Assembly (NCBI RefSeq): GCF_022669015.1
Contig: NZ_JAKKSL010000003.1
Span: 124,001 to 188,000 of the forward strand
Direction: 5' to 3'
Length of the DNA stretch: 64,000 nucleotides
Origin: Colwellia maritima
Lineage (GTDB): Bacteria > Pseudomonadota > Gammaproteobacteria > Enterobacterales > Alteromonadaceae
How positions within the stretch are numbered: the stretch's first letter is position 1; every line of letters begins with the position of its first letter. The position numbers and the translations under genes are program-made. The notes under the pieces are model-generated. The model searched no databases, was not told where the DNA came from, and was given only the letters and a program-made list of their open reading frames with translations. Below, piece by piece: positions 1-64,000 of the stretch.

Positions 1-1129
1 CAGATTGCTCCACATGTTCGAGTAATTCATTAAGCTCATCCATACGTTGGTTTGAAGAATTCACTTGCAATAACACATCCTGCATTTCTTTTTCAGCATT
101 TTCAGCAGATGAACGAGTCACTTCAGCAATGTTAGCTATTTCTGCCGATGTTGATGCCATTTCTTCAACAGCGGTTGCCACTTGTGTTGTTTCGTGCTTT
201 TGTTGATCAGATGAATCTTCAAGTTTGCGTTGTCGCTCCGTTGACTGCACAGCCATTTCAGATAAGTTTTCACTCGTTTGTTTAATATTGCGAACATCAT
301 TACCTAAGGAGTTTAAAAAATGATTAAAATCATTAGCGATATCGTTAAGTATATCAATAGGGCTATTAATAATCGTTTGTGTTAAATCACCTTCTCCTCT
401 TGCTAACGCTTCTACTGATGCTGACAAATTCTTCAAACCATTATAAATACGCCTAATGGCAAAAGTTACAATAAAAGCCACAATAATTGCAACAATGATC
501 GTGGTTAACAAACTATGAGTTAGATTAGTATTTTGTGAACTGGCGATCGATTCGTCAATACTCGCCATGGCTTTGTCCATGGAATCGATATAAAACCCCG
601 TACCTAACATTAAATTCCATTTACTGATATAAATAGCATAACTATATTTAGGCGAAGCTTTGCTTTCTTTGGGCTTAGGAAACCAATAAGTATAAAAACC
701 ACCCCCTTGTTTACCTATATCCACTAAATCACGAATGATAAACTGACCTTGTTTATCTTGAAGATCCCAATAATTATCACCAATCCCTGAAGAAGTATTC
801 CCCATAAGGACTCTTTCTCCATCTTCTTTATAACCAAATATATAGCCAGTTCCTTCGCCAAACTTTATGTTAGACAATAAGGCTAATGCTTCATCATATC
901 CCTCTGTCCCAGGTTTATCGACTAGTGGTTGAATAAGTGACTCAACTGAATCAATAATAGATTTCAAACGAGACTTTTCAACCATTAAAATTGTATCTTC
1001 CGTTAATTTACTTACATCGCTACCAAAGCCATCCAGTGAATTTAATTGTAAAAAAACGCCTAATAGGGCGACAATAACAAAAGGAATAAATGCTAGGGAA
1101 TATATTTGAACTCTGAGTGATTTAAACAT
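1..1129 (-). CDS. Methyl-accepting chemotaxis protein, C-terminus cut by window edge
   Basis: The frame is open from an ATG at 1129 to the left edge, giving 376 residues with no stop. The N-terminus (MFKSLRVQIYSLAFIP) is a membrane segment. A periplasmic region follows with the FGEGTGYIFGY and DLQDKQGQFIIRDLVD signatures of a single Cache domain (sCache_2), then a second membrane segment (LLTTIIVAIIVAFIVTFAI), a HAMP linker (LARGEGDLTQTI) and the start of the coiled-coil signalling domain (VATAVEEMASTSAEIA). Known for the family: it senses small ligands, often carboxylates, and signals to CheA/CheW. The conserved signalling hairpin tip lies outside the window. The ligand cannot be inferred. 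The oad pump and porin nearby are on the same strand but separated by gaps. Confidence 0.9.
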   Translation of the reverse strand, partial: MFKSLRVQIYSLAFIPFVIVALLGVFLQLNSLDGFGSDVSKLTEDTILMVEKSRLKSIIDSVESLIQPLVDKPGTEGYDEALALLSNIKFGEGTGYIFGYKEDGERVLMGNTSSGIGDNYWDLQDKQGQFIIRDLVDIGKQGGGFYTYWFPKPKESKASPKYSYAIYISKWNLMLGTGFYIDSMDKAMASIDESIASSQNTNLTHSLLTTIIVAIIVAFIVTFAIRRIYNGLKNLSASVEALARGEGDLTQTIINSPIDILNDIANDFNHFLNSLGNDVRNIKQTSENLSEMAVQSTERQRKLEDSSDQQKHETTQVATAVEEMASTSAEIANIAEVTRSSAENAEKEMQDVLLQVNSSNQRMDELNELLEHVEQS

Positions 1130-1376
1130 AATTAACACCCTAAAAAATTACATGTGATAATTAATAACATAGTACATTCTAGTAACTAAGTAAAAGCAGA
1201 GCATTAACATAAAATTGATTTACATTAAGGCTCTGTTTAATAGTGCTCTTGCGCATGAAAATAGATAGTTATTTACTATAAACCGTGACTGTAGCCAAAG
1301 TGTCGCCCTCATCTAACGTACAGGGTATTAATAAGGCTAATTTTTCATTGCTTTATTTTCAATAATTGATAATCAG

Positions 1377-2416
1377 TTATAAAATATATTTTGCTGATAA
1401 CTGTAGATAATTTGAGCTTTTATCCACTTCATTCATTTCAAATTTTCCACTTCAATACCAAAAGAAAGTTGTTTGGTTATATCTTTAAAAAGATTTACCG
1501 CTACATGATTATGCTTAGCATCTGCAAGGTCAGCATCAGTACTACCGTAATATACTGTTGAACGCATATCGTCAGTCCAAAAATGACGGTAGGCCACCAT
1601 AAATGAGGTTGCTTCCTCTACCTCTTCACCAACTAAATCCCTAGCAACAAGCACACTAACGTAACGCCCCGTATTGCCACCATGCACTTGGAAACGAAAA
1701 TCATCCTTGGCAAAGGTTTTAATACGACCGGCAACGCCATAACCAATGGCCGACTCAGTATCACCACCGAGGGTGTTTATTTGTCGTGCTACACCAAAGC
1801 AACTGAAACATTGCCCCAATCACCTTTAAAAGTATATTTTGCAATAAAGTCGGGGATTGAATCTTGACTGCTTTCACCTAAATCAGAATACGGATTTTCT
1901 AAAGATATTTGCAAACCACCATTGGTATAACGAATTTGACCTTGTCTAATAAATGAAGAGGCAACTAGGGGCCCACCAAAGTCAGCAGCTTCAGCTAAGG
2001 CAGTGGTATTCATAAAAGTGGTCCATGTTTGACCTACCATGATATTCTTATACTTGATAAAAGCATGACGTAATCTTGGATTAGATGAGTTAGAGATAAT
2101 TTGATTTCCCCCGCCACCGTAAAAATCTAATTCAATAAACCCTGTAACATCACCATGAACATACTTAGCATTGAAACGAGTTTCATTCACTGTCAATTTA
2201 GTTGTTGAAATATCATCGGTTACCGAAGCAACACCAATCCAATAATCATTATTTGTTTGGCGAGCTAACGTCCCCACTTATGCTTCGCACGTCAGCTTTG
2301 ATATAACCACCAAAAGTGATTTTATCTTCCCCCGTCAAATCAAAAGTATACCCTGCAAAAGAAGGAGCTGAGACCAATGCTGTCAACATCAAACCGGACT
2401 TAATTATATTTTTCAT
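1377..2416 (-). pseudogene. DcaP-like outer-membrane porin, three frame breaks
   Basis: Translation starts at an ATG at 2416 with a signal peptide ending SAPSFA, then YTFDLTGEDKITFGGYIKAD, which resembles the mature start of DcaP-type porins. The frame breaks at a run of four C at 2272-2275; dropping one base restores SGTLARQTNNDYWIG. It breaks again near 1791-1795 (between SVALV and ARQINTLGG) and a third time near 1440-1446, after which EMNEVDKSSNYLQLSAKYIL runs to a stop at 1377. The joined product is about 346 aa, the usual porin size, so little is missing. Porins of this type form trimeric diffusion channels in the outer membrane. Three single-base breaks in one gene could mean decay, but similar breaks elsewhere in the window suggest sequence errors. 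Confidence 0.75.
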
Positions 2417-2586
2417 TATTGTTACCTTTTTGTTGAAACATAGATGGATTTATTTATTTTTAGAAACCATCATACTTAGTGCAAGGCATACAATATTGAA
2501 TTAAAGACGTATTTAAAATCGGCGAACACCCGTATTTTTTCTACGTGTTAACCCTTAGTTTTTAATTTGAATTAAGAAATAAAAGC

Positions 2587-2617
2587 GAAAAAAAACGCTG
2601 AGACAGGCTCAGCGTAT
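2587..2617 (-). terminator. Rho-independent terminator after oadB
   Basis: The 8-bp stem ACGCTGAG / CTCAGCGT at 2595-2615 has a 5-nt loop. On the minus strand it is followed by an uninterrupted T run, at the expected distance past the oadB stop. Confidence 0.8.
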
Positions 2618-2651
2618 TTAAAAAGGAATAGCTAAAAAGTAATCGTATTAA

Positions 2652-3785
2652 CTATCCGCCGACTAGCGCGAGTAATATCCCCGCGGCAACCGCAGAACCG
2701 AGTACACCACCTACATTAGGCCCCATCGCATGCATAAGTAAAAAGTTATGCGGATTAGCCTCTAAACCAACTTTGTTAGCAACACGGGCTGCCATGGGGA
2801 CCGCAGAAACACCTGCAGCTCCAATCAATGGGTTTATTTGTTCTTTTGATAATTTATTCATTAATTTAGCGACTAAAACACCTGATGCGGTACCAATTGA
2901 AAAAGCGACGGCACCCAATGCTAAAATACCTAACGTTTCAACATTTAAAAAGGCTTCAGCACTTAGCTTTGATCCCACACCCAAACCTAAAAAGATAGTT
3001 GTAATATTGATCAATTCATTTTGAGACGTTGAACTCAAACGATCAACTACACCTGATTCACGCATCAAATTACCTAAACAGAACATACCAACAAGTGGAG
3101 TCGCTGACGGTAAAAAGAAAATAGTCATCATTAACACGCCCAGTGGAAAAATTACTTTTTCAATTTTTGTAACAGGACGTAGCTGTGCCATTTCTATTTT
3201 TCGTTCTTTCTCAGTTGTTAAAGCGCGCATTATAGGTGGTTGAATAATCGGCACCAATGCCATATATGAATAAGCGGCTACCGCGATAGCACCCAGTAGT
3301 TCAGGCGCTAATTTAGACGCTAAAAATATCGCTGTTGGACCATCTGCACCACCAATAATAGCAATGGCCGAAGCATCCTTTAAGGTAAATTCAATACCCG
3401 GTACAGCATTGAGTGCAATAGCACCAAACAAGGTAGCAAAAATACCAAATTGCGCAGCCGCACCTAATAATAACGTTTTAGGGTTTGCAATAAGGGCGCC
3501 AAAATCGGTCATTGCCCCAACCCCCATAAATATTATTAATGGAAAAACACCTGAGTGAATTCCCACTTCATAAATATAATGAAGTAAACCACCTGCTTCG
3601 GTGAATCCTGCTAGCGGGATATTTGTTAAAATCGCGCCAAACCCCATAGGTAATAACAATAGCGGTTCAAAATTTCTAGCAATCGCTAAGTAAAGTAGTG
3701 TGATGCCAACTAACATCATAATCACTTGACCTAACTCAAAGTTAGCTAAACCTGTTGATTCCCATAGTTTAATTAATGAATCCAT
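2652..3785 (-). CDS. oadB: Oxaloacetate decarboxylase beta subunit (Na+ pump)
   Basis: This 377-aa membrane protein is the sodium-translocating decarboxylase subunit. It decarboxylates carboxybiotin and couples this to Na+ export. Visible features are about ten hydrophobic segments, the conserved [21 protein letters not shown] block (its aspartate is the family's sodium/proton-coupling residue), the [21 protein letters not shown] region and the C-terminal [15 protein letters not shown] motif. Length is typical of OadB. It starts 8 nt after the oadA stop and is the last gene of oadGAB, followed by a clear terminator. The same family includes the beta subunits of methylmalonyl-CoA and glutaconyl-CoA decarboxylases, but the linked alpha subunit points to oxaloacetate. 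Confidence 0.95.
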
Positions 3786-3793
3786 AAGATCCT

Positions 3794-5575
3794 CTACGAA
3801 AAGCTAAGTAATGCATCACCAACAGCAACAGAGTCACCTTCTTTGGTATGCACACTAGTAATAACACCGGCATTGACTGCACGGATCTCAGTCTCCATTT
3901 TCATCGCTTCCATAATAATAACAACTTCGCCGGCTTCAACAGCATCACCTTCTGTAACAAGCACTTTAAAAATATTGCCTGAGAGTGGTGCATTCAATGT
4001 TTCTTCTGCAGAAATAGAAGCCGATTGTTTTATAGCATCATCGCCGGCAGGGTGCGTAATTTCATCAATAGAACCACCTGGAGCAACCACTACGTCATAA
4101 ATTTTGCCATCAACACTTACCGCGTAATTTTCAGGACCAGTTGTTGCACCCGACTCCACGGAAGTAGTGGTTTTTTGTGTACTTGCTTTAGTTGGAATAG
4201 GTTCAAAAGCAGAAGGATTATTACGATTTTCTAAAAACTTTAAACCAATCTGCGGGAATAATGCATACGTTAATACGTCATCAATAACCTCTGTGGATAA
4301 GGTAATATTTTTCTCTTTTGCTAACTCTTGCAGTTCAGTAGACAGTTTTTCAATTTCTGGTGTAAGTAAATCGGTTGGGCGGCAAGTAATAACGTCTTTA
4401 CCGTCTAACACTCGCGCTTGTAATTGCGCATCAACTGGTGCTGCAGTTGAGCCATACTCACCTTTTAACACACCCGAAGTTTCTTTTGTAATTGACTTGT
4501 AACGCTCACCAGTAAGCACATTTAATACGGCTTGTGTTCCTACGATTTGCGAGGTAGGTGTTACTAGTGGTATATAACCCAAATCTTTACGTACTTTGGG
4601 AATTTCAGTTAATACTTCATCAAATTTATCTGCTGCACCTTGTTCTTTTAATTGGTTTTCCATGTTTGTTAACATGCCACCAGGTACTTGCGCTGTTAAT
4701 ATACGTGCATCAACACCTTTTAAACTACCTTCAAATTCTGCGTACTTTTCTCTCACATCACGGAAATAAGCAGCAACTTCAGCCATTTTTTCAACATTTA
4801 ATCCCGTATCACGTGGTGTTCCATCAACGATAGAAGCGATAGTTTCTGTTGGTGAATGTCCATAAGTCATACTCATTGACGAAATTGACGTATCAATAAC
4901 ATCGATGCCACTATCAATGGCTTTCATTTGAGTAGCAACACTTAATCCTGTGGTTGCATGACAATGTAAAGCAATAGGCAAAGAAACTGTTTCTTTTAAT
5001 CTGCTAATTAATTCAGCTGCATTATAAGGTTTTAATAACCCAGACATATCTTTGATACATAAGGAGTGCGCGCCCATATCTTCAAGTTTTTTCGCCATCG
5101 TTAGCCAACCTTCAAGGGTATGCACAGGGCTTTCTGTGTAACTTAATGTGCCTTGCGCATGTGCACCAACTTTAACAGCTGCTCTAATTGAAGTTTGTAA
5201 ATTACGCACATCATTCATGGCATCGAATATACGGAAAACATCAACGCCGTTAACATGCGCGCGTTCAACAAACTTTTCCACTACATCATCAGCATAATGA
5301 CGATAGCCTAAAATATTTTGACCACGAAACAACATTTGCTGCTTGGTTTTTGGCATTGCCTTTTTCAACGCTCGAATACGCTCCCAAGGATCTTCTCCTA
5401 AGTAACGAATACAAGAATCAAAAGTTGCACCACCCCATGATTCTATTGACCAATAACCAACATCATCCAAGGTTGATGCTATTGGCAACATATCTTCTAA
5501 ACGAAGCCGTGTTGCTAAAATCGATTGATGGCCATCTCTTAAGACAACTTCAGTAATACCTAATGGTTTGCTCAT
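3794..5575 (-). CDS. oadA: Oxaloacetate decarboxylase alpha subunit (biotin carboxyltransferase)
   Basis: The 593-aa protein transfers the carboxyl group of oxaloacetate to biotin. The N-terminal carboxyltransferase TIM barrel (about residues 1-270) carries VVLRDGHQS and the metal site [17 protein letters not shown]-type central domain follows, then a linker rich in T, S and P (about 460-480) and a C-terminal biotinyl domain with the biotin-lysine motif EAMKMETE. It lies 10 nt after oadG and 8 nt before oadB, so the three are one operon. With OadB and OadG it forms a membrane-associated pump that makes a Na+ gradient while converting oxaloacetate to pyruvate. Confidence 0.95.
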
Positions 5576-5585
5576 GGTTGTACCC

Positions 5586-5867
5586 TTATTTTTTTGAATT
5601 TGTTTGAGAGTGCTCTTGGCGATAACGAGTTACAGCTCCGCTAATTGCCGCAACAATGGCAGGTGATATATCACCATTCGCGGCTTTACTCTTTTTGTTA
5701 TTTGAATGAGTTCGACTTGGCGCGATGGGGTCTGGAAACTTAACCGCTAACTTTGCCAATACAGTATTAATAAAAATAATTAATAAGCTTAAAAAAGCAA
5801 ATACGAATACCATGCCAGTTAGCATAAGCGTACCCGCTTCTATGAATTGCTGCTCCATAATGTTCAT
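5586..5867 (-). CDS. oadG: Oxaloacetate decarboxylase gamma subunit
   Basis: This 93-aa protein has one N-terminal membrane helix ([23 protein letters not shown]) and a basic, flexible tail ending in [10 protein letters not shown]. This is the usual plan of OadG, which anchors and assembles the alpha and beta subunits and binds zinc with its C-terminal region. It is the first gene of the oadGAB operon. The first ATG at 5867 is used; an internal ATG nine bases later is an alternative start. The identification leans on position, because OadG sequences are poorly conserved. Confidence 0.85.
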
Positions 5868-6355
5868 TTTTTGTTCTCATTCGATAATTTATAAAATTAG
5901 AATAATCACTCCAATTATTAAAAACAAACATTATTTTGCAGTTTCATAAAAATAATACTTCGTCAATAGCTAAAATCATTAATATTCATCTTTTTTTACT
6001 AAATATTCAATAATATTTGTATAACAAGATATTGTATACAATATCATTTCAGTGAATACCTAACATACAGAAGAATTTTCGACGATTTTATACAATATAC
6101 TTTGTTGCTTATGTTATTCACTAAGATTGCATATTATTCATTAAGAAAATAGAAGAAATAAGTTAACAACTCAGTTTTCAAATAACTATTAAGCTATTTT
6201 TCATACAATTGAGTTAAACAATAGCAGTAATATAGTGAGTAATCTATTTGGCCTAAAGAAAAATGATTGAGCTATGTATTACAAGCCACCATTATTATAT
6301 TATCTTGATGGCGATATAACCTTAAAGCCACGAATGCGAATGCTGATATAATCTG
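5868..6355. other. AT-rich intergenic region between oadG and the hydrolase gene
   Basis: This 488-bp region separates two divergent genes and should hold both promoters. It is very AT-rich, with several short repeats of ATTGTATACAATATC type near 6030-6050 and 6090. I see no convincing ORF, RNA gene or terminator in it. Confidence 0.5.
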
Positions 6356-7164
6356 ATGATAACATTTAACAAACAAAAAATAGTCCGCTTACTTTGGTGG
6401 TGGCTGATAGTTATACCCGGTATTCCATTTGTGCTGACCTCGCTAGGATTATTTTTTTATGCCTTTTGGCCACGTGATTTCTCATCGGTTAGCCAATTTC
6501 CCATAGCAAATAACACTGAATACATTACGCTTTCAGCCCATGGCGTTAACGACTCCCCCTCAAGTTGGAGTGACGAATTACAAAAACTAATGAAGCAGGC
6601 TCCCTACCCTCAACTCAACAATATCAATGTACAAAACCATAGTATCGATTGGCAAAATTATGCAAACAATGTGTTTCTGTGCTCGGTTGCAGGAAAAAAA
6701 TAGGGATTGAAATTGGCAAGCATTTAGCGGCTCAATCAAATCTTAAAGCTATTCATGCTATAGGCCATAGTTGCGGATCATTTGTCGCATTAGGCATCTG
6801 TGAAGGTGCAAAATCAATTAATCCGCAACTTATTATACAAACAACCTTTTTAGATCCTGTTTCCGTTTATTCAGGCATTTTTTGGGATTATGGTATTAAA
6901 AATTTCGGCACCTGTGGTGATTTTAGCGATAACTATATTGATACCCGCGATACTGTGCCCGGCAGCAACCAAGCACTGCCCAATGCTTATACATTTGATG
7001 TAACCCATCAGCAAACAGGGAAAGATGCTCAATACCCACCTCATGCATGGCCAACACGTTATTACATTAATGCTTATAACGCTCAAAGTGTGCCATTGCT
7101 ATATAAAGCTAAAATTGGCGAGATTAAACAATTTAAAAAGGGAGAGTTAAATAGTTTACAATAG
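6356..7164 (+). CDS. Membrane-anchored alpha/beta hydrolase, one frame break
   Basis: The N-terminal part begins MITFNKQKIVRLLWWWLIV and forms one membrane anchor (about residues 11-40), followed by ITLSAHGVNDSPSSWSDEL, the usual oxyanion-hole HG region of alpha/beta hydrolases. The second part contains GHSCG, a GxSxG nucleophile elbow, and a late histidine in YPPHAWPTRYY that could complete the triad. The frame breaks at seven A's at 6694-6700. An eighth A would give AGKKIGIEIGKHLA and join both halves into about 270 aa. It is probably a lipase or esterase facing the periplasm. The substrate is unknown, and neighbours give no help. Confidence 0.65.
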
Positions 7165-7246
7165 AACAAGAAATGTAAAATACACAATACTAATAACTTA
7201 CCCTACTTTAATACAGAAAGTTTGGCGTTTTGATAACGTTTATCGC

Positions 7247-7957
7247 TCAATCAAACGCCCTGCCTTCGCCTTCCTCTTCATACGTCACCCCATCACGGAT
7301 ATTATAAATTCGTTTAAAAGTGGGAATTATTTTTTCATCATGAGTTACAACAATAATGGCCGTCTCAAATTTATGTGCCATATTGTTCAAAATACGAATT
7401 ACTGCCATCGCACGCTCGCTATCAAGCGGTGCCGTAGGTTCGTCCGCTAAGATTACAGGCGGTCGATTGACCAAGCCACGTGCAATAGCAACTCGCTGTT
7501 GTTCACCACCAGAAAGTTGCGATGGCATGGCACGTGCTCGGTGCTGTACGTCGAGGGCCTTTAGTAACTCTAGGGCCTTTTCGCGCGCCTGAGTGTTGGG
7601 CACGCCCGCTAACATAGGAAGTAATGCAACATTGTCGGTAACATCAAGAAACGGGATTAAGTAAGGCGCTTGAAAGACAAAGCCAATCTTATCGCGGCGC
7701 AATGCCCGCAGGTCTCGTACCTTCCATCCATCATCATAAATAACGTCATTTCCTAGCGTCATGCGACCAGTCGTAGGTTCAATGATTGCTCCTAAACATT
7801 TAAGTAAGGTGCTTTTTCCTGAGCCAGAAGGACCGATCAGCCCTACTACTTCCCCTGGCGAAACTTTCATAGTTACATTTTTGAGTGCATGAACGGCATT
7901 ATCACCCTTACCATAGCATTTACTCAAATTTTCAATATGAATTCCTTTTGTGCTCAT
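7247..7957 (-). CDS. ABC transporter ATP-binding protein (LolD/MacB/DevA type)
   Basis: The 236-aa ATPase has a Walker A ([17 protein letters not shown]), signature [15 protein letters not shown], Walker [13 protein letters not shown] and H-loop VVTHDEKI. Placement of the ADEPT motif and overall length fit the MacB/LolD/DevA branch, which works with FtsX-type permeases. The gene begins 5 nt after the end of an FtsX-like permease fragment on the same strand, so the pair was an operon. Because that permease is truncated by the tRNA repeat array, the ATPase may have lost its partner. What it exported or extracted cannot be told. Confidence 0.85.
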
Positions 7958-7961
7958 CGTT

Positions 7962-8255
7962 TTATCCTATCGCTTCTGCAGGGTCTATTTTAAGTGCCGC
8001 GCGTATTGCGATAATACTCGACAATATACAAATAAATACAACGGCGAAGAATCCAAATATGGAATCGAGAGGTTCAAGCAATACGTACTTCGGAAAAATG
8101 GGTGCCATAAACAATGTGGCTGATATTTTCCCCACTACAAACCCAATAACACCCAAGGCTATTGCTTGTTGCATAATCATTGCCGCGATTGCTGCAAGAG
8201 TCGAACCTTTGGTTTGTACTAGCGCCTGGTTCGTAGACAGGTACTTATACCCATT
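7962..8255 (-). pseudogene. C-terminal stump of an FtsX-like ABC permease
   Basis: About 72-97 codons remain open. The recognisable part includes AMIMQQAIALGVIGFVVGK, two hydrophobic helices (the last FFAVVFICILSSIIAIRAA) and the end LKIDPAEAIG, which matches the terminal helices and DPAxA tail of FtsX/MacB/DevC permeases. Upstream, the frame runs into the tRNA-Arg-derived repeat (LVQTKGSTLAAIAAM) and reaches a stop at 8256-8258. The other three quarters of a normal permease and any adaptor protein are missing. It looks like a gene cut by the expansion or insertion of the tRNA repeat array. A misassembly at the repeats would look the same. Confidence 0.7.
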
Positions 8256-9031
8256 CTATTAAGCTAATCTCATTTAATTTAGGAACACTCAAATTTCAAG
8301 CGAAAAAAAACCAATCATACGATTGGTTTTTTAGATTCTCATAAGAGAAAAGTGGCGATTGCTGCAAGAGTCGAACTTTTGGTTTGTACTAGCGCCTGGT
8401 TCGTAGCCAGGTACTTATACCCATTCTATTAAGCTAATCTCATTTGATTTAGGAACACTCAAATTTCAAGCGAAAAAAAACCAATCATACGATTGTTTTT
8501 TTAGATTCTCATAAGAGAAAAGTGGCGATTGCTGCAAGAGTCGAACCTTTGGTTTGTACTAGCGCCTGGTTTGTAGCCAGGTACTTATACCCATTCTATT
8601 AAGCTAATCTCATTTGATTTAGGAACACTCAAATTTCAAGCGAAAAAAAACCAATCATACGATTGGTTTTTTAGATTCTCATAAGAGAAAAGTGGCGATT
8701 GCTGCAAGAGTCGAATTTTTGGTTTGTACTAGCGCCTGGTTCGTAGCCAGGTACTTATACCCGTTCTATTAAGCTAATCTCATTTGATTTAGGAACACTC
8801 AAATTTCAAGCGAAAAAAAACCAATCATACGATTGGTTTTTTAGATTCTCATAAGAGAAAAGTGGCGATTGCTGCAAGAGTCGAACTTTTGGTTTGTACT
8901 AGCGCCTGGTTCGTAGCCAGGTACTTATACCCATTCTATTAAGCTAATCTCATTTGATTTAGGAACACTCAAATTTCAAGCGAAAAAAACCAATCATACG
9001 ATTGGTTTTTTAGATTCTCATAAGAGAAAAG
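8187..9031 (-). repeat. Five tandem 170-bp tRNA-Arg-derived units
   Basis: Five units start at 8187, 8357, 8527, 8697 and 8867, four spaced exactly 170 bp and the last 169, differing by only a few bases. Read on the minus strand, each unit has a terminator hairpin (CCAATC / GATTGG with T run), then a degenerate D-arm-like part, then the tRNA-Arg anticodon arm GTACCTGGCTACGAACCAGG. Next come about 20 foreign bases, a T-loop-like GGTTCGACTC and a CGCCA end. The acceptor strands cannot pair, so none is a working tRNA. Copy 3 has a changed anticodon loop and copy 1 a broken stem. The layout recalls the repeats behind tyrT in E. coli, each of which carries a tRNA 3' piece. Confidence 0.9.
8982..9012 (-). 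terminator. Terminator after the proximal tRNA-Arg
   Basis: The stem AACCAATC / GATTGGTT with loop ATAC is flanked by A and T runs, so it can act in both directions. It lies 20 nt past the CCA end of the tRNA-Arg at 9032-9108 and is repeated in each of the 170-bp units. Confidence 0.8.
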
Positions 9032-9108
9032 TGGCGGACGCGGCAGGAGTCGAACCTGCGACCGCCTGGTTCGTAGCCAGGTACTCTATCCGGCTGAGCT
9101 ACGCGTCC
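9032..9108 (-). tRNA. tRNA-Arg (anticodon ACG)
   Basis: All arms fold: acceptor GGACGCG with CGCGTCC, D-arm TAGCTCAGCCGGATAGA, anticodon stem CCTGG / CCAGG around loop CTACGAA (anticodon ACG), T-arm GCAGG-TTCGACT-CCTGC, discriminator G and an encoded CCA. ACG tRNAs are read after A-to-I editing by TadA and decode CGU, CGC and CGA. It is one of two identical copies, and position after csrA and tRNA-Ser matches the serV-argVYZQ locus of E. coli. Confidence 0.97.
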
Positions 9109-9175
9109 GCGGTCATATTTATTTTTTCAGCTTTAATATTAGCTTATCTTTGATATTTATCCACTTAAAGAAAAG

Positions 9176-9252
9176 TGGCGGACGCGGCAGGAGTCGAACC
9201 TGCGACCGCCTGGTTCGTAGCCAGGTACTCTATCCGGCTGAGCTACGCGTCC
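9176..9252 (-). tRNA. tRNA-Arg (anticodon ACG), second copy
   Basis: It is identical to the copy at 9032-9108 in all arms, with anticodon ACG and encoded CCA. The 67-bp spacer between the two copies has no terminator, so they are probably cut from one transcript that may also include tRNA-Ser. Confidence 0.97.
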
Positions 9253-9254
9253 GC

Positions 9255-9560
9255 AATTAAGTTATTTTTTATATCGTTACTTATCCGATATCACGAACCT
9301 TGTTCGTAGCCATTAGCATAAAATTATCTATCCGGCTGAGCTACGCGTCCGCAATCTAAGATATTTTTTATATCGTTACTTATCCGATAACACGAACCTT
9401 GTTCGTAGCCATTAGCATAAAATTATCTATCCGGCTGAGCTACGCGTCCGCAATCTAAGATGTTTTTTATATCGTTACTTATCCGATAACACGAACCTTG
9501 TTCGTAGCCATCAACATGAGATAATCTATCCGGCTGAGCTACGCATCCGCAATTAAGTTA
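9255..9560 (-). repeat. Three tandem 99-bp units with tRNA-Arg 5' halves
   Basis: The tRNA 5' half (GCGGACGCGTAGCTCAGCC on the minus strand) recurs at 9328-9352, 9427-9451 and 9526-9550 with a 99-bp period, in step with the intact gene at 9176-9252. After the D-arm each unit departs from the tRNA, keeps a patch with the anticodon loop (TGGCTACGAAC) and a T-loop-like GGTTCG, then has an AT-rich piece with ATCGGATAAGTAACGATATA. The 3' acceptor half is missing. The last copy has one base change in the acceptor strand. These lie between tRNA-Ser and the working tRNA-Arg genes, so they are probably transcribed as spacer. Confidence 0.85.
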
Positions 9561-9643
9561 TTTTTTATATCGTTACTTAACCGATAAACCTTCTTTTAAA
9601 TCTAAGTTTAAAGATCTTCCCATTAATTACCCTAAGTAAATAA

Positions 9644-9734
9644 TGGCGGAGAGGAGGGATTCGAACCCTCGATCCGGGATAAACCAGATACTCCCTTAGC
9701 AGGGGAGCGCCTTCGGCCACTCGGCCACCTCTCC
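9644..9734 (-). tRNA. tRNA-Ser (anticodon GCT)
   Basis: This is a 91-nt class II tRNA with CCA encoded. Acceptor GGAGAGG pairs with CCTCTCC, the anticodon stem CTCCC / GGGAG encloses CTGCTAA (anticodon GCT, for AGC/AGU), a long variable arm is present, and the T-arm is GAGGG-TTCGAAT-CCCTC. It is placed just after csrA as in E. coli serV. Confidence 0.97.
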
Positions 9735-9875
9735 AATGGGTGCGAATATTAATGGATCTTAAAAATAAGTCAAACATTTTCACCAATTAATTTGTCTTTT
9801 CGTACTGTTTGCTGACAATTTACCCAATAATGATGATTTTCAATCATTATTGAAAAAAAAGAAAGTTATAAACAT

Positions 9876-9907
9876 AAAAAAGCACCATCGGTTGTGGTGC
9901 TTTTTTA
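9876..9907 (-). terminator. Terminator after csrA
   Basis: The stem AGCACCA / TGGTGCT (9881-9901) with a T run on the minus strand lies about 40 nt beyond the csrA stop and upstream of tRNA-Ser, so the tRNAs need their own promoter. The A/T runs are symmetric. Confidence 0.85.
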
Positions 9908-9943
9908 GACGCTAATTCTGTAGTTCATACTAAGTTACAGTAG

Positions 9944-10138
9944 TTAAACGTTTCCAGATGATTCACTATCATCCTTTTCAGCTTGTATACGCATGTAAAT
10001 TTCTTCACGATGTACAGAGACTTCTTTAGGAGCATTTACACCGATACGTACTTGATTTCCTTTAACACCTAACACTGTCACAGTGACTTCGTCACCAATC
10101 ATCAATGTCTCACCTACGCGCCTTGTTAATATTAACAT
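9944..10138 (-). CDS. csrA: Carbon storage regulator CsrA
   Basis: The 64-aa protein [20 protein letters not shown]...[13 protein letters not shown] has the full CsrA fold signature, including the N-terminal RNA-binding strand LTRR and the C-terminal VHREEI RNA-binding patch. CsrA is a homodimer that binds GGA motifs in mRNA leaders and controls carbon storage, motility and biofilm. The small acidic tail ([10 protein letters not shown]) is variable in the family. It lies alone between its own upstream gap and terminator, downstream of alaS as in most gammaproteobacteria. Confidence 0.98.
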
Positions 10139-10490
10139 TACACATTCCTTTTTTAAAATTGAGAATCACTAAATAAATATATATAAGCTAGTAATATATG
10201 AAGTTAGTCTGTTTTTCCTTAATACACTATAAGTTATAGTTAATATTATGAAAAAATCCACTTTTTAATAAGCTTTAAACTCCTATGTTTAAAACTTATT
10301 AAAATATCAATTCATTCTATCAAGCTTATGTTCGCTTTGAATAGAGCTAATGATTGATTTTTGATACAGATTATTATTTTTTTGTAAGAATTTACAACTT
10401 AATAACATTTCAGGGTGAAATTTACATAAACACAACAGTAAAACAGTCATGGTTTTATAGTTGTTTAGCTTGATGAATTTTATTTAGTAC
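10139..10490. other. Intergenic region upstream of csrA
   Basis: The 352 bp between the alaS terminator and csrA presumably hold the csrA promoters. The sequence is AT-rich, with TATAAGTTATAGTTAATATT near 10227. I see no ORF or RNA gene. Confidence 0.4.
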
Positions 10491-10525
10491 AAAAAAAAAC
10501 CAATTAGTAATCTAATCGGTTTTTC
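10491..10525 (-). terminator. Terminator after alaS
   Basis: The stem CCGATTAG / CTAATTGG (one G-T pair) with a 4-nt loop is followed on the minus strand by nine T's, about 35 nt after the alaS stop. Confidence 0.8.
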
Positions 10526-10560
10526 ATTTTATAAAGCATGTTCAATCAATAAAACGTAAG

Positions 10561-13187
10561 TTAACTCAGTTTTTCAGCCAACCAAGGTTGAACCGACGCA
10601 AGCGCATCTGTGATGTTCTCTGGTTGACTCCCACCTGCTTGTGCCATGTCTGGGCGTCCACCACCTTTTCCACCCACTTGCTGAGCGACCATATTCACTA
10701 ATTCACCCGCTTTAACTTTACCGATAAGATCTTTAGTAACGCCGGCAATTAAACCGACTTTGCCTTCGTTAGCAGTGGCAAGCATAATAATACCGGACTG
10801 CATTTTATTTTTAAGTTCATCAACCATACCACGCAGAGCTTTAGTTTCAACGCCATTTAAATCAGCAATTAATACCTTCACCCCATTAATGTCAATAGCA
10901 CTACCCATTAGGTCTGAACCGGCCTGGGCAGCTAACTCTTGTTTTAACTGATTAATTTCTTTTTCTAAAACTTTAGAGCGCGCAATCAACTGCTCAACTT
11001 TAATATCGACGCCCGCAATATCCGTTTTCACTAATCCCGCGACTTTTGCTAAACAAGCGCCTTGCTCATTAATATAGGCTAATGCGCCTGTTGCGGTTAC
11101 CGCTTCAATACGACGAACACCTGCAGCAATGCCAGATTCAGAGATTATTTTTAATAAACCTATATCCCCTGTTCGTTCAACATGCACACCACCACAAAGT
11201 TCTGTAGAGAAGTCCCCTAAAGTAACAACCCGTACTTCATCATCATATTTTTCGCCAAAGAGTGCCATCGCGCCTTTTTCTTTTGCGTCTTCAATATCCA
11301 TTAATTCAGTGTCTCTCGCATGGTTACGTCGTATCTCGTCGTTAACCATTTGCTCAACATCATGTACTTCTTGTGCTGTCATCGCTTCAAAATGAGAGAA
11401 GTCGAAGCGAAGTTTATCACTGTCGCATAAAGACCCTTTTTGGGTGACATGATCACCTAGCACTTTACGTAAAGCTGCATGTAATAGATGAGTTGCGGTA
11501 TGATTTTTTACAATAGCTGCACGGCGTTCACTGTTGATTTCTGCTTTGACACGACGATTTAAACCTATATCAGTATGAGCAATACCTTTATGCGCAAAAG
11601 CATTACCCAGTTTGATCGTATCTTCAACTTCAAAAACGCCGTTATCAAGGTGTAATAAACCACTATCACCCACCTGACCACCTGATTCAGCATAAAACGG
11701 TGTGTGATCCAAAATCACAATACCCTGTTCACCTGCATTTAATTGCTTAACAGCTTCATGATCATGAGCGTTAAATAATTCTACAACCGTGGCTGATGAT
11801 GTATGGTTTGTATAGCCTTTAAAATCAGTTTTATGATCAGATTTAAGCTGTTGATTATAATCCGTTCCAAATTGACTTGCTTGCTGTGCACGTTCACGTT
11901 GCAAGCCCATAGCAATATCAAAACCGTTATGATCTATATTTAATTGTCGTTCTCGGGCAATATCAGCGGTTAAATCTCCGGGAAGCCATAAGTATCATAA
12001 AGTTTAAATACATCATCACCACAGATGGTATCTCCTTCCAGGTTATTTAATATTTCTTCAAGTAATACCATGCCACGATCTAAGGTACGACCAAATTGTT
12101 CTTCTTCAATACGCAATAATTTTTCAATAATGGCTTGTTGCTGAACTAGCTCAGGATAAGCATCCCCCATTTGTTCAATTAATGATTTTACTAATTTATG
12201 GAAAAAATTATCTTTTGCTTCAAGCTTATGACCATGGCGGATTGCACGGCGTATAATTCTACGTAATACATAACCACGCCCTTCGTTTGAAGGCACAACG
12301 CCATCAACAATTAAAAAACAACATGAACGAATATGATCGCTAATCACGCGTAGTGATTTATTATTTAAATCATTACAGTCTAATAAATTAGCGGTGTCTT
12401 TAATCAACGCTTGGAAAAGATCTATTTCGTAATTACTGTGCACATTTTGCATAATAGCTGAAATACGTTCTAATCCCATTCCAGTATCAATAGAAGGGTT
12501 AGGCAAAGGTTCCATATCACCATTCGCTTGGCGATTAAACTGCATGAATACGATATTCCAGATTTCAATAAAACGATCACCATCTTCTTCTGGTGAGCCT
12601 GGAGGACCACCCCAAATATGTTCACCATGATCATAAAATATTTCTGAACAGGGTCCACATGGTCCGGTATCTCCCATAGACCAGAAATTATCAGATTCAA
12701 ACTTTTTATCAGCCGATTTATCTCCAATACGAATGATTTTTTCTACAGGTATACCAATCTCATCTTTCCAATATAAAAAGGCTTCTTCATCACTTTCATA
12801 GATAGTGACTAATAGCTTCTCTTTTGGTAAACCTAAAACACTCGTTAAAAATTCCCAAGCATAACTGATAGCATTTTCTTTAAAGTAATCACCAAAGCTA
12901 AAGTTACCTAACATTTCAAAAAATGTATGATGACGTGCTGTATAACCTACATTTTCTAGATCGTTATGTTTTCCGCCGCGAACGCAGCGTTGAGCTGATG
13001 TTGCACGGGTATAACTGCGTGTTTCAGCGCCTAAAAAAACATCTTTAAAAGGCACCATGCCGGCATTAGTAAAAAGTAATGTTGCATCGTTACCCGGAAC
13101 GAGGGAACTACTTTTAACTATTTGATGTTGTTTAGTGGCAAAAAAATCTAAAAATGCCTGACGTACTTCGGCGGTGGTTTTAATCAT
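10561..13187 (-). CDS. alaS: Alanyl-tRNA synthetase, one frame break
   Basis: The start at 13187 ([21 protein letters not shown]) and class II motifs are clear: [43 protein letters not shown] and [16 protein letters not shown]. The second half holds the editing-domain zinc site [12 protein letters not shown] and [12 protein letters not shown], then the C-Ala domain ending [12 protein letters not shown]. The frame breaks at 11978-11984: TTC CCG GAG ATT TAA ends the first half at GFPEI, while one extra C or G restores [13 protein letters not shown]. The joined protein is about 875 aa, the normal size. As alaS is essential, the break is very likely a sequencing error. Confidence 0.92.
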
Positions 13188-13211
13188 GGGAACCTTAATC
13201 AGTCTGTTTGT

Positions 13212-13703
13212 TCAATTATCATTAACTACCGCGAAAATTTCATCAGTTGAAAATCCACGATATTGTAAAAATCGTATTTTTTTGGCTTGCTCTTTTTTGC
13301 TTATAGGAAGGTTTTCTCTCCTACTTTCACCAAAGCGCTTATTATACGCAAGCTCGGCTTGAAGATACCAATCAATTTCGCAATTTTTCTGCAAATGTTG
13401 AATAATTGTTGAACAAACCCCTTTTTGTTTTAATTCATTAGCAATATACCGCCAACCATACCCTCGATTAACTCGGTACCTACACATACTTTGCGCAAAG
13501 CGGTCGTCAGATAGATAGCCCTTTTCAAGTAAGCGCTCAATTGCACTCTCAATTTCTTGAGCGGGAAATTCACGACTGGCTAATTTTTGCCTTAATTCAA
13601 ATTCCGAATGTTCTCGCCGTGCTAATAAGCCCACACCACAATGCAAGGCAGTTTGCTTTTGGTACTTTTTTTTGTTCGGTGATTGATTTTCTTTATCGGT
13701 CAT
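13212..13703 (-). CDS. recX: Regulatory protein RecX
   Basis: About 163 aa from the ATG at 13703; an upstream TTG at 13727 would add eight residues. Three-helix RecX repeats are visible: LLARREHSEFELRQKLASRE, then LLEKGYLSDDRFAQSMCRYRVNRGYGWRYIANELKQKG and a final KIRFLQYRGFSTDEIFAVV. RecX binds RecA filaments and limits strand exchange. It lies between dinB and alaS. In most relatives recA itself precedes recX, but here that position is taken by dinB, so recA must be elsewhere. Confidence 0.9.
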   Translation of the reverse strand: MTDKENQSPNKKKYQKQTALHCGVGLLARREHSEFELRQKLASREFPAQEIESAIERLLEKGYLSDDRFAQSMCRYRVNRGYGWRYIANELKQKGVCSTIIQHLQKNCEIDWYLQAELAYNKRFGESRRENLPISKKEQAKKIRFLQYRGFSTDEIFAVVNDN

Positions 13704-13748
13704 AGTGTTAATAGTTTTTCGGTGCAATTAAAGACTTATTTTTCGTTT

Positions 13749-14807
13749 TTACAATAGAGACAATTGTTTATTATCAGTTTGTTCTGCCATACTTGCTTCC
13801 GCAAAGCCAAGAGTGAGGCCCACAAGACGAATACCTCGCCCTTTTGCTCGTTCATAGGCTTTCGGTAATAAATCATTAAACACTACCGCCTTGGCGTCCA
13901 AGCTTTGTTGTTCTACTGTTGTTTGGTTAAAGTCATTAAATTTAAGTTTAATGCCTTGACGAACAATTTTTCTGTCTGCAACTTTTTCTAACCGTTGCAG
14001 TAATTTTGGATAAAGTTGTTCAATAACACGTAAACATTCCATTTCACTAAACACGTCCATCGCCAAGGTAGTTTCTATTGCTAAGGATTTTCGCTGTCTA
14101 CTCACCTCAAGCTCCCGATGATCTATACCATGCGCTTTTTGATATAAACTAGTGGCAAATTTTCCGACAATCATTGCTAGATTCGCTACAGAGGAAGCTC
14201 GTATATCAGCACAGGTAGAAAAACCAAAAGACTGTAGTTTTTGATATGTTTTGGGACCTATACCCGGTATTTTTTTCAGCGATAAGTGTTCAACAAAAGC
14301 AGCAACTTGATTTGGAGAAATCACACATTGACCATTAGGCTTATTTTCATCACTCGCTATTTTAGCAATAAATTTGTTCGGGGCAACACCTGCCGATGCA
14401 GTCAGATTAAGTTCATTGTATATATCTTGTCTAATTTGCTCAGCAATAAGTGTCGCGCTACCATGACACAGCGTTGAGTGCGTTACATCGAGAAAAGCTT
14501 CATCAAGAGACAAGGGTTCAATAAGGTGGGTATAACGAGAGAATATTTCTCTAATATGTTCCGACACTTCTTTGTACACCGCCATACGCCCATGTACTAT
14601 GGTTAGGTCAGGACAAAGCTGCTTTGCTTTAATCGCCGGCATAGCAGAACGTACGCCAAATTTTCGTGCTTGATAGTTGCAGGTGCAAAGAACACTACGA
14701 GGACCATCACCACCAACCGCTAAGGGGATATTACGGTATTCGGGAAAGTCTCGCATTTCAACGGCTGCATAAAAACAGTCCATATCGATATGAATTATTT
14801 TTTTCAT
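13749..14807 (-). CDS. dinB: DNA polymerase IV
   Basis: This 352-aa Y-family polymerase starts KKIIHIDMDCFYAAVEMRD (first catalytic Asp in DMDCF) and has the second catalytic pair in SLDEAFLDVT. The helix-hairpin-helix thumb KKIPGIGPKTYQKL and a little-finger domain follow, and the C-terminus ends TDNKQLSLL, which resembles a beta-clamp binding motif. It carries out error-prone translesion synthesis under the SOS response. A LexA-type box lies 66 bp upstream. recX starts 45 nt after its stop, so LexA control might extend into recX. Confidence 0.95.
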   Translation of the reverse strand: MKKIIHIDMDCFYAAVEMRDFPEYRNIPLAVGGDGPRSVLCTCNYQARKFGVRSAMPAIKAKQLCPDLTIVHGRMAVYKEVSEHIREIFSRYTHLIEPLSLDEAFLDVTHSTLCHGSATLIAEQIRQDIYNELNLTASAGVAPNKFIAKIASDENKPNGQCVISPNQVAAFVEHLSLKKIPGIGPKTYQKLQSFGFSTCADIRASSVANLAMIVGKFATSLYQKAHGIDHRELEVSRQRKSLAIETTLAMDVFSEMECLRVIEQLYPKLLQRLEKVADRKIVRQGIKLKFNDFNQTTVEQQSLDAKAVVFNDLLPKAYERAKGRGIRLVGLTLGFAEASMAEQTDNKQLSLL

Positions 14808-14872
14808 GATAATACCTAGAGCACGTCAAGATACTTTTACGTTGATATCTTGAGGTAATTTGGTATATATTT

Positions 14873-14892
14873 TACTGTTATTTTATACAGTG
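14873..14892 (-). promoter_or_regulatory. LexA (SOS) box upstream of dinB
   Basis: TACTGTTATTTTATACAGTG matches the gammaproteobacterial consensus CTG-N10-CAG (CTG at 14875, CAG ending 14890) with the usual flanking TA and an AT-rich centre. It lies 66 bp before the dinB ATG and is the only such site noticed by eye in the window. Confidence 0.8.
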
Positions 14893-14933
14893 TCAATATA
14901 TCATAATAAATTCATCTCACGCTCAAATCATTT

Positions 14934-16221
14934 TTAATGTTGTGCCGTGTTTTTTACCGCGTATTCTTCTACTTGCTGCCATACTCGTATTAAATTGCCA
15001 GATAGTAATTTTTTAATATCTTGCTCGCTATAACCACGTTTTAACAAAACCGATTAAATTAGGATAAGTAGCAACATCTTTTAATGTTTCAGGAAGAATA
15101 CCGCTAACACCATCAAAGTCAGAACCTATACCAACATGATCTATACCCACTAAATTAATGACATGATCATAATGATCTAGCACTAAATCTAATGTACCAA
15201 CATCATATGGGTTTTCTAGCTCGTATGCTTCTTCGAATGCATCTATTTTATTTTTATCAGTAACTTGTGTTTCATCAAGATTGTGCGCTTTAATAAACTC
15301 ACTTTTTGCTATTTTATAAACAGCACTTTGCTCGCGGAATGTTTTCGAGGTAAAAATACCACTAAAAGTCATTTGGATAACACCACCTTTACTTGCCAGT
15401 ACCTTGATCATCTCGTCTGACATATTCCGTTCAAAACCAGGGGTAAAAAAACGTGCAGAGGAATGAGAAGCGATAACAGGCACCTTACTGATTTCCATAA
15501 CCTGATAAAACGCTTGATCCGATATATGAGAAACATCAACCATCACGCCGATATTATTCATTGCAATAACTTGACTTTTACCAAAATCAGTTAATCCTTG
15601 TGCGGGACGGTTTTCATCATAAGAAGAGTCTGATATATGATTTGTTTTCGAATGAGCTAAAGTGATATATCGAATACCACGATTATAAAAGTGCGCTAAA
15701 TTTGTTAGATCACCTTCTATTGGGCTACCATTTTCCATCCCCATAGGAAGCGAAATAAGCCCCTTAGCAAAATTTTCTTTCACTTGCTTGGTTGAATACG
15801 CTAATGAAAATTTATCTGGTGATTGCGCAACAATTTTCTCAACGTCATCTATTAATTTATCAGCAAGGGCTTTACTCCCCCCACTTTTTTGTAATTTAGC
15901 CGGAATATAAATCGACATGAAAGGGGCATCTAAGCCCCCTTTAACCGCTCTTGGGTAATCAAATTCGCCTTTTTTAGTCGCTTGACTGACATCTTCGTAG
16001 TCTTCTTCCAAACGATATGGGACATCAATATGCGTATCAATAATGATAGTTTCTTTAGCTATTTTGTTCGCTTGTTGTGTTATGGTCAACACGTTTTCTT
16101 GATTAATTTTTACAGTAGGTGCCGATTGATTAACGTTAACAGTTTGATCTTCACATGCCGTTAAAACAAGTGTTGAACAAAAGGTAATAAGTGCAATTTT
16201 TTTAATTATAAATAATTTCAT
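14934..16221 (-). CDS. Lipoprotein membrane dipeptidase (M19), one frame break
   Basis: An N-terminal lipobox (VLTAC) predicts a lipoprotein. M19 metal-site motifs are present: IIIDTHIDVPYRL (HxD), GMENGSPIEGDL (bridging Glu), DVSHISDQAFYQV, PVIASHSSARFF and GIGSDFDGV. The frame breaks at 15040-15050 after NLIGF. The other frame gives LKRGYSEQDIKKLLSGN, then a normal family ending, and stops at 14934, for about 429 aa in total. The family hydrolyses dipeptides, including some with a D-residue. It lies upstream of hemH in the minus-strand reading order reversed (hemH precedes it by 18 nt), so the two may share a transcript. Confidence 0.85.
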
Positions 16222-16239
16222 GACTTGACCTTTTTAAGT

Positions 16240-17343
16240 TTATTTTACAATAACAGACTCCGCTATCTTGGGCTCTAAAATTGACACTACCGCATCAATA
16301 TGATCATCTCTATCATTTAATGCGGCAATGTAATGATATTCTTGCCCACCGGCTTCCATAAATACTTCACGATTTTCATGCTCAAGTTCTTCAAGTGTTT
16401 CTAAGCAATCGGCACTAAAAGCAGGGCTAATAATTGCGATATGTTTATTACCTTCTTGAGCTAATTTTTCTAGTGTTTCATCCGTATAGGGTTGCAACCA
16501 TTGTGCTTTTCCAAAACGTGATTGAAAGGTCATAACAAACTTATCATCTGATAAGTTTGTCGTTGTACTTAACGCAGTGTTTTCCTTGTTACTTTTGCAT
16601 CGATTAAGTAACTCTTGTTTGAGTAAGTTAGTGGTAATCTGACAAAAATCATAATAAGGATCTCCCCACTGGTAAAACAATTCCGGCATACCATGATATG
16701 AAAGAATGAGCTTATCTGGAACACCATGTTCAGCAAAATGTTCCTCAATGCTATTAGCAAGTGCTTTAATATACTGATGATTATTATGATAACTATTAAT
16801 AAAGTTAAGGCTAGGTACAAAGCGCCATTTTTTTAGCTCATTACTCACCGCATCAAAAGTCGACGCGGTTGTTGGTCCTGCATATTGTGGATATAAAGGT
16901 AGTACAATTAAATTATTCACGCCTTGCTGCTGAAATTTTTGCAATACGCTAGGAATCGAAGGTTCACCATAACGCATCGCAAGGTCAACAATTACCGATT
17001 GGCCATATTTTTCTCTGAGTTTTGAAGCAACCTTTTCTTGTTGGGCTCGACTGATAACCAGTAAAGGTGCTCCTTGCTCAGTCCAAATACTTTTATATAA
17101 TTTTGCTGATTTTTTAGGTCGTATACGTAAAATTATACCATGCAAAATAATTAACCAAATAAGACGAGGAATTTCTACCACGCGAGGATCGGATAAAAAT
17201 TCGCGCAAATATTTACGTACTGCACCCGTAGTAGGCGCAGCCGGAGAACCTAAGTTTGTTAATAAAATACCCGTTTTTATCCCGTTCTTCTCTTCTAGAA
17301 CGTTATTGGTATTATTTTTTTTAGCGCTAAAACGTGATTTCAT
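16240..17343 (-). CDS. hemH: Ferrochelatase
   Basis: The 367-aa enzyme inserts Fe2+ into protoporphyrin IX to give heme, the last step of heme synthesis. Visible motifs are GILLTNLGSPAAPTTGAVRK, FLSDPRVVEIPR, VLPLYPQYAGPTTASTFD, the catalytic-histidine signature LILSYHGMPELF, FQSRFGKAQWLQPYT and SPAFSADCLETLEEL. A short, charged N-terminal extension precedes the conserved start. It lies 57 nt after ccmI on the same strand, placing heme supply directly behind cytochrome c maturation. Cotranscription is plausible but not shown. Confidence 0.95.
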   Translation of the reverse strand: MKSRFSAKKNNTNNVLEEKNGIKTGILLTNLGSPAAPTTGAVRKYLREFLSDPRVVEIPRLIWLIILHGIILRIRPKKSAKLYKSIWTEQGAPLLVISRAQQEKVASKLREKYGQSVIVDLAMRYGEPSIPSVLQKFQQQGVNNLIVLPLYPQYAGPTTASTFDAVSNELKKWRFVPSLNFINSYHNNHQYIKALANSIEEHFAEHGVPDKLILSYHGMPELFYQWGDPYYDFCQITTNLLKQELLNRCKSNKENTALSTTTNLSDDKFVMTFQSRFGKAQWLQPYTDETLEKLAQEGNKHIAIISPAFSADCLETLEELEHENREVFMEAGGQEYHYIAALNDRDDHIDAVVSILEPKIAESVIVK

Positions 17344-17400
17344 GGTTCTCTTATTTTTGCTTGTACATTAAGTTGGTTATTGTTTTTTTATTTTTGATAA

Positions 17401-18678
17401 CTATTCAACGATACTGTCGATAACCAAATTGATAGTATCTGTATTCTCTACAGAAATATGTTGAGCCTCTGCTTTATAATCGCCTGACTTAATACCTACA
17501 CCACCTAGTTTAGATACAATAGCAAAAATATTAACCTCACTAACACTACTTAAATTACTTTGTGGTGACATAGCATTAGCGTCACTTAAAGTAACTGTTT
17601 TAGGTAAATCACTCGCCATTATTTTTAAAGCGGCAAGCGGCATTCGCTGCCCATTAGTTGGAATAGCATAAACAAAAACAACTTTGTCTTCACTCTGTGC
17701 AAGTTTAGCTGCAATTTCATCAGATAATGTCACATTCACAGTTAGCTGTGGCCCTTCGATAGCGGAAGAAGAAGGTTTTTCAGTCGAAGGCATACCAAGA
17801 CGTCTTTGTGCTTCTGTCACAGCTTCTTTTAATGCGGCAATATTAACACCTGGCTTATTAGCATCAATCACTCGTTGCCAATAACCAATTGCTTCAACAT
17901 ATTTCTGCCCAATAAAATTATGCATACCTAATAAAATATTAGTAGAAGGATCGTTTATATCTAAGGCAAGTGCCTTATCAATTAAGTTTTGAACTTGTTC
18001 ATCTATTTCTTGGTTATTTCGGTAATAAGTGGCTTGCGCAATTGCACCGAGTATATCTGCATGCTCTCCTTCAACACGCATCACTTGCTTAAATGCGGTT
18101 ATTGCAAAATCAAACTCCCCGGCACCAACAAAGGTTTGACCTAAGTTATACCATGCCTCACTATCATCAGGATTTTCTTCTAAATGCTGTTGCAAATTTT
18201 TAATATAAGCCAACATTTGTGCTTGCTGCTGTTCACGCTCTTGTTCTACAGACTGAGGTGTTTGTTGGTTGGTATCAGAAGCTATAGGTGTCGCCATTAA
18301 CGTTTCTAATGTACCTTGTTTGATATAGATAACCACTGAAAATGCCACAATAAAAAGTGACATGCCGATAGGCCACAGAACACTAAACCCTTTTGAGCTC
18401 TGTACCGCATCTGTATTTTTCTCTGCTGCGGCAATATCTTGTAATAAACTATTATCTAATTCTGCTAACAAATATTGATAATTCTCTTCATCAATAGCGC
18501 CATCACTATAGTCTTTTTCAATCTCTACTTTGTGTTCTTTATATAATTCTACATTAGTTTCATCACGCACATTTTGATTATTGCTATCTATTCCTTTCTG
18601 TGTGTTTTTAAAGAAAGGTAACCAAACAACAAACAAAAGTAAGGCAATAAAACCAAGGATTATTAATACTATTTCCAT
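17401..18678 (-). CDS. ccmI: Cytochrome c-type biogenesis protein CcmI
   Basis: The 425-aa protein begins with a membrane helix (IVLIILGFIALLLFVVWLPFF), a cytoplasmic leucine-zipper-like loop (KDYSDGAIDEENYQYLLAELD), a second helix (GMSLFIVAFSVVIYI), then periplasmic TPR repeats (SEAWYNLGQTFVGAGEFDFA) and a C-terminal IgG-like domain. CcmI presents apocytochrome c to the CcmFH lyase. It starts 5 nt after ccmH and closes the ccmFGHI run. Confidence 0.92.
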   Translation of the reverse strand: MEIVLIILGFIALLLFVVWLPFFKNTQKGIDSNNQNVRDETNVELYKEHKVEIEKDYSDGAIDEENYQYLLAELDNSLLQDIAAAEKNTDAVQSSKGFSVLWPIGMSLFIVAFSVVIYIKQGTLETLMATPIASDTNQQTPQSVEQEREQQQAQMLAYIKNLQQHLEENPDDSEAWYNLGQTFVGAGEFDFAITAFKQVMRVEGEHADILGAIAQATYYRNNQEIDEQVQNLIDKALALDINDPSTNILLGMHNFIGQKYVEAIGYWQRVIDANKPGVNIAALKEAVTEAQRRLGMPSTEKPSSSAIEGPQLTVNVTLSDEIAAKLAQSEDKVVFVYAIPTNGQRMPLAALKIMASDLPKTVTLSDANAMSPQSNLSSVSEVNIFAIVSKLGGVGIKSGDYKAEAQHISVENTDTINLVIDSIVE

Positions 18679-18683
18679 AACAA

Positions 18684-19204
18684 TTACGACTCTTTCTTTT
18701 GTTTGGTGACATTAGGATTATTGGGTTGTACTTGCTCTGGATATAAGAGCTGCTTTAGTTTTTCTTGTTGCTGACTGTCAAGCACCAGGTTTTCTTGCGT
18801 TCGGGTTTTTTTCTTAATATAACTATTACGACGATTATACCAATTAAGATCAATAATACGGGTCCAAACCAAAGAATATAAGTAACACTCGATACTCGCG
18901 GACGATACAAAACAAACTCACCGTAGCGACCTACCATCAAATCAATAATTTCTGAATCGGCTCTACCTTGAATTAATAAATTATACAGCTCTAATCGCAA
19001 CGCCGAAGCAACGGTAGAATTTGAGTCTGCCAAATTTTGATTTTGACATTTAGGACAACGTAACTCTTTACTCAACGCCTGAAAACGTACTTTCGTTACC
19101 TCATCTTGAAATTCAAAGGTTTCTACTGGGCTTGCATCAGCAATATCTATAACAACAAAACTTGTCGCTATTAGAAGAAAAAAGCCTAAAATTCTTGTTA
19201 ACAT
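18684..19204 (-). CDS. ccmH: Cytochrome c maturation protein CcmH, one frame break
   Basis: A signal peptide ending ADA precedes VRFQALSKELRCPKCQNQNLADSNS, the LRCxxC thioredox motif that reduces the CxxCH of apocytochromes. One membrane helix follows (LWFGPVLLILIGIIVVIVI). The frame breaks in seven T's at 18806-18812; the correct frame continues KKTRTQENLVLDSQQQEKL to a stop at 18684. The joined length of about 173 aa fits short, single-domain CcmH proteins paired with a separate CcmI. The gene starts 2 nt after ccmG. Confidence 0.9.
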
Positions 19205-19206
19205 TA

Positions 19207-19755
19207 CTATTTACCTTGCTGTTTTTCAGTGAGTAATTGCTTGATAAGTGGTTCAAATTCTTTCCGCCATACTCTTACATCAATGGCACCAAGAAAGCGT
19301 TTACGAATTATGCCATGGTGATCTATCACAAATGTTTCTGGTGCTCCAAAAACACCTAATTTCACACCAAGTAAGCCCTCTTCATCAAAAATAGAAAATA
19401 AATAGGGATCTTTATAATCCGTTAACCATTTTTGTGCAGGTAATCGTTCGTCTTTATAATTTACGCCATAAAGTTTCACTAGAGGATTTTTAGAGAGTTC
19501 AAGTAAATAAGGATGCTCATATTTACAAGTAGGACACCATGTGGCCCAAACATTTAATAGCACAATATCGCCTGTCACATTCGCTTTAGATACCATTTTA
19601 TTGGGATCATTGACAATAGAAAGTGAAAAGTCAGGCATAGGTTTCCCCACCAAGGCAGACGGCATTTCGTTAGGGTTTAACGATAAGCCCCTATAAAGCA
19701 CAACACCTAGCGCTATAACTAGTATAAGAGGTAGAAATCTAATTATTTTATTCAT
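19207..19755 (-). CDS. ccmG: Thiol:disulfide interchange protein DsbE/CcmG
   Basis: The 182-aa periplasmic thioredoxin is anchored by an N-terminal helix (FLPLILVIALGVVLYRGL). It has the active site WATWCPTCKYEHP and the family sequence GVFGAPETFVIDHHGIIRKR, including the cis-proline loop GAPET. It keeps apocytochrome cysteines reduced for heme attachment. The gene directly abuts ccmF with no gap. Confidence 0.95.
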   Translation of the reverse strand: MNKIIRFLPLILVIALGVVLYRGLSLNPNEMPSALVGKPMPDFSLSIVNDPNKMVSKANVTGDIVLLNVWATWCPTCKYEHPYLLELSKNPLVKLYGVNYKDERLPAQKWLTDYKDPYLFSIFDEEGLLGVKLGVFGAPETFVIDHHGIIRKRFLGAIDVRVWRKEFEPLIKQLLTEKQQGK

Positions 19756-21778
19756 TTAAGATAGCTCCGATACAGGTTTATTGCTAAGGTTCTTGTTATT
19801 AGCTACATTTTCAGCGCGGCTCTTTATGCTATTTTTCACACGGTAACGTTTATCCATTATTGCAAGAAAACCACCAAACGCCATAAATATCGCACCTAAC
19901 CATATCCGGCGAACAAATGGCTTATAATGAACGCGAATAGCCCATGCACCGCCCTCCAATGGGTCGCCTAATGCCACATAAATATCCCTAAATAAACCAC
20001 CATCAATTCCGGCTTCAGTCATTCCCATAGATTGCACACGATAAGCTCGTCTTTCTGGTTTTAATAGAGCAACAAACGAGTCACCTTTATACACATTGAT
20101 TTGCCCCTGCTCTGCACTATAATTTGGCCCTTCTACTTGTTTAATACCATTAAATTCAACTTGATAGCCTGATATTTCAACTTTTTCATGCAATGCCATT
20201 CTTACATTGGTTTCAGTTTCATAACTTGAAACTAAAGTGACACCAACAATAGTGACCGCTATTCCAAAGATGTGCAAATGTCATCCCCCATTGGCTTAAA
20301 CTCAATGTTGATCTTAGTTTGTATTGATTCAATAATTCTTTAACTACAACTAAGAAAACCCATGATGCTAGGGTCATACCCATCGCAACCAAAGCATTAA
20401 ACTCCCCGCCATAAATAAAAGGAAATAACATCCCAAACACAATGCTAATAACAGAAGGTTGAATCAGTTGCTTACGTAATTCTCCTTTTTTCGCTTTTTT
20501 CCAACGAATCAGAGGACCAATACCCATAATAATAAACAAACAGCTCATAATCGGGACAAAGACAGCATTAAAATAAGGAGGCCCAACTGAAATTTTTCCA
20601 TACCCTAGGGCATCAACTAACAGTGGATATAAAGTGCCTAACAACACGGTTGTTGCCGCTACAACTAAAATGATATTACATAACAATAATGCGGTTTCAC
20701 GTGAATAAAGCGCGAAACGACTAAAACTAGCTACATTACTCGCTCTAAAGGCATATAAAGTAAGTGATCCACCTACCGTTATGGCTAATAAAACCAGAAT
20801 AAAAATACCACGCGATGGGTCTGAAGCAAAAGAGTGTACAGAAGTAATAACACCAGAGCGTACTAAAAATGTTCCTAACAAGCTTAAACTAAAAGCAAAA
20901 ATAGCCAGTAATACGGTCCAATTTCTAAAAGTACCACGTTTTTCAGTGACAGCTAATGAATGAATTAGCGCAGTACCCACTAGCCACGGCATAAAGGATG
21001 CGTTTTCAACAGGATCCCAAAACCACCAACCGCCCCGACCAAGTTCATAGTATGCCCACCAACTACCAAGAGCTATTCCTAAGGTTAAACATATCCAAGC
21101 GCCTACAGTCCAAGGACGAGACCAACGTGCCCAAGCTGCATCCATTTTACCAGACATTAATGCAGCAACAGCAAACGCAAAAGCAACAGCAAAACCAACG
21201 TAACCTAAATACAGTAATGGTGGATGAATAATTAAACCAACATCTTGCAAGAGCGGATTTAAATCACGGCCTTCCATTGGAATATTTGGCCAAAGTCGCT
21301 CAAAAGGATTAGACGTTAATAAAGTAAACGCGATGAAACCTAACGCCACCATTCCCATAACGGCCAGTACGCGAGCAATAAACTCTTCTTCTACATTTTT
21401 AGAAAAAGTAGCAACCGCCATTGTCCAAGCAGTTAACGAAAATACCCACAGTAGTAATGACCCTTCATGCCCTCCCCACACTGCACTTATTTTAAAATAA
21501 TAAGGTAAATGTGTATTCGAATGGCTAGCCACATATTTTATGGAAAAATCGTCTACAACAAAGCTATACGCTAAAATAACGAGACTAATTGCGGTAAAAA
21601 TAAATAAACCAAAAGTCAGCGGCTTCGCATAACTCATCAGTTTATCTTGGGCACTATGTACACCAACCATAGGAATAACACTCAAACATAAAGCAAAGGC
21701 AAAGGCGATAACCAAAGCAATATGGCCTAATTCAGGTATTAAACTAGGAATCAACTCAGGCAAAAGTTGGGGATTCAT
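19756..21778 (-). CDS. ccmF: Heme lyase subunit CcmF, one frame break
   Basis: This large polytopic protein has the WWD motif GRGGWWFWDPVENASFMPW and conserved periplasmic histidines (GGHEGSLLLW, LIIHPPLLYLGYVG, VITSVHSFASDP). The frame breaks at 20266-20269: an extra base in AAAG turns AHLGIAVTIVGVTLVSSYE into AHLWNSG and a stop. The rest continues as a periplasmic beta domain and a last membrane helix (IWLGAIFMAFGGFLAIMD). The joined length is about 674 aa, slightly over the usual 640-660. CcmF with CcmH ligates heme to CxxCH motifs. It is the first gene of the leftward cluster. Confidence 0.93.
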
Positions 21779-22134
21779 TCATTTCTCCGTATACGCTTTT
21801 ATAATAAATAGTCAATTCAATATACTGCTAGCTCTGAACAGTTGCGCAATTCTAGCACACTTTTTTCGTTATTCAGGCTAAATGGATTAATCATCAAGGT
21901 ATGATAATTGTTTCTTAATGTTACAAATTCTAAAGTAACAAATTTGCTAAAGTTTATACTTGCTATGGTATGATATTGCACTAAGAGATAATACGATCCA
22001 AATCAAAAATTTACTGACAAACATCAGTTAGACTTTACCTATAAAGTATAAGTCGACAAATAATAGAGAACTATCTACTTTGCTAGCAAATCAAATCACC
22101 AACTTGACCCTACGCCTTACTTAGCGCTTCAAAC
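21779..22134. other. Divergent promoter region between ccmF and ccmA
   Basis: The 356 bp separate the two ccm operons and must contain both promoters. The sequence is AT-rich with direct repeats of TAAAGT type near 21930-22045. I looked for FNR-like TTGAT-N4-ATCAA sites and found no convincing one. The start of ccmA is unclear, and its first codons may lie in the last 60 bp. Confidence 0.4.
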
Positions 22135-22746
22135 TTGACGTGCATACGCGAAGATCGCCTGCTGTTTGATCAACTCAGCATAGAGATAAATGCCGGTGAT
22201 ATAGTACAAATAGAAGGGCCAAATGGCTCAGGTAAAACGAGTTTACTACGGATTCTCGCCGGATTATCTCAGCCTTTTGAAGGCGATGTTTTATTTAATA
22301 ATCAATTGATTCGACAATCCAGAGAAGAATTTCATCAACATCTACTTTACCTTGGACATTTACCCGGTGTAAAAGGTGAAATGAATGCTCAAGAAAACTT
22401 AAGTTTCAACCTTGCTCTTCAAGGACTAACAATCCATAGCGGTGATATAAAGCAAACACTAGCGGCGGTGAATTTAAGTGGTTTTGAAGACAGTTTGGCC
22501 TCACACCTTAGTCTTGGACAGCATAGACGAATATCATTAGCACGTTTATATAAATCAACAGCACGTATTTGGATTTTAGATGAGCCTTTTACTGCTATAG
22601 ATAAACAAGGTGTTTATGACTTGGAACAATTATTTAAAAAACATATCAACCAAGGGGGTTGTATTATTTTAACAACCCACCAAGATTTACTCACGTTTAA
22701 ACCGTCGCAAATAAAAAAAATTACGTTAGATTACTTAACAGACTAA
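22135..22746 (+). CDS. ccmA: Heme exporter ATP-binding protein CcmA
   Basis: The 203-aa ABC ATPase has Walker A ([21 protein letters not shown]), signature [14 protein letters not shown], Walker [12 protein letters not shown] and H-loop ILTTHQDL. CcmA powers release of holo-CcmE from the CcmABCD complex. The only start in the long frame is TTG at 22135. Just upstream, LALQT is readable one base out of frame (stop at the TGA in ACTTGACG), and CcmA proteins normally have such residues before [12 protein letters not shown] base may therefore be missing near 22131-22136 and the true start lies further left, unresolved. Confidence 0.92.
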
Positions 22747-22856
22747 CGATAACTGAATAATGATAACAAAATAATGATAATTCATCATGAGAGTTAAGTG
22801 CCTAACAATGAATATCGATAATCGAACATTATATAAAGCAATATGTCGAGTACAGC

Positions 22857-23546
22857 ATGACAACGACTAACTTGTCCTACCGTGCAGTATTCTCGTTAGT
22901 GCTCAAGCGAGATTTAACTATTGCGATGCGTCACAAAGACGACATAATTAATCCACTGCTATTTTTTGTGATTGTCATAACATTGTTTCCCTTAGGTATA
23001 GGTCCAGAAGCACAAACATTAAGCCGTATTGCACCGGGTATTATATGGGTGGCAGCCTTACTATCAACATTACTATCTCTGGACCGGTTATTTAAATCTG
23101 ATCATGATGATGGCTCACTTGAGCAAATGCTACTAAGCCCACAACCTATTTTTATTTTAGTGCTCGCAAAAATAATAGCTCATTGGTTGATTACGGGGCT
23201 TCCTCTTATTTTGATTGCACCATTACTGGCCGTACTTTTACATTTTAATGAACAAAGTTATGGTGCCCTAATGTTAACGCTTTTATTAGGTACGCCTGTA
23301 CTCAGCTTACTAGGTGCAATTGGTGTTGCCTTAACCGTGGGCATAAAAAAAGGTGGGGTATTATTAAGTTTGTTAGTACTGCCTTTGTATATACCTGTAT
23401 TAATATTTGCGACCAGTGCTATCGATACCGCAGCACTTGGTTTACCATACAGCGGACAACTTGCTATAATTGCAGCACTATTTTTTGGCTCGTTAACGCT
23501 AGCGCCCTTTGCTGTTGGCGCAGCATTAAAAGTCAGTACCAATTAA
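22857..23546 (+). CDS. ccmB: Heme exporter permease CcmB
   Basis: The 229-aa membrane protein has six hydrophobic segments and family motifs FSLVLKRDLTIAMRHKDD, GIGPEAQTLSRIAPGIIWVA and DDGSLEQMLLSPQP. CcmB is the membrane partner of CcmA. A 110-bp gap with no terminator separates it from ccmA. The start ATG at 22857 gives the usual N-terminus and length. Confidence 0.95.
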   Translation: MTTTNLSYRAVFSLVLKRDLTIAMRHKDDIINPLLFFVIVITLFPLGIGPEAQTLSRIAPGIIWVAALLSTLLSLDRLFKSDHDDGSLEQMLLSPQPIFILVLAKIIAHWLITGLPLILIAPLLAVLLHFNEQSYGALMLTLLLGTPVLSLLGAIGVALTVGIKKGGVLLSLLVLPLYIPVLIFATSAIDTAALGLPYSGQLAIIAALFFGSLTLAPFAVGAALKVSTN

Positions 23547-23609
23547 TTACGCGCAACCAATGACGGTTTGAGTTTTAGCTTTTAATTTAAAGAAAGAAGA
23601 GCATAGTTT

Positions 23610-24377
23610 ATGTGGAAATGGTTACACCCTTACGCTAATCCTGAAGTGAGCTATCACTTTACAGGAAAAATGATCCCTTGGCTGAGCGCATTAACAATAG
23701 TCTTTTTAACTACAGGTATTGTTTGGGCATTAGCATTTGCACCTGCCGATTATCAACAAGGTGATAGTTTTCGTATTTTTTATGTTCATGTGCCGGCGGC
23801 TTCTCTTTCTATGGGTATTTATTTTGGCATGGCCATCGCCGCTTTTACCTCCTTGGTATGGCAGTTTAAATTAGCCGATGCTTCTGCGGCTGCAATGGCT
23901 CCTGTTGGTGCTGTATTTACTGCAATAGCATTGATTACTGGCGCTGCATGGGGAAAACCTATGTGGGGTACATGGTGGATTTGGGATGCTCGATTGACCT
24001 CTGAACTCATTTTATTATTTTTATACCTAGGCGTTATTGCTCTACACAACGCCTTTGAAGATAAAGCCTTAGGCGGCAAAGCTGCAGGTATTTTAACCCT
24101 TGTGGGCGTGATTAATTTACCTATCATTAAATATTCTGTTGAATGGTGGAATACCCTGCATCAAGGCTCTACAGTCAGTAAACTAGGTAAACCGTCTATG
24201 TCAGTGGAGATGCTATGGCCTTTTATCTTTAGTTTTCTCGGTTTTGCCTTATTAGTTACCACTGTAGTTTGCATCCGCTTTCGTAGTGAAATTTTAACGC
24301 GTAATAGTATTCGCCCTTGGGTTAAAGCAATCGCTACAGGACAAACTCAAACCAATAAAACTATGGAGATCCAATAA
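23610..24377 (+). CDS. ccmC: Heme handling protein CcmC
   Basis: The 255-aa protein with six membrane helices carries the WWD motif WGKPMWGTWWIWDARLTSE and flanking histidines (IFYVHVPAASLSMG and VEWWNTLHQGSTV). CcmC loads heme onto CcmE in the periplasm. It overlaps ccmD by one base (TAATG), a sign of translational coupling. Confidence 0.96.
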   Translation: MWKWLHPYANPEVSYHFTGKMIPWLSALTIVFLTTGIVWALAFAPADYQQGDSFRIFYVHVPAASLSMGIYFGMAIAAFTSLVWQFKLADASAAAMAPVGAVFTAIALITGAAWGKPMWGTWWIWDARLTSELILLFLYLGVIALHNAFEDKALGGKAAGILTLVGVINLPIIKYSVEWWNTLHQGSTVSKLGKPSMSVEMLWPFIFSFLGFALLVTTVVCIRFRSEILTRNSIRPWVKAIATGQTQTNKTMEIQ

Positions 24378-24622
24378 TGCAATTTGATAGTTTTAATGAT
24401 TTTTTAGCTATGGGTGGCTATGGCTTTTATGTATGGCTGTCTTTTGGTATATCCGCTGTACTCATTATTGCCTTGATTTTTAGCTCTATCATGGGCCATA
24501 AACAAGTACTTAAAAATATAGCTATTCGTCAAGAAAGAGATAATAAATTACGTCAATTACGTAAACAGCGTAGCAAGCGTAGTGATAACAAACACAATGA
24601 AATAGAAGAGGTTAACCTATGA
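24377..24622 (+). CDS. ccmD: Heme exporter subunit CcmD
   Basis: The 81-aa protein has [20 protein letters not shown] before one membrane helix, the family's conserved N-terminus, and a highly basic coiled tail ([18 protein letters not shown]). It is needed to release holo-CcmE from CcmABC. It is at the long end for CcmD because of this tail. It overlaps ccmE by four bases (ATGA). Confidence 0.9.
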
Positions 24623-25141
24623 ATCCCCGCCGTAAAAAACGTTTAACGATAGTTGCCTCAATATTAATAGGTATTGCCGTTGTAGCAGGGCTTGTGCTTT
24701 ATGCGCTAAGCCAAAATATCGACTTATTTTATACTCCTTCTGAAATCACTCAAGGCAAAAAGGATACAGGTATTAAACCCAAAGATTGGTCAACGTATCC
24801 GCATTGGAGGTTTAGTTGTACCCAACTCTGTTAAACGAGATCCTGATAATTTAAAAGTATCCTTCAGACTCTCTGATATGAAAATGCCAATTGTTTTTGC
24901 TGAAAGCGATCCGATGATTTGGGTATACTATGAAGGAATTTTGCCTGACTTATTCCGCGAAGGGCAAGGCATTGTAGCTAATGGTTCACTCGTAAGAGCA
25001 CCAGACGGAGAACTGCATATTGAAGCCAGTGAAGTACTAGCCAAACATGATGAAAACTATATGCCCGCTGAACTTGCTGATGCTGCGGGTAAAGACTATA
25101 AAAAGTTAGAATATAGTGAAAAACAGTTAGAGAATAAATAA
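24619..25141 (+). CDS. ccmE: Heme chaperone CcmE, one frame break
   Basis: A membrane anchor ([20 protein letters not shown]) leads to [13 protein letters not shown]. The frame breaks at 24781-24785, where removing one base gives [20 protein letters not shown], a typical CcmE OB-fold. The second part contains [19 protein letters not shown] and the covalent heme-binding histidine motif [10 protein letters not shown], with both His and the following Tyr present. The joined length is about 174 aa, slightly long for the family owing to a charged C-terminal tail. It is the last gene of ccmABCDE and is followed by a terminator. Confidence 0.93.
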
Positions 25142-25217
25142 CCAGATAGTATGTTCTTCTCCTCACATTCTATTCATGTGCCATGATTGACGTTGTTAAA
25201 CATCATTTAAATAGACG

Positions 25218-25253
25218 AAAAAAACCGCTATGTTTACACTATAGCGGTTTTTT
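25218..25253 (+). terminator. Terminator after ccmE
   Basis: A 9-bp perfect stem AACCGCTAT / ATAGCGGTT with a 9-nt loop and T run lies 77 nt after the ccmE stop. The A run on the other side may make it bidirectional. Confidence 0.88.
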
Positions 25254-25256
25254 AAT

Positions 25257-25461
25257 AATTAACCTCAGCTCGGCTTAATAAATCTTTCTATAATGGCTAT
25301 TTTTACTAACTTCTTCGTTAAATTCACTTGCAATAGACCGCCTATTGACGCGTAAATTTGCCTTGAATTAAGCAAAACTATCTCATTATAGTGATAAGAG
25401 GAAAATTAAATACTAATTTTCAATGAGTTAAAAACTTCTTAACCCGAGTTGAGGTTAATTA
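25257..25461. mobile_element. MITE-like element with 22-24 bp inverted ends
   Basis: The left end AATTAACCTCAGCTCGGCTT and right end (reverse complement AATTAACCTCAACTCGGGTT) match except for two bases over 20. They bound about 205 bp of AT-rich, non-coding sequence. Parts recur elsewhere: the left end at 40695-40720 and an internal piece (TAAATTCACTTGCAATAG) at 27011-27085. I infer a short non-autonomous transposable element family. No transposase is present in the window, and target duplications are not clear because the flanks are AT-rich. Confidence 0.55.
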
Positions 25462-25482
25462 ACTATTTTTGTTCTGCCGCCA

Positions 25483-25713
25483 TTAAATTTTCTGAGACAT
25501 TACGTAGTTTACAGATAAAATTCGATCACCCACTTTATTAAGAATTTGTACTTCGCCATCACAAACTGCAATAATGGATTTTCCATCTTTAAACGCTTGA
25601 GGAATAATAACTCGGCCATCAGCGTTTTGATCAAAACTTTTCACTTTATGGTGTAGCTCCAAACCATCATCCTGATAGTAAATAATTGTTACTTTGCGTT
25701 TTACCAATGTCAT
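25483..25713 (-). CDS. TIGR02922-like small protein of unknown function
   Basis: From the ATG at 25713 the product is 76 aa (MTLVKRKVTIIYYQDDGLEL); upstream ATGs would add a hydrophobic, unlikely stretch. The core GRVIIPQAFKDGKSIIAVCD and ILNKVGDRIL resembles the TIGR02922 family of Colwellia and Shewanella, from memory of the family only. It looks like a small beta-rich soluble protein. Its role is unknown. Confidence 0.6.
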   Translation of the reverse strand: MTLVKRKVTIIYYQDDGLELHHKVKSFDQNADGRVIIPQAFKDGKSIIAVCDGEVQILNKVGDRILSVNYVMSQKI

Positions 25714-26037
25714 ATTATCTACAACTATAATTATCATTATGAATGTATAAATATACACTAACAGGGCCTAGAGTACACGTTAACGTATTTTATTTTAGTT
25801 GTCTTCAAGGATATAATATATACAAAATCAGCTTAACTACTTGACGCAAAAACCATTATTTTACGCCAAAAACATTATTTTTTTATAACAAAACTTACGT
25901 ATAGCATTAAAATAGGCTTATATTCAAATTTTTCACCACTTATCCAAGTAGACTTATTATTATCGTTAACTAACATTGCTACCTTGATCATTAATTCAAT
26001 ATAGATTTGAGGAATGTATCTTTTTCTAGCTAAATAC

Positions 26038-26934
26038 TTACTGTTTTATTAATGCTTGGCGCGCAAACAAAACGGCTCCAACAGCCGGTTCGCTTAATGG
26101 CTCTGATAAAAGTGATTGTATTTCCTTATCTAATTTTGGCTTTAAACGTGGCGATAAACCGCCTAACATAGATATTCGTTTTGGTTTTTTAGTAAGTAAA
26201 ATACGAGTCATATTATTAATGTACTCAGCGCCTTCATTAACAATACACTGAGCACGCTGATCCCCCTGTTCAGCAGCATCAAAAACAAAATTAGCAAGTT
26301 GAGCATAAAAAGTTGCGTCTTTACAGGCAACTTTTTCAGCCAATGAGGTTGCATCAGTACAATCTAACTGGGTTAAAATTAGCCGACTCAATAATGATGG
26401 TTGTACTAAGCCATCAAGGGATAACAAAACATCTTTAGTTGCTTGTAAACCAAACCAAGCCCCACTACCTTTGTCCCCTTGGGGAAATCCGTGACCACCA
26501 ATCACAAATTCTTCATCATCAATACAAGAAAAACCGCAAGATCCTGTGCCTAAAATAATTACTGCGCCGTTATTACAATGATGTGCACCTAAACAAGCAA
26601 TAAATATATCATGCGCTAAAAACACTTGTTTAAATGGATGTTGCCATGCCTGCATCTGTTGAAGTAATACAGGTAAATTAATACCGGCAAGTCCAATACC
26701 TGCATTCAAATCACTTAATTGAATAGCTTCAAGTTTTGCATCTTTTAAGGCAAGTTTGGCTGACTCTGTGATGGAATATATTGCCTGCTCAAAGCCATGT
26801 ATAGGGTTACCGGGTCCAGAAATACCAACACCTAAAATGTCATTGTTTTCATTCATCACAATGGCTTTACATTTGCTTCCGCCACCGTCTATGCCTAAAA
26901 AATATTCGCAACATTTAACACTGTTTGTGAACAT
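26038..26934 (-). CDS. N-acetylglucosamine/glucosamine kinase, BadF/BadG type
   Basis: The 298-aa protein has the actin-like ATPase phosphate-1 motif FLGIDGGGSKCKAIV, a second phosphate loop VIILGTGSCGFSC, GFPQGDKGSGAWFGLQATK and adenosine motif ISMLGGLSPRL. These fit eukaryote-like N-acetylglucosamine kinases and bacterial GspK-type glucosamine kinases of the BcrAD_BadFG family. The ATG at 26934 follows a TGAGG ribosome site by 6 nt, better than the TTG at 26946. No chitin or amino-sugar genes are adjacent, so the exact sugar is not certain. Confidence 0.8.
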   Translation of the reverse strand: MFTNSVKCCEYFLGIDGGGSKCKAIVMNENNDILGVGISGPGNPIHGFEQAIYSITESAKLALKDAKLEAIQLSDLNAGIGLAGINLPVLLQQMQAWQHPFKQVFLAHDIFIACLGAHHCNNGAVIILGTGSCGFSCIDDEEFVIGGHGFPQGDKGSGAWFGLQATKDVLLSLDGLVQPSLLSRLILTQLDCTDATSLAEKVACKDATFYAQLANFVFDAAEQGDQRAQCIVNEGAEYINNMTRILLTKKPKRISMLGGLSPRLKPKLDKEIQSLLSEPLSEPAVGAVLFARQALIKQ

Positions 26935-27468
26935 ACCAAACCTCAAAATTATTCTTGTTATTCAATATCTTGCCTACGTAACCTTCGTTTGGTTTAGTCA
27001 ATATGTCTCTAGCAACTATTTTTCCTGACTTCATTAATAAATTCACTTGCAATAGGCTAGCTATTAATACGAACTTTTCTGTACTTCTTGACTAATAAAA
27101 GTAGAAGAATTCTAAAGTTAGAGCATAAGTAGAAATAATACAGTTATGTATTTCAGATGATTAAAAATATATTAAACCGCGTGCTAATTACATAGTAATC
27201 AAATTACTTTTTTAGATTAAATTCACGGTACATATGAAATACAATCGAATATATTGCGGTTTATCTTATCTTTAAATGACAGCGTTATCCTGTGTTTTTT
27301 TCTATTTTTGGAAATAAACAAAGATAAACACTTTAATAGCAAAAGAAACTAACCAAGCTACTGTGCAGTTTTTGCGGTAAAGAAATATGGAAAACACCAA
27401 CTTTAGTGTTAATGCAGTAGTCTGAATAACTCCAAACTACTGTTTTTATTATTAATTAGTGTTAATTA
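26935..27468. other. Intergenic region with a dispersed-repeat fragment
   Basis: The 534 bp contain, at about 27011-27085, a diverged copy of the inside of the 25257-25461 element (ATAAATTCACTTGCAATAGG). The rest is AT-rich, and I find no ORF, RNA gene or strong terminator in it. Confidence 0.5.
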
Positions 27469-28764
27469 CTATTTTGAATAAGCTTTTGGCATATCCGAGA
27501 CTTTCAAATAGCGATCGCGTAAAGCATCTTGTCTAGATCGTGTAGAAACAGAGTTGCCATTGATCCACATTTTCTCAACTTTAGTACTTATTTCAAAAGG
27601 ATCTGCACTCCATAACACTAAATCGGCATTTTTACCTATGGCAATACGACCGGCGTTAAGTTTAAATACATCCGCAACATTTGAGGTAAGAGCTGACATG
27701 GCATCATTTCTAGATAACCCATTGCTGACGGCTATCCCTGCGTCGAAACGTAATTGATTAAGGTTATGGCTATCACCTTTGGGTGCTAAAATAACCTTAA
27801 CTCCTGCTTTTGCTAATGTGGCAATATTACTTAATGATGCGTGCAATGAATCAAAACTGTCAGGTAAGTTATCAATAGCGCTTAAAATAACAGGCACTTT
27901 TGCCTTGGCTATTTCGTCAGCAATAAGCACTGCATCACTAGCGCCAACTAACACTAAATCAATTCCATACTTTTTCTTCAAAGCAATTAAAGCCAGTAAA
28001 TCCGTAGCTCTATTTGCATAGGCTAATAATGGTTTTTCCCCCGCTAACAAGGCCTTCATAGTTTGCTCATCACGTTTAGGCTCTTTAGCTTCTTTTTCAT
28101 CTTTAGTCTTTTTTGTCTTTTTCAAAGTTAACGCTTTTTTAGCATCTTCAAATTTTAAATCTAATGCTTGCAGTTTTTGTGCTCTAGAGCCCTCAGTTTC
28201 GGCTCCTAAGTAAACTAACACTGCATTTTGCTTTGCAATAACACTATTAAACTCACCAGAGAGATCAACAGCAAAGGTTTGACCCGCAAACAAGTCTTCA
28301 CCACCAAGAGGGGCAACTATGTTACTCGTAATGCCCCCTTTGCGAGTATAAGCAATCAAAGTTGATTTAGGATTAAACGCCAAGCTCGCATCAAAGGTAA
28401 TATCGGCTTTTTTATCTTTACTATCACGACTTCGGGCAACAGCACCCACTTCAACTAAGCCTAAAGCATTCATACTACCGATAAACCCAGGGGTGAGTAT
28501 TCTTCCTTTTGCATCAATAGTTTCATCAGTATCAAAATTTTCAGGTGTATTTTCACTCGCATAAACTTGCGTAATTTTGCCCTTATCAATAATAACCGTT
28601 GCCTGCTCTAAAATGCCTTGACTGGCAAGGGTGTAAACAGTGGCATTAGTAATTGCTGTGCTTTTAGCTTGTACAGTACAAACCAAAAAACTTAATATTA
28701 CAGTCGATGCTTTCAAAAACGAATGTAGAGTAGTGTTTACTTTGTTAAATTGCATATATTTCAT
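27469..28764 (-). CDS. Exported amidohydrolase-like protein lacking the HxH metal motif
   Basis: A signal peptide (VILSFLVCTVQA) precedes an amidohydrolase fold: TNATVYTLASQGILEQATVI, then at the place where the family has TPGxIDxHxH this protein has TPGFIGSMNALGLVEVG. Later landmarks are NGLSRNDAMSALTSNVADVF and GRIAIGKNADLVLWSADPFE, usual for imidazolonepropionase-like enzymes. A lysine/glutamate-rich insert (ALTLKKTKKTKDEKEAKE) lies near residue 215. It starts after AGGAGAA at 28764 and follows its paralogue by 10 nt. Without HxH it may be non-catalytic or use another metal site. Confidence 0.82.
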   Translation of the reverse strand: MKYMQFNKVNTTLHSFLKASTVILSFLVCTVQAKSTAITNATVYTLASQGILEQATVIIDKGKITQVYASENTPENFDTDETIDAKGRILTPGFIGSMNALGLVEVGAVARSRDSKDKKADITFDASLAFNPKSTLIAYTRKGGITSNIVAPLGGEDLFAGQTFAVDLSGEFNSVIAKQNAVLVYLGAETEGSRAQKLQALDLKFEDAKKALTLKKTKKTKDEKEAKEPKRDEQTMKALLAGEKPLLAYANRATDLLALIALKKKYGIDLVLVGASDAVLIADEIAKAKVPVILSAIDNLPDSFDSLHASLSNIATLAKAGVKVILAPKGDSHNLNQLRFDAGIAVSNGLSRNDAMSALTSNVADVFKLNAGRIAIGKNADLVLWSADPFEISTKVEKMWINGNSVSTRSRQDALRDRYLKVSDMPKAYSK

Positions 28765-28774
28765 TTGTGTTCTC

Positions 28775-30174
28775 CTACTCTTGGCCTAAAAGAAAGTCAC
28801 TTTTCGCCTGATATTTATCATCAAAACGATCATAAACTTTCGCACCATCAACAAAAACTTGTTCGGCTTGCGCGTACACACTAAATGGATTGCTATTCCA
28901 TAACACTACATCCGCATTTTTACCAACTTGCAAACTTCCGGTTTTATCATCTATACCCAATGATTTAGCAGCATTAGCGGTAATCCATTTAATGGCATCT
29001 TCTTCTTTTAGTTCAAAACCATTATCATTAGCTCGATATAGCACCTTACCCGCTTCTTGGTTTAAACGTTGAATAGTAGTACTCGAGTCAGAATGAACGA
29101 TAGCGCACGAGTTTTTGACAGCATCCACTATGGCCACATTTTCTTCTATCATATCGTAAGCTTCCATTTTAAAGCCCCACCAATCTGGCCACATTGCAAC
29201 ACAGTTACCATTTACTGCAAGCTCATCCGCAATTTTATAAGCTTCAATTGCGTGATGAAATGTGCCTGAGTGATAGTTAAATTCTTTGCCTATGTCAATC
29301 ATCACCGCCATTTCTTCAGCTTTGTAACAATGATTATGAATTAATATTTCACCATCAAGCACCCCCATCAACGTATCTAGCTCTAAATCTCTTACGGGTG
29401 CTTGTGGGTTCTTTCAACAGCATAATCATTATCATATTTGTTCCAGGCGCGTTTATATTCAGTCGCTTCAGCCCATGCAGCTCTATAACCTGCGACATTG
29501 CCCATACGGGTTGAAGGCGCTTGTTTTTTACCACCGTATACACGTTTAGGGTTTTCACCACAGGCCATTTTCAAACCGTAAGGTGCATCTATAAATTTCA
29601 TGGCTTGCATTGTGTGGCTCGGCACATTTTTTAGCGTAACACCACGGCCTCCAAATAAATTAGCTGAGCCGGGTAAAATCTGTAATGTTGTTATACCACC
29701 GGCCCTGGCGGCTTGGAAACCTGGATCTTGTGGCCAAATACTATGTTCAGCCCAAACTTCCGAAGTATTGGGAGACGTCATTTCATTACCGTCAGCATGT
29801 GATTCAACATTCGGACTCGGATAAACTCCAAGATGTGAATGCACATCAATAATCCCCGGCGTTATCCATTTCCCTTGGGCATCGATAATATTAACATTTG
29901 CTTCTGAATCACTTACTTTTAGACCAACCCCTACGCGTTCTATTTTACCATTTATTAACAATACATCCGCATTATCAATACGATCTCCTGTCCCTGTTAA
30001 TACCGTAGCATGAGTAAATAAAGTATTTTGTTGCGGCAATACCTTGTAAGTACTTGGAAATGGATTTTTATTTATTATAACCTTCGGATCTTGCTTTTCA
30101 TCAGATAAACAAGCGGTTAATGTTAATGACGTTACAGCCAATATAAAACTTAGCTTAAGGGGGATTTTATTCAT
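28775..30174 (-). CDS. Lipoprotein amidohydrolase, one frame break
   Basis: The N-terminus has a lipobox (LTLTAC). Metal motif ITPGIIDVHSHLGVYPSP is intact, unlike in its neighbour. Further features are RAGGITTLQILPGSANLFGG, the GTFHHAIEAYKIADEL histidines, CAIVHSDSSTTIQRLNQEA and GSLQVGKNADVVLWNSNPF. The frame breaks at 29407-29414; one more A gives AVERNPQAPVRDLELDTLMG, joining about 466 aa. It is probably a periplasmic metal-dependent hydrolase of cyclic amides or peptides, and the tandem pair may act as a heterodimer. The substrate is unknown. Confidence 0.82.
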
Positions 30175-30403
30175 GACAGCTCCTTGGAATCATAATAAAC
30201 GGTTCTTTTTATTTCATTTTGTTACGTAAACCGAATTCTGGTTACTTAAAAATGAATATATTAAATAGATTTAACGTAGATCTGAAAAGAATATTATGTT
30301 TATCACATAACAACAAGACCCTAGTCTATAGGAGGATTAACTTTAGGTAAAAATTACGACCAGTGGTATAAAAAATGGGGTCATTAACATCCTCCTTTTT
30401 ATG

Positions 30404-32623
30404 TTACGCGCTTATAACCCTGTTTTTCCCTTTATTTTTGGCTTTATAAAGTAACTTGTCTGCATCAGCAACAAAATCTACTGCGTTAGAAAACACATCA
30501 TCATTCCATTGGCTTACTCCGATACTAACGGTGAATTTTAGGGTATTATCATCAACAAAAATATCAATATCTTGAATTTGCTCTCTTAAACGATCAGCAA
30601 ATTGATAAGCACTTTGCGAATTAGTTTTTGGTAAAACGATAACAAACTCTTCGCCGCCAATTCTTGCTACAACATCATCATTTCTCGCAAATTTTTTGCA
30701 GGTATTATAAAACATCACTAATACCTCATCGCCAATGCCATGACCAAAAGTGTCATTTATCTTTTTAAAATTATCAATATCAAGCATTAAAATGGACAAA
30801 TCCTGATGCTCTCTATTAGCTCGTAATATTTCTTCGTCCAATACGCTGTTAAACTGATGACGATTGACAGCCCCTGTTAGCGCATCAGTATAGGCTAGCA
30901 TTTTAAAATGTTCTTGTTGAGATTTTGTATGAGCCAGTTCTTTTTTCTGGCTATCTACCACCGATTTAAATATGCCAACTTGTAATAATTTTCGACGCAA
31001 CTCTTCACAGGCGGTTTTTATAGAACCTATTTCATCGTCAATTGTTGGTGGCTCTAAATGGACCGTTAAATTACCTTTAGACATATTATTCAGGGCGTAA
31101 GTAATACGTCGTATTGGATTAATAATGCTAAAATTCAAAATTGATGAAAAGAGTATCATGACCAATAGAAAAACAGATAAGGCAACAAAGATAGCGAAAT
31201 ATTTTAGCCGTAAGCTTTGACTTTCAGCGGTCACTGTATTATTTAAATTTAACGTTAACGTACCTGTAATTACTTTTAAGTCATCTATTTTTTTTGACAT
31301 AGAATCAAACCAATACTGACTTTTTTCATCCATAGCGTGATCATTCATCGTATGAAAAAATAGTTGCTTAAGCATGGCGATATATTTTGTTTCATGACAA
31401 AAATCTGCACAGGCTTTTATTTGCTGATTATTTGCCGAAGACTTAAAAACACGTAACGCATGAAGTTGCTGCCCTACCAATAAACTAACATCTAAATTAC
31501 TGTATATGTCATCATTATTACCTTGTACCATATTCATTCCAATAGCTCTTATTTGTCCCATGTACTCCTTGAATAGCAACATGGAATTAATAGCTGAAAT
31601 ATTATTGGCTAACGATGAAGTCATATCAACATCCGTTAAATTTTCAGATATGGATAAAAGGTGTTGAATCAATAGCGTATACGAGTTGTAAACCTCAGGA
31701 AAACGTTCAGATTGAGAGTCTAAGTTGTGTCGGTAATCATTTAACTTTTCGATATTAAGACGAACCAATTCAAAATAAGAATGGATGTTTTCTTGAACTG
31801 AGGGATCTATTTCATTTTCTAATAAGCTAAACAACTGTTTCATCGCTTGGTCCGTAACCAGGCGTTGTTTTAATAAAGCATTTACTAAACTTTGATTATT
31901 AGTACTGACGACGCCTGAAGAAAGCCCTCGTTCAGATTGTAGCGAATGGCTCACATTATCTACCTGCATAATAATATTATTTAAACTAAGTAATAATGTT
32001 TTATTTTTATATTCCTGATAATTATCTTTTATCACGAGTATACTCAGTAACAATACACCAAAAATAGGAATAAATGCGATAAAAAACACCCGTATATTTA
32101 ATTTGATTTTTTTTGAAATAATTCGAGAAAATCGGGCAAGTAAAGAGTTGTTTTCTATTCTATTTAATAAACCATTTGCTATGCTATTTCCGGCCTTATT
32201 TAATTGTTGAACATCAAGATCAGTGCTATTTTGTAACGCTCCAATATAATCAAAATCCTCCTTGAGTATATGGTTCACAAGCCAGTGATTTAAGAATGAT
32301 GTGATTTTTTCGCAGCACATGTTATTGTCTTCTGACAGCCACTGCTCTTTAAGTTTGGGTAACTCATCAATAAATTTTTGATGACTAGCTTTATGCTTAA
32401 TAAGATCTTTATAATTGGCTTTTTCTAATAATCGTTCTTCTCGATTAAAATGCAATTCCACATAAATTTCAAGCTCACGAAAAATATCTTCGATAACCTT
32501 GTTTGATATGTCATGGCAGCGTTTAGAAGATAGTTTGGCTAGTATTGCGATAATCTGTTTATGATCCTCGTCAATGGCATCAATGCCGACACTCATCCCT
32601 TCATCCCATACTAATTCGCTCAT
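30404..32623 (-). CDS. Diguanylate cyclase with hemerythrin, NIT and HAMP domains
   Basis: Domains in order: an N-terminal bacteriohemerythrin (about 1-130) with all expected ligands (H21, H58, E62, H77, H81, H118, D123); membrane helix (about 179-198); periplasmic NIT nitrate/nitrite-type sensor with SLQSERGLSSGVVS; second helix (FVALSVFLLVMILFSSIL); HAMP; and a C-terminal GGDEF domain with active site RIGGEEF and an upstream RNDD, which fits the RxxD inhibitory site. It should make cyclic-di-GMP in response to an external ligand and to oxygen or redox inside. It has no partner genes, and its neighbours MsrPQ are also redox related. Confidence 0.9.
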   Translation of the reverse strand: MSELVWDEGMSVGIDAIDEDHKQIIAILAKLSSKRCHDISNKVIEDIFRELEIYVELHFNREERLLEKANYKDLIKHKASHQKFIDELPKLKEQWLSEDNNMCCEKITSFLNHWLVNHILKEDFDYIGALQNSTDLDVQQLNKAGNSIANGLLNRIENNSLLARFSRIISKKIKLNIRVFFIAFIPIFGVLLLSILVIKDNYQEYKNKTLLLSLNNIIMQVDNVSHSLQSERGLSSGVVSTNNQSLVNALLKQRLVTDQAMKQLFSLLENEIDPSVQENIHSYFELVRLNIEKLNDYRHNLDSQSERFPEVYNSYTLLIQHLLSISENLTDVDMTSSLANNISAINSMLLFKEYMGQIRAIGMNMVQGNNDDIYSNLDVSLLVGQQLHALRVFKSSANNQQIKACADFCHETKYIAMLKQLFFHTMNDHAMDEKSQYWFDSMSKKIDDLKVITGTLTLNLNNTVTAESQSLRLKYFAIFVALSVFLLVMILFSSILNFSIINPIRRITYALNNMSKGNLTVHLEPPTIDDEIGSIKTACEELRRKLLQVGIFKSVVDSQKKELAHTKSQQEHFKMLAYTDALTGAVNRHQFNSVLDEEILRANREHQDLSILMLDIDNFKKINDTFGHGIGDEVLVMFYNTCKKFARNDDVVARIGGEEFVIVLPKTNSQSAYQFADRLREQIQDIDIFVDDNTLKFTVSIGVSQWNDDVFSNAVDFVADADKLLYKAKNKGKNRVISA

Positions 32624-32778
32624 TCGTTTACCTAGTTACTCTAAACACCTTCCTAGTATAGAGTAGCTAAGTACTTTCTAACATGATTAGAAACAATATT
32701 TCCTCATTATTCGATCAAACATCAAAATAAAGTCGCGACTTTGCTTGATATGCTCCTTTGTTGTTGATAGAGCAAAAA

Positions 32779-33387
32779 TCAGCCAAATCTTTTTATAATT
32801 AAACCCTTTATTTTTTTATATCGATATAGCAACAGTGCAATAGCCATTAAGAAATAAAAACCTGGTGATATTAATTCAGATTTTACTGACCAATAAAAAT
32901 GAACGGTGACAAGTAAAATAATCACATAACTTGTATTATGGAGGCGTTGCCAAGATTTCCCCATTTTCCGCTTAAGTTTATTAATTGAGGTAATAGCCAA
33001 GGCAGTTAACAGTAAAAAGCCAAACATACCAATAGTAATATAAGGACGTTTAATGACTTCACTAAGAAACAACGTACCATCAAATTGTACTTCAAAAGCT
33101 AAAAAATTGAGTAAATGAAATACCGCATAAGTGTATGCATAAAGCCCTAATACACGCCTTGTTTGCAATAAATATCCCTGCTTAGCAATGTTAGCCAAGG
33201 GCGATACGCATAAAGTAATTAACAACAAATTAAGCGCACCAATACCAGTAAAGTGAACCACTGTTTCAACTGGATCTGCGCCTAATTGATCATTAAATGC
33301 TAAAAAGTATAAATTCACTAAAGGCAATAATGCGCCTAAATGAATTAGCACTTTTAGCAAGATAATTTTAGTATTATTTTTAATCAT
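32779..33387 (-). CDS. msrQ: Heme-binding membrane subunit MsrQ
   Basis: The 202-aa protein has six hydrophobic segments of the ferric-reductase-like type, with TRRVLGLYAYTYAVFHLLNF and WQRLHNTSYVIILLVTVHFYW carrying the likely heme histidines. It passes electrons from the quinone pool or flavin reductase to MsrP. It follows msrP by 38 nt on the same strand. Confidence 0.92.
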   Translation of the reverse strand: MIKNNTKIILLKVLIHLGALLPLVNLYFLAFNDQLGADPVETVVHFTGIGALNLLLITLCVSPLANIAKQGYLLQTRRVLGLYAYTYAVFHLLNFLAFEVQFDGTLFLSEVIKRPYITIGMFGFLLLTALAITSINKLKRKMGKSWQRLHNTSYVIILLVTVHFYWSVKSELISPGFYFLMAIALLLYRYKKIKGLIIKRFG

Positions 33388-33425
33388 ATAAATTCAAATA
33401 AATTTTCAGGCATGCTAAAAAATCA

Positions 33426-34435
33426 TTAGTAATATTTAGACAAATCCATCCCTTTGTATAACCCGGCTACTTCTTCGCCATAGCCATTAAAAGGTAGCGT
33501 AGCGATTCGATTTCTTGTAAATAATCCGCCAGTTGTAATTTGTCTTTCGCCGGCTTGACTCCACCTTGGATGATCATGCTCAGGGTTAACGTTGGCGTAA
33601 AAGCCATATTCCTTTGCGGCTAACTGATTCCACGTTGTAGGAGGTTGGTGTTCTACTAATTTAATGCCAACAATAGATTTTATGCTTTTGAAGCCATATT
33701 TCCATGGCACAACTAATCGAATAGGCGCACCGTTTTGTGGCGGTAAGGTTTTTCCATATAGCCCTACGCTCATTAGAGTTAATGGATTCATCGCCTCATC
33801 AATTCTTAAACCTTCAACGTAAGGATAATGAATACCGCCTCCTAAACGTCTATTACCTTGACCTGGCATTTGCTCTGGGTCATACAAGGTTTCAAAAGCT
33901 ACATATTTTGCTTTTGAATTAGGCGCAACTTTTTTTAATAAGTCTGCTAATGAAAAACCAATCCAAGGGATAACCATTGACCAAGCTTCCACGCAACGTA
34001 GGCGATATATACGCTCTTCCAACGGAAACATTTTAGTTAAGTCATCGTAATCTAATGTGATTGGGCGATCACATTCGCCTGATATCGTTAATTTCCATGG
34101 TTCAACCTTAAAAGCTTGAGACAATTCTATTGGCTCATTTTTTTTCGCGCCAAACTCATAAAAATTATTATGCGAAATTACTTTTTGCTCAGGTGTTTTA
34201 GTTAATGTTTGGTTTTGTTTGTCTTGAGCATAAGTTAGAGGAGTAGTTTTAAAGGTCGGCTTTTCATCGTTACTAAAAAACTCGCGCTAGCATTTTGTGA
34301 TATAGCAGAACTTAATAAAGTACCCGCCCCTAAAAAACCCATTTGTTTTAATAAATGGCGGCGTTGGTAATAAATTTTTTCTTCGGTAACGCTAGCGTCT
34401 TTTAGATGATATTCTTTTGGATTTTTAATTAACAT
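33426..34435 (-). CDS. msrP: Periplasmic methionine sulfoxide reductase MsrP, one frame break
   Basis: The N-terminus has a twin-arginine signal ([17 protein letters not shown]). The frame breaks at six A's at 34275-34280; the correct frame continues [19 protein letters not shown], then the molybdopterin domain. It contains the molybdenum-ligand cysteine in [14 protein letters not shown] and the cofactor contacts [18 protein letters not shown]. The end [20 protein letters not shown] is typical. The joined protein is about 336 aa. MsrP repairs oxidised methionines in periplasmic proteins. Confidence 0.92.
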
Positions 34436-34522
34436 AACTGCGCCTAATAATTCAATTTAATTTAATTTATGTATATGAACTATTAGACACGAATAGAGAA
34501 AAGAAATAATTTCAATGCATTT

Positions 34523-34893
34523 TTATGCGACTTTTACCAATTGCTGCAAATGAGCAACAACATCTTTTGACTCATAAAGCCATTGCACTTGGCCATCTGG
34601 ATTTTCAATACGTAAACAAGGCACTGTACGCTTGCCCCCTTCCCTGATCAATTCTTCTCGGTAACCATTATTTTGGTTAATATTACGTAATTCTATATTT
34701 AATCCTTCACGTTTCATTGCACGACGAACTTTGACACAAAAAGGACAACTAGGTAGCCGGTACAAACTTAAATTTTGCGTTTTTGCATCTATTTCTCTTT
34801 GTGCTTCAACGGTTCTTTTCGGTGAGCTTGGCGAAAATATAAAGTTAAGTAATAAGATAAGACGGCCTATTGGCCATTGCGTATAAGTGACAT
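34523..34893 (-). CDS. Glutaredoxin-like protein with N-terminal hydrophobic segment, one frame break
   Basis: The clear part has SLYRLPSCPFCVKVRRAMKR, a CPFC glutaredoxin active site, and REGGKRTVPCLRIE with the cis-proline TVP. Reading further upstream in the same frame gives WPIGRLILLLNFIFSP and a linker with no start codon. Just before, ATG at 34893 begins MSLIR one base out of frame. Adding one A near 34875 joins them into about 123 aa, a plan I recall in related GST-N/glutaredoxin proteins with an N-terminal helix. It is probably a membrane-tethered thiol oxidoreductase. Confidence 0.72.
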
Positions 34894-35044
34894 AATCATA
34901 GCGTTAATTCTTTTTTATAAAGTGTGTTTAAAAGCGTTTTTTATCTGTGCCATTTGATTCAAAAATCAAAGAAAATCAAATTTGGTGGCGAAGTTTACCA
35001 CAAAATATAACGTTAAGCTTATAGCAATACAAATACCAAACTGA

Positions 35045-35815
35045 CTAATTGTTATTAATATTTTGATCGTATTTATTCAATGCATTAAATTTGATCATCG
35101 CTCGTATTTCTTCTATGTATTCTTCTCCCCGTTGGGAGTATTTAATTAGCCCTGAGGCTAAAACCGTACCGGTAATAGGCTGATTGTTTTTCCTACGTTG
35201 TGCGCGAATGTCACGTAAATGTTGATAAGCAGGGTGGCTATTTAAATTATTCATGTAGCTTTCAAGCGAGGCAATTGGTGTCTCAAAAGCAGCCACTTCA
35301 TGTACTTCGCCTGCGCTTCGTTGCTTAGGTACAAAGCCACACCCCGTTTTATAACACCATTGGCCAAAGTAATTATTAGCGACTTTCGCAAACCTTGAGG
35401 TTCCCCAAGCACTTTCGTTAGCCGCTTGCGCTAAAACCAATGAAGGAGGAAGCACATCAACCTTTTTAAGTAATTTTTGCCACGATTTTTGATCATCAAT
35501 AGCAAAGTTTTTTACTCGGTATGTGATAACTAAATCCGCAAGTTTACGTTCATCCCACCAACCAATATTCTCTTTATTTTCATGCCAAGATAGAAGCTGT
35601 TTTCGTGTATTTGCTATTGATTGATTATTTTCATCAATCAGGGGAGAAAAATAACTAAAAAAAGCCATTTTCCTTTCTTTGCCTGCTTCAAAATCTGAAA
35701 AGTTTGGCGTACTTGGTTGAGTAGGAAAACGTAAAATAATGCCGACAATAATACCGATAATTATGATGACAACGAACAGAATGCGTAAAGGCTTGCTTTG
35801 AAATTGTTTTTTCAT
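35045..35815 (-). CDS. Bax-like N-acetylglucosaminidase
   Basis: The 256-aa protein has an N-terminal membrane anchor (ILFVVIIIIGIIVGIIL) and a glucosaminidase domain with SLVLAQAANESAWGTSRFAK (catalytic Glu in NESAWG), NNYFGQWCYKTGCGFVP and ASLESYMNNLNSHPAYQ. The closest familiar protein is E. coli Bax, similar in length. It probably trims peptidoglycan in the periplasm. No linked cell-wall genes are seen. Confidence 0.85.
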   Translation of the reverse strand: MKKQFQSKPLRILFVVIIIIGIIVGIILRFPTQPSTPNFSDFEAGKERKMAFFSYFSPLIDENNQSIANTRKQLLSWHENKENIGWWDERKLADLVITYRVKNFAIDDQKSWQKLLKKVDVLPPSLVLAQAANESAWGTSRFAKVANNYFGQWCYKTGCGFVPKQRSAGEVHEVAAFETPIASLESYMNNLNSHPAYQHLRDIRAQRRKNNQPITGTVLASGLIKYSQRGEEYIEEIRAMIKFNALNKYDQNINNN

Positions 35816-35887
35816 CGTGTTCCTCTCGCAACCTACTCGTTAGCCTAATATTGACTTAGTTATTATAGCTAATAGTTGAGTTTTTCA

Positions 35888-37129
35888 TTAACGTCGTGTT
35901 TTTTCGGTAGATTTATTTTCGGATCTTTTATTTTTAGGCACATAATTCAAAATTGAAATAGGTACCACTTTTTTAACATCGAAACCATCAAACTCTTTTC
36001 GCAAAATAACGTGCCCTAAGCGACTTTCAATGGCACATAAATTTCTAAAATTGTCTTTAGAAACAAAAGACACAGCTTCTCCCGAAGCGCCTGCACGCCC
36101 TGTTCTACCAATTCTATGTATATAATCATCAACCTGATCGGGCAAATCATAATTGACGACACGCTCAAGCGCACCAATATCAAGTCCTCGCGCAGCAATG
36201 CCAGTAGCGACTAAGAAATTGATCTTTCCTGATTTGAAATCATTCAATATTTGTTCACGATTTACTTGTGTTCTGCCACTATGAATAGCTTCTGCTTTTA
36301 TGTTACGTTTTTCAAGCTGACTCACCAGTTTGGCCGCGCCATGTTTGGTTTCGATAAAAATCAATGCGCGTTGCCAGTGTAACGTTTTGATTAAATGGCT
36401 CAACAATGCCGACTTATTGCCCTTGTCTACTGTCACTAGCCATTGTTCTATTTTAGGTGCTGAATCAAGATGTTGTGCAAGTGATATTTCTACTGGGTTG
36501 TTAATTGTTCTTTTTGCTAATGCACGTACATCATCTGAAATAGTAGCCGAGAATAATAAATTTTGACGAACCTGCGGCAAACGCTCAATAATTTTATTAA
36601 TATCATCAATAAACCCCATATCAAGCATTCTGTCAGCTTCATCTAGTACTAATATCTCAAGTTCATCAAAATGTAAGGCACGCTGATGAGCCATGTCTAA
36701 AAGCCTACCAGGAGTGGCAACAAGTATATCAATTCCCCATATTAAACGTTGTTTTTGTTGTGCAGCATCTACACCACCATACATTGCCATTGAGGAAAGA
36801 GATAAATGATTACCGTATTGAGTAATACTAGCCTCAACCTGAACAGCTAACTCACGCGTAGGTACTAGAATAAGCGCGCGTATACGCTTACCTCGCAGTT
36901 TTCTACCTACATGTGTTTCAGCGTTTTTTTCTTCTGTGCTTAGTTGCGCTAAAAGTGGTAAAACAAAGCTCGCCGTTTTACCTGTACCGGTTTGAGCTGC
37001 AGCAATTAAATCTTTACCTGATAACACCACAGGAATTGCTTTTTTTTGAATTTCTGTCGGTTTCTCGTAACCTAAATCTGTTACGGCGTTTAGAATGGAT
37101 TGAGGTAACCCAAGGGTTGAAAATGACAT
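35888..37129 (-). CDS. rhlE: DEAD-box RNA helicase RhlE
   Basis: From the ATG at 37129 (MSFSTLGLPQSILNAVTDLG), which fits the family start, there are 413 aa; an upstream extension to 37207 is unlikely. Motifs: Q-motif GYEKPTEIQKKAIP, I AAQTGTGKT, Ia PTRELAVQ, II VLDEADRMLDMGF, III FSATI, V ARGLDIG and VI YIHRIGRTGRAG. A short basic tail ends ENKSTEKTRR. RhlE-group helicases act in ribosome assembly and RNA decay, often important in the cold. Confidence 0.93.
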   Translation of the reverse strand: MSFSTLGLPQSILNAVTDLGYEKPTEIQKKAIPVVLSGKDLIAAAQTGTGKTASFVLPLLAQLSTEEKNAETHVGRKLRGKRIRALILVPTRELAVQVEASITQYGNHLSLSSMAMYGGVDAAQQKQRLIWGIDILVATPGRLLDMAHQRALHFDELEILVLDEADRMLDMGFIDDINKIIERLPQVRQNLLFSATISDDVRALAKRTINNPVEISLAQHLDSAPKIEQWLVTVDKGNKSALLSHLIKTLHWQRALIFIETKHGAAKLVSQLEKRNIKAEAIHSGRTQVNREQILNDFKSGKINFLVATGIAARGLDIGALERVVNYDLPDQVDDYIHRIGRTGRAGASGEAVSFVSKDNFRNLCAIESRLGHVILRKEFDGFDVKKVVPISILNYVPKNKRSENKSTEKTRR

Positions 37130-37217
37130 GTAAATCTCAGATAAATAAGTGCTTAATAAAAAGCGACCGTCAATATCCGGCCGCATATACAGTCCAGTCG
37201 CATACAAAAATTACAGA

Positions 37218-37676
37218 CTATTGTTGAGATTGTAATTTTAAACCTTTTAAAAAAGTAGAAAGCACGTCATCACTACAATCACGATAGTGTTTATGATTCA
37301 CATTTCTAAAAAAAGCACTGAGTTCATATTTTCCTAGGCTTAAACCGCCCAACTCAAGAATAGCGGTTACATCATCGGCTTTTAACGCAAAGGCTATTTT
37401 TAATTTATTGAAAATAGCATTATTGCTTAGCTGTTGTTCTGCTTGACGTTGAGGGCCGTCATTTTGCCCTCTTTTTTCTATAATCAAACCGTTTAAAAAA
37501 CTGGCTAACTGAACATCAGCTAATACTTGATATTCTGCATCATCTTTTTCTTTAAAAAAGTCAGTTAACTGCTCTGCAGTAATTTCGCATTGCCCTAACG
37601 CAAACACGTTCAGTATATTGTCGTTATTAAAGTTTAAAATCGTACTGATACGACGAAGAAGGTCATTATTTATCAT
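37218..37676 (-). CDS. DUF1456 (YehS-like) protein
   Basis: The 152-aa protein has two similar copies of a helical motif: NDLLRRISTILNFNNDNILN and NNAIFNKLKIAFALKADDVT, each followed by a short segment (LTDFFKEKDD and LSAFFRNVNHKHYRDCSDDV). This is the internal duplication of DUF1456. Function is not known. It lies 88 nt upstream of rhlE on the same strand. Confidence 0.88.
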   Translation of the reverse strand: MINNDLLRRISTILNFNNDNILNVFALGQCEITAEQLTDFFKEKDDAEYQVLADVQLASFLNGLIIEKRGQNDGPQRQAEQQLSNNAIFNKLKIAFALKADDVTAILELGGLSLGKYELSAFFRNVNHKHYRDCSDDVLSTFLKGLKLQSQQ

Positions 37677-37816
37677 TAAATTGCCTAATTTTATATAACA
37701 TGAGTTATAAAGTATGAGAGTGTAATAGCGCTGAAATTGCCCATAGTATAACGGCTATCCACCTATAAGCGCTATCACATTCACCATACAAGCAATTTTA
37801 ATGTTAATAAACGCTG

Positions 37817-39088
37817 TTATGCTTTCTCTAATGCTTGTTCAATATCAGCAATAATATCGTCTATATGTTCAATGCCTACTGAAATTCTAACTAAGTCTTC
37901 AGAAACACCCGCCGATTTCAGTTCCTCTGGGTTTAATTGTCTGTGTGTTGTTGACGCCGGATGACAAGCAAGCGATTTAGCATCACCTATGTTTACTAAG
38001 CGTAGTATCATTTCTAGGGCATCAATAAACCGTCCACCCGCTTCACTACCACCTTTAATACCAAAACTTAAAATACCAGAAGCTTGACCATTGGTCATTT
38101 TTTGACAAAGTGCATTATAAGGGCTGTCAGGCAACGCTGCATAATTAACTTGACTGACTTTTTCATGGGCTTTAAGGTATTTAGCAACTTTTAATGCGTT
38201 TTCGCAATGACGCTCCATGCGTAAACATAAGGTTTCTAACCCTTGCATGATCAAAAATGAACTGTGTGGCGATAATGCGGCACCAGTATTTCGAAGTGGT
38301 ACAACACGACAGCGACCAATGTAGGCGGCTGCCCCTAGTGCTTCGGTATACACAACATCGTGATATGACGGATCAGGTTCATTTAACATAGGAAATCTAT
38401 TTTTGTTTGCTACCCAGTCAAATTTTCCTGAATCAACAATGATGCCGCCAATAGTTGTACCATGGCCGCCAATGTACTTAGTTAGTGAGTGAACAACAAT
38501 ATCTGCACCGTGTTCAAAAGGACGACATAAAGCAGGACTCGCCACAGTATTATCAACAATTAAAGGTACGCCATGTTTATGCGCGATTTTTGCTAATCCT
38601 GCTAAATCAATAATATTACCCGTCGGGTTACCAATAGATTCACAAAATACAGCCTTGGTATTTTCGTCAATTAACTGATCAAATGATGCTAAATCATCAC
38701 CTGAAGCAAATTTTACTGTTACGCCTTGTCTTGGCAATGTGTGGGCAAATAAATTATAGGTACCACCATAAAGTTGACTTGTACTAACAATATTGTCGCC
38801 GGCAGCTGTAATAGCCTGAATTGCGTACGTAATAGCTGACATACCAGAAGCAACAGCTAAACCAAAGAATCCCCCTTCCATTTCAGAAACTCGTTGTTCT
38901 AACACATCCGTGGTTGGGTTCATTATCCGCGTATAAATATTACCAGGAACTTTTAAATCAAATAAATCCGCACCATGTTGAGTATTATCAAAAGTATAAG
39001 AAGTTGTTTGATAAATAGGCGTTGTAGCTGCCTTTGTAGTGGCTTCTGAGTCGTATCCGTGGTGCAGTGCTAAAGAGGCTAATTTCAT
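37817..39088 (-). CDS. metY: O-acetylhomoserine sulfhydrylase
   Basis: The 423-aa PLP enzyme of the Cys/Met metabolism family starts MKLASLALHHGYDSEATTKA, with TTSYTFDNTQHGADLFDL, PLP-lysine site VVHSLTKYIGGHGTTIGG and the long MetY-type end RQLNPEELKSAGVSEDLVRISVG. It makes homocysteine (or cysteine) from O-acetylated homoserine (or serine) and sulfide. Length and the G-rich PLP motif favour MetY over MetB, which is about 380 aa. Confidence 0.9.
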   Translation of the reverse strand: MKLASLALHHGYDSEATTKAATTPIYQTTSYTFDNTQHGADLFDLKVPGNIYTRIMNPTTDVLEQRVSEMEGGFFGLAVASGMSAITYAIQAITAAGDNIVSTSQLYGGTYNLFAHTLPRQGVTVKFASGDDLASFDQLIDENTKAVFCESIGNPTGNIIDLAGLAKIAHKHGVPLIVDNTVASPALCRPFEHGADIVVHSLTKYIGGHGTTIGGIIVDSGKFDWVANKNRFPMLNEPDPSYHDVVYTEALGAAAYIGRCRVVPLRNTGAALSPHSSFLIMQGLETLCLRMERHCENALKVAKYLKAHEKVSQVNYAALPDSPYNALCQKMTNGQASGILSFGIKGGSEAGGRFIDALEMILRLVNIGDAKSLACHPASTTHRQLNPEELKSAGVSEDLVRISVGIEHIDDIIADIEQALEKA

Positions 39089-39231
39089 AAAAGTTCCTAA
39101 TTGATGTTAAGTTAAGTAGCTGCCATTAACTTAACCTAATGGCTCAGTATTTTAAATAAAAATATCATCACTATTTACTATTTACTATTTACTATAATTT
39201 ATACCAATGATATTCATTCCATAACGTACCA

Positions 39232-39924
39232 TCATCCCAGAATGATCCTGTCATTAGCTTCTAACCACAAAGGGTACTTAGTCATTACTTTTGAAAACAT
39301 AGGGCTTTGTAAATAGTTATTTAACCATTGTCGAAGATTTGGGTAAGGTGCTTGTAAATACCATTGGCGTTCAACACGAGCAAATTGTCGAATAAAGGGG
39401 AGTAAGGCGATATCCACCAAACTTTCTTCATTAGACATAATATAAGTATGTTGTTGCAAGCGTTTTTCAATAGTTTGAATATGAGCTTCACAGGCTTGTC
39501 TATACTCAAGCAAATTATCTTCATGATAACGTTTAGCACATTTATATTTTTCTAAATCGGTTTTAAATTCAGTATCAAAGGTAGCAATACTACTTAACAT
39601 ATTTTGCAACGACTCACCGTTAGGCATTGAGCTTTGACCTAAAAGGTTATCGGGATCATTTGTCTGCAATGCCCAAAGCATGATATCTAAACTTTCATCA
39701 ATAACCTTTAACGTTTCACTCCCCTTCTCGCTCTCAAACACTAAAATAGGTACAGTGCCTTTTGGTGAGGCAATGAGCATCGCTTGCGGTTTATTACTTA
39801 ACACAACATCGCGTAATTCAACTTGCTGTTTCGATTTAAATATCGCTAACCGTGCCCGCATGGCATAAGGACAATTTCTAAGCGAATAAAGAATAGGATA
39901 TATTGTGTTTTTTGGGATTAACAT
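39232..39924 (-). CDS. Glutathione S-transferase family protein
   Basis: The 230-aa protein has a thioredoxin-like N-domain with YSLRNCPYAMRARLAIFKSK (CPYA active site) and SPKGTVPILVFE (cis-proline), then DESLDIMLWAL and an all-helical C-domain ending in WLEAND. The CPYA motif suggests a cysteine-type or omega-like GST. It lies alone between metY and the PEP-CTERM gene. Confidence 0.85.
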   Translation of the reverse strand: MLIPKNTIYPILYSLRNCPYAMRARLAIFKSKQQVELRDVVLSNKPQAMLIASPKGTVPILVFESEKGSETLKVIDESLDIMLWALQTNDPDNLLGQSSMPNGESLQNMLSSIATFDTEFKTDLEKYKCAKRYHEDNLLEYRQACEAHIQTIEKRLQQHTYIMSNEESLVDIALLPFIRQFARVERQWYLQAPYPNLRQWLNNYLQSPMFSKVMTKYPLWLEANDRIILG

Positions 39925-40020
39925 GATGAATATAATGAATTTAATGAATTTAAAGTAAAAACATCTTAAACATAGTTCAGGTTACATGCTAACGTTTTTT
40001 CCTTTCCACTAAAAATAAAA

Positions 40021-40050
40021 AAACACCAATCATTACAATTGGTGTTTTAT
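40021..40050 (-). terminator. Terminator after the PEP-CTERM gene
   Basis: The perfect stem AACACCAAT / ATTGGTGTT with a 7-nt loop has T runs on both sides, so it can serve this gene and, in the other direction, transcripts from the left. Confidence 0.8.
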
Positions 40051-40072
40051 AGAATGCCTACGTAAACTTCTA

Positions 40073-40671
40073 TTAAGATCGTTTTTTAACACTTCTTATG
40101 ATTAACCCAATAAAGCCTAGAGCAAATATCGCTAGTGAAGACGGTTCAGGTACGCTAGTAGTGAGCTTACTACCAAAGGCTTGAAACTCACCAATTGACA
40201 AACCAAAGTCACCTCCTGTTACTTTTATACGTAAGTATCTTGCCTGTACAGTAGAGAAATCAATGGCTGCTATATATTCATTATGCAGGGTATCAGTTGA
40301 AAATGTATCCATGCCCCAGGTAATTTCACCATCGCTACGGTTAATGGTGAATAAATTCGACCAAGATACTGAGTCAAGGGACCATGTCACTTCATAATCA
40401 TCATTATTATCTACAGAGACTAAAACATCATTTATATTATATAACTCGCCAAAATCCAACGTAAATGTTGGCGCGAATGCACTATCCCACCAAACGTTTG
40501 TATTAGCACTCCATACGCTTGATTCAGTCGAATAATACCATCATTAATTAATGCTACATCATTGTTAAAGCCACCTGTTGAAGTTATGGCACTTGGAGTG
40601 ATTAATGTTGCATTACTAGTACTCGGTAACATTGAGATTAAGGCAATAATAATAAATACTAATTTCTTCAA
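40073..40671 (-). CDS. PEP-CTERM sorted exported protein, one frame break
   Basis: A signal peptide (LVFIIIALISMLPSTSNA) is followed by a discoidin-like beta domain (TFTLDFGELYNINDVLVSVD, ARYLRIKVTGGDFGLSIGEF). The C-terminus is a PEP-CTERM signal: VPEPSSLAIFALGFIGLIIR then a basic tail VKKRS. The frame breaks around 40520-40530. After it the correct frame reads ESSVWSANTNVWWDSAFAP. The joined length is about 199 aa. Such proteins are processed by exosortase and linked to exopolysaccharide; no exosortase gene is in the window. The ligand of the discoidin-like domain is unknown. Confidence 0.8.
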
Positions 40672-40694
40672 TTCATTCTCCTCATTTTTATAAA

Positions 40695-40720
40695 TAACCT
40701 GAGCTCGGCTTAATAAATTT
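40695..40720. repeat. End fragment of the dispersed inverted-repeat element
   Basis: AACCTGAGCTCGGCTTAATA differs by one base from the left end of the 25257-25461 element and the match extends to about 25 bp. No second end is visible nearby. Confidence 0.45.
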
Positions 40721-40851
40721 TATTTCTTTTAAACGATAAGTTATCTGCAAGCTATTATTATGCCAAAAACAATTAACCATTGTATTTCATGAAGTTACAA
40801 TAAAACTCAGATTAAATAAAAAATAACTGTAAAAAAATTAGACATAATTTG

Positions 40852-42318
40852 CTAAAGGCTTTTAGCCTGTATTTGAATATCATTCAGTATTCTATATGTA
40901 TCCATCCTTTTCATAGCTTTTCCTTCGTATTCACGCAGTAATTGCCACTTTGGTCGTGCTAATGTTAGCTCCCAGTTAAATAAGGATTTATACATATTTC
41001 TAACCTTTTTGGGGTATTTAAGGGCTAAGTCAATCATTTCAGATGGATCGTCTTCAATATTATAAAGTTCAATTGGTCGGTCAGGAAAACGAAGTAGCTT
41101 CCAATCGCCATCACGTATTGCTCCTCTATTTTCTTTTTTCCAATAAAGTGTTTGATGTGGGCGTTCTTTACTGGTTTGATTGAGGTAAGGCATTAAATCT
41201 TTTCCATCAATATTTTTCAAGTGGCCAGTATTTCCTTGTGCTGCACTATAAAATGTTGGCAATAAATCTAACGTGCTTACAGGAAAGTTATACGTTGAAT
41301 TCGATTTTATATGCCCAGGCCGGCGTATTAGCATAGGAACACGTATCCCTCCTTCAAGGTGGTTAGCTTTTGTACCACTTAACGGTGAATTAACTGAACC
41401 GTTAGTATCTGAAGGCCCACCATTATCATTCGTAAAAACAACCAAGGTATTTTCTGCAATACCTGATTCCTCAAGCTTTTTCAATACTCTACCAATAGCA
41501 CGATCCATTGAAATGGTTAGCGCTGCCGCAGCTTTACGTTTACCTGTTAATTCTGGAAATAAGGCTAAATCTTCTGGTTTTGCTTCCATTGGAGTATGTA
41601 CAGCGTTAAAAGATAAGAAAATAAAAAAAGGGGAGTGATTCGCTTTATCAATCGTTGCTATTGCCTCATCAGCAAATGCATCGGTTAGGTAAACTGGTGA
41701 TTCTTCAAATTGTTCAAAATCGCGTTCTAATCCATTCTCTGGACGGTCTAATGGATTATTTTCATCATATTCAAAATAGCTTCTAGCCCCTCCTCTAAAA
41801 CCATAAAACGAATCAAAGCCGCGCTTTAATGGATGAAATTCATCTGCATTACCTTGATGCCATTTTCCAATAATAGTGGTTGTATAACCTAGTTCTTTTA
41901 AATAATCCGCTATAGTTACCTCTTCAATTGCAAGCCCCATTTTATCGCCCGTTGTTCCATTCTTACTCATATAGCCCGGCACATTATTTTCTTCAAAACC
42001 AAAACGCTGTTGATAACGTCCTGTTAATATACCTGCACGTGAAGGCCCACAAACCGCTGCTGAAACATAGGCTTGTTTAAACATCATACTCTGTTCAGCT
42101 AGGTCATCTAAATGAGGAGTTTTCATAATTTTACTACCATGAAAACCAAAATCAGCATAGCCGGCATCATCTGATAAAATAAATAATATATTGGGTTTTT
42201 CACTACCTTTGCTTTGATTTGCTGAAACAGTTTGGCTACCACCCAACAACTGAATTAATATAATAGAAACAGTCAATAAGCTCTTGCGACTGAAATGCTT
42301 TTTAATAGGTAATACCAT
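40852..42318 (-). CDS. Exported sulfatase (formylglycine type)
   Basis: From the ATG at 42318 there are 488 aa; an upstream TTG at 42348 adds ten unlikely residues. A signal peptide ends in VSA. Sulfatase motifs are [18 protein letters not shown] (metal aspartates), [16 protein letters not shown], whose Cys90 is the residue converted to formylglycine, [10 protein letters not shown] and [11 protein letters not shown]. This is an S1-family sulfatase, probably acting on sulfated algal polysaccharides in the periplasm. It needs the FGE or anSME activator encoded elsewhere. No glycoside hydrolases are adjacent. Confidence 0.9.
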
Positions 42319-42685
42319 TGCAACGGTCCAAATGAAAATTGTTAACAATAGACTATACTAGAAATATACAGATGAAAAGTGTAATTTGTCGATAGATAAA
42401 ATTACTTGTTATAATTATAAACAAAGAATCGTTGAAATATGAAAGCAAAACCCGCCATTTCACACCTATTCTACTTATAAACTTGTTATGATAATAAGCG
42501 ATAGTGCAACATTCTTGATGTAATTGTTGTGACCAATAAAAACAGCTAAGTTAGCAAAAAAACAAGTGTAAAAACACTTTATTAGCATTGATATTCACTT
42601 GATAAAGCTGCACAATCCACCGCTTATTTGTAACGTCGATTTTTACAGAAACTCGTTGCTAGCATAAGTTATAAGAGTAAAAATA
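42319..42685. other. Divergent promoter region, sulfatase / RNA methyltransferase
   Basis: The 367 bp between two divergent genes are AT-rich and should hold both promoters. A weak AAGTGTAAAAACACTTTA palindrome lies near 42565. No ORF or RNA gene is seen. Confidence 0.4.
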
Positions 42686-43228
42686 ATGCATTCAAAAATA
42701 CAACTCAGTAAAGAAGCGCTTAGAGAAACTAAACCAAGCCGCGATGAATACTTAGCACAGCCTAAAATCCCGTTGGTTATTGTTTTAGACAATGTCACCA
42801 ATAGTTACAACATTGGTTCATTTATTCGTTTAGCCGATGCTTTTGCTATTGAGAAGATTATTGCTTGTGGTCAGCTAACGATATCAGATAAAAAACTGAA
42901 AAAAGCTTCTAGAAATGAAGCTAAATGGGTATGTGTTGAATACAGTGATAGCACTACAGCAAGCTTACAAAGCTTACTAAAACAAGATTATACCATTTAC
43001 AGCGTTGAATTATGCCAAACGTCTGTTGATTACAATGAGGTAACTTACCCGCCTAAGTGTGTGCTTGTGTTAGGTAACGAGCGTAAAGGTGTTAGCGAAG
43101 CTGCATTACAACTAAGCCATCAACAAATACACATACCAATGTTTGGCATGGGTAACTCATTGAATGTTTCAACCGCAGGTGCCATTGTGTTAGCTGAATG
43201 TGCTAACCAAATGAGAAAAAACGCTTAA
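42686..43228 (+). CDS. TrmH (SpoU) family RNA methyltransferase
   Basis: The 180-aa protein has the three SPOUT motifs: VLDNVTNSYNIGSFIRLADA, LVLGNERKGVS and IPMFGMGNSLNVSTAGAIVL. It methylates a ribose 2'-OH in tRNA or rRNA using SAM. It lacks the N-terminal extension of RlmB, so the target is uncertain. It ends 2 nt before the convergent exonuclease gene. Confidence 0.88.
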   Translation: MHSKIQLSKEALRETKPSRDEYLAQPKIPLVIVLDNVTNSYNIGSFIRLADAFAIEKIIACGQLTISDKKLKKASRNEAKWVCVEYSDSTTASLQSLLKQDYTIYSVELCQTSVDYNEVTYPPKCVLVLGNERKGVSEAALQLSHQQIHIPMFGMGNSLNVSTAGAIVLAECANQMRKNA

Positions 43229-43230
43229 AT

Positions 43231-43842
43231 TTATGCACAATTAGCTAAAAATTTAGGGATATTCGCTTTAGTCGTTTTAGCTAATTTTTGTACTAAGGAA
43301 AAAGGCACATCATCGATATCAGCCCGTTCAACAATATCATTAAGCATAGCTAGCCAAAGTTTTGCCGTCATTTCAGAATCGTACAATGCCCTATGAAAGC
43401 TACCGTTTGAAGCAATGCCTTTATAATTGATCAATGTCCCTAATTTATGATTAGGTGCCGCTTGATATAATCGCCGAGATAATAATAAAGAACAGGCAAA
43501 CTGACCATCGTAATCCATTGATATGCGACTCAGTTCACTGTCTAAAAAACGTTTATCAAATGACGCATTATGTGCCACAAGATTTTGCCCTTGAATAAAA
43601 TCAGCAAAGCGCGCCATCACTTCGCCACATGGCGCCGCTTTACTTAGCATGCTATTCGTAATACCAGTATAATCTTCGATAAAATAACTAACACGACAAC
43701 CTGGATTCATCAACTCTTGAAAACGGTCAGTTATCACACCATCAACCAGTTTTACCGCCCCAATTTCAATGGCTCTATCACCATTATCAGGTGAAAGCCC
43801 TGTTGTTTCAAAATCAAGTATTATCAGTGAATTAGCGTTCAT
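43231..43842 (-). CDS. 3'-5' exonuclease, DnaQ-like
   Basis: The 203-aa protein has Exo I LILDFETTGLSPDNGDRAIE (DxE), Exo II VAHNASFDKRFLDSEL and Exo III SFHRALYDSEMTAKLWLAM, with His and Asp for the DEDDh type. It is a stand-alone nuclease of the DNA polymerase III epsilon superfamily. It could act in DNA repair or RNA turnover, and nothing nearby narrows this. Confidence 0.88.
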   Translation of the reverse strand: MNANSLIILDFETTGLSPDNGDRAIEIGAVKLVDGVITDRFQELMNPGCRVSYFIEDYTGITNSMLSKAAPCGEVMARFADFIQGQNLVAHNASFDKRFLDSELSRISMDYDGQFACSLLLSRRLYQAAPNHKLGTLINYKGIASNGSFHRALYDSEMTAKLWLAMLNDIVERADIDDVPFSLVQKLAKTTKANIPKFLANCA

Positions 43843-44137
43843 ATTAAGCCATTATTAAAGCAAGTAATAGATAAGTAGAAATCAATACAATTTCATTAAC
43901 GCAGAGTTTACCTTAATTAATTCTCTCTGTAGCGAATTTTTATTAATTATTCCCATTCAGTTAATGATAAATTCAAGTCATGTATTTCTCCTCTCAAATA
44001 GCAAAGGTGGCTAAGGTGTAATAACTGAACTATATTAAATATTGTTGTGTTATTTTTATAATATTTAATGCATTTTTTATTGGCTAAAGAGATAAACAAT
44101 AAGTAAAAAATCTAACTAAACATATGAGGGAACGTAA

Positions 44138-44992
44138 ATGTTTTTACAAGCACGGACATTATGTAGATTTTCATCTATATCACCCCGCACTGGGCCTATT
44201 CTAAACTTCACTCCACGTAGAAGTATAATGACATATGCTGAATCAAGGTTTGATTCGATTGCAATGACACCTATAGAGTTTGATTCACGAAATCCTGTAC
44301 TACGAACAACTTATTGCTCGAGCCTAGAATTTCAAAAACTAAATCCGAGTATAAATATAGATATAGTTCAAGAATGCCCAATAACAGGGGTTTTACTTGG
44401 TGAAATGCCCGACAACTCACTTATGGCTTTTAGTGTCGATGTTTCGAGCGCTGATAAAATTATGAGTGCGGCAAAAATGGGAGCATCAAAACTAAATTGT
44501 AGATTGGAGGATATCGTCGATTATGTGGCAGTAAAAAATTTAAATAAAGACAGTAATCACATCAAAGACAATTCTGAGTTGTATTTTGAATTATTTGATT
44601 CCCTAGTTGAAATTCAAAATTTGGTACCTAATTCAATACAGAAAGTAAAAATATATTCCCATGAACGTAATCCAAAATTGCCTTGGGAAGCATTCCTTCC
44701 TCAACTCGACGATAGAGGGATCACATACTCGACGAGTGTCTATAAAAACAGAATAAAAAGTTATGATAATGAATCAAGACAATATACAAATGATGAGGAA
44801 AGATTGAAGAAAGAAAGCATAACTCTACCACATACTGGTGTAATAACACTGGATTTTGGTCAACAATCCTTTTTACAACAAACAAATCCCAAATGGATTC
44901 CTAACAGACCAACTCAGCTCATAAAGCCGAATATTGATAATAATTTTCATGATTTAATATTGCCAGAAAACTCGAAATCCCCAGAGGAATAG
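44138..44992 (+). CDS. Unrecognised 284-aa protein, linked to a GNAT gene
   Basis: I do not recognise this protein. The ATG at 44138 follows a strong GAGGGAA ribosome site. There is no signal peptide or membrane segment. The N-terminal 35 residues are basic (RTLCRFSSISPRTGPIL). A middle part (NSLMAFSVDVSSADKIMSAA) and a region with LYFELFDSLVEIQNLVPNS and KVKIYSHERNPKLPWEAF look folded, and the C-terminus is polar and proline-rich (KWIPNRPTQLIKP). The GNAT gene starts 3 nt after its stop and a 40-aa membrane peptide follows. The close spacing suggests a functional unit. A toxin, modification target or effector are all possible and none is shown. Confidence 0.75.
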   Translation: MFLQARTLCRFSSISPRTGPILNFTPRRSIMTYAESRFDSIAMTPIEFDSRNPVLRTTYCSSLEFQKLNPSINIDIVQECPITGVLLGEMPDNSLMAFSVDVSSADKIMSAAKMGASKLNCRLEDIVDYVAVKNLNKDSNHIKDNSELYFELFDSLVEIQNLVPNSIQKVKIYSHERNPKLPWEAFLPQLDDRGITYSTSVYKNRIKSYDNESRQYTNDEERLKKESITLPHTGVITLDFGQQSFLQQTNPKWIPNRPTQLIKPNIDNNFHDLILPENSKSPEE

Positions 44993-44995
44993 TAA

Positions 44996-45427
44996 ATGAA
45001 TATTCCTCTTTTCCCCTTTAGAACAGAGCTATATCTTAGACCGTTTTGTAAATTTGATGTAGATATACTTAAAGAAAGTGGCCTAGATGAAGGGGAACCA
45101 CATAAAAACTCTCGAACAGATTCCAAGTTTCTTTACTACGTTGTTCTAGCGACTAACGACTTGCCTATCGGATTTGTATCATTTGACGACAAAGAGTTTA
45201 CAATCAGCTATAGAATTACTGAAAAGTTCCAAAATCTCGGATGGGGAACTAAAGCAGTATATATGTTGGTAGTATTGATCTTTGCTACTTACGGAGAAAC
45301 AATATTGTTTGCTGATATCTACCGAGACAATCTAGCGTCAAGGCGAGTTGTAGAGAAAATTGGATTTAACTTTTGGGAATTAAGACAATGCGGTGCCATG
45401 TGCCTGCGTTATCGCCTACAAATATAA
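44996..45427 (+). CDS. GNAT family N-acetyltransferase
   Basis: The 143-aa protein has the RimJ/RimL-type GNAT layout: TELYLRPFCKFDVDILKES, then LPIGFVSFDDKEFTISYRI, the acetyl-CoA loop region FQNLGWGTKAVYMLVVLIFA (where Q/RxxGxG/A is degenerate as QNLGWGT) and NLASRRVVEKIGFNFWE. It starts 3 nt after the 284-aa gene with a GAGGAA site inside that gene's end, so the two are probably translated together. Its substrate is unknown, perhaps the neighbouring product. Confidence 0.82.
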   Translation: MNIPLFPFRTELYLRPFCKFDVDILKESGLDEGEPHKNSRTDSKFLYYVVLATNDLPIGFVSFDDKEFTISYRITEKFQNLGWGTKAVYMLVVLIFATYGETILFADIYRDNLASRRVVEKIGFNFWELRQCGAMCLRYRLQI

Positions 45428-45437
45428 ATTGGATTGT

Positions 45438-45560
45438 ATGTACCATTCCATAGGTTCAATTTTGGTAGGGCTTGCAATACCTTTTACTGGTATTTGGACT
45501 CTAACGTTGTTGTGTACAATTGCATTAATAATACTTAAAAGAAAAGAAGTGTTAAATTAA
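45438..45560 (+). CDS. Putative 40-aa membrane peptide
   Basis: A short frame from ATG 45438 to TAA 45560 encodes 40 aa with one or two hydrophobic segments (GSILVGLAIPFTGIWTLTLL and a following IALIIL) and a basic end (KRKEVLN). It begins 10 nt after the GNAT stop on the same strand. No good ribosome site is visible, so translation is uncertain. Confidence 0.4.
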   Translation: MYHSIGSILVGLAIPFTGIWTLTLLCTIALIILKRKEVLN

Positions 45561-45631
45561 TTATTTATCAATATAATCATTTGTAAAAATTAACATAAAT
45601 AATTGTTTAAAAAGATAAATAGTTACATCCC

Positions 45632-46156
45632 TTACTTTAGTTGGTTATTTTTTATACGGCTGAGAGCTACTGGAGTGATACCTAAATAACGAGCTATATC
45701 ATTCTGTGTAACAAATTCAGTAATATTAGGTGTCTGAGAAAGTAGCGCGTTATAACGCTGTTCAGCATTCAAACATAACAATTCATATTCTCGTTGTTCT
45801 TTTTTCATAGAAAATAGCAATAAAAAATTAATCACCGCCTGCGCGGTATTTATATCTTCAGCAGCAGTTGATATTATTTTTGCATAAGGAATCTTTATTG
45901 TTTGGGTTTCTTGTAAGCATAACAAGCTAAAACTACAAGTCCCTCCCTGTAAGGCTCTAATACTGGCAATACTATCACCAGGAAATAAAAAAGATTTTAT
46001 ATATTCTTTACCGTCTACAGAGTTGTAATATGCTTTTAAAAGTCCTGACGTAATTATATAAAGGTATTGGTTTTCATCTCCTTGACTAAAAATACATGAC
46101 TTTTTTTTATAACATTGACTAATGCCATATTCTTTGGCTAATTTCGAAATGTCCAT
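45632..46156 (-). CDS. Crp/Fnr family transcription regulator
   Basis: The 174-aa protein has an N-terminal cyclic-nucleotide-binding fold (CIFSQGDENQYLYIITSGLL, YIKSFLFPGDSIASI) and a short C-terminal helix-turn-helix (TQNDIARYLGITPVALSRIK). It lacks the cysteines of FNR-type iron-sulfur sensors at the N-terminus and the usual cAMP contact set, so the signal is unknown. It is divergent from the SDR-DUF2141-VTT operon across a 86-bp gap and is the likely regulator. Confidence 0.85.
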   Translation of the reverse strand: MDISKLAKEYGISQCYKKKSCIFSQGDENQYLYIITSGLLKAYYNSVDGKEYIKSFLFPGDSIASIRALQGGTCSFSLLCLQETQTIKIPYAKIISTAAEDINTAQAVINFLLLFSMKKEQREYELLCLNAEQRYNALLSQTPNITEFVTQNDIARYLGITPVALSRIKNNQLK

Positions 46157-46242
46157 CTATATTCACTTTTTTAACCTAGGTTAACGATCTATGTAATTGA
46201 CTCATTTAGTATTCAACACAATATACATTTATGAGGTATCAC

Positions 46243-46989
46243 ATGAAATTAATAAACAAAAAAATAGTCCTTACAGGAGGGACTTCAGGAATAGGTTTAA
46301 AGTTAGTGGAGATGCTCTACCCAGAAAATACACTTTATATCATTGCTCGAAATGAAGATAAAATCAACAAACTACAAAACAAATATCCTAACATCATCGC
46401 TTTAAAAGCTGACTTAACTAAGCTTTATGAAGTAGAAGCGGTAGCAAAAAATTTGTGCTCACAAACCAGTAACATCGATGTACTCATTAACAATGCTGCT
46501 ATTCAATATACACCAAGTTTTAGTGACAATAATTTCACCTTAGATTCCATTAATGATGAAATTTCCGTTAACTTAACGTCCTTATGTAGCCTTTGTTATT
46601 TATTACTGCCTTTATTGAATAACTCGAACTCAACGGTTAGTAAAAAAACCGCGATCCTCAATGTTAATTCAGGTCTTGCCTTAGCACCGAAGAAAAGTTC
46701 GGCTATTTATTGTGCAACAAAAAGTGCGGTTGATAGTTTTTCAAAAAGTTTAAGGCTTCAATTAGAAAATACTGGAATAGAGGTTTTACAAGCTTTCTTA
46801 CCTGTCGTTGATACACCCATGACCTACGGTAGGGGTAAAAAAAAGATGAGTATTGAAGATGCCTGTAACGCTATTTTGAAAGGTTTAGAAAAAGGCATTG
46901 CCAATCACGATATTGGCAAGGTGAAATTACTACGCATATTACAACGCTTATTCCCTGCTGTAGCAAGTAATATAATGAGGGGATATTAA
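46243..46989 (+). CDS. Short-chain dehydrogenase/reductase
   Basis: From the ATG at 46243, 7 nt after a GAGG site, there are 248 aa. The NAD(P)-binding motif VLTGGTSGIGLKLVEML, NNAAIQ and the catalytic SGLALAPKKSSAIYCATKSA (Ser, YxxxK) identify a classical SDR of the DltE-like type. It is the first gene of a three-gene operon. The substrate is not known. Confidence 0.88.
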   Translation: MKLINKKIVLTGGTSGIGLKLVEMLYPENTLYIIARNEDKINKLQNKYPNIIALKADLTKLYEVEAVAKNLCSQTSNIDVLINNAAIQYTPSFSDNNFTLDSINDEISVNLTSLCSLCYLLLPLLNNSNSTVSKKTAILNVNSGLALAPKKSSAIYCATKSAVDSFSKSLRLQLENTGIEVLQAFLPVVDTPMTYGRGKKKMSIEDACNAILKGLEKGIANHDIGKVKLLRILQRLFPAVASNIMRGY

Positions 46990-46990
46990 T

Positions 46991-47458
46991 ATGCCCCTTT
47001 ATTTAATGAAAGAACCCGCTATATTCAATCGATTATTTTTTATCATATTTCTAGGCTTAATTCTAATGAACACATCAAAAGTAATGGCTCAAGAAGTCAT
47101 TATACAAGTCGATAATATCGACACGTCAAAACCAGGTAATGTTTTAGTAATGCTGTATAGCGATAAAGGTTTTCCTAAAGACCATCAACAAGCCTTAGAG
47201 ATTAAATCGTTTCCTGCAACTCAACATAGCTATTTAGTTAACTTTCTGTCTGTACCTGACACATTCGCGATTAAAATTTTACATGACGAAGATGAAAACG
47301 GTGAAGTGACTAAGAATTGGACAGGTATACTTCCTGCTGAAGGTTTAGGTTTTTCTAATGGCGCAAAGCTATTCCTTGGTCCTCCAAGCTTTAAAAGTGC
47401 CAAACTTGACCTTTCAAACGTTATTCAGCCAATTAAAATTAACATAATTTACCCTTAA
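46991..47458 (+). CDS. DUF2141 exported protein
   Basis: The 155-aa protein has a signal peptide (FFIIFLGLILMNTSKVMAQ) and the DUF2141 core: SKPGNVLVMLYSDKGFPKDH, FAIKILHDEDENGEVTKNW and GLGFSNGAKLFLGPPSF. The ATG at 46991 follows GAGGGG and sits directly after the SDR stop. Its periplasmic role is unknown. Confidence 0.82.
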   Translation: MPLYLMKEPAIFNRLFFIIFLGLILMNTSKVMAQEVIIQVDNIDTSKPGNVLVMLYSDKGFPKDHQQALEIKSFPATQHSYLVNFLSVPDTFAIKILHDEDENGEVTKNWTGILPAEGLGFSNGAKLFLGPPSFKSAKLDLSNVIQPIKINIIYP

Positions 47459-47469
47459 GGAGTTATATC

Positions 47470-48147
47470 ATGCCTGCTTTACTCAAAGTCATGTTAGTTT
47501 TGGCGAGCTTTTTTGCTAGTACCTTTTTAGTCGTAAAATTGACAGGAGTACTCTCTATTGAACAAGTTACGTCATGGTTAGAATTAGCCAAAAATATTGA
47601 TAGTTCAGTGCTTTTTTGGTCGGTTGTTACGCTTTTATTTGCCGATTTATTTATTGCGATACCTACGCTAACCATAATGCTATTAAGTGGTTATTTTTTA
47701 GGAGCAACGTATGGCGCAATTTCCGCTATTACGGGTGTAATGTTAGCAGGCATTTCTGGTTACATTATTAGTTATCATTATGGTGAAAAATTAGAAGCTC
47801 TTTTGATTAAAGACGAGTTAAAGAGAGAAGAATTAAGATCTCAATTTAATCAATATGGTAGTTTAATGGTGCTATTTTCACGAGCACTCCCTATGTTACC
47901 GGAAGTTACGGCATGCATGTCTGGACTGACCAAAATGCCCTTTTTAAAATTTATAACTTTTTGGTCTGTAAGCGCTATTCCTTATGCCATCATTGCGACT
48001 TATGCCGGTTCAATCAGTAGCATAAACAACCCTAAACCTGCCATCATCACAGCTATTATATTATCGACTATTTTTTGGAGTGCTTGGTTTATATTAAATC
48101 GACTAAGTAAGCGTAAAATAATGCTGCAAGCAATTGAAAAAAAATGA
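47470..48147 (+). CDS. TVP38/TMEM64 (VTT/DedA-like) membrane protein
   Basis: The 225-aa protein has about six hydrophobic segments and the VTT-domain motifs LSGYFLGATYGAISAITGVM, FSRALPMLPEVTACMSGLTK and FITFWSVSAIPYAIIATYAG. An AAGGAG site precedes the ATG by 7 nt. VTT/DedA proteins act in lipid transport across membranes. It is the last gene of the SDR operon. Confidence 0.88.
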   Translation: MPALLKVMLVLASFFASTFLVVKLTGVLSIEQVTSWLELAKNIDSSVLFWSVVTLLFADLFIAIPTLTIMLLSGYFLGATYGAISAITGVMLAGISGYIISYHYGEKLEALLIKDELKREELRSQFNQYGSLMVLFSRALPMLPEVTACMSGLTKMPFLKFITFWSVSAIPYAIIATYAGSISSINNPKPAIITAIILSTIFWSAWFILNRLSKRKIMLQAIEKK

Positions 48148-48400
48148 AAGTAGAGAACTTAGCACGGTCAAGTTTTTCAAGCCGTAATTGTCGCTTTGTT
48201 TTTAATTACGATGAGAGCGAGTTTAAAACTTATTTACCCAGTGTCTGTAAACAGGGTATTTTTTCGCTTAAAATACCGCTCTTTCACGGCTAGATAATTT
48301 GATTGATACCCAGTAAAACAATATATACAAATGGCATTAAATTTAGATATACATTATTCTATTTCTCAAATACAAAGATTTTATATCGTAAGGAATGTTA

Positions 48401-49240
48401 ATGAACGTTCAAGTTGTTGACTATTTAGCAGCAGATGCACCACAAAAGTTCGTAGAAAGTTTACACAAAACAGGATTCGGGGTTTTAATAAATCATCCTA
48501 TTAAGCAATCGTTAGTTGAATCAATTTATAAAAACTGGCTCGCGTTCTTTAACTCGCAAGAAAAAGAACACTATGCTTTTGATCCTGAAAAACAAGATGG
48601 TTTTTTTTCAACTGAAATATCAGAAACAGCCAAAGGACATAGCCAAAAAGACATTAAAGAATATTTTCATATTTATCCATGGGGTCGAATACCACCGTCA
48701 TTAAAAGAAGAAATACTGCATTATTACGAGTTAACATCTTCTTTAGCAGAAGAGTTACTTGATTGGGTAGAAAAGCATAGCCCTATAGATGTTGCTACGC
48801 GTTATTCAGAGCCTCTTTCAAATATGATTAAAAACACACCAAACACACTATTACGTGTTTTACATTACCCTCCTTTTGAAGGTAAAGAAGAAGTCGGCGC
48901 AATACGTGCTGCAGCACATGAAGATATTAATTTACTCACCATATTGCCTGCGGCAAATGAACCCGGCCTTCAAGTACAAGGTACAGATGATAAATGGGTT
49001 AATGTACCTTCAGATTTCGGTCACTTAATCATTAATATTGGTGATATGTTGCAAGAAGCATCAGGTGGATATTTTCCCTCTACCAGTCATCGTGTGATTA
49101 ACCCAACAGGTAACAGTAAATCAAAATCGAGAGTATCATTACCGCTGTTTTTACACCCAAGAAGTGAGGTTGTACTGTCAGAAAAACACACCCAAGCAAG
49201 CTACTTATTAGAAAGATTAAAAGAACTTGGGGTGAAATAA
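48401..49240 (+). CDS. 2-oxoglutarate/Fe(II)-dependent oxygenase, isopenicillin N synthase-like
   Basis: The ATG at 48401 is 6 nt from AAGGA, better than the ATG at 48395, and gives 279 aa. The fold shows KTGFGVLINHPI, LLRVLHYPPFEG, the iron site AAHEDINLLTIL (HxD) with a distal histidine in FPSTSHRVINP, and SRVSLPLFLHPRSEV (RxS for 2-oxoglutarate). The substrate is unknown. The gene is solitary or cotranscribed with the short fragment after it. Confidence 0.88.
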   Translation: MNVQVVDYLAADAPQKFVESLHKTGFGVLINHPIKQSLVESIYKNWLAFFNSQEKEHYAFDPEKQDGFFSTEISETAKGHSQKDIKEYFHIYPWGRIPPSLKEEILHYYELTSSLAEELLDWVEKHSPIDVATRYSEPLSNMIKNTPNTLLRVLHYPPFEGKEEVGAIRAAAHEDINLLTILPAANEPGLQVQGTDDKWVNVPSDFGHLIINIGDMLQEASGGYFPSTSHRVINPTGNSKSKSRVSLPLFLHPRSEVVLSEKHTQASYLLERLKELGVK

Positions 49241-49242
49241 TA

Positions 49243-49419
49243 ATGAAGCAAATTCACCCATTATTACAAGCACGACGTAATGCTTACGCAGTCTCTTTTA
49301 ATAGACGTTTATCTGATATCTTTTCACTTAGATCCAAGCCCAAATCATACCCCACTTTCGGTATATTGATAGGCATTTCGAATAAGGTTAGTTTACACAT
49401 TATGTCGCTTCGATATTAA
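49243..49419 (+). pseudogene. Fragment resembling a nitroreductase N-terminus
   Basis: A 58-aa frame begins MKQIHPLLQARRNAYAVSFN and RRLSDIFSLR, which resembles the start of nitroreductase-family proteins (HPLLQxRRSPYAF...). Identity then fades and the frame stops. It starts 2 nt after the oxygenase gene. I infer a remnant of a deleted nitroreductase, but the match is short and from memory. Confidence 0.35.
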
Positions 49420-49464
49420 TCATTGTATTTTCAACGTCAGTATTGATAAGCACTTTCAAAATGG

Positions 49465-50250
49465 TTATACACGCTGATAATTATTAATTAGAAACTGCGC
49501 TTGAAAGCCTAATTTATCATACAGAGGCTTTCCTGCATCAGATGCTTGTAAGACAACATGTGTACCTTGCCATTCTGCACAATTTACAATAAGTTCAGAC
49601 ATCAATAAACGTGAAAAACCTTTACCTTGTACATCAGGTTTGACGCCTACCTGATGTACACCAATAATACTTCCTGTTTTATACATAAGTGCAGTGGCAA
49701 TAGCCTCGTCATTATCATAAGCTAATAAAAGGCGAATTTCAGAATCATTCATTAAACTTTCTATCACTGATTGATCTATAACATATCCAAATGCTTTAGA
49801 CGCAATATCTACCCACGCCATTAATTCTTGTGTTTTAGTTACCAATTTAACAGTAAAACCCTTACGCAATTTTATTTTATCTTTTATCGTGAAAAGCACC
49901 GCAGGCAATATAGCTAGGTACATTGCAGTTTGACTGAACAAACATTGCCCCTTTTTAACTAATTCTACTTCTAAACTCGATTGTTTCGTTAAAAACAGCT
50001 GTGAACTTAAATTACTGTTCTCCTTTTCTTCAATGTCTGCGTTTTCAGGTTCAGACCACATTGGTACGATAGCGGTTGTATCAAGATGTTTTAACTGCAA
50101 ATAATTTTGACCCGATGCCGGAAGATCAAACCAACAACGATAAGGCCAAGAAGTGTTTTTGATCAATTGCGTATTTTTATCAATAATTTGAACGCCATAT
50201 TTTTTCCATAAACGAGTAAGATTATCTATATTCGCCTGATTAATATCCAT
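49465..50250 (-). CDS. GNAT family N-acetyltransferase
   Basis: The 261-aa protein has an N-terminal domain of unknown type and a C-terminal GNAT fold (about residues 130-261): GVHQVGVKPDVQGKGFSRLL is the acetyl-CoA motif (QGKGFS) and DAGKPLYDKLGFQAQF the C-terminal one. The plan fits the two-part GNATs that modify small metabolites. It overlaps the transporter gene before it by 11 nt, suggesting cotranscription. Confidence 0.85.
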   Translation of the reverse strand: MDINQANIDNLTRLWKKYGVQIIDKNTQLIKNTSWPYRCWFDLPASGQNYLQLKHLDTTAIVPMWSEPENADIEEKENSNLSSQLFLTKQSSLEVELVKKGQCLFSQTAMYLAILPAVLFTIKDKIKLRKGFTVKLVTKTQELMAWVDIASKAFGYVIDQSVIESLMNDSEIRLLLAYDNDEAIATALMYKTGSIIGVHQVGVKPDVQGKGFSRLLMSELIVNCAEWQGTHVVLQASDAGKPLYDKLGFQAQFLINNYQRV

Positions 50251-50698
50251 ATTCTGTCTCCCAATTAATTAATATAACACCAATAATTAACAAAGTTGCG
50301 CCGCCTAATTTTATAGCGCCGATTTGTTTTATCGGTAAATCAAACCGGCCCAAAATGACTAGCAACAATTGCCATTAACAACTGCCCTGTTAACGCATAA
50401 GACATCATATTTCCTACGCCCATTTTAGGAATTAAATAATAGAACATGCTAATACCTAGAGCACTTAACACGCCACTAAACCATAAAAACACAGGCACAG
50501 ATTTTATTTCTACTAGTTCGGGATACTGCCTAGTAAATACCAAAGATCACTACTACTGTAAAAAACAAACTTGTGAAAAAAGCGATACTTGTTGCTACCA
50601 TTGAACTGTTTAATAATACTCCTAAACGAGCATTCATTGCTGCTTGTACAGCAATTGCGGCACCTGCTACCAAGGCCATACAAGAAAATAGGAACATG
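50240..50698 (-). pseudogene. YdcZ/DUF606-like DMT permease, two frame breaks
   Basis: Three frames join into one small DMT-type membrane protein of about 150 aa: MFLFSCMALVAGAAIAVQAA and NARLGVLLNSSMVATSIAFF from 50698; then TRQYPELVEIKSVPVFLWFS to SHFG; then RFDLPIKQIGAIKLGGATLL and IIGVILIN to a stop at 50240. The frame breaks near 50531-50545 and 50347-50351. The pattern of four to five short helices and QAAMNARLG is typical of DUF606. Its function is unknown, perhaps exporting a small solute. The breaks are probably sequence errors. Confidence 0.75.
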
Positions 50699-51325
50699 TT
50701 ACATCTCCACTACTATTTCATTGTAATCAAACCTAACTTTAGGAGAATCTGCTTGAGCATCACTTTCATGACGGTAGCCTATAGGGCATATTGCGGTTAC
50801 TGTTAATTTCTTTGATGTTAGATCTAAAATGGCATCATATCCCGCACGATCAAAACCTGTCATTGGGCAAGTATCTATTTGCATTGCCGCAGCACAAGTT
50901 AACAAATTACCCAAGGCAATATAGGCTTGCTGATGTGCCCATTCTTGTTTTTCTTCGGGTGTTTTTACACTTAATGCTGATTTCATAAAATCAGAAAAGT
51001 TACTGAGACCTTCAACACTATTATGAGTTATTTGTGCATGTTTATTAATATAACAATCAACTGTATCATTACCCACATTAGTATGTGCTGCCAAAACAAT
51101 TAGATGTGAACTTTCAGCTACTTTATTCTGCCCGTAAGAAAAAGGCAGTAACTGCGTTCTAATATCTGCTGACTCAACCACAATAATTTTATAAGGCTGA
51201 AGTCCATAAGACGAGGCACTTAAACGTGTTGCATCAAGTAATGCCCTTAAGGCTGATTTGGTCACCTTTTCATCTGAAAATTTCTTAACTGCGTAGCGCC
51301 ATTGTAGTGCTTCTAAAATATTCAT
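50699..51325 (-). CDS. NAD(P)H nitroreductase, NfsB-like
   Basis: From the ATG at 51325, which follows GAGGATTAATA, there are 208 aa. NfsB-type motifs are LEALQWRYAVKKFSDEKV (FMN-binding), LSASSYGLQPYKIIVV, KNVxYI-like ALGNLLTCAAAMQIDTCPMT and GYRHESDAQADSPKVRF. These flavin enzymes reduce quinones and nitro compounds, forming homodimers. It abuts the DMT permease gene. Confidence 0.9.
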   Translation of the reverse strand: MNILEALQWRYAVKKFSDEKVTKSALRALLDATRLSASSYGLQPYKIIVVESADIRTQLLPFSYGQNKVAESSHLIVLAAHTNVGNDTVDCYINKHAQITHNSVEGLSNFSDFMKSALSVKTPEEKQEWAHQQAYIALGNLLTCAAAMQIDTCPMTGFDRAGYDAILDLTSKKLTVTAICPIGYRHESDAQADSPKVRFDYNEIVVEM

Positions 51326-51490
51326 TATTAATCCTCTATTTGTCGTTAAGATCACAAACCATAAAAAAATACAAACTTATCTAAGTTAAGTGTATACATT
51401 GGTTTGTAATAAGATAAAACGGATAATAAAAGACTAATTCTTTAAGTGCATTTACATAGGTTGATAGATGAACTTTATTTATAAAACACT

Positions 51491-52097
51491 TTAAATAGGT
51501 TGGTTCAATAAGCTTTTTCTAATACGGCTTAATTGCGTTGGTGTAATAGCAAGATGTGAAGCAATATGATATTGCGGTAAACGATCAACCAAAACAGGAT
51601 ACATAGCCACAAAACGTAAATAACGTGCTGTAGCATCAGTTTGCACTATTTCTATTTCACGAGCCTCTTTTTCCAAAGAGCCAGTTTTTCTCCAAATAAT
51701 AAATTTGAAATAGCATGATTTCTTTGTTCTTATGCATGAGTGCGCGATATGCTATAAAATCAATTTCAATAATAAGAGAGTCTTCCAATAATTCACAAGC
51801 AAGTTTCGATGGTGTTGAAGTTAACAAAGCTGCCATTGATCCAGGAAACATACCTTCATCAAAAAATATTTTGTTGTATTCATTACCCTTTTCATCACAC
51901 GTAAAACAACGTACTAATCCTTTAAATACATAAGCATATGAATTAGGAACATCGCCGATACTATAAAGTACATGTTGTTTTTTTAGTGATTTAAATTTAC
52001 AAATCTGCTGAAATTCATACCAAGTATTGTCACTTATAGGGTAATAAAAAGACAAAGACTCCCTTAAAGCAATGAAAGCATTATATTTATCTGACAT
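51491..52097 (-). CDS. Crp/Fnr family regulator, one frame break
   Basis: The N-terminal part has the cyclic-nucleotide-binding fold (KKQHVLYSIGDVPNSYAYVF, YNKIFFDEGMFPGSMAALL). The frame breaks at 51672-51680. The other frame continues LEKEAREIEIVQTDATARYL and a C-terminal helix-turn-helix (HIASHLAITPTQLSRIRKSL). The joined protein is about 200 aa. It resembles the regulator at 45632-46156 in plan and lies just after the nitroreductase operon, which it may control. Confidence 0.82.
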
Positions 52098-52392
52098 GGT
52101 TAAAGTATAACTCGAAGCTTAAACCTAAAGAATATATGAATCATAACCACTAGCCTATTTAAAATACAGAGGGGATGGTTGAAATATCTATGTATACCTA
52201 TGGCTAATACTAAACAAGAGTTATAAATAAAATACCCCAGAGTTTCTCCTTTATTCCTATCGATTAACTACCGAACTCAACAGGCCGGTGTGCCACCAAA
52301 CCTGTCGTTCACATAATGCATTGGCATGACTTATAAGTTAAGGTTTTTGAATATTATTTACTGGCCCTCCATAATTATCCGTAGTCATAAAT

Positions 52393-53313
52393 CTACAACA
52401 GCTTACCTATATTACTCTGAAAGTAATCCAAAAATGTTCGCGTTTTTACTGGAATTTTTCGGCTTTGATATAAAACACTCAACTGCTGTGCAATTGGCTG
52501 TTTATCTAAGCATATCCTTTTCAATTGGCTTTGATTATTACCATGATTCTTGATTTGCTTATCGCTTAGCTTAATGCCTTGCTGCAAAACGTAATCGGGT
52601 AGTTTACATAAACCTAAACCTTGTTCTGCCGCTTGTTGTCGCATCTCAGGGCTTGATAATGTCACTTGCCCTTTGACGTATATCGCCTGTACTTTATCAT
52701 TATCTCGAAATAACCACGGCTGACTTGGTTGGGCTAAAATACAATTATGCGCTGTTAAATCTTCCGCCAAATTAATCATATTACTATCAAAGTTTTTTGG
52801 TGCATAAATAGATTGTGAAAAACTCAGTAAGGTTTTCGAAATCCAGTTGGAGGTCGGTAACAATTGTTCATGCAAAACAAAACAAAGATCAAACTGAGGA
52901 TTAAAGTCAGGAATTTCATCTGAGTAGTGCTGACAACTAATATGAATTTTGGGATATAGTGTAATAAAGTCAGTGATCAATGTACTAATAATTCGGTTAA
53001 AAAACTCTAACGGTAGCAAAATATTAAGCCGGCCTTGAGGCTGATGAATTATAGATCCGACTTCTTCTTCAATTTTACTTAAAGCTTCAACGTGTTCTTT
53101 TGCAGCACCATATAATAAGCGACCACTTTCAGTTAGCTCCTGATTTCTGGTGGTTCTAATAAGCAACTCACTCCCTAACTTATGCTCTAGCTGCGCTAAC
53201 CGTCTACTGAGGGTTGATTTTGGCATTGTCATTTTTTGGGCGGCAAGGGTAAAAGATCCCTCTTCAACTAAAATCACAAATAAATATAAGTCATCTAGAT
53301 TTGTTAACATCAA
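52393..53313 (-). CDS. LysR family transcription regulator
   Basis: The 306-aa protein has the LysR helix-turn-helix (YLFVILVEEGSFTLAAQKMT, PKSTLSRRLAQLEHKLGSEL) and a substrate-binding domain. It is divergent from the thioredoxin gene across a 110-bp gap, and LysR proteins often control the divergent gene. The effector is unknown. Confidence 0.9.
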   Translation of the reverse strand: MMLTNLDDLYLFVILVEEGSFTLAAQKMTMPKSTLSRRLAQLEHKLGSELLIRTTRNQELTESGRLLYGAAKEHVEALSKIEEEVGSIIHQPQGRLNILLPLEFFNRIISTLITDFITLYPKIHISCQHYSDEIPDFNPQFDLCFVLHEQLLPTSNWISKTLLSFSQSIYAPKNFDSNMINLAEDLTAHNCILAQPSQPWLFRDNDKVQAIYVKGQVTLSSPEMRQQAAEQGLGLCKLPDYVLQQGIKLSDKQIKNHGNNQSQLKRICLDKQPIAQQLSVLYQSRKIPVKTRTFLDYFQSNIGKLL

Positions 53314-53423
53314 TTTTTATTGTTCCATTTTTGAGATAATAAAAACCATTAAACCCAACTAATCAATAAAGCACAAGTCCATTACACTACTTCTATCAAA
53401 TAAACACACCCAAAGGAAAACCC

Positions 53424-53738
53424 ATGAGTAAAGTAATTAATGTTTTAGCAGAAGATTTTAAAAATGAAGTAGAGCAACACCGAGGCAAAGTACTAGTCGA
53501 CTTTTACGCACCTTGGTGCGGTCCATGTAAAATGATTGCGCCAATTGTTGAGCAAATAGCCGAAGAAAATAAGGCTGTAAAAGTAGTTAAAATTAATGCT
53601 GATGAAAGCCAAGAACTAATGGCGAAATTTGGTATTAGAGGCATACCAACATTGTTATTAATGAACGAAGGGGAAATCATTGCAACACAGGTAGGTACAG
53701 CTAGTGTTTCTCAAATTAAAGCGTTTGTAGAACAATAA
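53424..53738 (+). CDS. Thioredoxin
   Basis: The 104-aa protein has VLVDFYAPWCGPCKMIAPIV with the active site WCGPC, KINADESQELMAKFGIRGIP and the cis-proline loop IPTLLLM. It is a full thioredoxin without signal peptide. An AAAGGAAA site precedes the ATG. Being outside the usual rho-trxA context, it is probably a secondary thioredoxin, maybe controlled by the divergent LysR. Confidence 0.93.
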   Translation: MSKVINVLAEDFKNEVEQHRGKVLVDFYAPWCGPCKMIAPIVEQIAEENKAVKVVKINADESQELMAKFGIRGIPTLLLMNEGEIIATQVGTASVSQIKAFVEQ

Positions 53739-53775
53739 ATGTAAAATAAATGGTTAGGGGAAGAATATTATAACT

Positions 53776-54075
53776 ATGAGGCTGATTGTCGTTCATATGT
53801 TCACCTTATATATTGCCAATTTACTTGCGCCTTATGAAAATGAAGGTGATGGCCGGCGGTTTTGCTACATCACCGATTTTTGTTATGTGGGCAGTGGTTA
53901 TATGGCAGAACTTGCCAAAGACCTAGACTTTGACTTCGATGCAGGTCTTTTTCAGAATTTGTTTGGAACATATCCTATTGAGCAAGCGATAGAAATGTTT
54001 CAAATATGGGAAACTAACTTTGTTTATTACGCCATGGTAGCCAAAGTTTTCACTATTCAAAAAGTAGCAGGTTAA
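53776..54075 (+). CDS. Hypothetical protein of 91-99 aa
   Basis: I do not recognise this protein. Starts at 53776 or 53800 are possible; the second gives MFTLYIANLLAPYENEGDGR. It is acidic, aromatic-rich (FCYITDFCYVGSGYMAELAK) and has no signal peptide. It follows thioredoxin by 37 nt on the same strand and may share its transcript. Confidence 0.55.
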   Translation: MRLIVVHMFTLYIANLLAPYENEGDGRRFCYITDFCYVGSGYMAELAKDLDFDFDAGLFQNLFGTYPIEQAIEMFQIWETNFVYYAMVAKVFTIQKVAG

Positions 54076-54315
54076 ATGTTGTTTAGCAGCTGAATCAAAA
54101 ACTAATACCACAAAGCCAATATAAGGTAATACCTGCCAATGAAGCTTTAGTTTTATATAAATAACAAAGCCTTGCACTAACTAAACATGCTTTAAACTGT
54201 TCATCAATCATAAAAAATATAGTTATTCCAGATATAAGTGGACATTCAATTAGTTGCCATGCAATATGTAGAGCTTTGTTTAATATAGAAAAAACTAAAA
54301 AGGATTTTATCAACC

Positions 54316-57003
54316 ATGGCATCAATCAGTAACCAAATTTGTAGTGCGGATCAAGCTATTTGCAATAATATTGCATCCGTTGGAAATAGAGACTTACTTT
54401 CTCAAAATATATTATCCCAATTAAGAAACCTTATTGAAGGTATTATCGTTTTCACTCACTCTGCAAATCCAGAGGAGTCATTTCATTACGATAAGGTATC
54501 ATTGGCCATGGAGGTGGTTAAGCAAAATGGAAGACTAAACTTTCTTGCAAAATTTCATAAGCTAATACAAAAAAGTGCCTCACATTATACTTTTGATGGG
54601 GATACATCAGAACGTTTAATGCTTAAATACTATGAATACCTTCTGCGAACAAGAAAGATGATGAATGTTCATTATGGGCTAAACATTCTTAATAATCTTG
54701 AAGCTTTCCCTATTGATCAAGATCCTTCTCTCCGAGAGTACCATGAGCGAATTGCTGACCAAATAAATACGTCAATGGTTTCAAATCAACAATTACTTAC
54801 ACCTGAACGCTACTATATTCATAAAACAAGACCATTTTTTGTTAATGAAGAAATCTTCTATGAAGTCACATTTTATCGCGCAATCAATAAAGCAACAAAA
54901 GCAGACCGTGTAATAGCATTTACAAGCATAGATATTACTGACAAATATTCAGCAATGCTCACCCTCCAACAGGACGCTATAACGGTTATAGGTTACACAA
55001 TGCCAATAATAATAATACGCCAATGGGAGGTATCAATAAGGCCCTGTGAATTTGATAACTTGGCAAAACTATTGACTATTTCCAAAAAGGTACAAGCCAA
55101 TTCCAAAGAATATCGTTTTATCATGAACATATTAACTACGGAATCATCTAATTTGTTAGATATTATAGATATGCCTGACAATAAATATGAAGTAGTTAAA
55201 GCCAACGCGACTAATGGTGTTGTCTCACCTAAATTATTTCCAATTTTGGATAAAGCTCGCTACATAATTAGACCTAAACTTGCCGGTCATAACATTATTA
55301 GGTATTTGATGCTAACAATGTTCAATAAAACCCTAAAATCCCAATTTGATAGAGGGGGATGCGCTAACCTATCAGCACTAAGCCTAAAATATGCTTGTAT
55401 ACCATTTGATCAGATGCCTTTTTGTACATCTTTATCTGGACATAACCCGAGATACTGGGACCTTGTTGAAAGCCTTGATACTGCAGATAAACAGCATGAG
55501 CTACTAGTAAGAAAAGTGAAAAACAATGTAGATCATCAAGGAGTACTTTATACCCCTGTAGCAGAGCTCTCTCAATACGATAATTTAGACACTCTAATAC
55601 GTACATTTAACAATAATCTGTATTACAAACATAGAAGCACTCGTAAATTGATATCGGACAAAGGACATGTATTCGTCGCCGGATATGAAATAGATACCGC
55701 GGCAATTGTTACAAAATTAAAAGGAAAGTCCTCTCATGGAATACAGGGCTATACCGAAGCTGTTGAACGTTGGCTGTCCGATAGTAATCGTGATATTGAC
55801 GACGCATTAAAAGTAACAGCGTTAAAACAATTATTTTGCAAATCATATGTAGCACTTATTTATGGCGCTGCCGGCACTGGCAAGTCTACAATGGTTAATC
55901 ATATTGCAAATTATTTTAACGATAAGCAAAAACTATTTCTTGCACATACAAATCCTGCGGTAGACAACTTAAAACGTAAAGTTAGTGCTCAAAACTCTGT
56001 ATTCAGAACGATAAGCAGTCAATGCTATACCGCAGAAAATACAAACTATGACGTACTTATCATAGACGAATGTAGCACGGTTAGTAATGCTGACTTACTC
56101 AGTGTTTTAGAAAAAACCTCTTTTGACTTACTTGTTCTTGTCGGTGATATATACCAAATTGAATCAATCCAATTTGGTAACTGGTTTAGTGCTATAAGCT
56201 CATTCATACCAAGTGACTCTATCTTTGAATTACAAACACCTTATCGCACAAGCAAGCAATCATTACTAAATTTCTGGAACAAAGTAAGAAGCATTGATGA
56301 CGATATAGCGGAAAGTATCGCTCAAAATGACTATTCTTCAGTTTTGAATAGCAAGCTATTTCAACCTAGCGCCAATGATGAAATTATTCTCTGCCTTAAT
56401 TACGATGGCTTATATGGCATTAATAATGTAAACCGCTTTATGCAAAGCAGTAACCCAAACCCTGTTTATACATGGAGAGAGACAATTTTTAAAGTGGGCG
56501 ATCCTATTTTATTTTCAGAAACAGGGCGATTTACCCCTGTAATATACAACAACCTAAAAGGTAGAATAAAAGCTATCCAACAAGCACCGGGATGGATTCA
56601 ATTTGACGTTTGGCTAGATCGCCCAGTCAGTCAATTCGATGTATTACATTTAAATGAACTTACATGGATAAGCAGTTCAGTAGTCAGGTTTACGGTTTAT
56701 GATCACCCCGGAACCAGTGATGAAGATGATGATTCATATAATACCACAATACCATTCCAAGTAGCTTATGCTGTTTCAATTCATAAAGCACAAGGTCTTG
56801 AATATGAATCCGTTAAAATTGTAATCACCGATGCTAATGAAGATGATGTATCCCACAGTATTTTTTATACCGCTGTCACTAGAGCTAGAAAACACTTAAA
56901 AATATTTTGGACACCAGAAACTCAGCAAAGTGTTTTAAATAAATTAAGTAAAAAAACTAACACAAAGGATGTACACCTTTTAAAGGCAAGGTGTGGGCTG
57001 TAG
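54316..57003 (+). CDS. Large SF1 (RecD/Pif1-like) helicase with unassigned N-terminal half
   Basis: The 895-aa protein starts after AAAAGGA. The C-terminal half is an SF1 helicase: Walker A IYGAAGTGKSTMVNHIANYF (about 515-535), Walker B VLIIDECSTVSN (about 580), motif III LVLVGDIYQIES, motif IV LQTPYRTS, motif V AYAVSIHKAQGLEYESVKI and motif VI FYTAVTRARKHL. The UvrD/RecD2-like C-domain is split by an OB- or SH3-like insert (GRFTPVIYNNLKGRIKAIQ). The first 500 residues have no family I recognise. It is a single large gene next to tRNA remnants, a common place for defence or mobile cargo, but no partner is seen. Confidence 0.82.
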   Translation: MASISNQICSADQAICNNIASVGNRDLLSQNILSQLRNLIEGIIVFTHSANPEESFHYDKVSLAMEVVKQNGRLNFLAKFHKLIQKSASHYTFDGDTSERLMLKYYEYLLRTRKMMNVHYGLNILNNLEAFPIDQDPSLREYHERIADQINTSMVSNQQLLTPERYYIHKTRPFFVNEEIFYEVTFYRAINKATKADRVIAFTSIDITDKYSAMLTLQQDAITVIGYTMPIIIIRQWEVSIRPCEFDNLAKLLTISKKVQANSKEYRFIMNILTTESSNLLDIIDMPDNKYEVVKANATNGVVSPKLFPILDKARYIIRPKLAGHNIIRYLMLTMFNKTLKSQFDRGGCANLSALSLKYACIPFDQMPFCTSLSGHNPRYWDLVESLDTADKQHELLVRKVKNNVDHQGVLYTPVAELSQYDNLDTLIRTFNNNLYYKHRSTRKLISDKGHVFVAGYEIDTAAIVTKLKGKSSHGIQGYTEAVERWLSDSNRDIDDALKVTALKQLFCKSYVALIYGAAGTGKSTMVNHIANYFNDKQKLFLAHTNPAVDNLKRKVSAQNSVFRTISSQCYTAENTNYDVLIIDECSTVSNADLLSVLEKTSFDLLVLVGDIYQIESIQFGNWFSAISSFIPSDSIFELQTPYRTSKQSLLNFWNKVRSIDDDIAESIAQNDYSSVLNSKLFQPSANDEIILCLNYDGLYGINNVNRFMQSSNPNPVYTWRETIFKVGDPILFSETGRFTPVIYNNLKGRIKAIQQAPGWIQFDVWLDRPVSQFDVLHLNELTWISSSVVRFTVYDHPGTSDEDDDSYNTTIPFQVAYAVSIHKAQGLEYESVKIVITDANEDDVSHSIFYTAVTRARKHLKIFWTPETQQSVLNKLSKKTNTKDVHLLKARCGL

Positions 57004-57012
57004 ACGATAAAT

Positions 57013-57046
57013 AAAAAAGCCCCATCCAATTAAGGACAGGGCTTTC
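57013..57046. terminator. Bidirectional terminator between helicase and tRNA remnant
   Basis: An imperfect stem AAAGCCCTG / AAGCCCC-type (AGCCC pairs with GGGCT) with a run of A/T lies 10 nt after the helicase stop. On the minus strand it matches the terminator after tRNA-Leu, AAAGCCCTG...GGGCTTTTTT, so it may be part of a duplicated tRNA-plus-terminator piece. Confidence 0.65.
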
Positions 57047-57052
57047 GTATAA

Positions 57053-57095
57053 TGGTATCGGTGGGCGGACTCGAACCGACATGTCTGACTACAGC
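57053..57095 (-). pseudogene. tRNA 3'-end remnant
   Basis: On the minus strand GTCGGTTCGAGTCCGCC is a T-arm (one mismatch) followed by CACCGAT, discriminator A and CCA. No acceptor 5' strand, D-arm or anticodon arm follows upstream. With the terminator after it, it is similar to the 3' end plus terminator of tRNA-Leu at 57481, suggesting a diverged partial duplicate or an old integration scar. Confidence 0.6.
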
Positions 57096-57134
57096 TTAGT
57101 TTAAAAGAGCATACATTCAAAAACCACTTGTAAA

Positions 57135-57413
57135 TTAAGTCCTGTAAAGCACTTTTATTACATGCCAACCGAATTTAGTTTTAACGAGATGAGGCTCTAA
57201 TATTGCACCGTTAAATGCTACCTTATCAAACTGGGGTACCATTGTTCCTCGTTTAAACTCGCCTAAATCACCACCCTTTTTACCAGACGGACATGACGAA
57301 TATTTTTTAGCCAACGTTTGAAACTTAGCGCCTTTACCTAACTGCTTAATAATATCTTCTGCAATTTCTTTGTGCTTAACCAGTATATGAAGTGCGTGCG
57401 CTGTAGCTGCCAT
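57135..57413 (-). CDS. ppiC: Peptidyl-prolyl cis-trans isomerase PpiC (parvulin)
   Basis: From the ATG at 57413 ([20 protein letters not shown]) there are 92 aa, as in E. coli PpiC (93 aa). Parvulin landmarks are [33 protein letters not shown] and [15 protein letters not shown]. It speeds prolyl isomerisation in the cytoplasm. It lies between the tRNA-Leu terminator and the tRNA remnant. Confidence 0.95.
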
Positions 57414-57441
57414 AAAAAACCTTTTCAATATCATTAAAAAC

Positions 57442-57475
57442 AAAAAAGCCCTAACTCTTTCGAATCAGGGCTTTC
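57442..57475 (-). terminator. Terminator after tRNA-Leu
   Basis: The stem AAGCCCT / AGGGCTT with a 14-nt loop and T run on the minus strand begins 6 nt past the CCA end of tRNA-Leu. It lies over the region upstream of ppiC. Confidence 0.8.
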
Positions 57476-57480
57476 ATATA

Positions 57481-57565
57481 TGGTACCGGAAGACGGACTT
57501 GAACCGTCACGCCCGAAGGCAACGGATTTTGAATCCGTCGTGTCTACCAATTCCACCACACCGGC
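57481..57565 (-). tRNA. tRNA-Leu (anticodon CAA)
   Basis: This is a class II tRNA with encoded CCA. The anticodon stem ACGGA / TCCGT encloses TTCAAAA (anticodon CAA, for UUG), with a long variable arm and T-arm GACGG-TTCAAGT-CCGTC. The acceptor stem pairs imperfectly (GCCGGTG with TTCCGGT), with one T-T mismatch and two G-T pairs. It is most likely functional, but worth checking given the read errors elsewhere. Confidence 0.92.
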
Positions 57566-57822
57566 AAGAGGGGATAGTAAACTGTGAAGTTTACAAAGAA
57601 ATCATGTTTTTCTAAAACCTAATTTCTTTGTAAACTCTATTAATTCTTTTAATAAGCTAACTATAACTTATACATAATAATGTACTTCGCTAAAGTGGTT
57701 GGCATTATACGAGATATCTTTGTTAGTGCAATAGTTTTTCTCTGCACATTGCGCATTTGTGCCCTATTTGTTGTTTATTTATTCAATTCCTGTTTAATAA
57801 TTTCTTTTATATTCTCGTATCA

Positions 57823-58461
57823 CTATTTAACTGGCTGCTCTGGTTGGTAAGCTTTAAAAAATAGATCAACCGCTTTATTAACATGCTGACGAATTTCTTC
57901 GTCTGATATTTTTTGGTTTGGCAATAATAACACTTTAAAATGTATTCGACCTTTTATCATTTCCATTAGCATACGTGTTGCAAAGCAAGGGTCATCAATG
58001 GTTAAAATACCAGCTTGATCAAGCTGCATTAAATAATCCGTCAATGGCTTTAAACCTTTCAATGGCCCTTTGTCATATATTAGCATGCCAATTTCAGGTA
58101 ATTTCGGTATAACCTGAATTACTAATCGAAAAAGTGACACTAAGGTTTCTGATACCAAGCCTTTAACAAACCGAAAACACATTTCTTTTAAAGCATCACT
58201 CGGTATTAATTCTGTCGTATTAATAGAAGCGATAGTGTCTGTTTGTATACTTACTTGCTGTTGTATTACTGCCATCAACAAACCTTGTTTGTTGCCAAAT
58301 TCATCATAAATAGAGCGCCTAGACCCACCGGCAACAGAAATAATCATTTCGAGTGAAGTTTGATCGTACCCATGTTGAAGAAATAAATCTTTTGCCGCGG
58401 TAAGTATTAATTCTCCACGGGCACTTAATTGAGTTGAATGTATGGTTTGGCAACTTTCCAT
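57823..58461 (-). CDS. TetR family repressor of the RND efflux operon
   Basis: The 212-aa protein has the TetR helix-turn-helix GELILTAAKDLFLQHGYDQT, LEMIISVAGGSRRSIYDEFG, then an all-helical ligand domain. It is divergent from the efflux operon, and two palindromes in the gap fit its operators. The inducer is unknown. Confidence 0.92.
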   Translation of the reverse strand: MESCQTIHSTQLSARGELILTAAKDLFLQHGYDQTSLEMIISVAGGSRRSIYDEFGNKQGLLMAVIQQQVSIQTDTIASINTTELIPSDALKEMCFRFVKGLVSETLVSLFRLVIQVIPKLPEIGMLIYDKGPLKGLKPLTDYLMQLDQAGILTIDDPCFATRMLMEMIKGRIHFKVLLLPNQKISDEEIRQHVNKAVDLFFKAYQPEQPVK

Positions 58462-58495
58462 TATAGTGCTAGCGCTTTTAACTTTTTAATTGACT

Positions 58496-58515
58496 TTGGT
58501 ACTACATAGTACCAA
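58496..58515. promoter_or_regulatory. TetR operator palindrome 1
   Basis: TTGGTACTACATAGTACCAA has perfect 8-bp arms with a 4-bp centre. It lies between the TetR start (58461) and the efflux start (58599). The same half-sites GGTACT/AGTACC recur 25 bp away. Confidence 0.8.
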
Positions 58516-58521
58516 AATGCA

Positions 58522-58539
58522 TGGTACTTTACAGTACCA
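58522..58539. promoter_or_regulatory. TetR operator palindrome 2
   Basis: TGGTACTTTACAGTACCA has perfect 7-bp arms and a 4-bp centre. Its centre is 25 bp from that of palindrome 1, about two and a half helical turns. The pair probably binds TetR dimers controlling both divergent promoters. Confidence 0.8.
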
Positions 58540-58598
58540 ATTTACTTTTTAATCTTTATTTTCTTAAATAAAAGCGAGTTATCCTAACTGGAATCATC

Positions 58599-59699
58599 AT
58601 GCGACTATTACTAATCATTATTTTAACGTCATTTTTATTGAGCTGTAGTGAACAAACAGTTAACACCGAAACGGCGATTAGGCCTATTGCGTGGACTAAA
58701 GTTACTGAATCAAATTTACAACAATTACGTACCTTGTCTGGTATTGTGGCCCCGGTTGAAGCAACAAGCCTAAGTTTTGAAGTCCGCGGAAAAGTGCAAA
58801 GTGTTGAAGTAAAACTTGGAGATTCTGTTCAAAAAGGCGATGTTTTAGCTCAGTTAAATCATCGCACCTTTGAGCTATCCTCTAAATCTGCTCAAGCACA
58901 GTTAGATAAAGCAAAGTCAGATATGGTAGAAGCCAAAAATAGTTTTACTCGCTATAGCCAACTAATAAAACAAGGATTGGTATCTCAATCAGGGTTTGAT
59001 AATGCACAAGCAAATTTTGAATCAACTAAGAGTGCTGTAAATGTAGCACAAGCGCAGTTAGACATCGCTAAGAAAAATTTGCAAGACAGCACACTAATTG
59101 CCCCTTACAACGGCATTATAACGAAACGTTTAATAGAGCCTTCTCAACAGATTAGTGCCGGTCAAGCGGCCTTTGAAATTGAAGGAAAACACGGCTTAGA
59201 AGTGAATGTGATGGTACCTGAAACACTTATCAGAGAATTACGCCAAAATACCATTATACCAGTACGCTTTCCGGTATTAACTCAAACAACCATGTTAGGT
59301 CAAATTACAGAAATAGGAACAAGAGCTGAAACAGCTAATGCTTTTCCTGTTACCGTTGTATTACAAGAAGAAAATTCACTATTACGCGCAGGTATGACCG
59401 CTGAAGTTGATTTTACTTTTGAAGGGGTAGGAAAAACAGGCTTTCAAGGGGTAGCCATTAACGTTCCATTCACTGCCATCCGCGCCGGACTAAATCAAAA
59501 AAGTTATGTATTTGTGTATAACCCAACCACACAGGTTGTGGAAAAACGTCAAGTAGTAACAGAGAATGTGCTCAATAATATTGCCTTTATTTCTTCAGGT
59601 TTAACAAACGGCGAGATAATTGCTATTGCCGGCGTCGCCTTTTTAAGGGATGGACAAAAGGTTACCTTATTAGACAACACCACTCAGCGTTTTAATTAA
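58599..59699 (+). CDS. RND efflux periplasmic adaptor (MFP)
   Basis: The 366-aa lipoprotein has a lipobox (FLLSC), the barrel-sandwich entry SFEVRGKVQSVEVKLGDSVQ, a coiled-coil hairpin (SAQAQLDKAKSDMVEAKNSF), a second half LQDSTLIAPYNGIITKRLIE and beta-barrel and membrane-proximal domains. It links the inner RND pump to an outer-membrane channel such as TolC, encoded elsewhere. It is 11 nt from the pump gene. Confidence 0.92.
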   Translation: MRLLLIIILTSFLLSCSEQTVNTETAIRPIAWTKVTESNLQQLRTLSGIVAPVEATSLSFEVRGKVQSVEVKLGDSVQKGDVLAQLNHRTFELSSKSAQAQLDKAKSDMVEAKNSFTRYSQLIKQGLVSQSGFDNAQANFESTKSAVNVAQAQLDIAKKNLQDSTLIAPYNGIITKRLIEPSQQISAGQAAFEIEGKHGLEVNVMVPETLIRELRQNTIIPVRFPVLTQTTMLGQITEIGTRAETANAFPVTVVLQEENSLLRAGMTAEVDFTFEGVGKTGFQGVAINVPFTAIRAGLNQKSYVFVYNPTTQVVEKRQVVTENVLNNIAFISSGLTNGEIIAIAGVAFLRDGQKVTLLDNTTQRFN

Positions 59700-59710
59700 G
59701 AAGCACTACA

Positions 59711-62700
59711 ATGAATATTACTCAAATTGCCTTTACTTACCGTAAAACAGTATTTTTCATCCTTACTTTGCTGTTAATCAATGGTGTGTTTGCCTATTTT
59801 GTTTTACCTGCACAAGAAGATCCCACCATTACCATTAGAGAGGCCGTGATTACAACGTCTTTTCCAGGTATGGCACCTGAGCGGGTTGAGCAATTAATTA
59901 CTAAAAAAATTGAAGAAGAAATACGAAAAGTCCCAGAAGTTAAAGAAATTAGGTCTCTTTCAACAACCGGCACTTCAACTGTTCATGTTAAGATTTATGA
60001 TCGCTATTTCAATCTTGACGATATTTGGCAAGACGTTCGAAATAAAACCGCAGCCGCTCAAACTAAAATGCCATCAGGCACTAGCTCTCCCTTTGTTAAC
60101 ACTGAGTTTGGGGATGTTTCAGTTGTAACACTCGCCTTAACCGCTGACGGTTTTGATATGAGCTCAATGTATGATATTGCGCAACATATCCGAGACACAT
60201 TATATGCCGTTGAAGGTACCAAAAAAATTGAAATTTTGGGCCAGTTGCAAGAGCGTATTTTTCTTGAAGTGTCAAACGCAAAACTATCGCAGCTTGGAAT
60301 TTCTCCTCAAGCACTCATCAGCGAATTACAACAACAGAATATTATTCGATCGGGTGGTGAAGTAGACACAGGTGCAAAAAGCTTTATTGTCGAGCCTTCG
60401 GGTAATTTTGGCAGCGAAACAGATATTGCTGATACTTATATAAACATTCCAAACACAGAAGACTTTATTGCATTAAAAGACGTGGTTAACATCAAACGAG
60501 GCTATATTGATCCACCGGATAAACTTGCCTATTTTAATGGAAAACCCGCTATATTCTTTGCCATTTCAATGTTACCAAAATATAACATTTTAAAATATGC
60601 ACCTAGCGTTAAAGTAAAGGTTAACGACATAATTGCTAGTTTGCCTATAGGTTATCAATTAGATATTGCTACTTATCAAGCCGACCAAGTAAACAAAACG
60701 GTGCGAGGGGTTTCTATTAATGTTCTGCAAACCTTAGCCATTGTGTTAGTTGTTGTCGTATTATTTTTAGGTGTAAGAACAGGCCTAATTGTGGGCGCTA
60801 TTGTACCATTTGTTATGCTAGCAACACTTTCCATCATGCTCTTTTTTGGTATGAAATTAGAGCGTATGAGTTTAGCTACATTAATCATATCTCTAGGTTT
60901 GTTAGTTGATAACGGTATTGTTATTGCTGAAGATTTCAAAAGTAGAGTTGAAAATGGTATTAGTCGTTTTGACGCCATGATACAAGGTTGTCAAGAATTA
61001 GCTGTTCCACTACTAAGCTCTTCAGTTACCACTATTCTATTTTTCTTACCCCTTATGTTAGCTGAACATGTCGCAGGGGAGTTTACTCGCTCAATTTCCT
61101 TAGTCATTTTAATTACCTTACTAACAAGTTGGATAATGGCTTTATGCGTTACCCCTATTCTTTGTTATTATTTTATAAAACCGTCTGTAAACAAAAAAGA
61201 AAAAGATTCTGCCTTATCTAAAGTTTATAGTGGATATGAAAATTTTTTACATTGGATATTACAATATAGATTATTATTTATAGGGTTTATGTTACTTTTG
61301 TTTATTGGTTCAGTGGGTTCAATGAAGTTTGTGGCTAAACAATTCTTCCCTGAATCAGACCGAACACAAATACTCATGTATATTGATCTACCTAACGGTA
61401 CCTCATCCCGTGAAACTAACCGACAAATGAAGGAAATTTTTGAATGGTTAGATGACAAAGAAAAATTCAGTTTTATCGAAAATTATTCAGCCTATGTTGG
61501 ATTTAATGGTCCTCGCTTTGTTTTATCACTTAACCCAGAAGATCCGGCTAAAAACAAAGGTTTTCTGGTACTTAATGTAGTAGAAGGAACTGATGTTACT
61601 AAAAGAGTATTAGAGCTAGATACACAACTTGAGGCAAAATTCCCTAATATATCAGCACGCGTTAAAAAAATGTTTCTTGGGCCGTCTGATGCAAAAACCA
61701 TTAAAATTCAGGTTCGAGGTCCAGACAAAAATGTTATCTATGAAAAGGCACAACAAATTATGGATTTACTCCATCAGGTGCCCAATACCATCAATATTCG
61801 CAACGATTGGGAAAATTTAATTGTTAAAATTGATGTACGCGTAGATCAACACCGTGCGAAAAGAGCAGGTTTAACATCAACGGAGATTGCCGATGCCTTA
61901 CAAACCTACTTCTCGGGTGCACAAATTACAGAATTTAGAGAAGAAGATGAAATTATTCCTATTATTTTGCGCGCAGAAGAAGCTGAACGAAATAATTTAG
62001 ACAGACTGCGTACTTTGAACGTTTATTCACAAAAAACTGGCAAAGCTATACCACTATTTCAAGTAGCAACGTTTGCTCCTGTAAATCAATTTTCCGTTAT
62101 ACACCATGAAGACATGTTTCGTACCATTAGCATTGAAGCTCGCAATAACAAAATGGCTGCTGAAGACTTAAAATTCGTTGTTGATGAGAAAATTCAAGCA
62201 TTGGCTGCCGATTTACCTATTAACCACGAAATAGTATACGGGGGAGCAATTAAAGAATCTAAAGCAGCCCAAAAAGCGTTAAGTGCAAGTATGCCTATGG
62301 TAATTGGTTTTATCTTAATATTGTTGGTTGCCCAATTTAATTCTTTCAGACAGGCTTCAATCATAACCCTCACTATGCCTTTGTCTTTTATTGGTGCAGT
62401 TATTGGTTTATTAGTAATGCAGGCACCGTTTGGCTTTGTAGTAACCCTTGGTTTATATAGTTTAGCCGGGATTATTATTAACAATGCCATCGTACTTATT
62501 GATCGAATTAAAATTGAAGGCCAAAGTGGTAAAACACCGTACCAAGCCTTAATTGATGCTTGTTTAGCTCGATTACGTCCTATTGCAATGACAACCATAA
62601 CAACCGTAATGGGGTTATTGCCGCTGATTATTGGCCACGACCCCTTATTTTATGGCATGGCTAATGTTATTGCCTTTGGTTTAGGTATTGGCACCATATT

Positions 62701-62761
62701 AACTCTGGCTGTAGTGCCTGTATTGTACTCATTATTGTATAAAATTAGCGCTCCATCTTAA
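59711..62761 (+). CDS. RND multidrug efflux transporter
   Basis: The 1016-aa protein has the AcrB-type plan: helix 1 (TVFFILTLLLINGVFAYF), the large periplasmic loops with PGMAPERVEQLITKKIEEEI, then LATLIISLGLLVDNGIVIAE in helix 4, whose two aspartates are the proton relay. The second half has NNKMAAEDLKF and GLYSLAGIIINNAIVLIDRI. It exports hydrophobic compounds by proton antiport as a trimer. It ends its operon; the outer channel is not here. The closest groups are VexF/AcrB-like pumps with ordinary length. Confidence 0.95.
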   Translation: MNITQIAFTYRKTVFFILTLLLINGVFAYFVLPAQEDPTITIREAVITTSFPGMAPERVEQLITKKIEEEIRKVPEVKEIRSLSTTGTSTVHVKIYDRYFNLDDIWQDVRNKTAAAQTKMPSGTSSPFVNTEFGDVSVVTLALTADGFDMSSMYDIAQHIRDTLYAVEGTKKIEILGQLQERIFLEVSNAKLSQLGISPQALISELQQQNIIRSGGEVDTGAKSFIVEPSGNFGSETDIADTYINIPNTEDFIALKDVVNIKRGYIDPPDKLAYFNGKPAIFFAISMLPKYNILKYAPSVKVKVNDIIASLPIGYQLDIATYQADQVNKTVRGVSINVLQTLAIVLVVVVLFLGVRTGLIVGAIVPFVMLATLSIMLFFGMKLERMSLATLIISLGLLVDNGIVIAEDFKSRVENGISRFDAMIQGCQELAVPLLSSSVTTILFFLPLMLAEHVAGEFTRSISLVILITLLTSWIMALCVTPILCYYFIKPSVNKKEKDSALSKVYSGYENFLHWILQYRLLFIGFMLLLFIGSVGSMKFVAKQFFPESDRTQILMYIDLPNGTSSRETNRQMKEIFEWLDDKEKFSFIENYSAYVGFNGPRFVLSLNPEDPAKNKGFLVLNVVEGTDVTKRVLELDTQLEAKFPNISARVKKMFLGPSDAKTIKIQVRGPDKNVIYEKAQQIMDLLHQVPNTINIRNDWENLIVKIDVRVDQHRAKRAGLTSTEIADALQTYFSGAQITEFREEDEIIPIILRAEEAERNNLDRLRTLNVYSQKTGKAIPLFQVATFAPVNQFSVIHHEDMFRTISIEARNNKMAAEDLKFVVDEKIQALAADLPINHEIVYGGAIKESKAAQKALSASMPMVIGFILILLVAQFNSFRQASIITLTMPLSFIGAVIGLLVMQAPFGFVVTLGLYSLAGIIINNAIVLIDRIKIEGQSGKTPYQALIDACLARLRPIAMTTITTVMGLLPLIIGHDPLFYGMANVIAFGLGIGTILTLAVVPVLYSLLYKISAPS

Positions 62762-62968
62762 TATGTTTTTTTAAATATAAATTGGTTATGCATTTCGATC
62801 ATAAAAACGTAATATTCACTGTAGGGCGTAATTCAATGCGCCATCTCTGAATAGTCAGAATAAATTCTAACCTACATAGGCGTATTTTAATTTCAAGATA
62901 ACGCATTACTCTCTTAAACTTTGCGCATCTCTTTGTTAGACTATGGCAAAATTTTCTGAGCACTTTCT

Positions 62969-63468
62969 ATGACTTCAATTTCTGTTAACGAATTTCCCGC
63001 GCCGGCTTTCGTCGCCGTTTAGGTTCTTGGATTTATGACGTACTTATTGCCTTTGCTGTCTATATGGTTGCAGGTGCAATTGCATTTTTACTTTTTAATT
63101 TGCTAATAAAATTTGGTTTAATCAGTATGCAAAACTTTGAGCATCCCATAGATTTACAACGCTCTTCTATATTGTATAGCGTTCTAATTTACGGTCGGAA
63201 CATTGCTTGGGTGAGTTTTTTCTTTGTTTTCTTTTGGGCTAAAAGTGGTCAAACATTAGGAATGAAAGCTTGGCGGTTACGCGTTCAAAATCAAGATGGT
63301 ACGCGCATAAGTAAAATAACAGGAATAAAACGTTTATTACCTACATTATTGGGTTTAGGTAATTTAACCGTGATATTTGATCGTAAAAACAAACTGAGTT
63401 TGCAAGACAGACTAACTGACACAGAGGTTGTAGTATTGTCTTTAGAAGCAAACAAAGGCAGACTATAG
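62969..63468 (+). CDS. RDD family membrane protein, one frame break
   Basis: From the ATG at 62969 (MTSISVNEF) the frame runs into a stop after 18 codons. One extra C in CCC at 62996-62998 gives RAGFRRRLGSWIYDVLIAFA, an RDD start (Arg, then Asp in YDVLIAF), joined to helices of the long second part. The motif SGQTLGMKAWRLRVQNQDG is characteristic of RDD. The joined length is about 166 aa. It is convergent with lptG. Function is unknown, perhaps a transporter. Confidence 0.85.
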
Positions 63469-63505
63469 TTGCCCGCGGCGCATAACTTTCTCGTTTATTG
63501 CTTTA

Positions 63506-64000
63506 TTACGCCGCCTTTTTATTCATAAAATACCAGGCTACACCTATAAATAATATACTTGGTGATAAAGCACCTATTATCGGGGGAAATTGATAAACTA
63601 GGCTCAACGACCCAAGTACTTCATTTGATACAAAAAATACAATTCCTGTGATAACCCCCATCATGATGCGTGCGCCCATGGAAACAGAACGAAGTGGTCC
63701 AAAAATAAAAGATAATGCCACCAATAACATTACTGCTACCGTTACGGGTTGTATGATTTTTCTCCAAAAAGCGAGTTGATAGCGGCTAGGATCTTGCCCA
63801 TTCGCCTGCAAATAATCTAAGTAATCGAGTAAACCTCGCACCGATAAGGATTCAGGTGTCACCGTAACCACACCCAACTTTTTAGGCGTTAGTGACGAGA
63901 TCCACTCTTGCGAGTCAACTGAAGAGGTGATGATTTCATTTTTATTTATCTTCGTATTAACTACACCAGACAACTTCCAGACCTTGCCTTGATATACAGC
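63506..64000 (-). CDS. lptG: LPS export permease LptG, N-terminus beyond window
   Basis: The frame is open to the right edge; 164 C-terminal codons are seen. It shows a beta-jellyroll part (ESLSVRGLLDYLDYLQANGQ), QLAFWRKIIQPVTVAVMLLV and helices ending FIGVAWYFMNKKAA, the conserved LptG/LptF tail. LptG with LptF and LptB extracts LPS from the inner membrane. lptF is expected further right. The RDD neighbour is common in relatives. Confidence 0.93.
   Translation of the reverse strand, partial: AVYQGKVWKLSGVVNTKINKNEIITSSVDSQEWISSLTPKKLGVVTVTPESLSVRGLLDYLDYLQANGQDPSRYQLAFWRKIIQPVTVAVMLLVALSFIFGPLRSVSMGARIMMGVITGIVFFVSNEVLGSLSLVYQFPPIIGALSPSILFIGVAWYFMNKKAA

Follow-up and report, generated by a model that had tools for sequence, protein, structure and literature searches.

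The tRNA operon next to csrA in the stretch of Colwellia maritima DNA analysed here (64,000 nucleotides, hereafter the window) ends in an array of five near-identical repeat units derived from tRNA-Arg. The array is interpreted as the decayed, tandemly amplified tail of this operon, passive in its effect, a reading to which a probability of about 0.6 is assigned. With similar confidence it is regarded as one case of a turnover of tRNA-Arg remnants that takes place family-wide in the csrA - tRNA-Ser - tRNA-Arg operon.

All elements of the operon are encoded on the minus strand in the order csrA (9944..10138), promoter-like site, tRNA-Ser (GCT), 99-bp repeats, two tRNA-Arg (ACG) and the five units. 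The promoter-like site TTGACT-N16/17-TAATAT(T) (9745..9773) is found upstream of tRNA-Ser (GCT) (9645..9735), the first tRNA of the operon, and a very similar string occupies the equivalent place in the four relatives that were read. It is followed by a companion array of three 99-bp repeats and a partial fourth (9258..9587), and by two identical and intact tRNA-Arg (ACG) genes (9176..9252 and 9032..9108), the second of which is the last gene ahead of the unit array. The tRNA genes were called by ARAGORN/Rfam. On its far side, the array is joined to the 77 carboxyl-terminal codons of a permease-like gene (7965..8195, named by eye) whose amino-terminal part is missing and for which no relatives were found at E up to 0.001 in 30 other genomes, its own genome being the sole match of 31. 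The next gene (7957-7247, minus strand), by eye coding an ABC-type ATPase, is co-oriented with the tRNAs.

Tandem Repeats Finder returned a period of 170, 5.1 copies and 97% matches over 8185-9055. The units are 97-98% alike when aligned, measure 168-170 bp each and lie on the minus strand directly 3' of the two intact tRNA-Arg (ACG) genes, which bears out the five near-identical tRNA-Arg-derived units described in an earlier note on this DNA. With unit borders set by cutting at CCA, they correspond to unit 1 (8863..9031, 169 bp), unit 2 (8693..8862, 170 bp), unit 3 (8523..8692, 170 bp), unit 4 (8353..8522, 170 bp) and unit 5 (8185..8352, 168 bp). The start of a unit coincides with the end of the intact tRNA, and its first element, CTTTTCTCTTATGAGAATC, is a trailer hairpin. 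It is followed by a terminator-type hairpin, AAAAAACCAATC-GTAT-GATTGGTTTTTT, by a linker and by a tRNA-Arg remnant composed of an anticodon arm that resembles CCTGGCTACGAACCAGG in each unit, GCGCTAGTACAAACC, the T-loop TTCGACT and GCAGCAATCG, with CCA in units 1-4. By eye, the acceptor stem is gone and the T-stem is reduced. The other half of tRNA-Arg, namely the acceptor 5' strand and the D-arm, is held by the companion 99-bp repeats (9258-9587), which the earlier note did not mention. That note attributed an anticodon arm, a T-loop-like piece, a CCA-like end and a terminator to every unit. This description stands in general, with the exceptions of an altered base in the anticodon loop of unit 3, a weakened terminator stem in unit 4, and a broken anticodon stem and missing CCA in unit 5, which ends in ...AATCGC and then runs into the permease-like fragment.

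The loss of tRNA function proposed earlier agrees with the output of ARAGORN and of Rfam at gathering scores, neither of which calls a tRNA in the units; the sole tRNA-type match, to tRNA-Sec, scores 18.7 bits, far from its cut-off of 47. No further copy of the unit was found outside the array in its own genome at E up to 0.001. The unit hairpins (8984..9011 in unit 1; 8815-8842, 8645-8672, 8475-8502 and 8305-8332 in the others; all minus strand), identified from inverted repeats and sequence reading, are predicted to be terminators. They are absent from the output of a simple terminator scan, probably because the T-run is absorbed into the stem. An internal promoter in the unit was considered and rejected: five 9/12 promoter-like sites lie in the terminator region, and the region has a total of 12 such sites versus 8.0 (sd 2.8) in shuffled sequence.

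It is extremely unlikely that the array is a misassembly or a sequencing artefact. A frameshift in the neighbouring alaS gene and contigs of some relatives that break inside their arrays speak for such an origin, but the units differ by substitutions of their own (seven variable columns besides the unit 5 junction), the array sits within a 544-kb contig, and independent arrays are present in other genomes, that of G265 inside a 4.9-Mb contig. The alaS gene (window 10561-13187) is one gene broken into two frames. Since it is expected to be essential, the frameshift seems to be a sequencing error in this assembly, and single-base indels, among them the differing run length in unit 1, are therefore doubtful. 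Note that two overlapping same-strand frame pairs (window 1433-2277 and 6356-7164), each by eye pieces of one gene, are possibly further indel errors or pseudogenes.

Used as query, a single unit matches 10 of the 39 genomes of the genus at E up to 0.001, its own included. The only relative matching over the full length (71%) is G028 (Colwellia sp. C2M11), in which three units of 185 bp follow the last tRNA-Arg in tandem, i.e. at the same place as the window array. These units keep the D-arm and the anticodon arm, with both bases of one stem pair of the latter replaced (CCTGG/CCAGG to CTTGG/CCAAG); they end in AGCAATCGCCA, or in AGTAATCGCCA in one unit. A likeness of 97-98% inside the window array versus 71% to the G028 array fits the earlier proposal that the units were amplified or homogenised after decay. 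The array, whose possible absence from well-assembled relatives had been raised as an indication of misassembly, does have counterparts in relatives. G021, which is close to G028 (csrA third positions 0.77 and csrA-to-tRNA spacer 0.90 alike), has no unit; the flank found behind the last terminator of G028 directly follows the terminator of the last tRNA-Arg of G021. A transposase-like sequence seems, by eye, to lie just behind that terminator (locus L030, from about 1600).

Remnants of tRNA-Arg were sought in operons taken from genomes with a tRNA-Arg match (35 of 39 in genus g1, that of the window, and 15 of 15 in genus g52), G318 (g52) being left out. The sample comprises 54 stretches, 51 of them with intact tRNA-Arg, from 49 genomes: 34 of g1, 14 of g52 and G041 (g4), which entered via a pattern search. 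When the sequence outside intact genes was scanned for pieces of the D-arm or the T-arm, remnants were detected in the operon of 33 of the 49 genomes, compared with 23 of 510 length-matched shuffles. They are present in 25/34 genomes of g1, in 7/14 of g52 and in G041, leaving 16 genomes without detection, including G021; the scan overlooks G173 (contig break), G015 and G307, all of which have remnants seen by eye. By reading, tandem units behind the last tRNA-Arg were recognized in G028 (3), G265 (7 of 119 bp and a partial eighth), G192 (4), G014 (2 and a worn third), G011 (2), G210 (2 and a worn one), G317 (2) and G123 (2), and at contig ends in G173 (at least 2) and G106 of genus g26 (at least 2), among others. 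G317 and G173 belong to Thalassotalea (g52).

Many downstream remnants of genus g1 form class I (D-arm, ...AATAGAAAGYTGGCTACGA..TGAATCCCTTT.., T-arm, 3' end), while class II, of genus g52, consists of TACCTGGCGCTAATACAAGAGCCCAGGCGG and a T-arm. Other remnants sit between intact genes. In G103 (L109) a second class I copy lies 1.4 kb downstream, by eye with a transposase gene in between. A tandem 421-bp repeat of G024 (L035), composed of tRNA-Arg, terminator and remnant, is an intact-gene version of the same amplification. A second tRNA-Ser is found within or behind the tRNA-Arg cluster in L061, L070, L077, L078, L082, L083, L085 and L086, which suggests that a larger portion of the operon has been duplicated.

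In the sequence of steps and by the route of crossing over that we infer, a surplus tRNA-Arg copy that closed the csrA - tRNA-Ser - tRNA-Arg operon would have lost its acceptor and D-arm portions. The block of trailer hairpin, terminator, linker and anticodon arm/T-loop/CCA would have been multiplied by recombination between repeated tRNA and terminator sequences, and the same recombination would have kept the units alike. The repeat anatomy, the within-array likeness and the presence or absence of units between close relatives are the observed parts of this explanation. In several relatives the remnants, by reading, share their 3' end with the tRNA-Arg of the species concerned (CGCGTCC, CGCGCCC or CGTGTCC), an outcome that exchange with the intact gene by recombination would produce. 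The G021 junction is what terminator-terminator recombination would be expected to produce, or may represent the state before expansion. Within-array likeness, own-tRNA 3' ends and the G021 junction thus point to recombination among the repeats. In the group of G011, G035 and G009, the remnant middle decays about as fast as the linker (identities between G011 and G009 of 0.87 for the linker, 0.78 for the middle, 0.76 for the T-arm end and 1.00 for the D part; 0.72 and 0.69 for linker and middle between G011 and G035). A transcript from the tRNA promoter that passes the first terminator would meet four more ahead of the co-oriented ABC-type ATPase gene, and the effect of the window array is likely to be a passive, repeated termination behind the tRNA promoter.

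The 3' end AGCAATCG differs from the ends of intact tRNA-Arg seen here and recurs in four genera. It is carried by the window, G028 and G026 (g1), G041 (g4), G317 and G173 (g52) and G094 (g9), while G123 (g52) has the variant AGTAATCG. The pattern search for this end matched 9 of 295 genomes, of which G245, G289 and G233 have no tRNA in the fetched stretch; most cases come from this search, which allowed up to two mismatches, and their frequency is thus biased. Derivation of AGCAATCG from the permease-like gene at the array edge was dropped, because the same end is present in relatives whose arrays lack a following permease. A mobile element carrying the AGCAATCG end was likewise rejected, viral contigs showing no exact match and phages no match to the unit.

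The recurrence of this end is one argument for a small tRNA-like RNA encoded by the units or, at the least, by the class I remnants that relatives carry. Such an RNA would be produced by operon read-through and processing, and would either be a decoy that binds a protein handling tRNAs or be a sponge made of spacer RNA, in the manner of 3'ETS-leuZ. This explanation is considered rather doubtful. It draws strength from the class I middle, which is conserved across genera while its flanks are at chance. Model R1, built on class I, also matches genera g9, g22 and g26, with at least 8 members at 65-82 bits among the matches listed; intact tRNA-Arg genes in this family score lower, at about 54-62 bits, and two genomes of g26 reach 56-58 bits, again among the matches listed. 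In addition, E. coli has a tRNA 3' spacer to which a sponge function is attributed in PMC8166272. Against it, the window units stay outside both models, with no match to R1 at E up to 0.01 (the G028 units score 26-30 bits) and none to R2 at the threshold used, and G021 lives without any unit.

Conservation of class I was compared between species whose csrA third positions are only 0.57-0.67 alike. The non-tRNA middle is alike between these diverged species and the linkers are at chance, with identities, computed over the longer block, of 0.89 in the middle and 0.44 in the linker (0.44 shuffled) for G027-G011, and of 0.86 and 0.23 (0.23 shuffled) for G030-G027. Over 33 pairs between members of four different genera, the class I middle has a mean identity of 0.66 versus 0.51 shuffled, with z above 2 in 27 of them; the remnants were picked by a tRNA motif whose letters were then cut out, G009 being left out as it has no motif. 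So long a retention of the class I middle and of the recurrent AGCAATCG end would not be expected of a pure by-product. It is conceivable, on balance with the odds against it, that an old family of tRNA-Arg-derived RNA elements resides in the Alteromonadaceae operon beside csrA, selected across genera and re-amplified in single species as a counterpart of RtT. The window array would then belong to this family as a member that evolves fast, has terminators of its own and keeps the old end AGCAATCG.

Within arrays, variants are not depleted in the tRNA-like part. They amount to 22/498 there versus 30/557 elsewhere over six arrays (Fisher p 0.48), few for a selection test, and to 16/401 versus 23/409 (p 0.33) over the five arrays that exclude G011; one variant breaks an anticodon stem. 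The counts omit the two junction columns of unit 5, the worn last units of G192 and G014, and the class III array. In folding against shuffles, the tRNA-like part of the window unit does no better than they do (z 0.2), while a real tRNA gives z -1.4. One of 16 class I copies folds clearly better than its shuffles (G014b, z -4.3), as do 3 of 8 class II/III pieces to a lesser extent (z -2.2 to -2.8), both of which favor a tRNA-like RNA.

Covariation is weak and speaks against such an RNA. RNAalifold, given 11 class I and 13 class II sequences, found two pairs with two-sided changes per class, with covariation terms of -0.49 (class I) and +0.34 (class II). A first hand-drawn class I fold has 4 two-sided pairs versus 2.3 shuffled, a number reached by 43 of 500 shuffles, with 76% of cells paired, as in shuffles, and other measures near shuffle level. 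A second one has 93% of cells paired and 1 two-sided pair versus 0.2 shuffled, 100 of 500 being as high. Alignments A1 (11 of 16 class I sequences) and A3 (10 sequences, 9 of 14 plus G094) mostly leave out the more worn copies, a bias toward conservation. A fold maintained by covariation was rejected, the signals of RNAalifold and of the two hand-drawn folds on 10 sequences being weak at best. The decoy or sponge role suggested in the earlier note thus finds at best a weak signal in covariation and none in folding of the window part or in the distribution of variants. The window array is accordingly regarded as mainly a recombination product, with about one chance in four for a functional RNA.

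The T-loop-to-CCA region of tRNA genes serves some integrases as site, and this stretch is kept in many remnants, as it would be if the repeats were scars of integrative elements attaching at the tRNA-Arg 3' end. Such an origin is very improbable. The repeated block extends past the tRNA 3' end and includes trailer and terminator, parts not expected to be copied with an attachment block, several classes keep the D-arm or the anticodon arm, and viral contigs and phages lack an exact pattern match and a unit match, respectively.

The arrays show how copies of tRNA genes die and are recycled. Dozens of species differ in copy number, class and presence of units, and even of two close relatives one has three units and the other has none; the function of tRNA-trailing repeats is therefore testable by comparing such pairs. 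The arrays also carry a warning that assemblies break at the arrays of tRNA-Arg operons.

No title on such arrays in Colwellia or its kin was present among the matches listed in a search of the open literature. The RNA 3'ETS-leuZ of E. coli originates from the 3' spacer of a tRNA transcript, a single 53-nt spacer with a sponge function according to PMC8166272. A function is reported in that system, whereas the window units are known from their sequence.

A gene cluster of tRNA-Pro and tRNA-His with pseudogenes was reportedly described in Photobacterium phosphoreum in 1988. Like the window operon, it would be repetitive, contain decayed tRNA copies and belong to a marine gammaproteobacterium, differing in the tRNAs concerned.

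The closest likeness in build is to RtT/rttR of the tyrV-tyrT system of E. coli, where repeats also lie directly 3' of operon tRNA genes and end in a tRNA 3' part and CCA. The parallel with tyrT drawn in the earlier note holds. It extends to the E. coli argV-argY-argZ-argQ operon of tRNA-Arg (ACG), presumably the ortholog of the window operon beside csrA, in which argV, argZ and argQ are each followed by a spacer that ends in the last tRNA-Arg bases. The RtT model gives 41 and 31 bits on two of these spacers, under the cut-off of 45. In E. coli K-12 (L103) the argV-argQ spacers share an RtT-like core and the record annotates no feature there. This core is of RtT type and no sequence likeness between these spacers and the window units was seen. 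To our knowledge, the role of RtT-type repeats behind tRNA genes is open.

Membership of the units in RtT proper (RF00391) can hardly be sustained, even with the same position and idea of repeats behind the last tRNA, each with a tRNA 3' end, and although G104, a genome from the same family, gives two RtT matches, both weak and below the cut-off (34 bits). RF00391 has no match in window 8100-9800 (E up to 10), in ten relative loci (E up to 0.01) or in the genome of the window, G000 (E up to 0.001). The model matches 38 of 197 genomes of the order at E up to 0.001, 26 of them over the cut-off, and gives four matches of 133-138 bits in E. coli K-12, where RtT repeats are found behind tyrT and tyrV. 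The window units are unlike RtT in sequence and have a T-run hairpin that RtT, by eye, lacks. By eye, RtT also keeps only the last tRNA bases, whereas the window units keep the anticodon arm and T-loop. The RtT repeats carry the tpr reading frame. Common to both are repeats behind a tRNA gene that carry tRNA 3' sequence and CCA, the latter in 4 of the 5 window units and with an altered acceptor part. Without a match to the RtT model, the window array represents a second set of repeats behind tRNA genes that is RtT-like in place and build.
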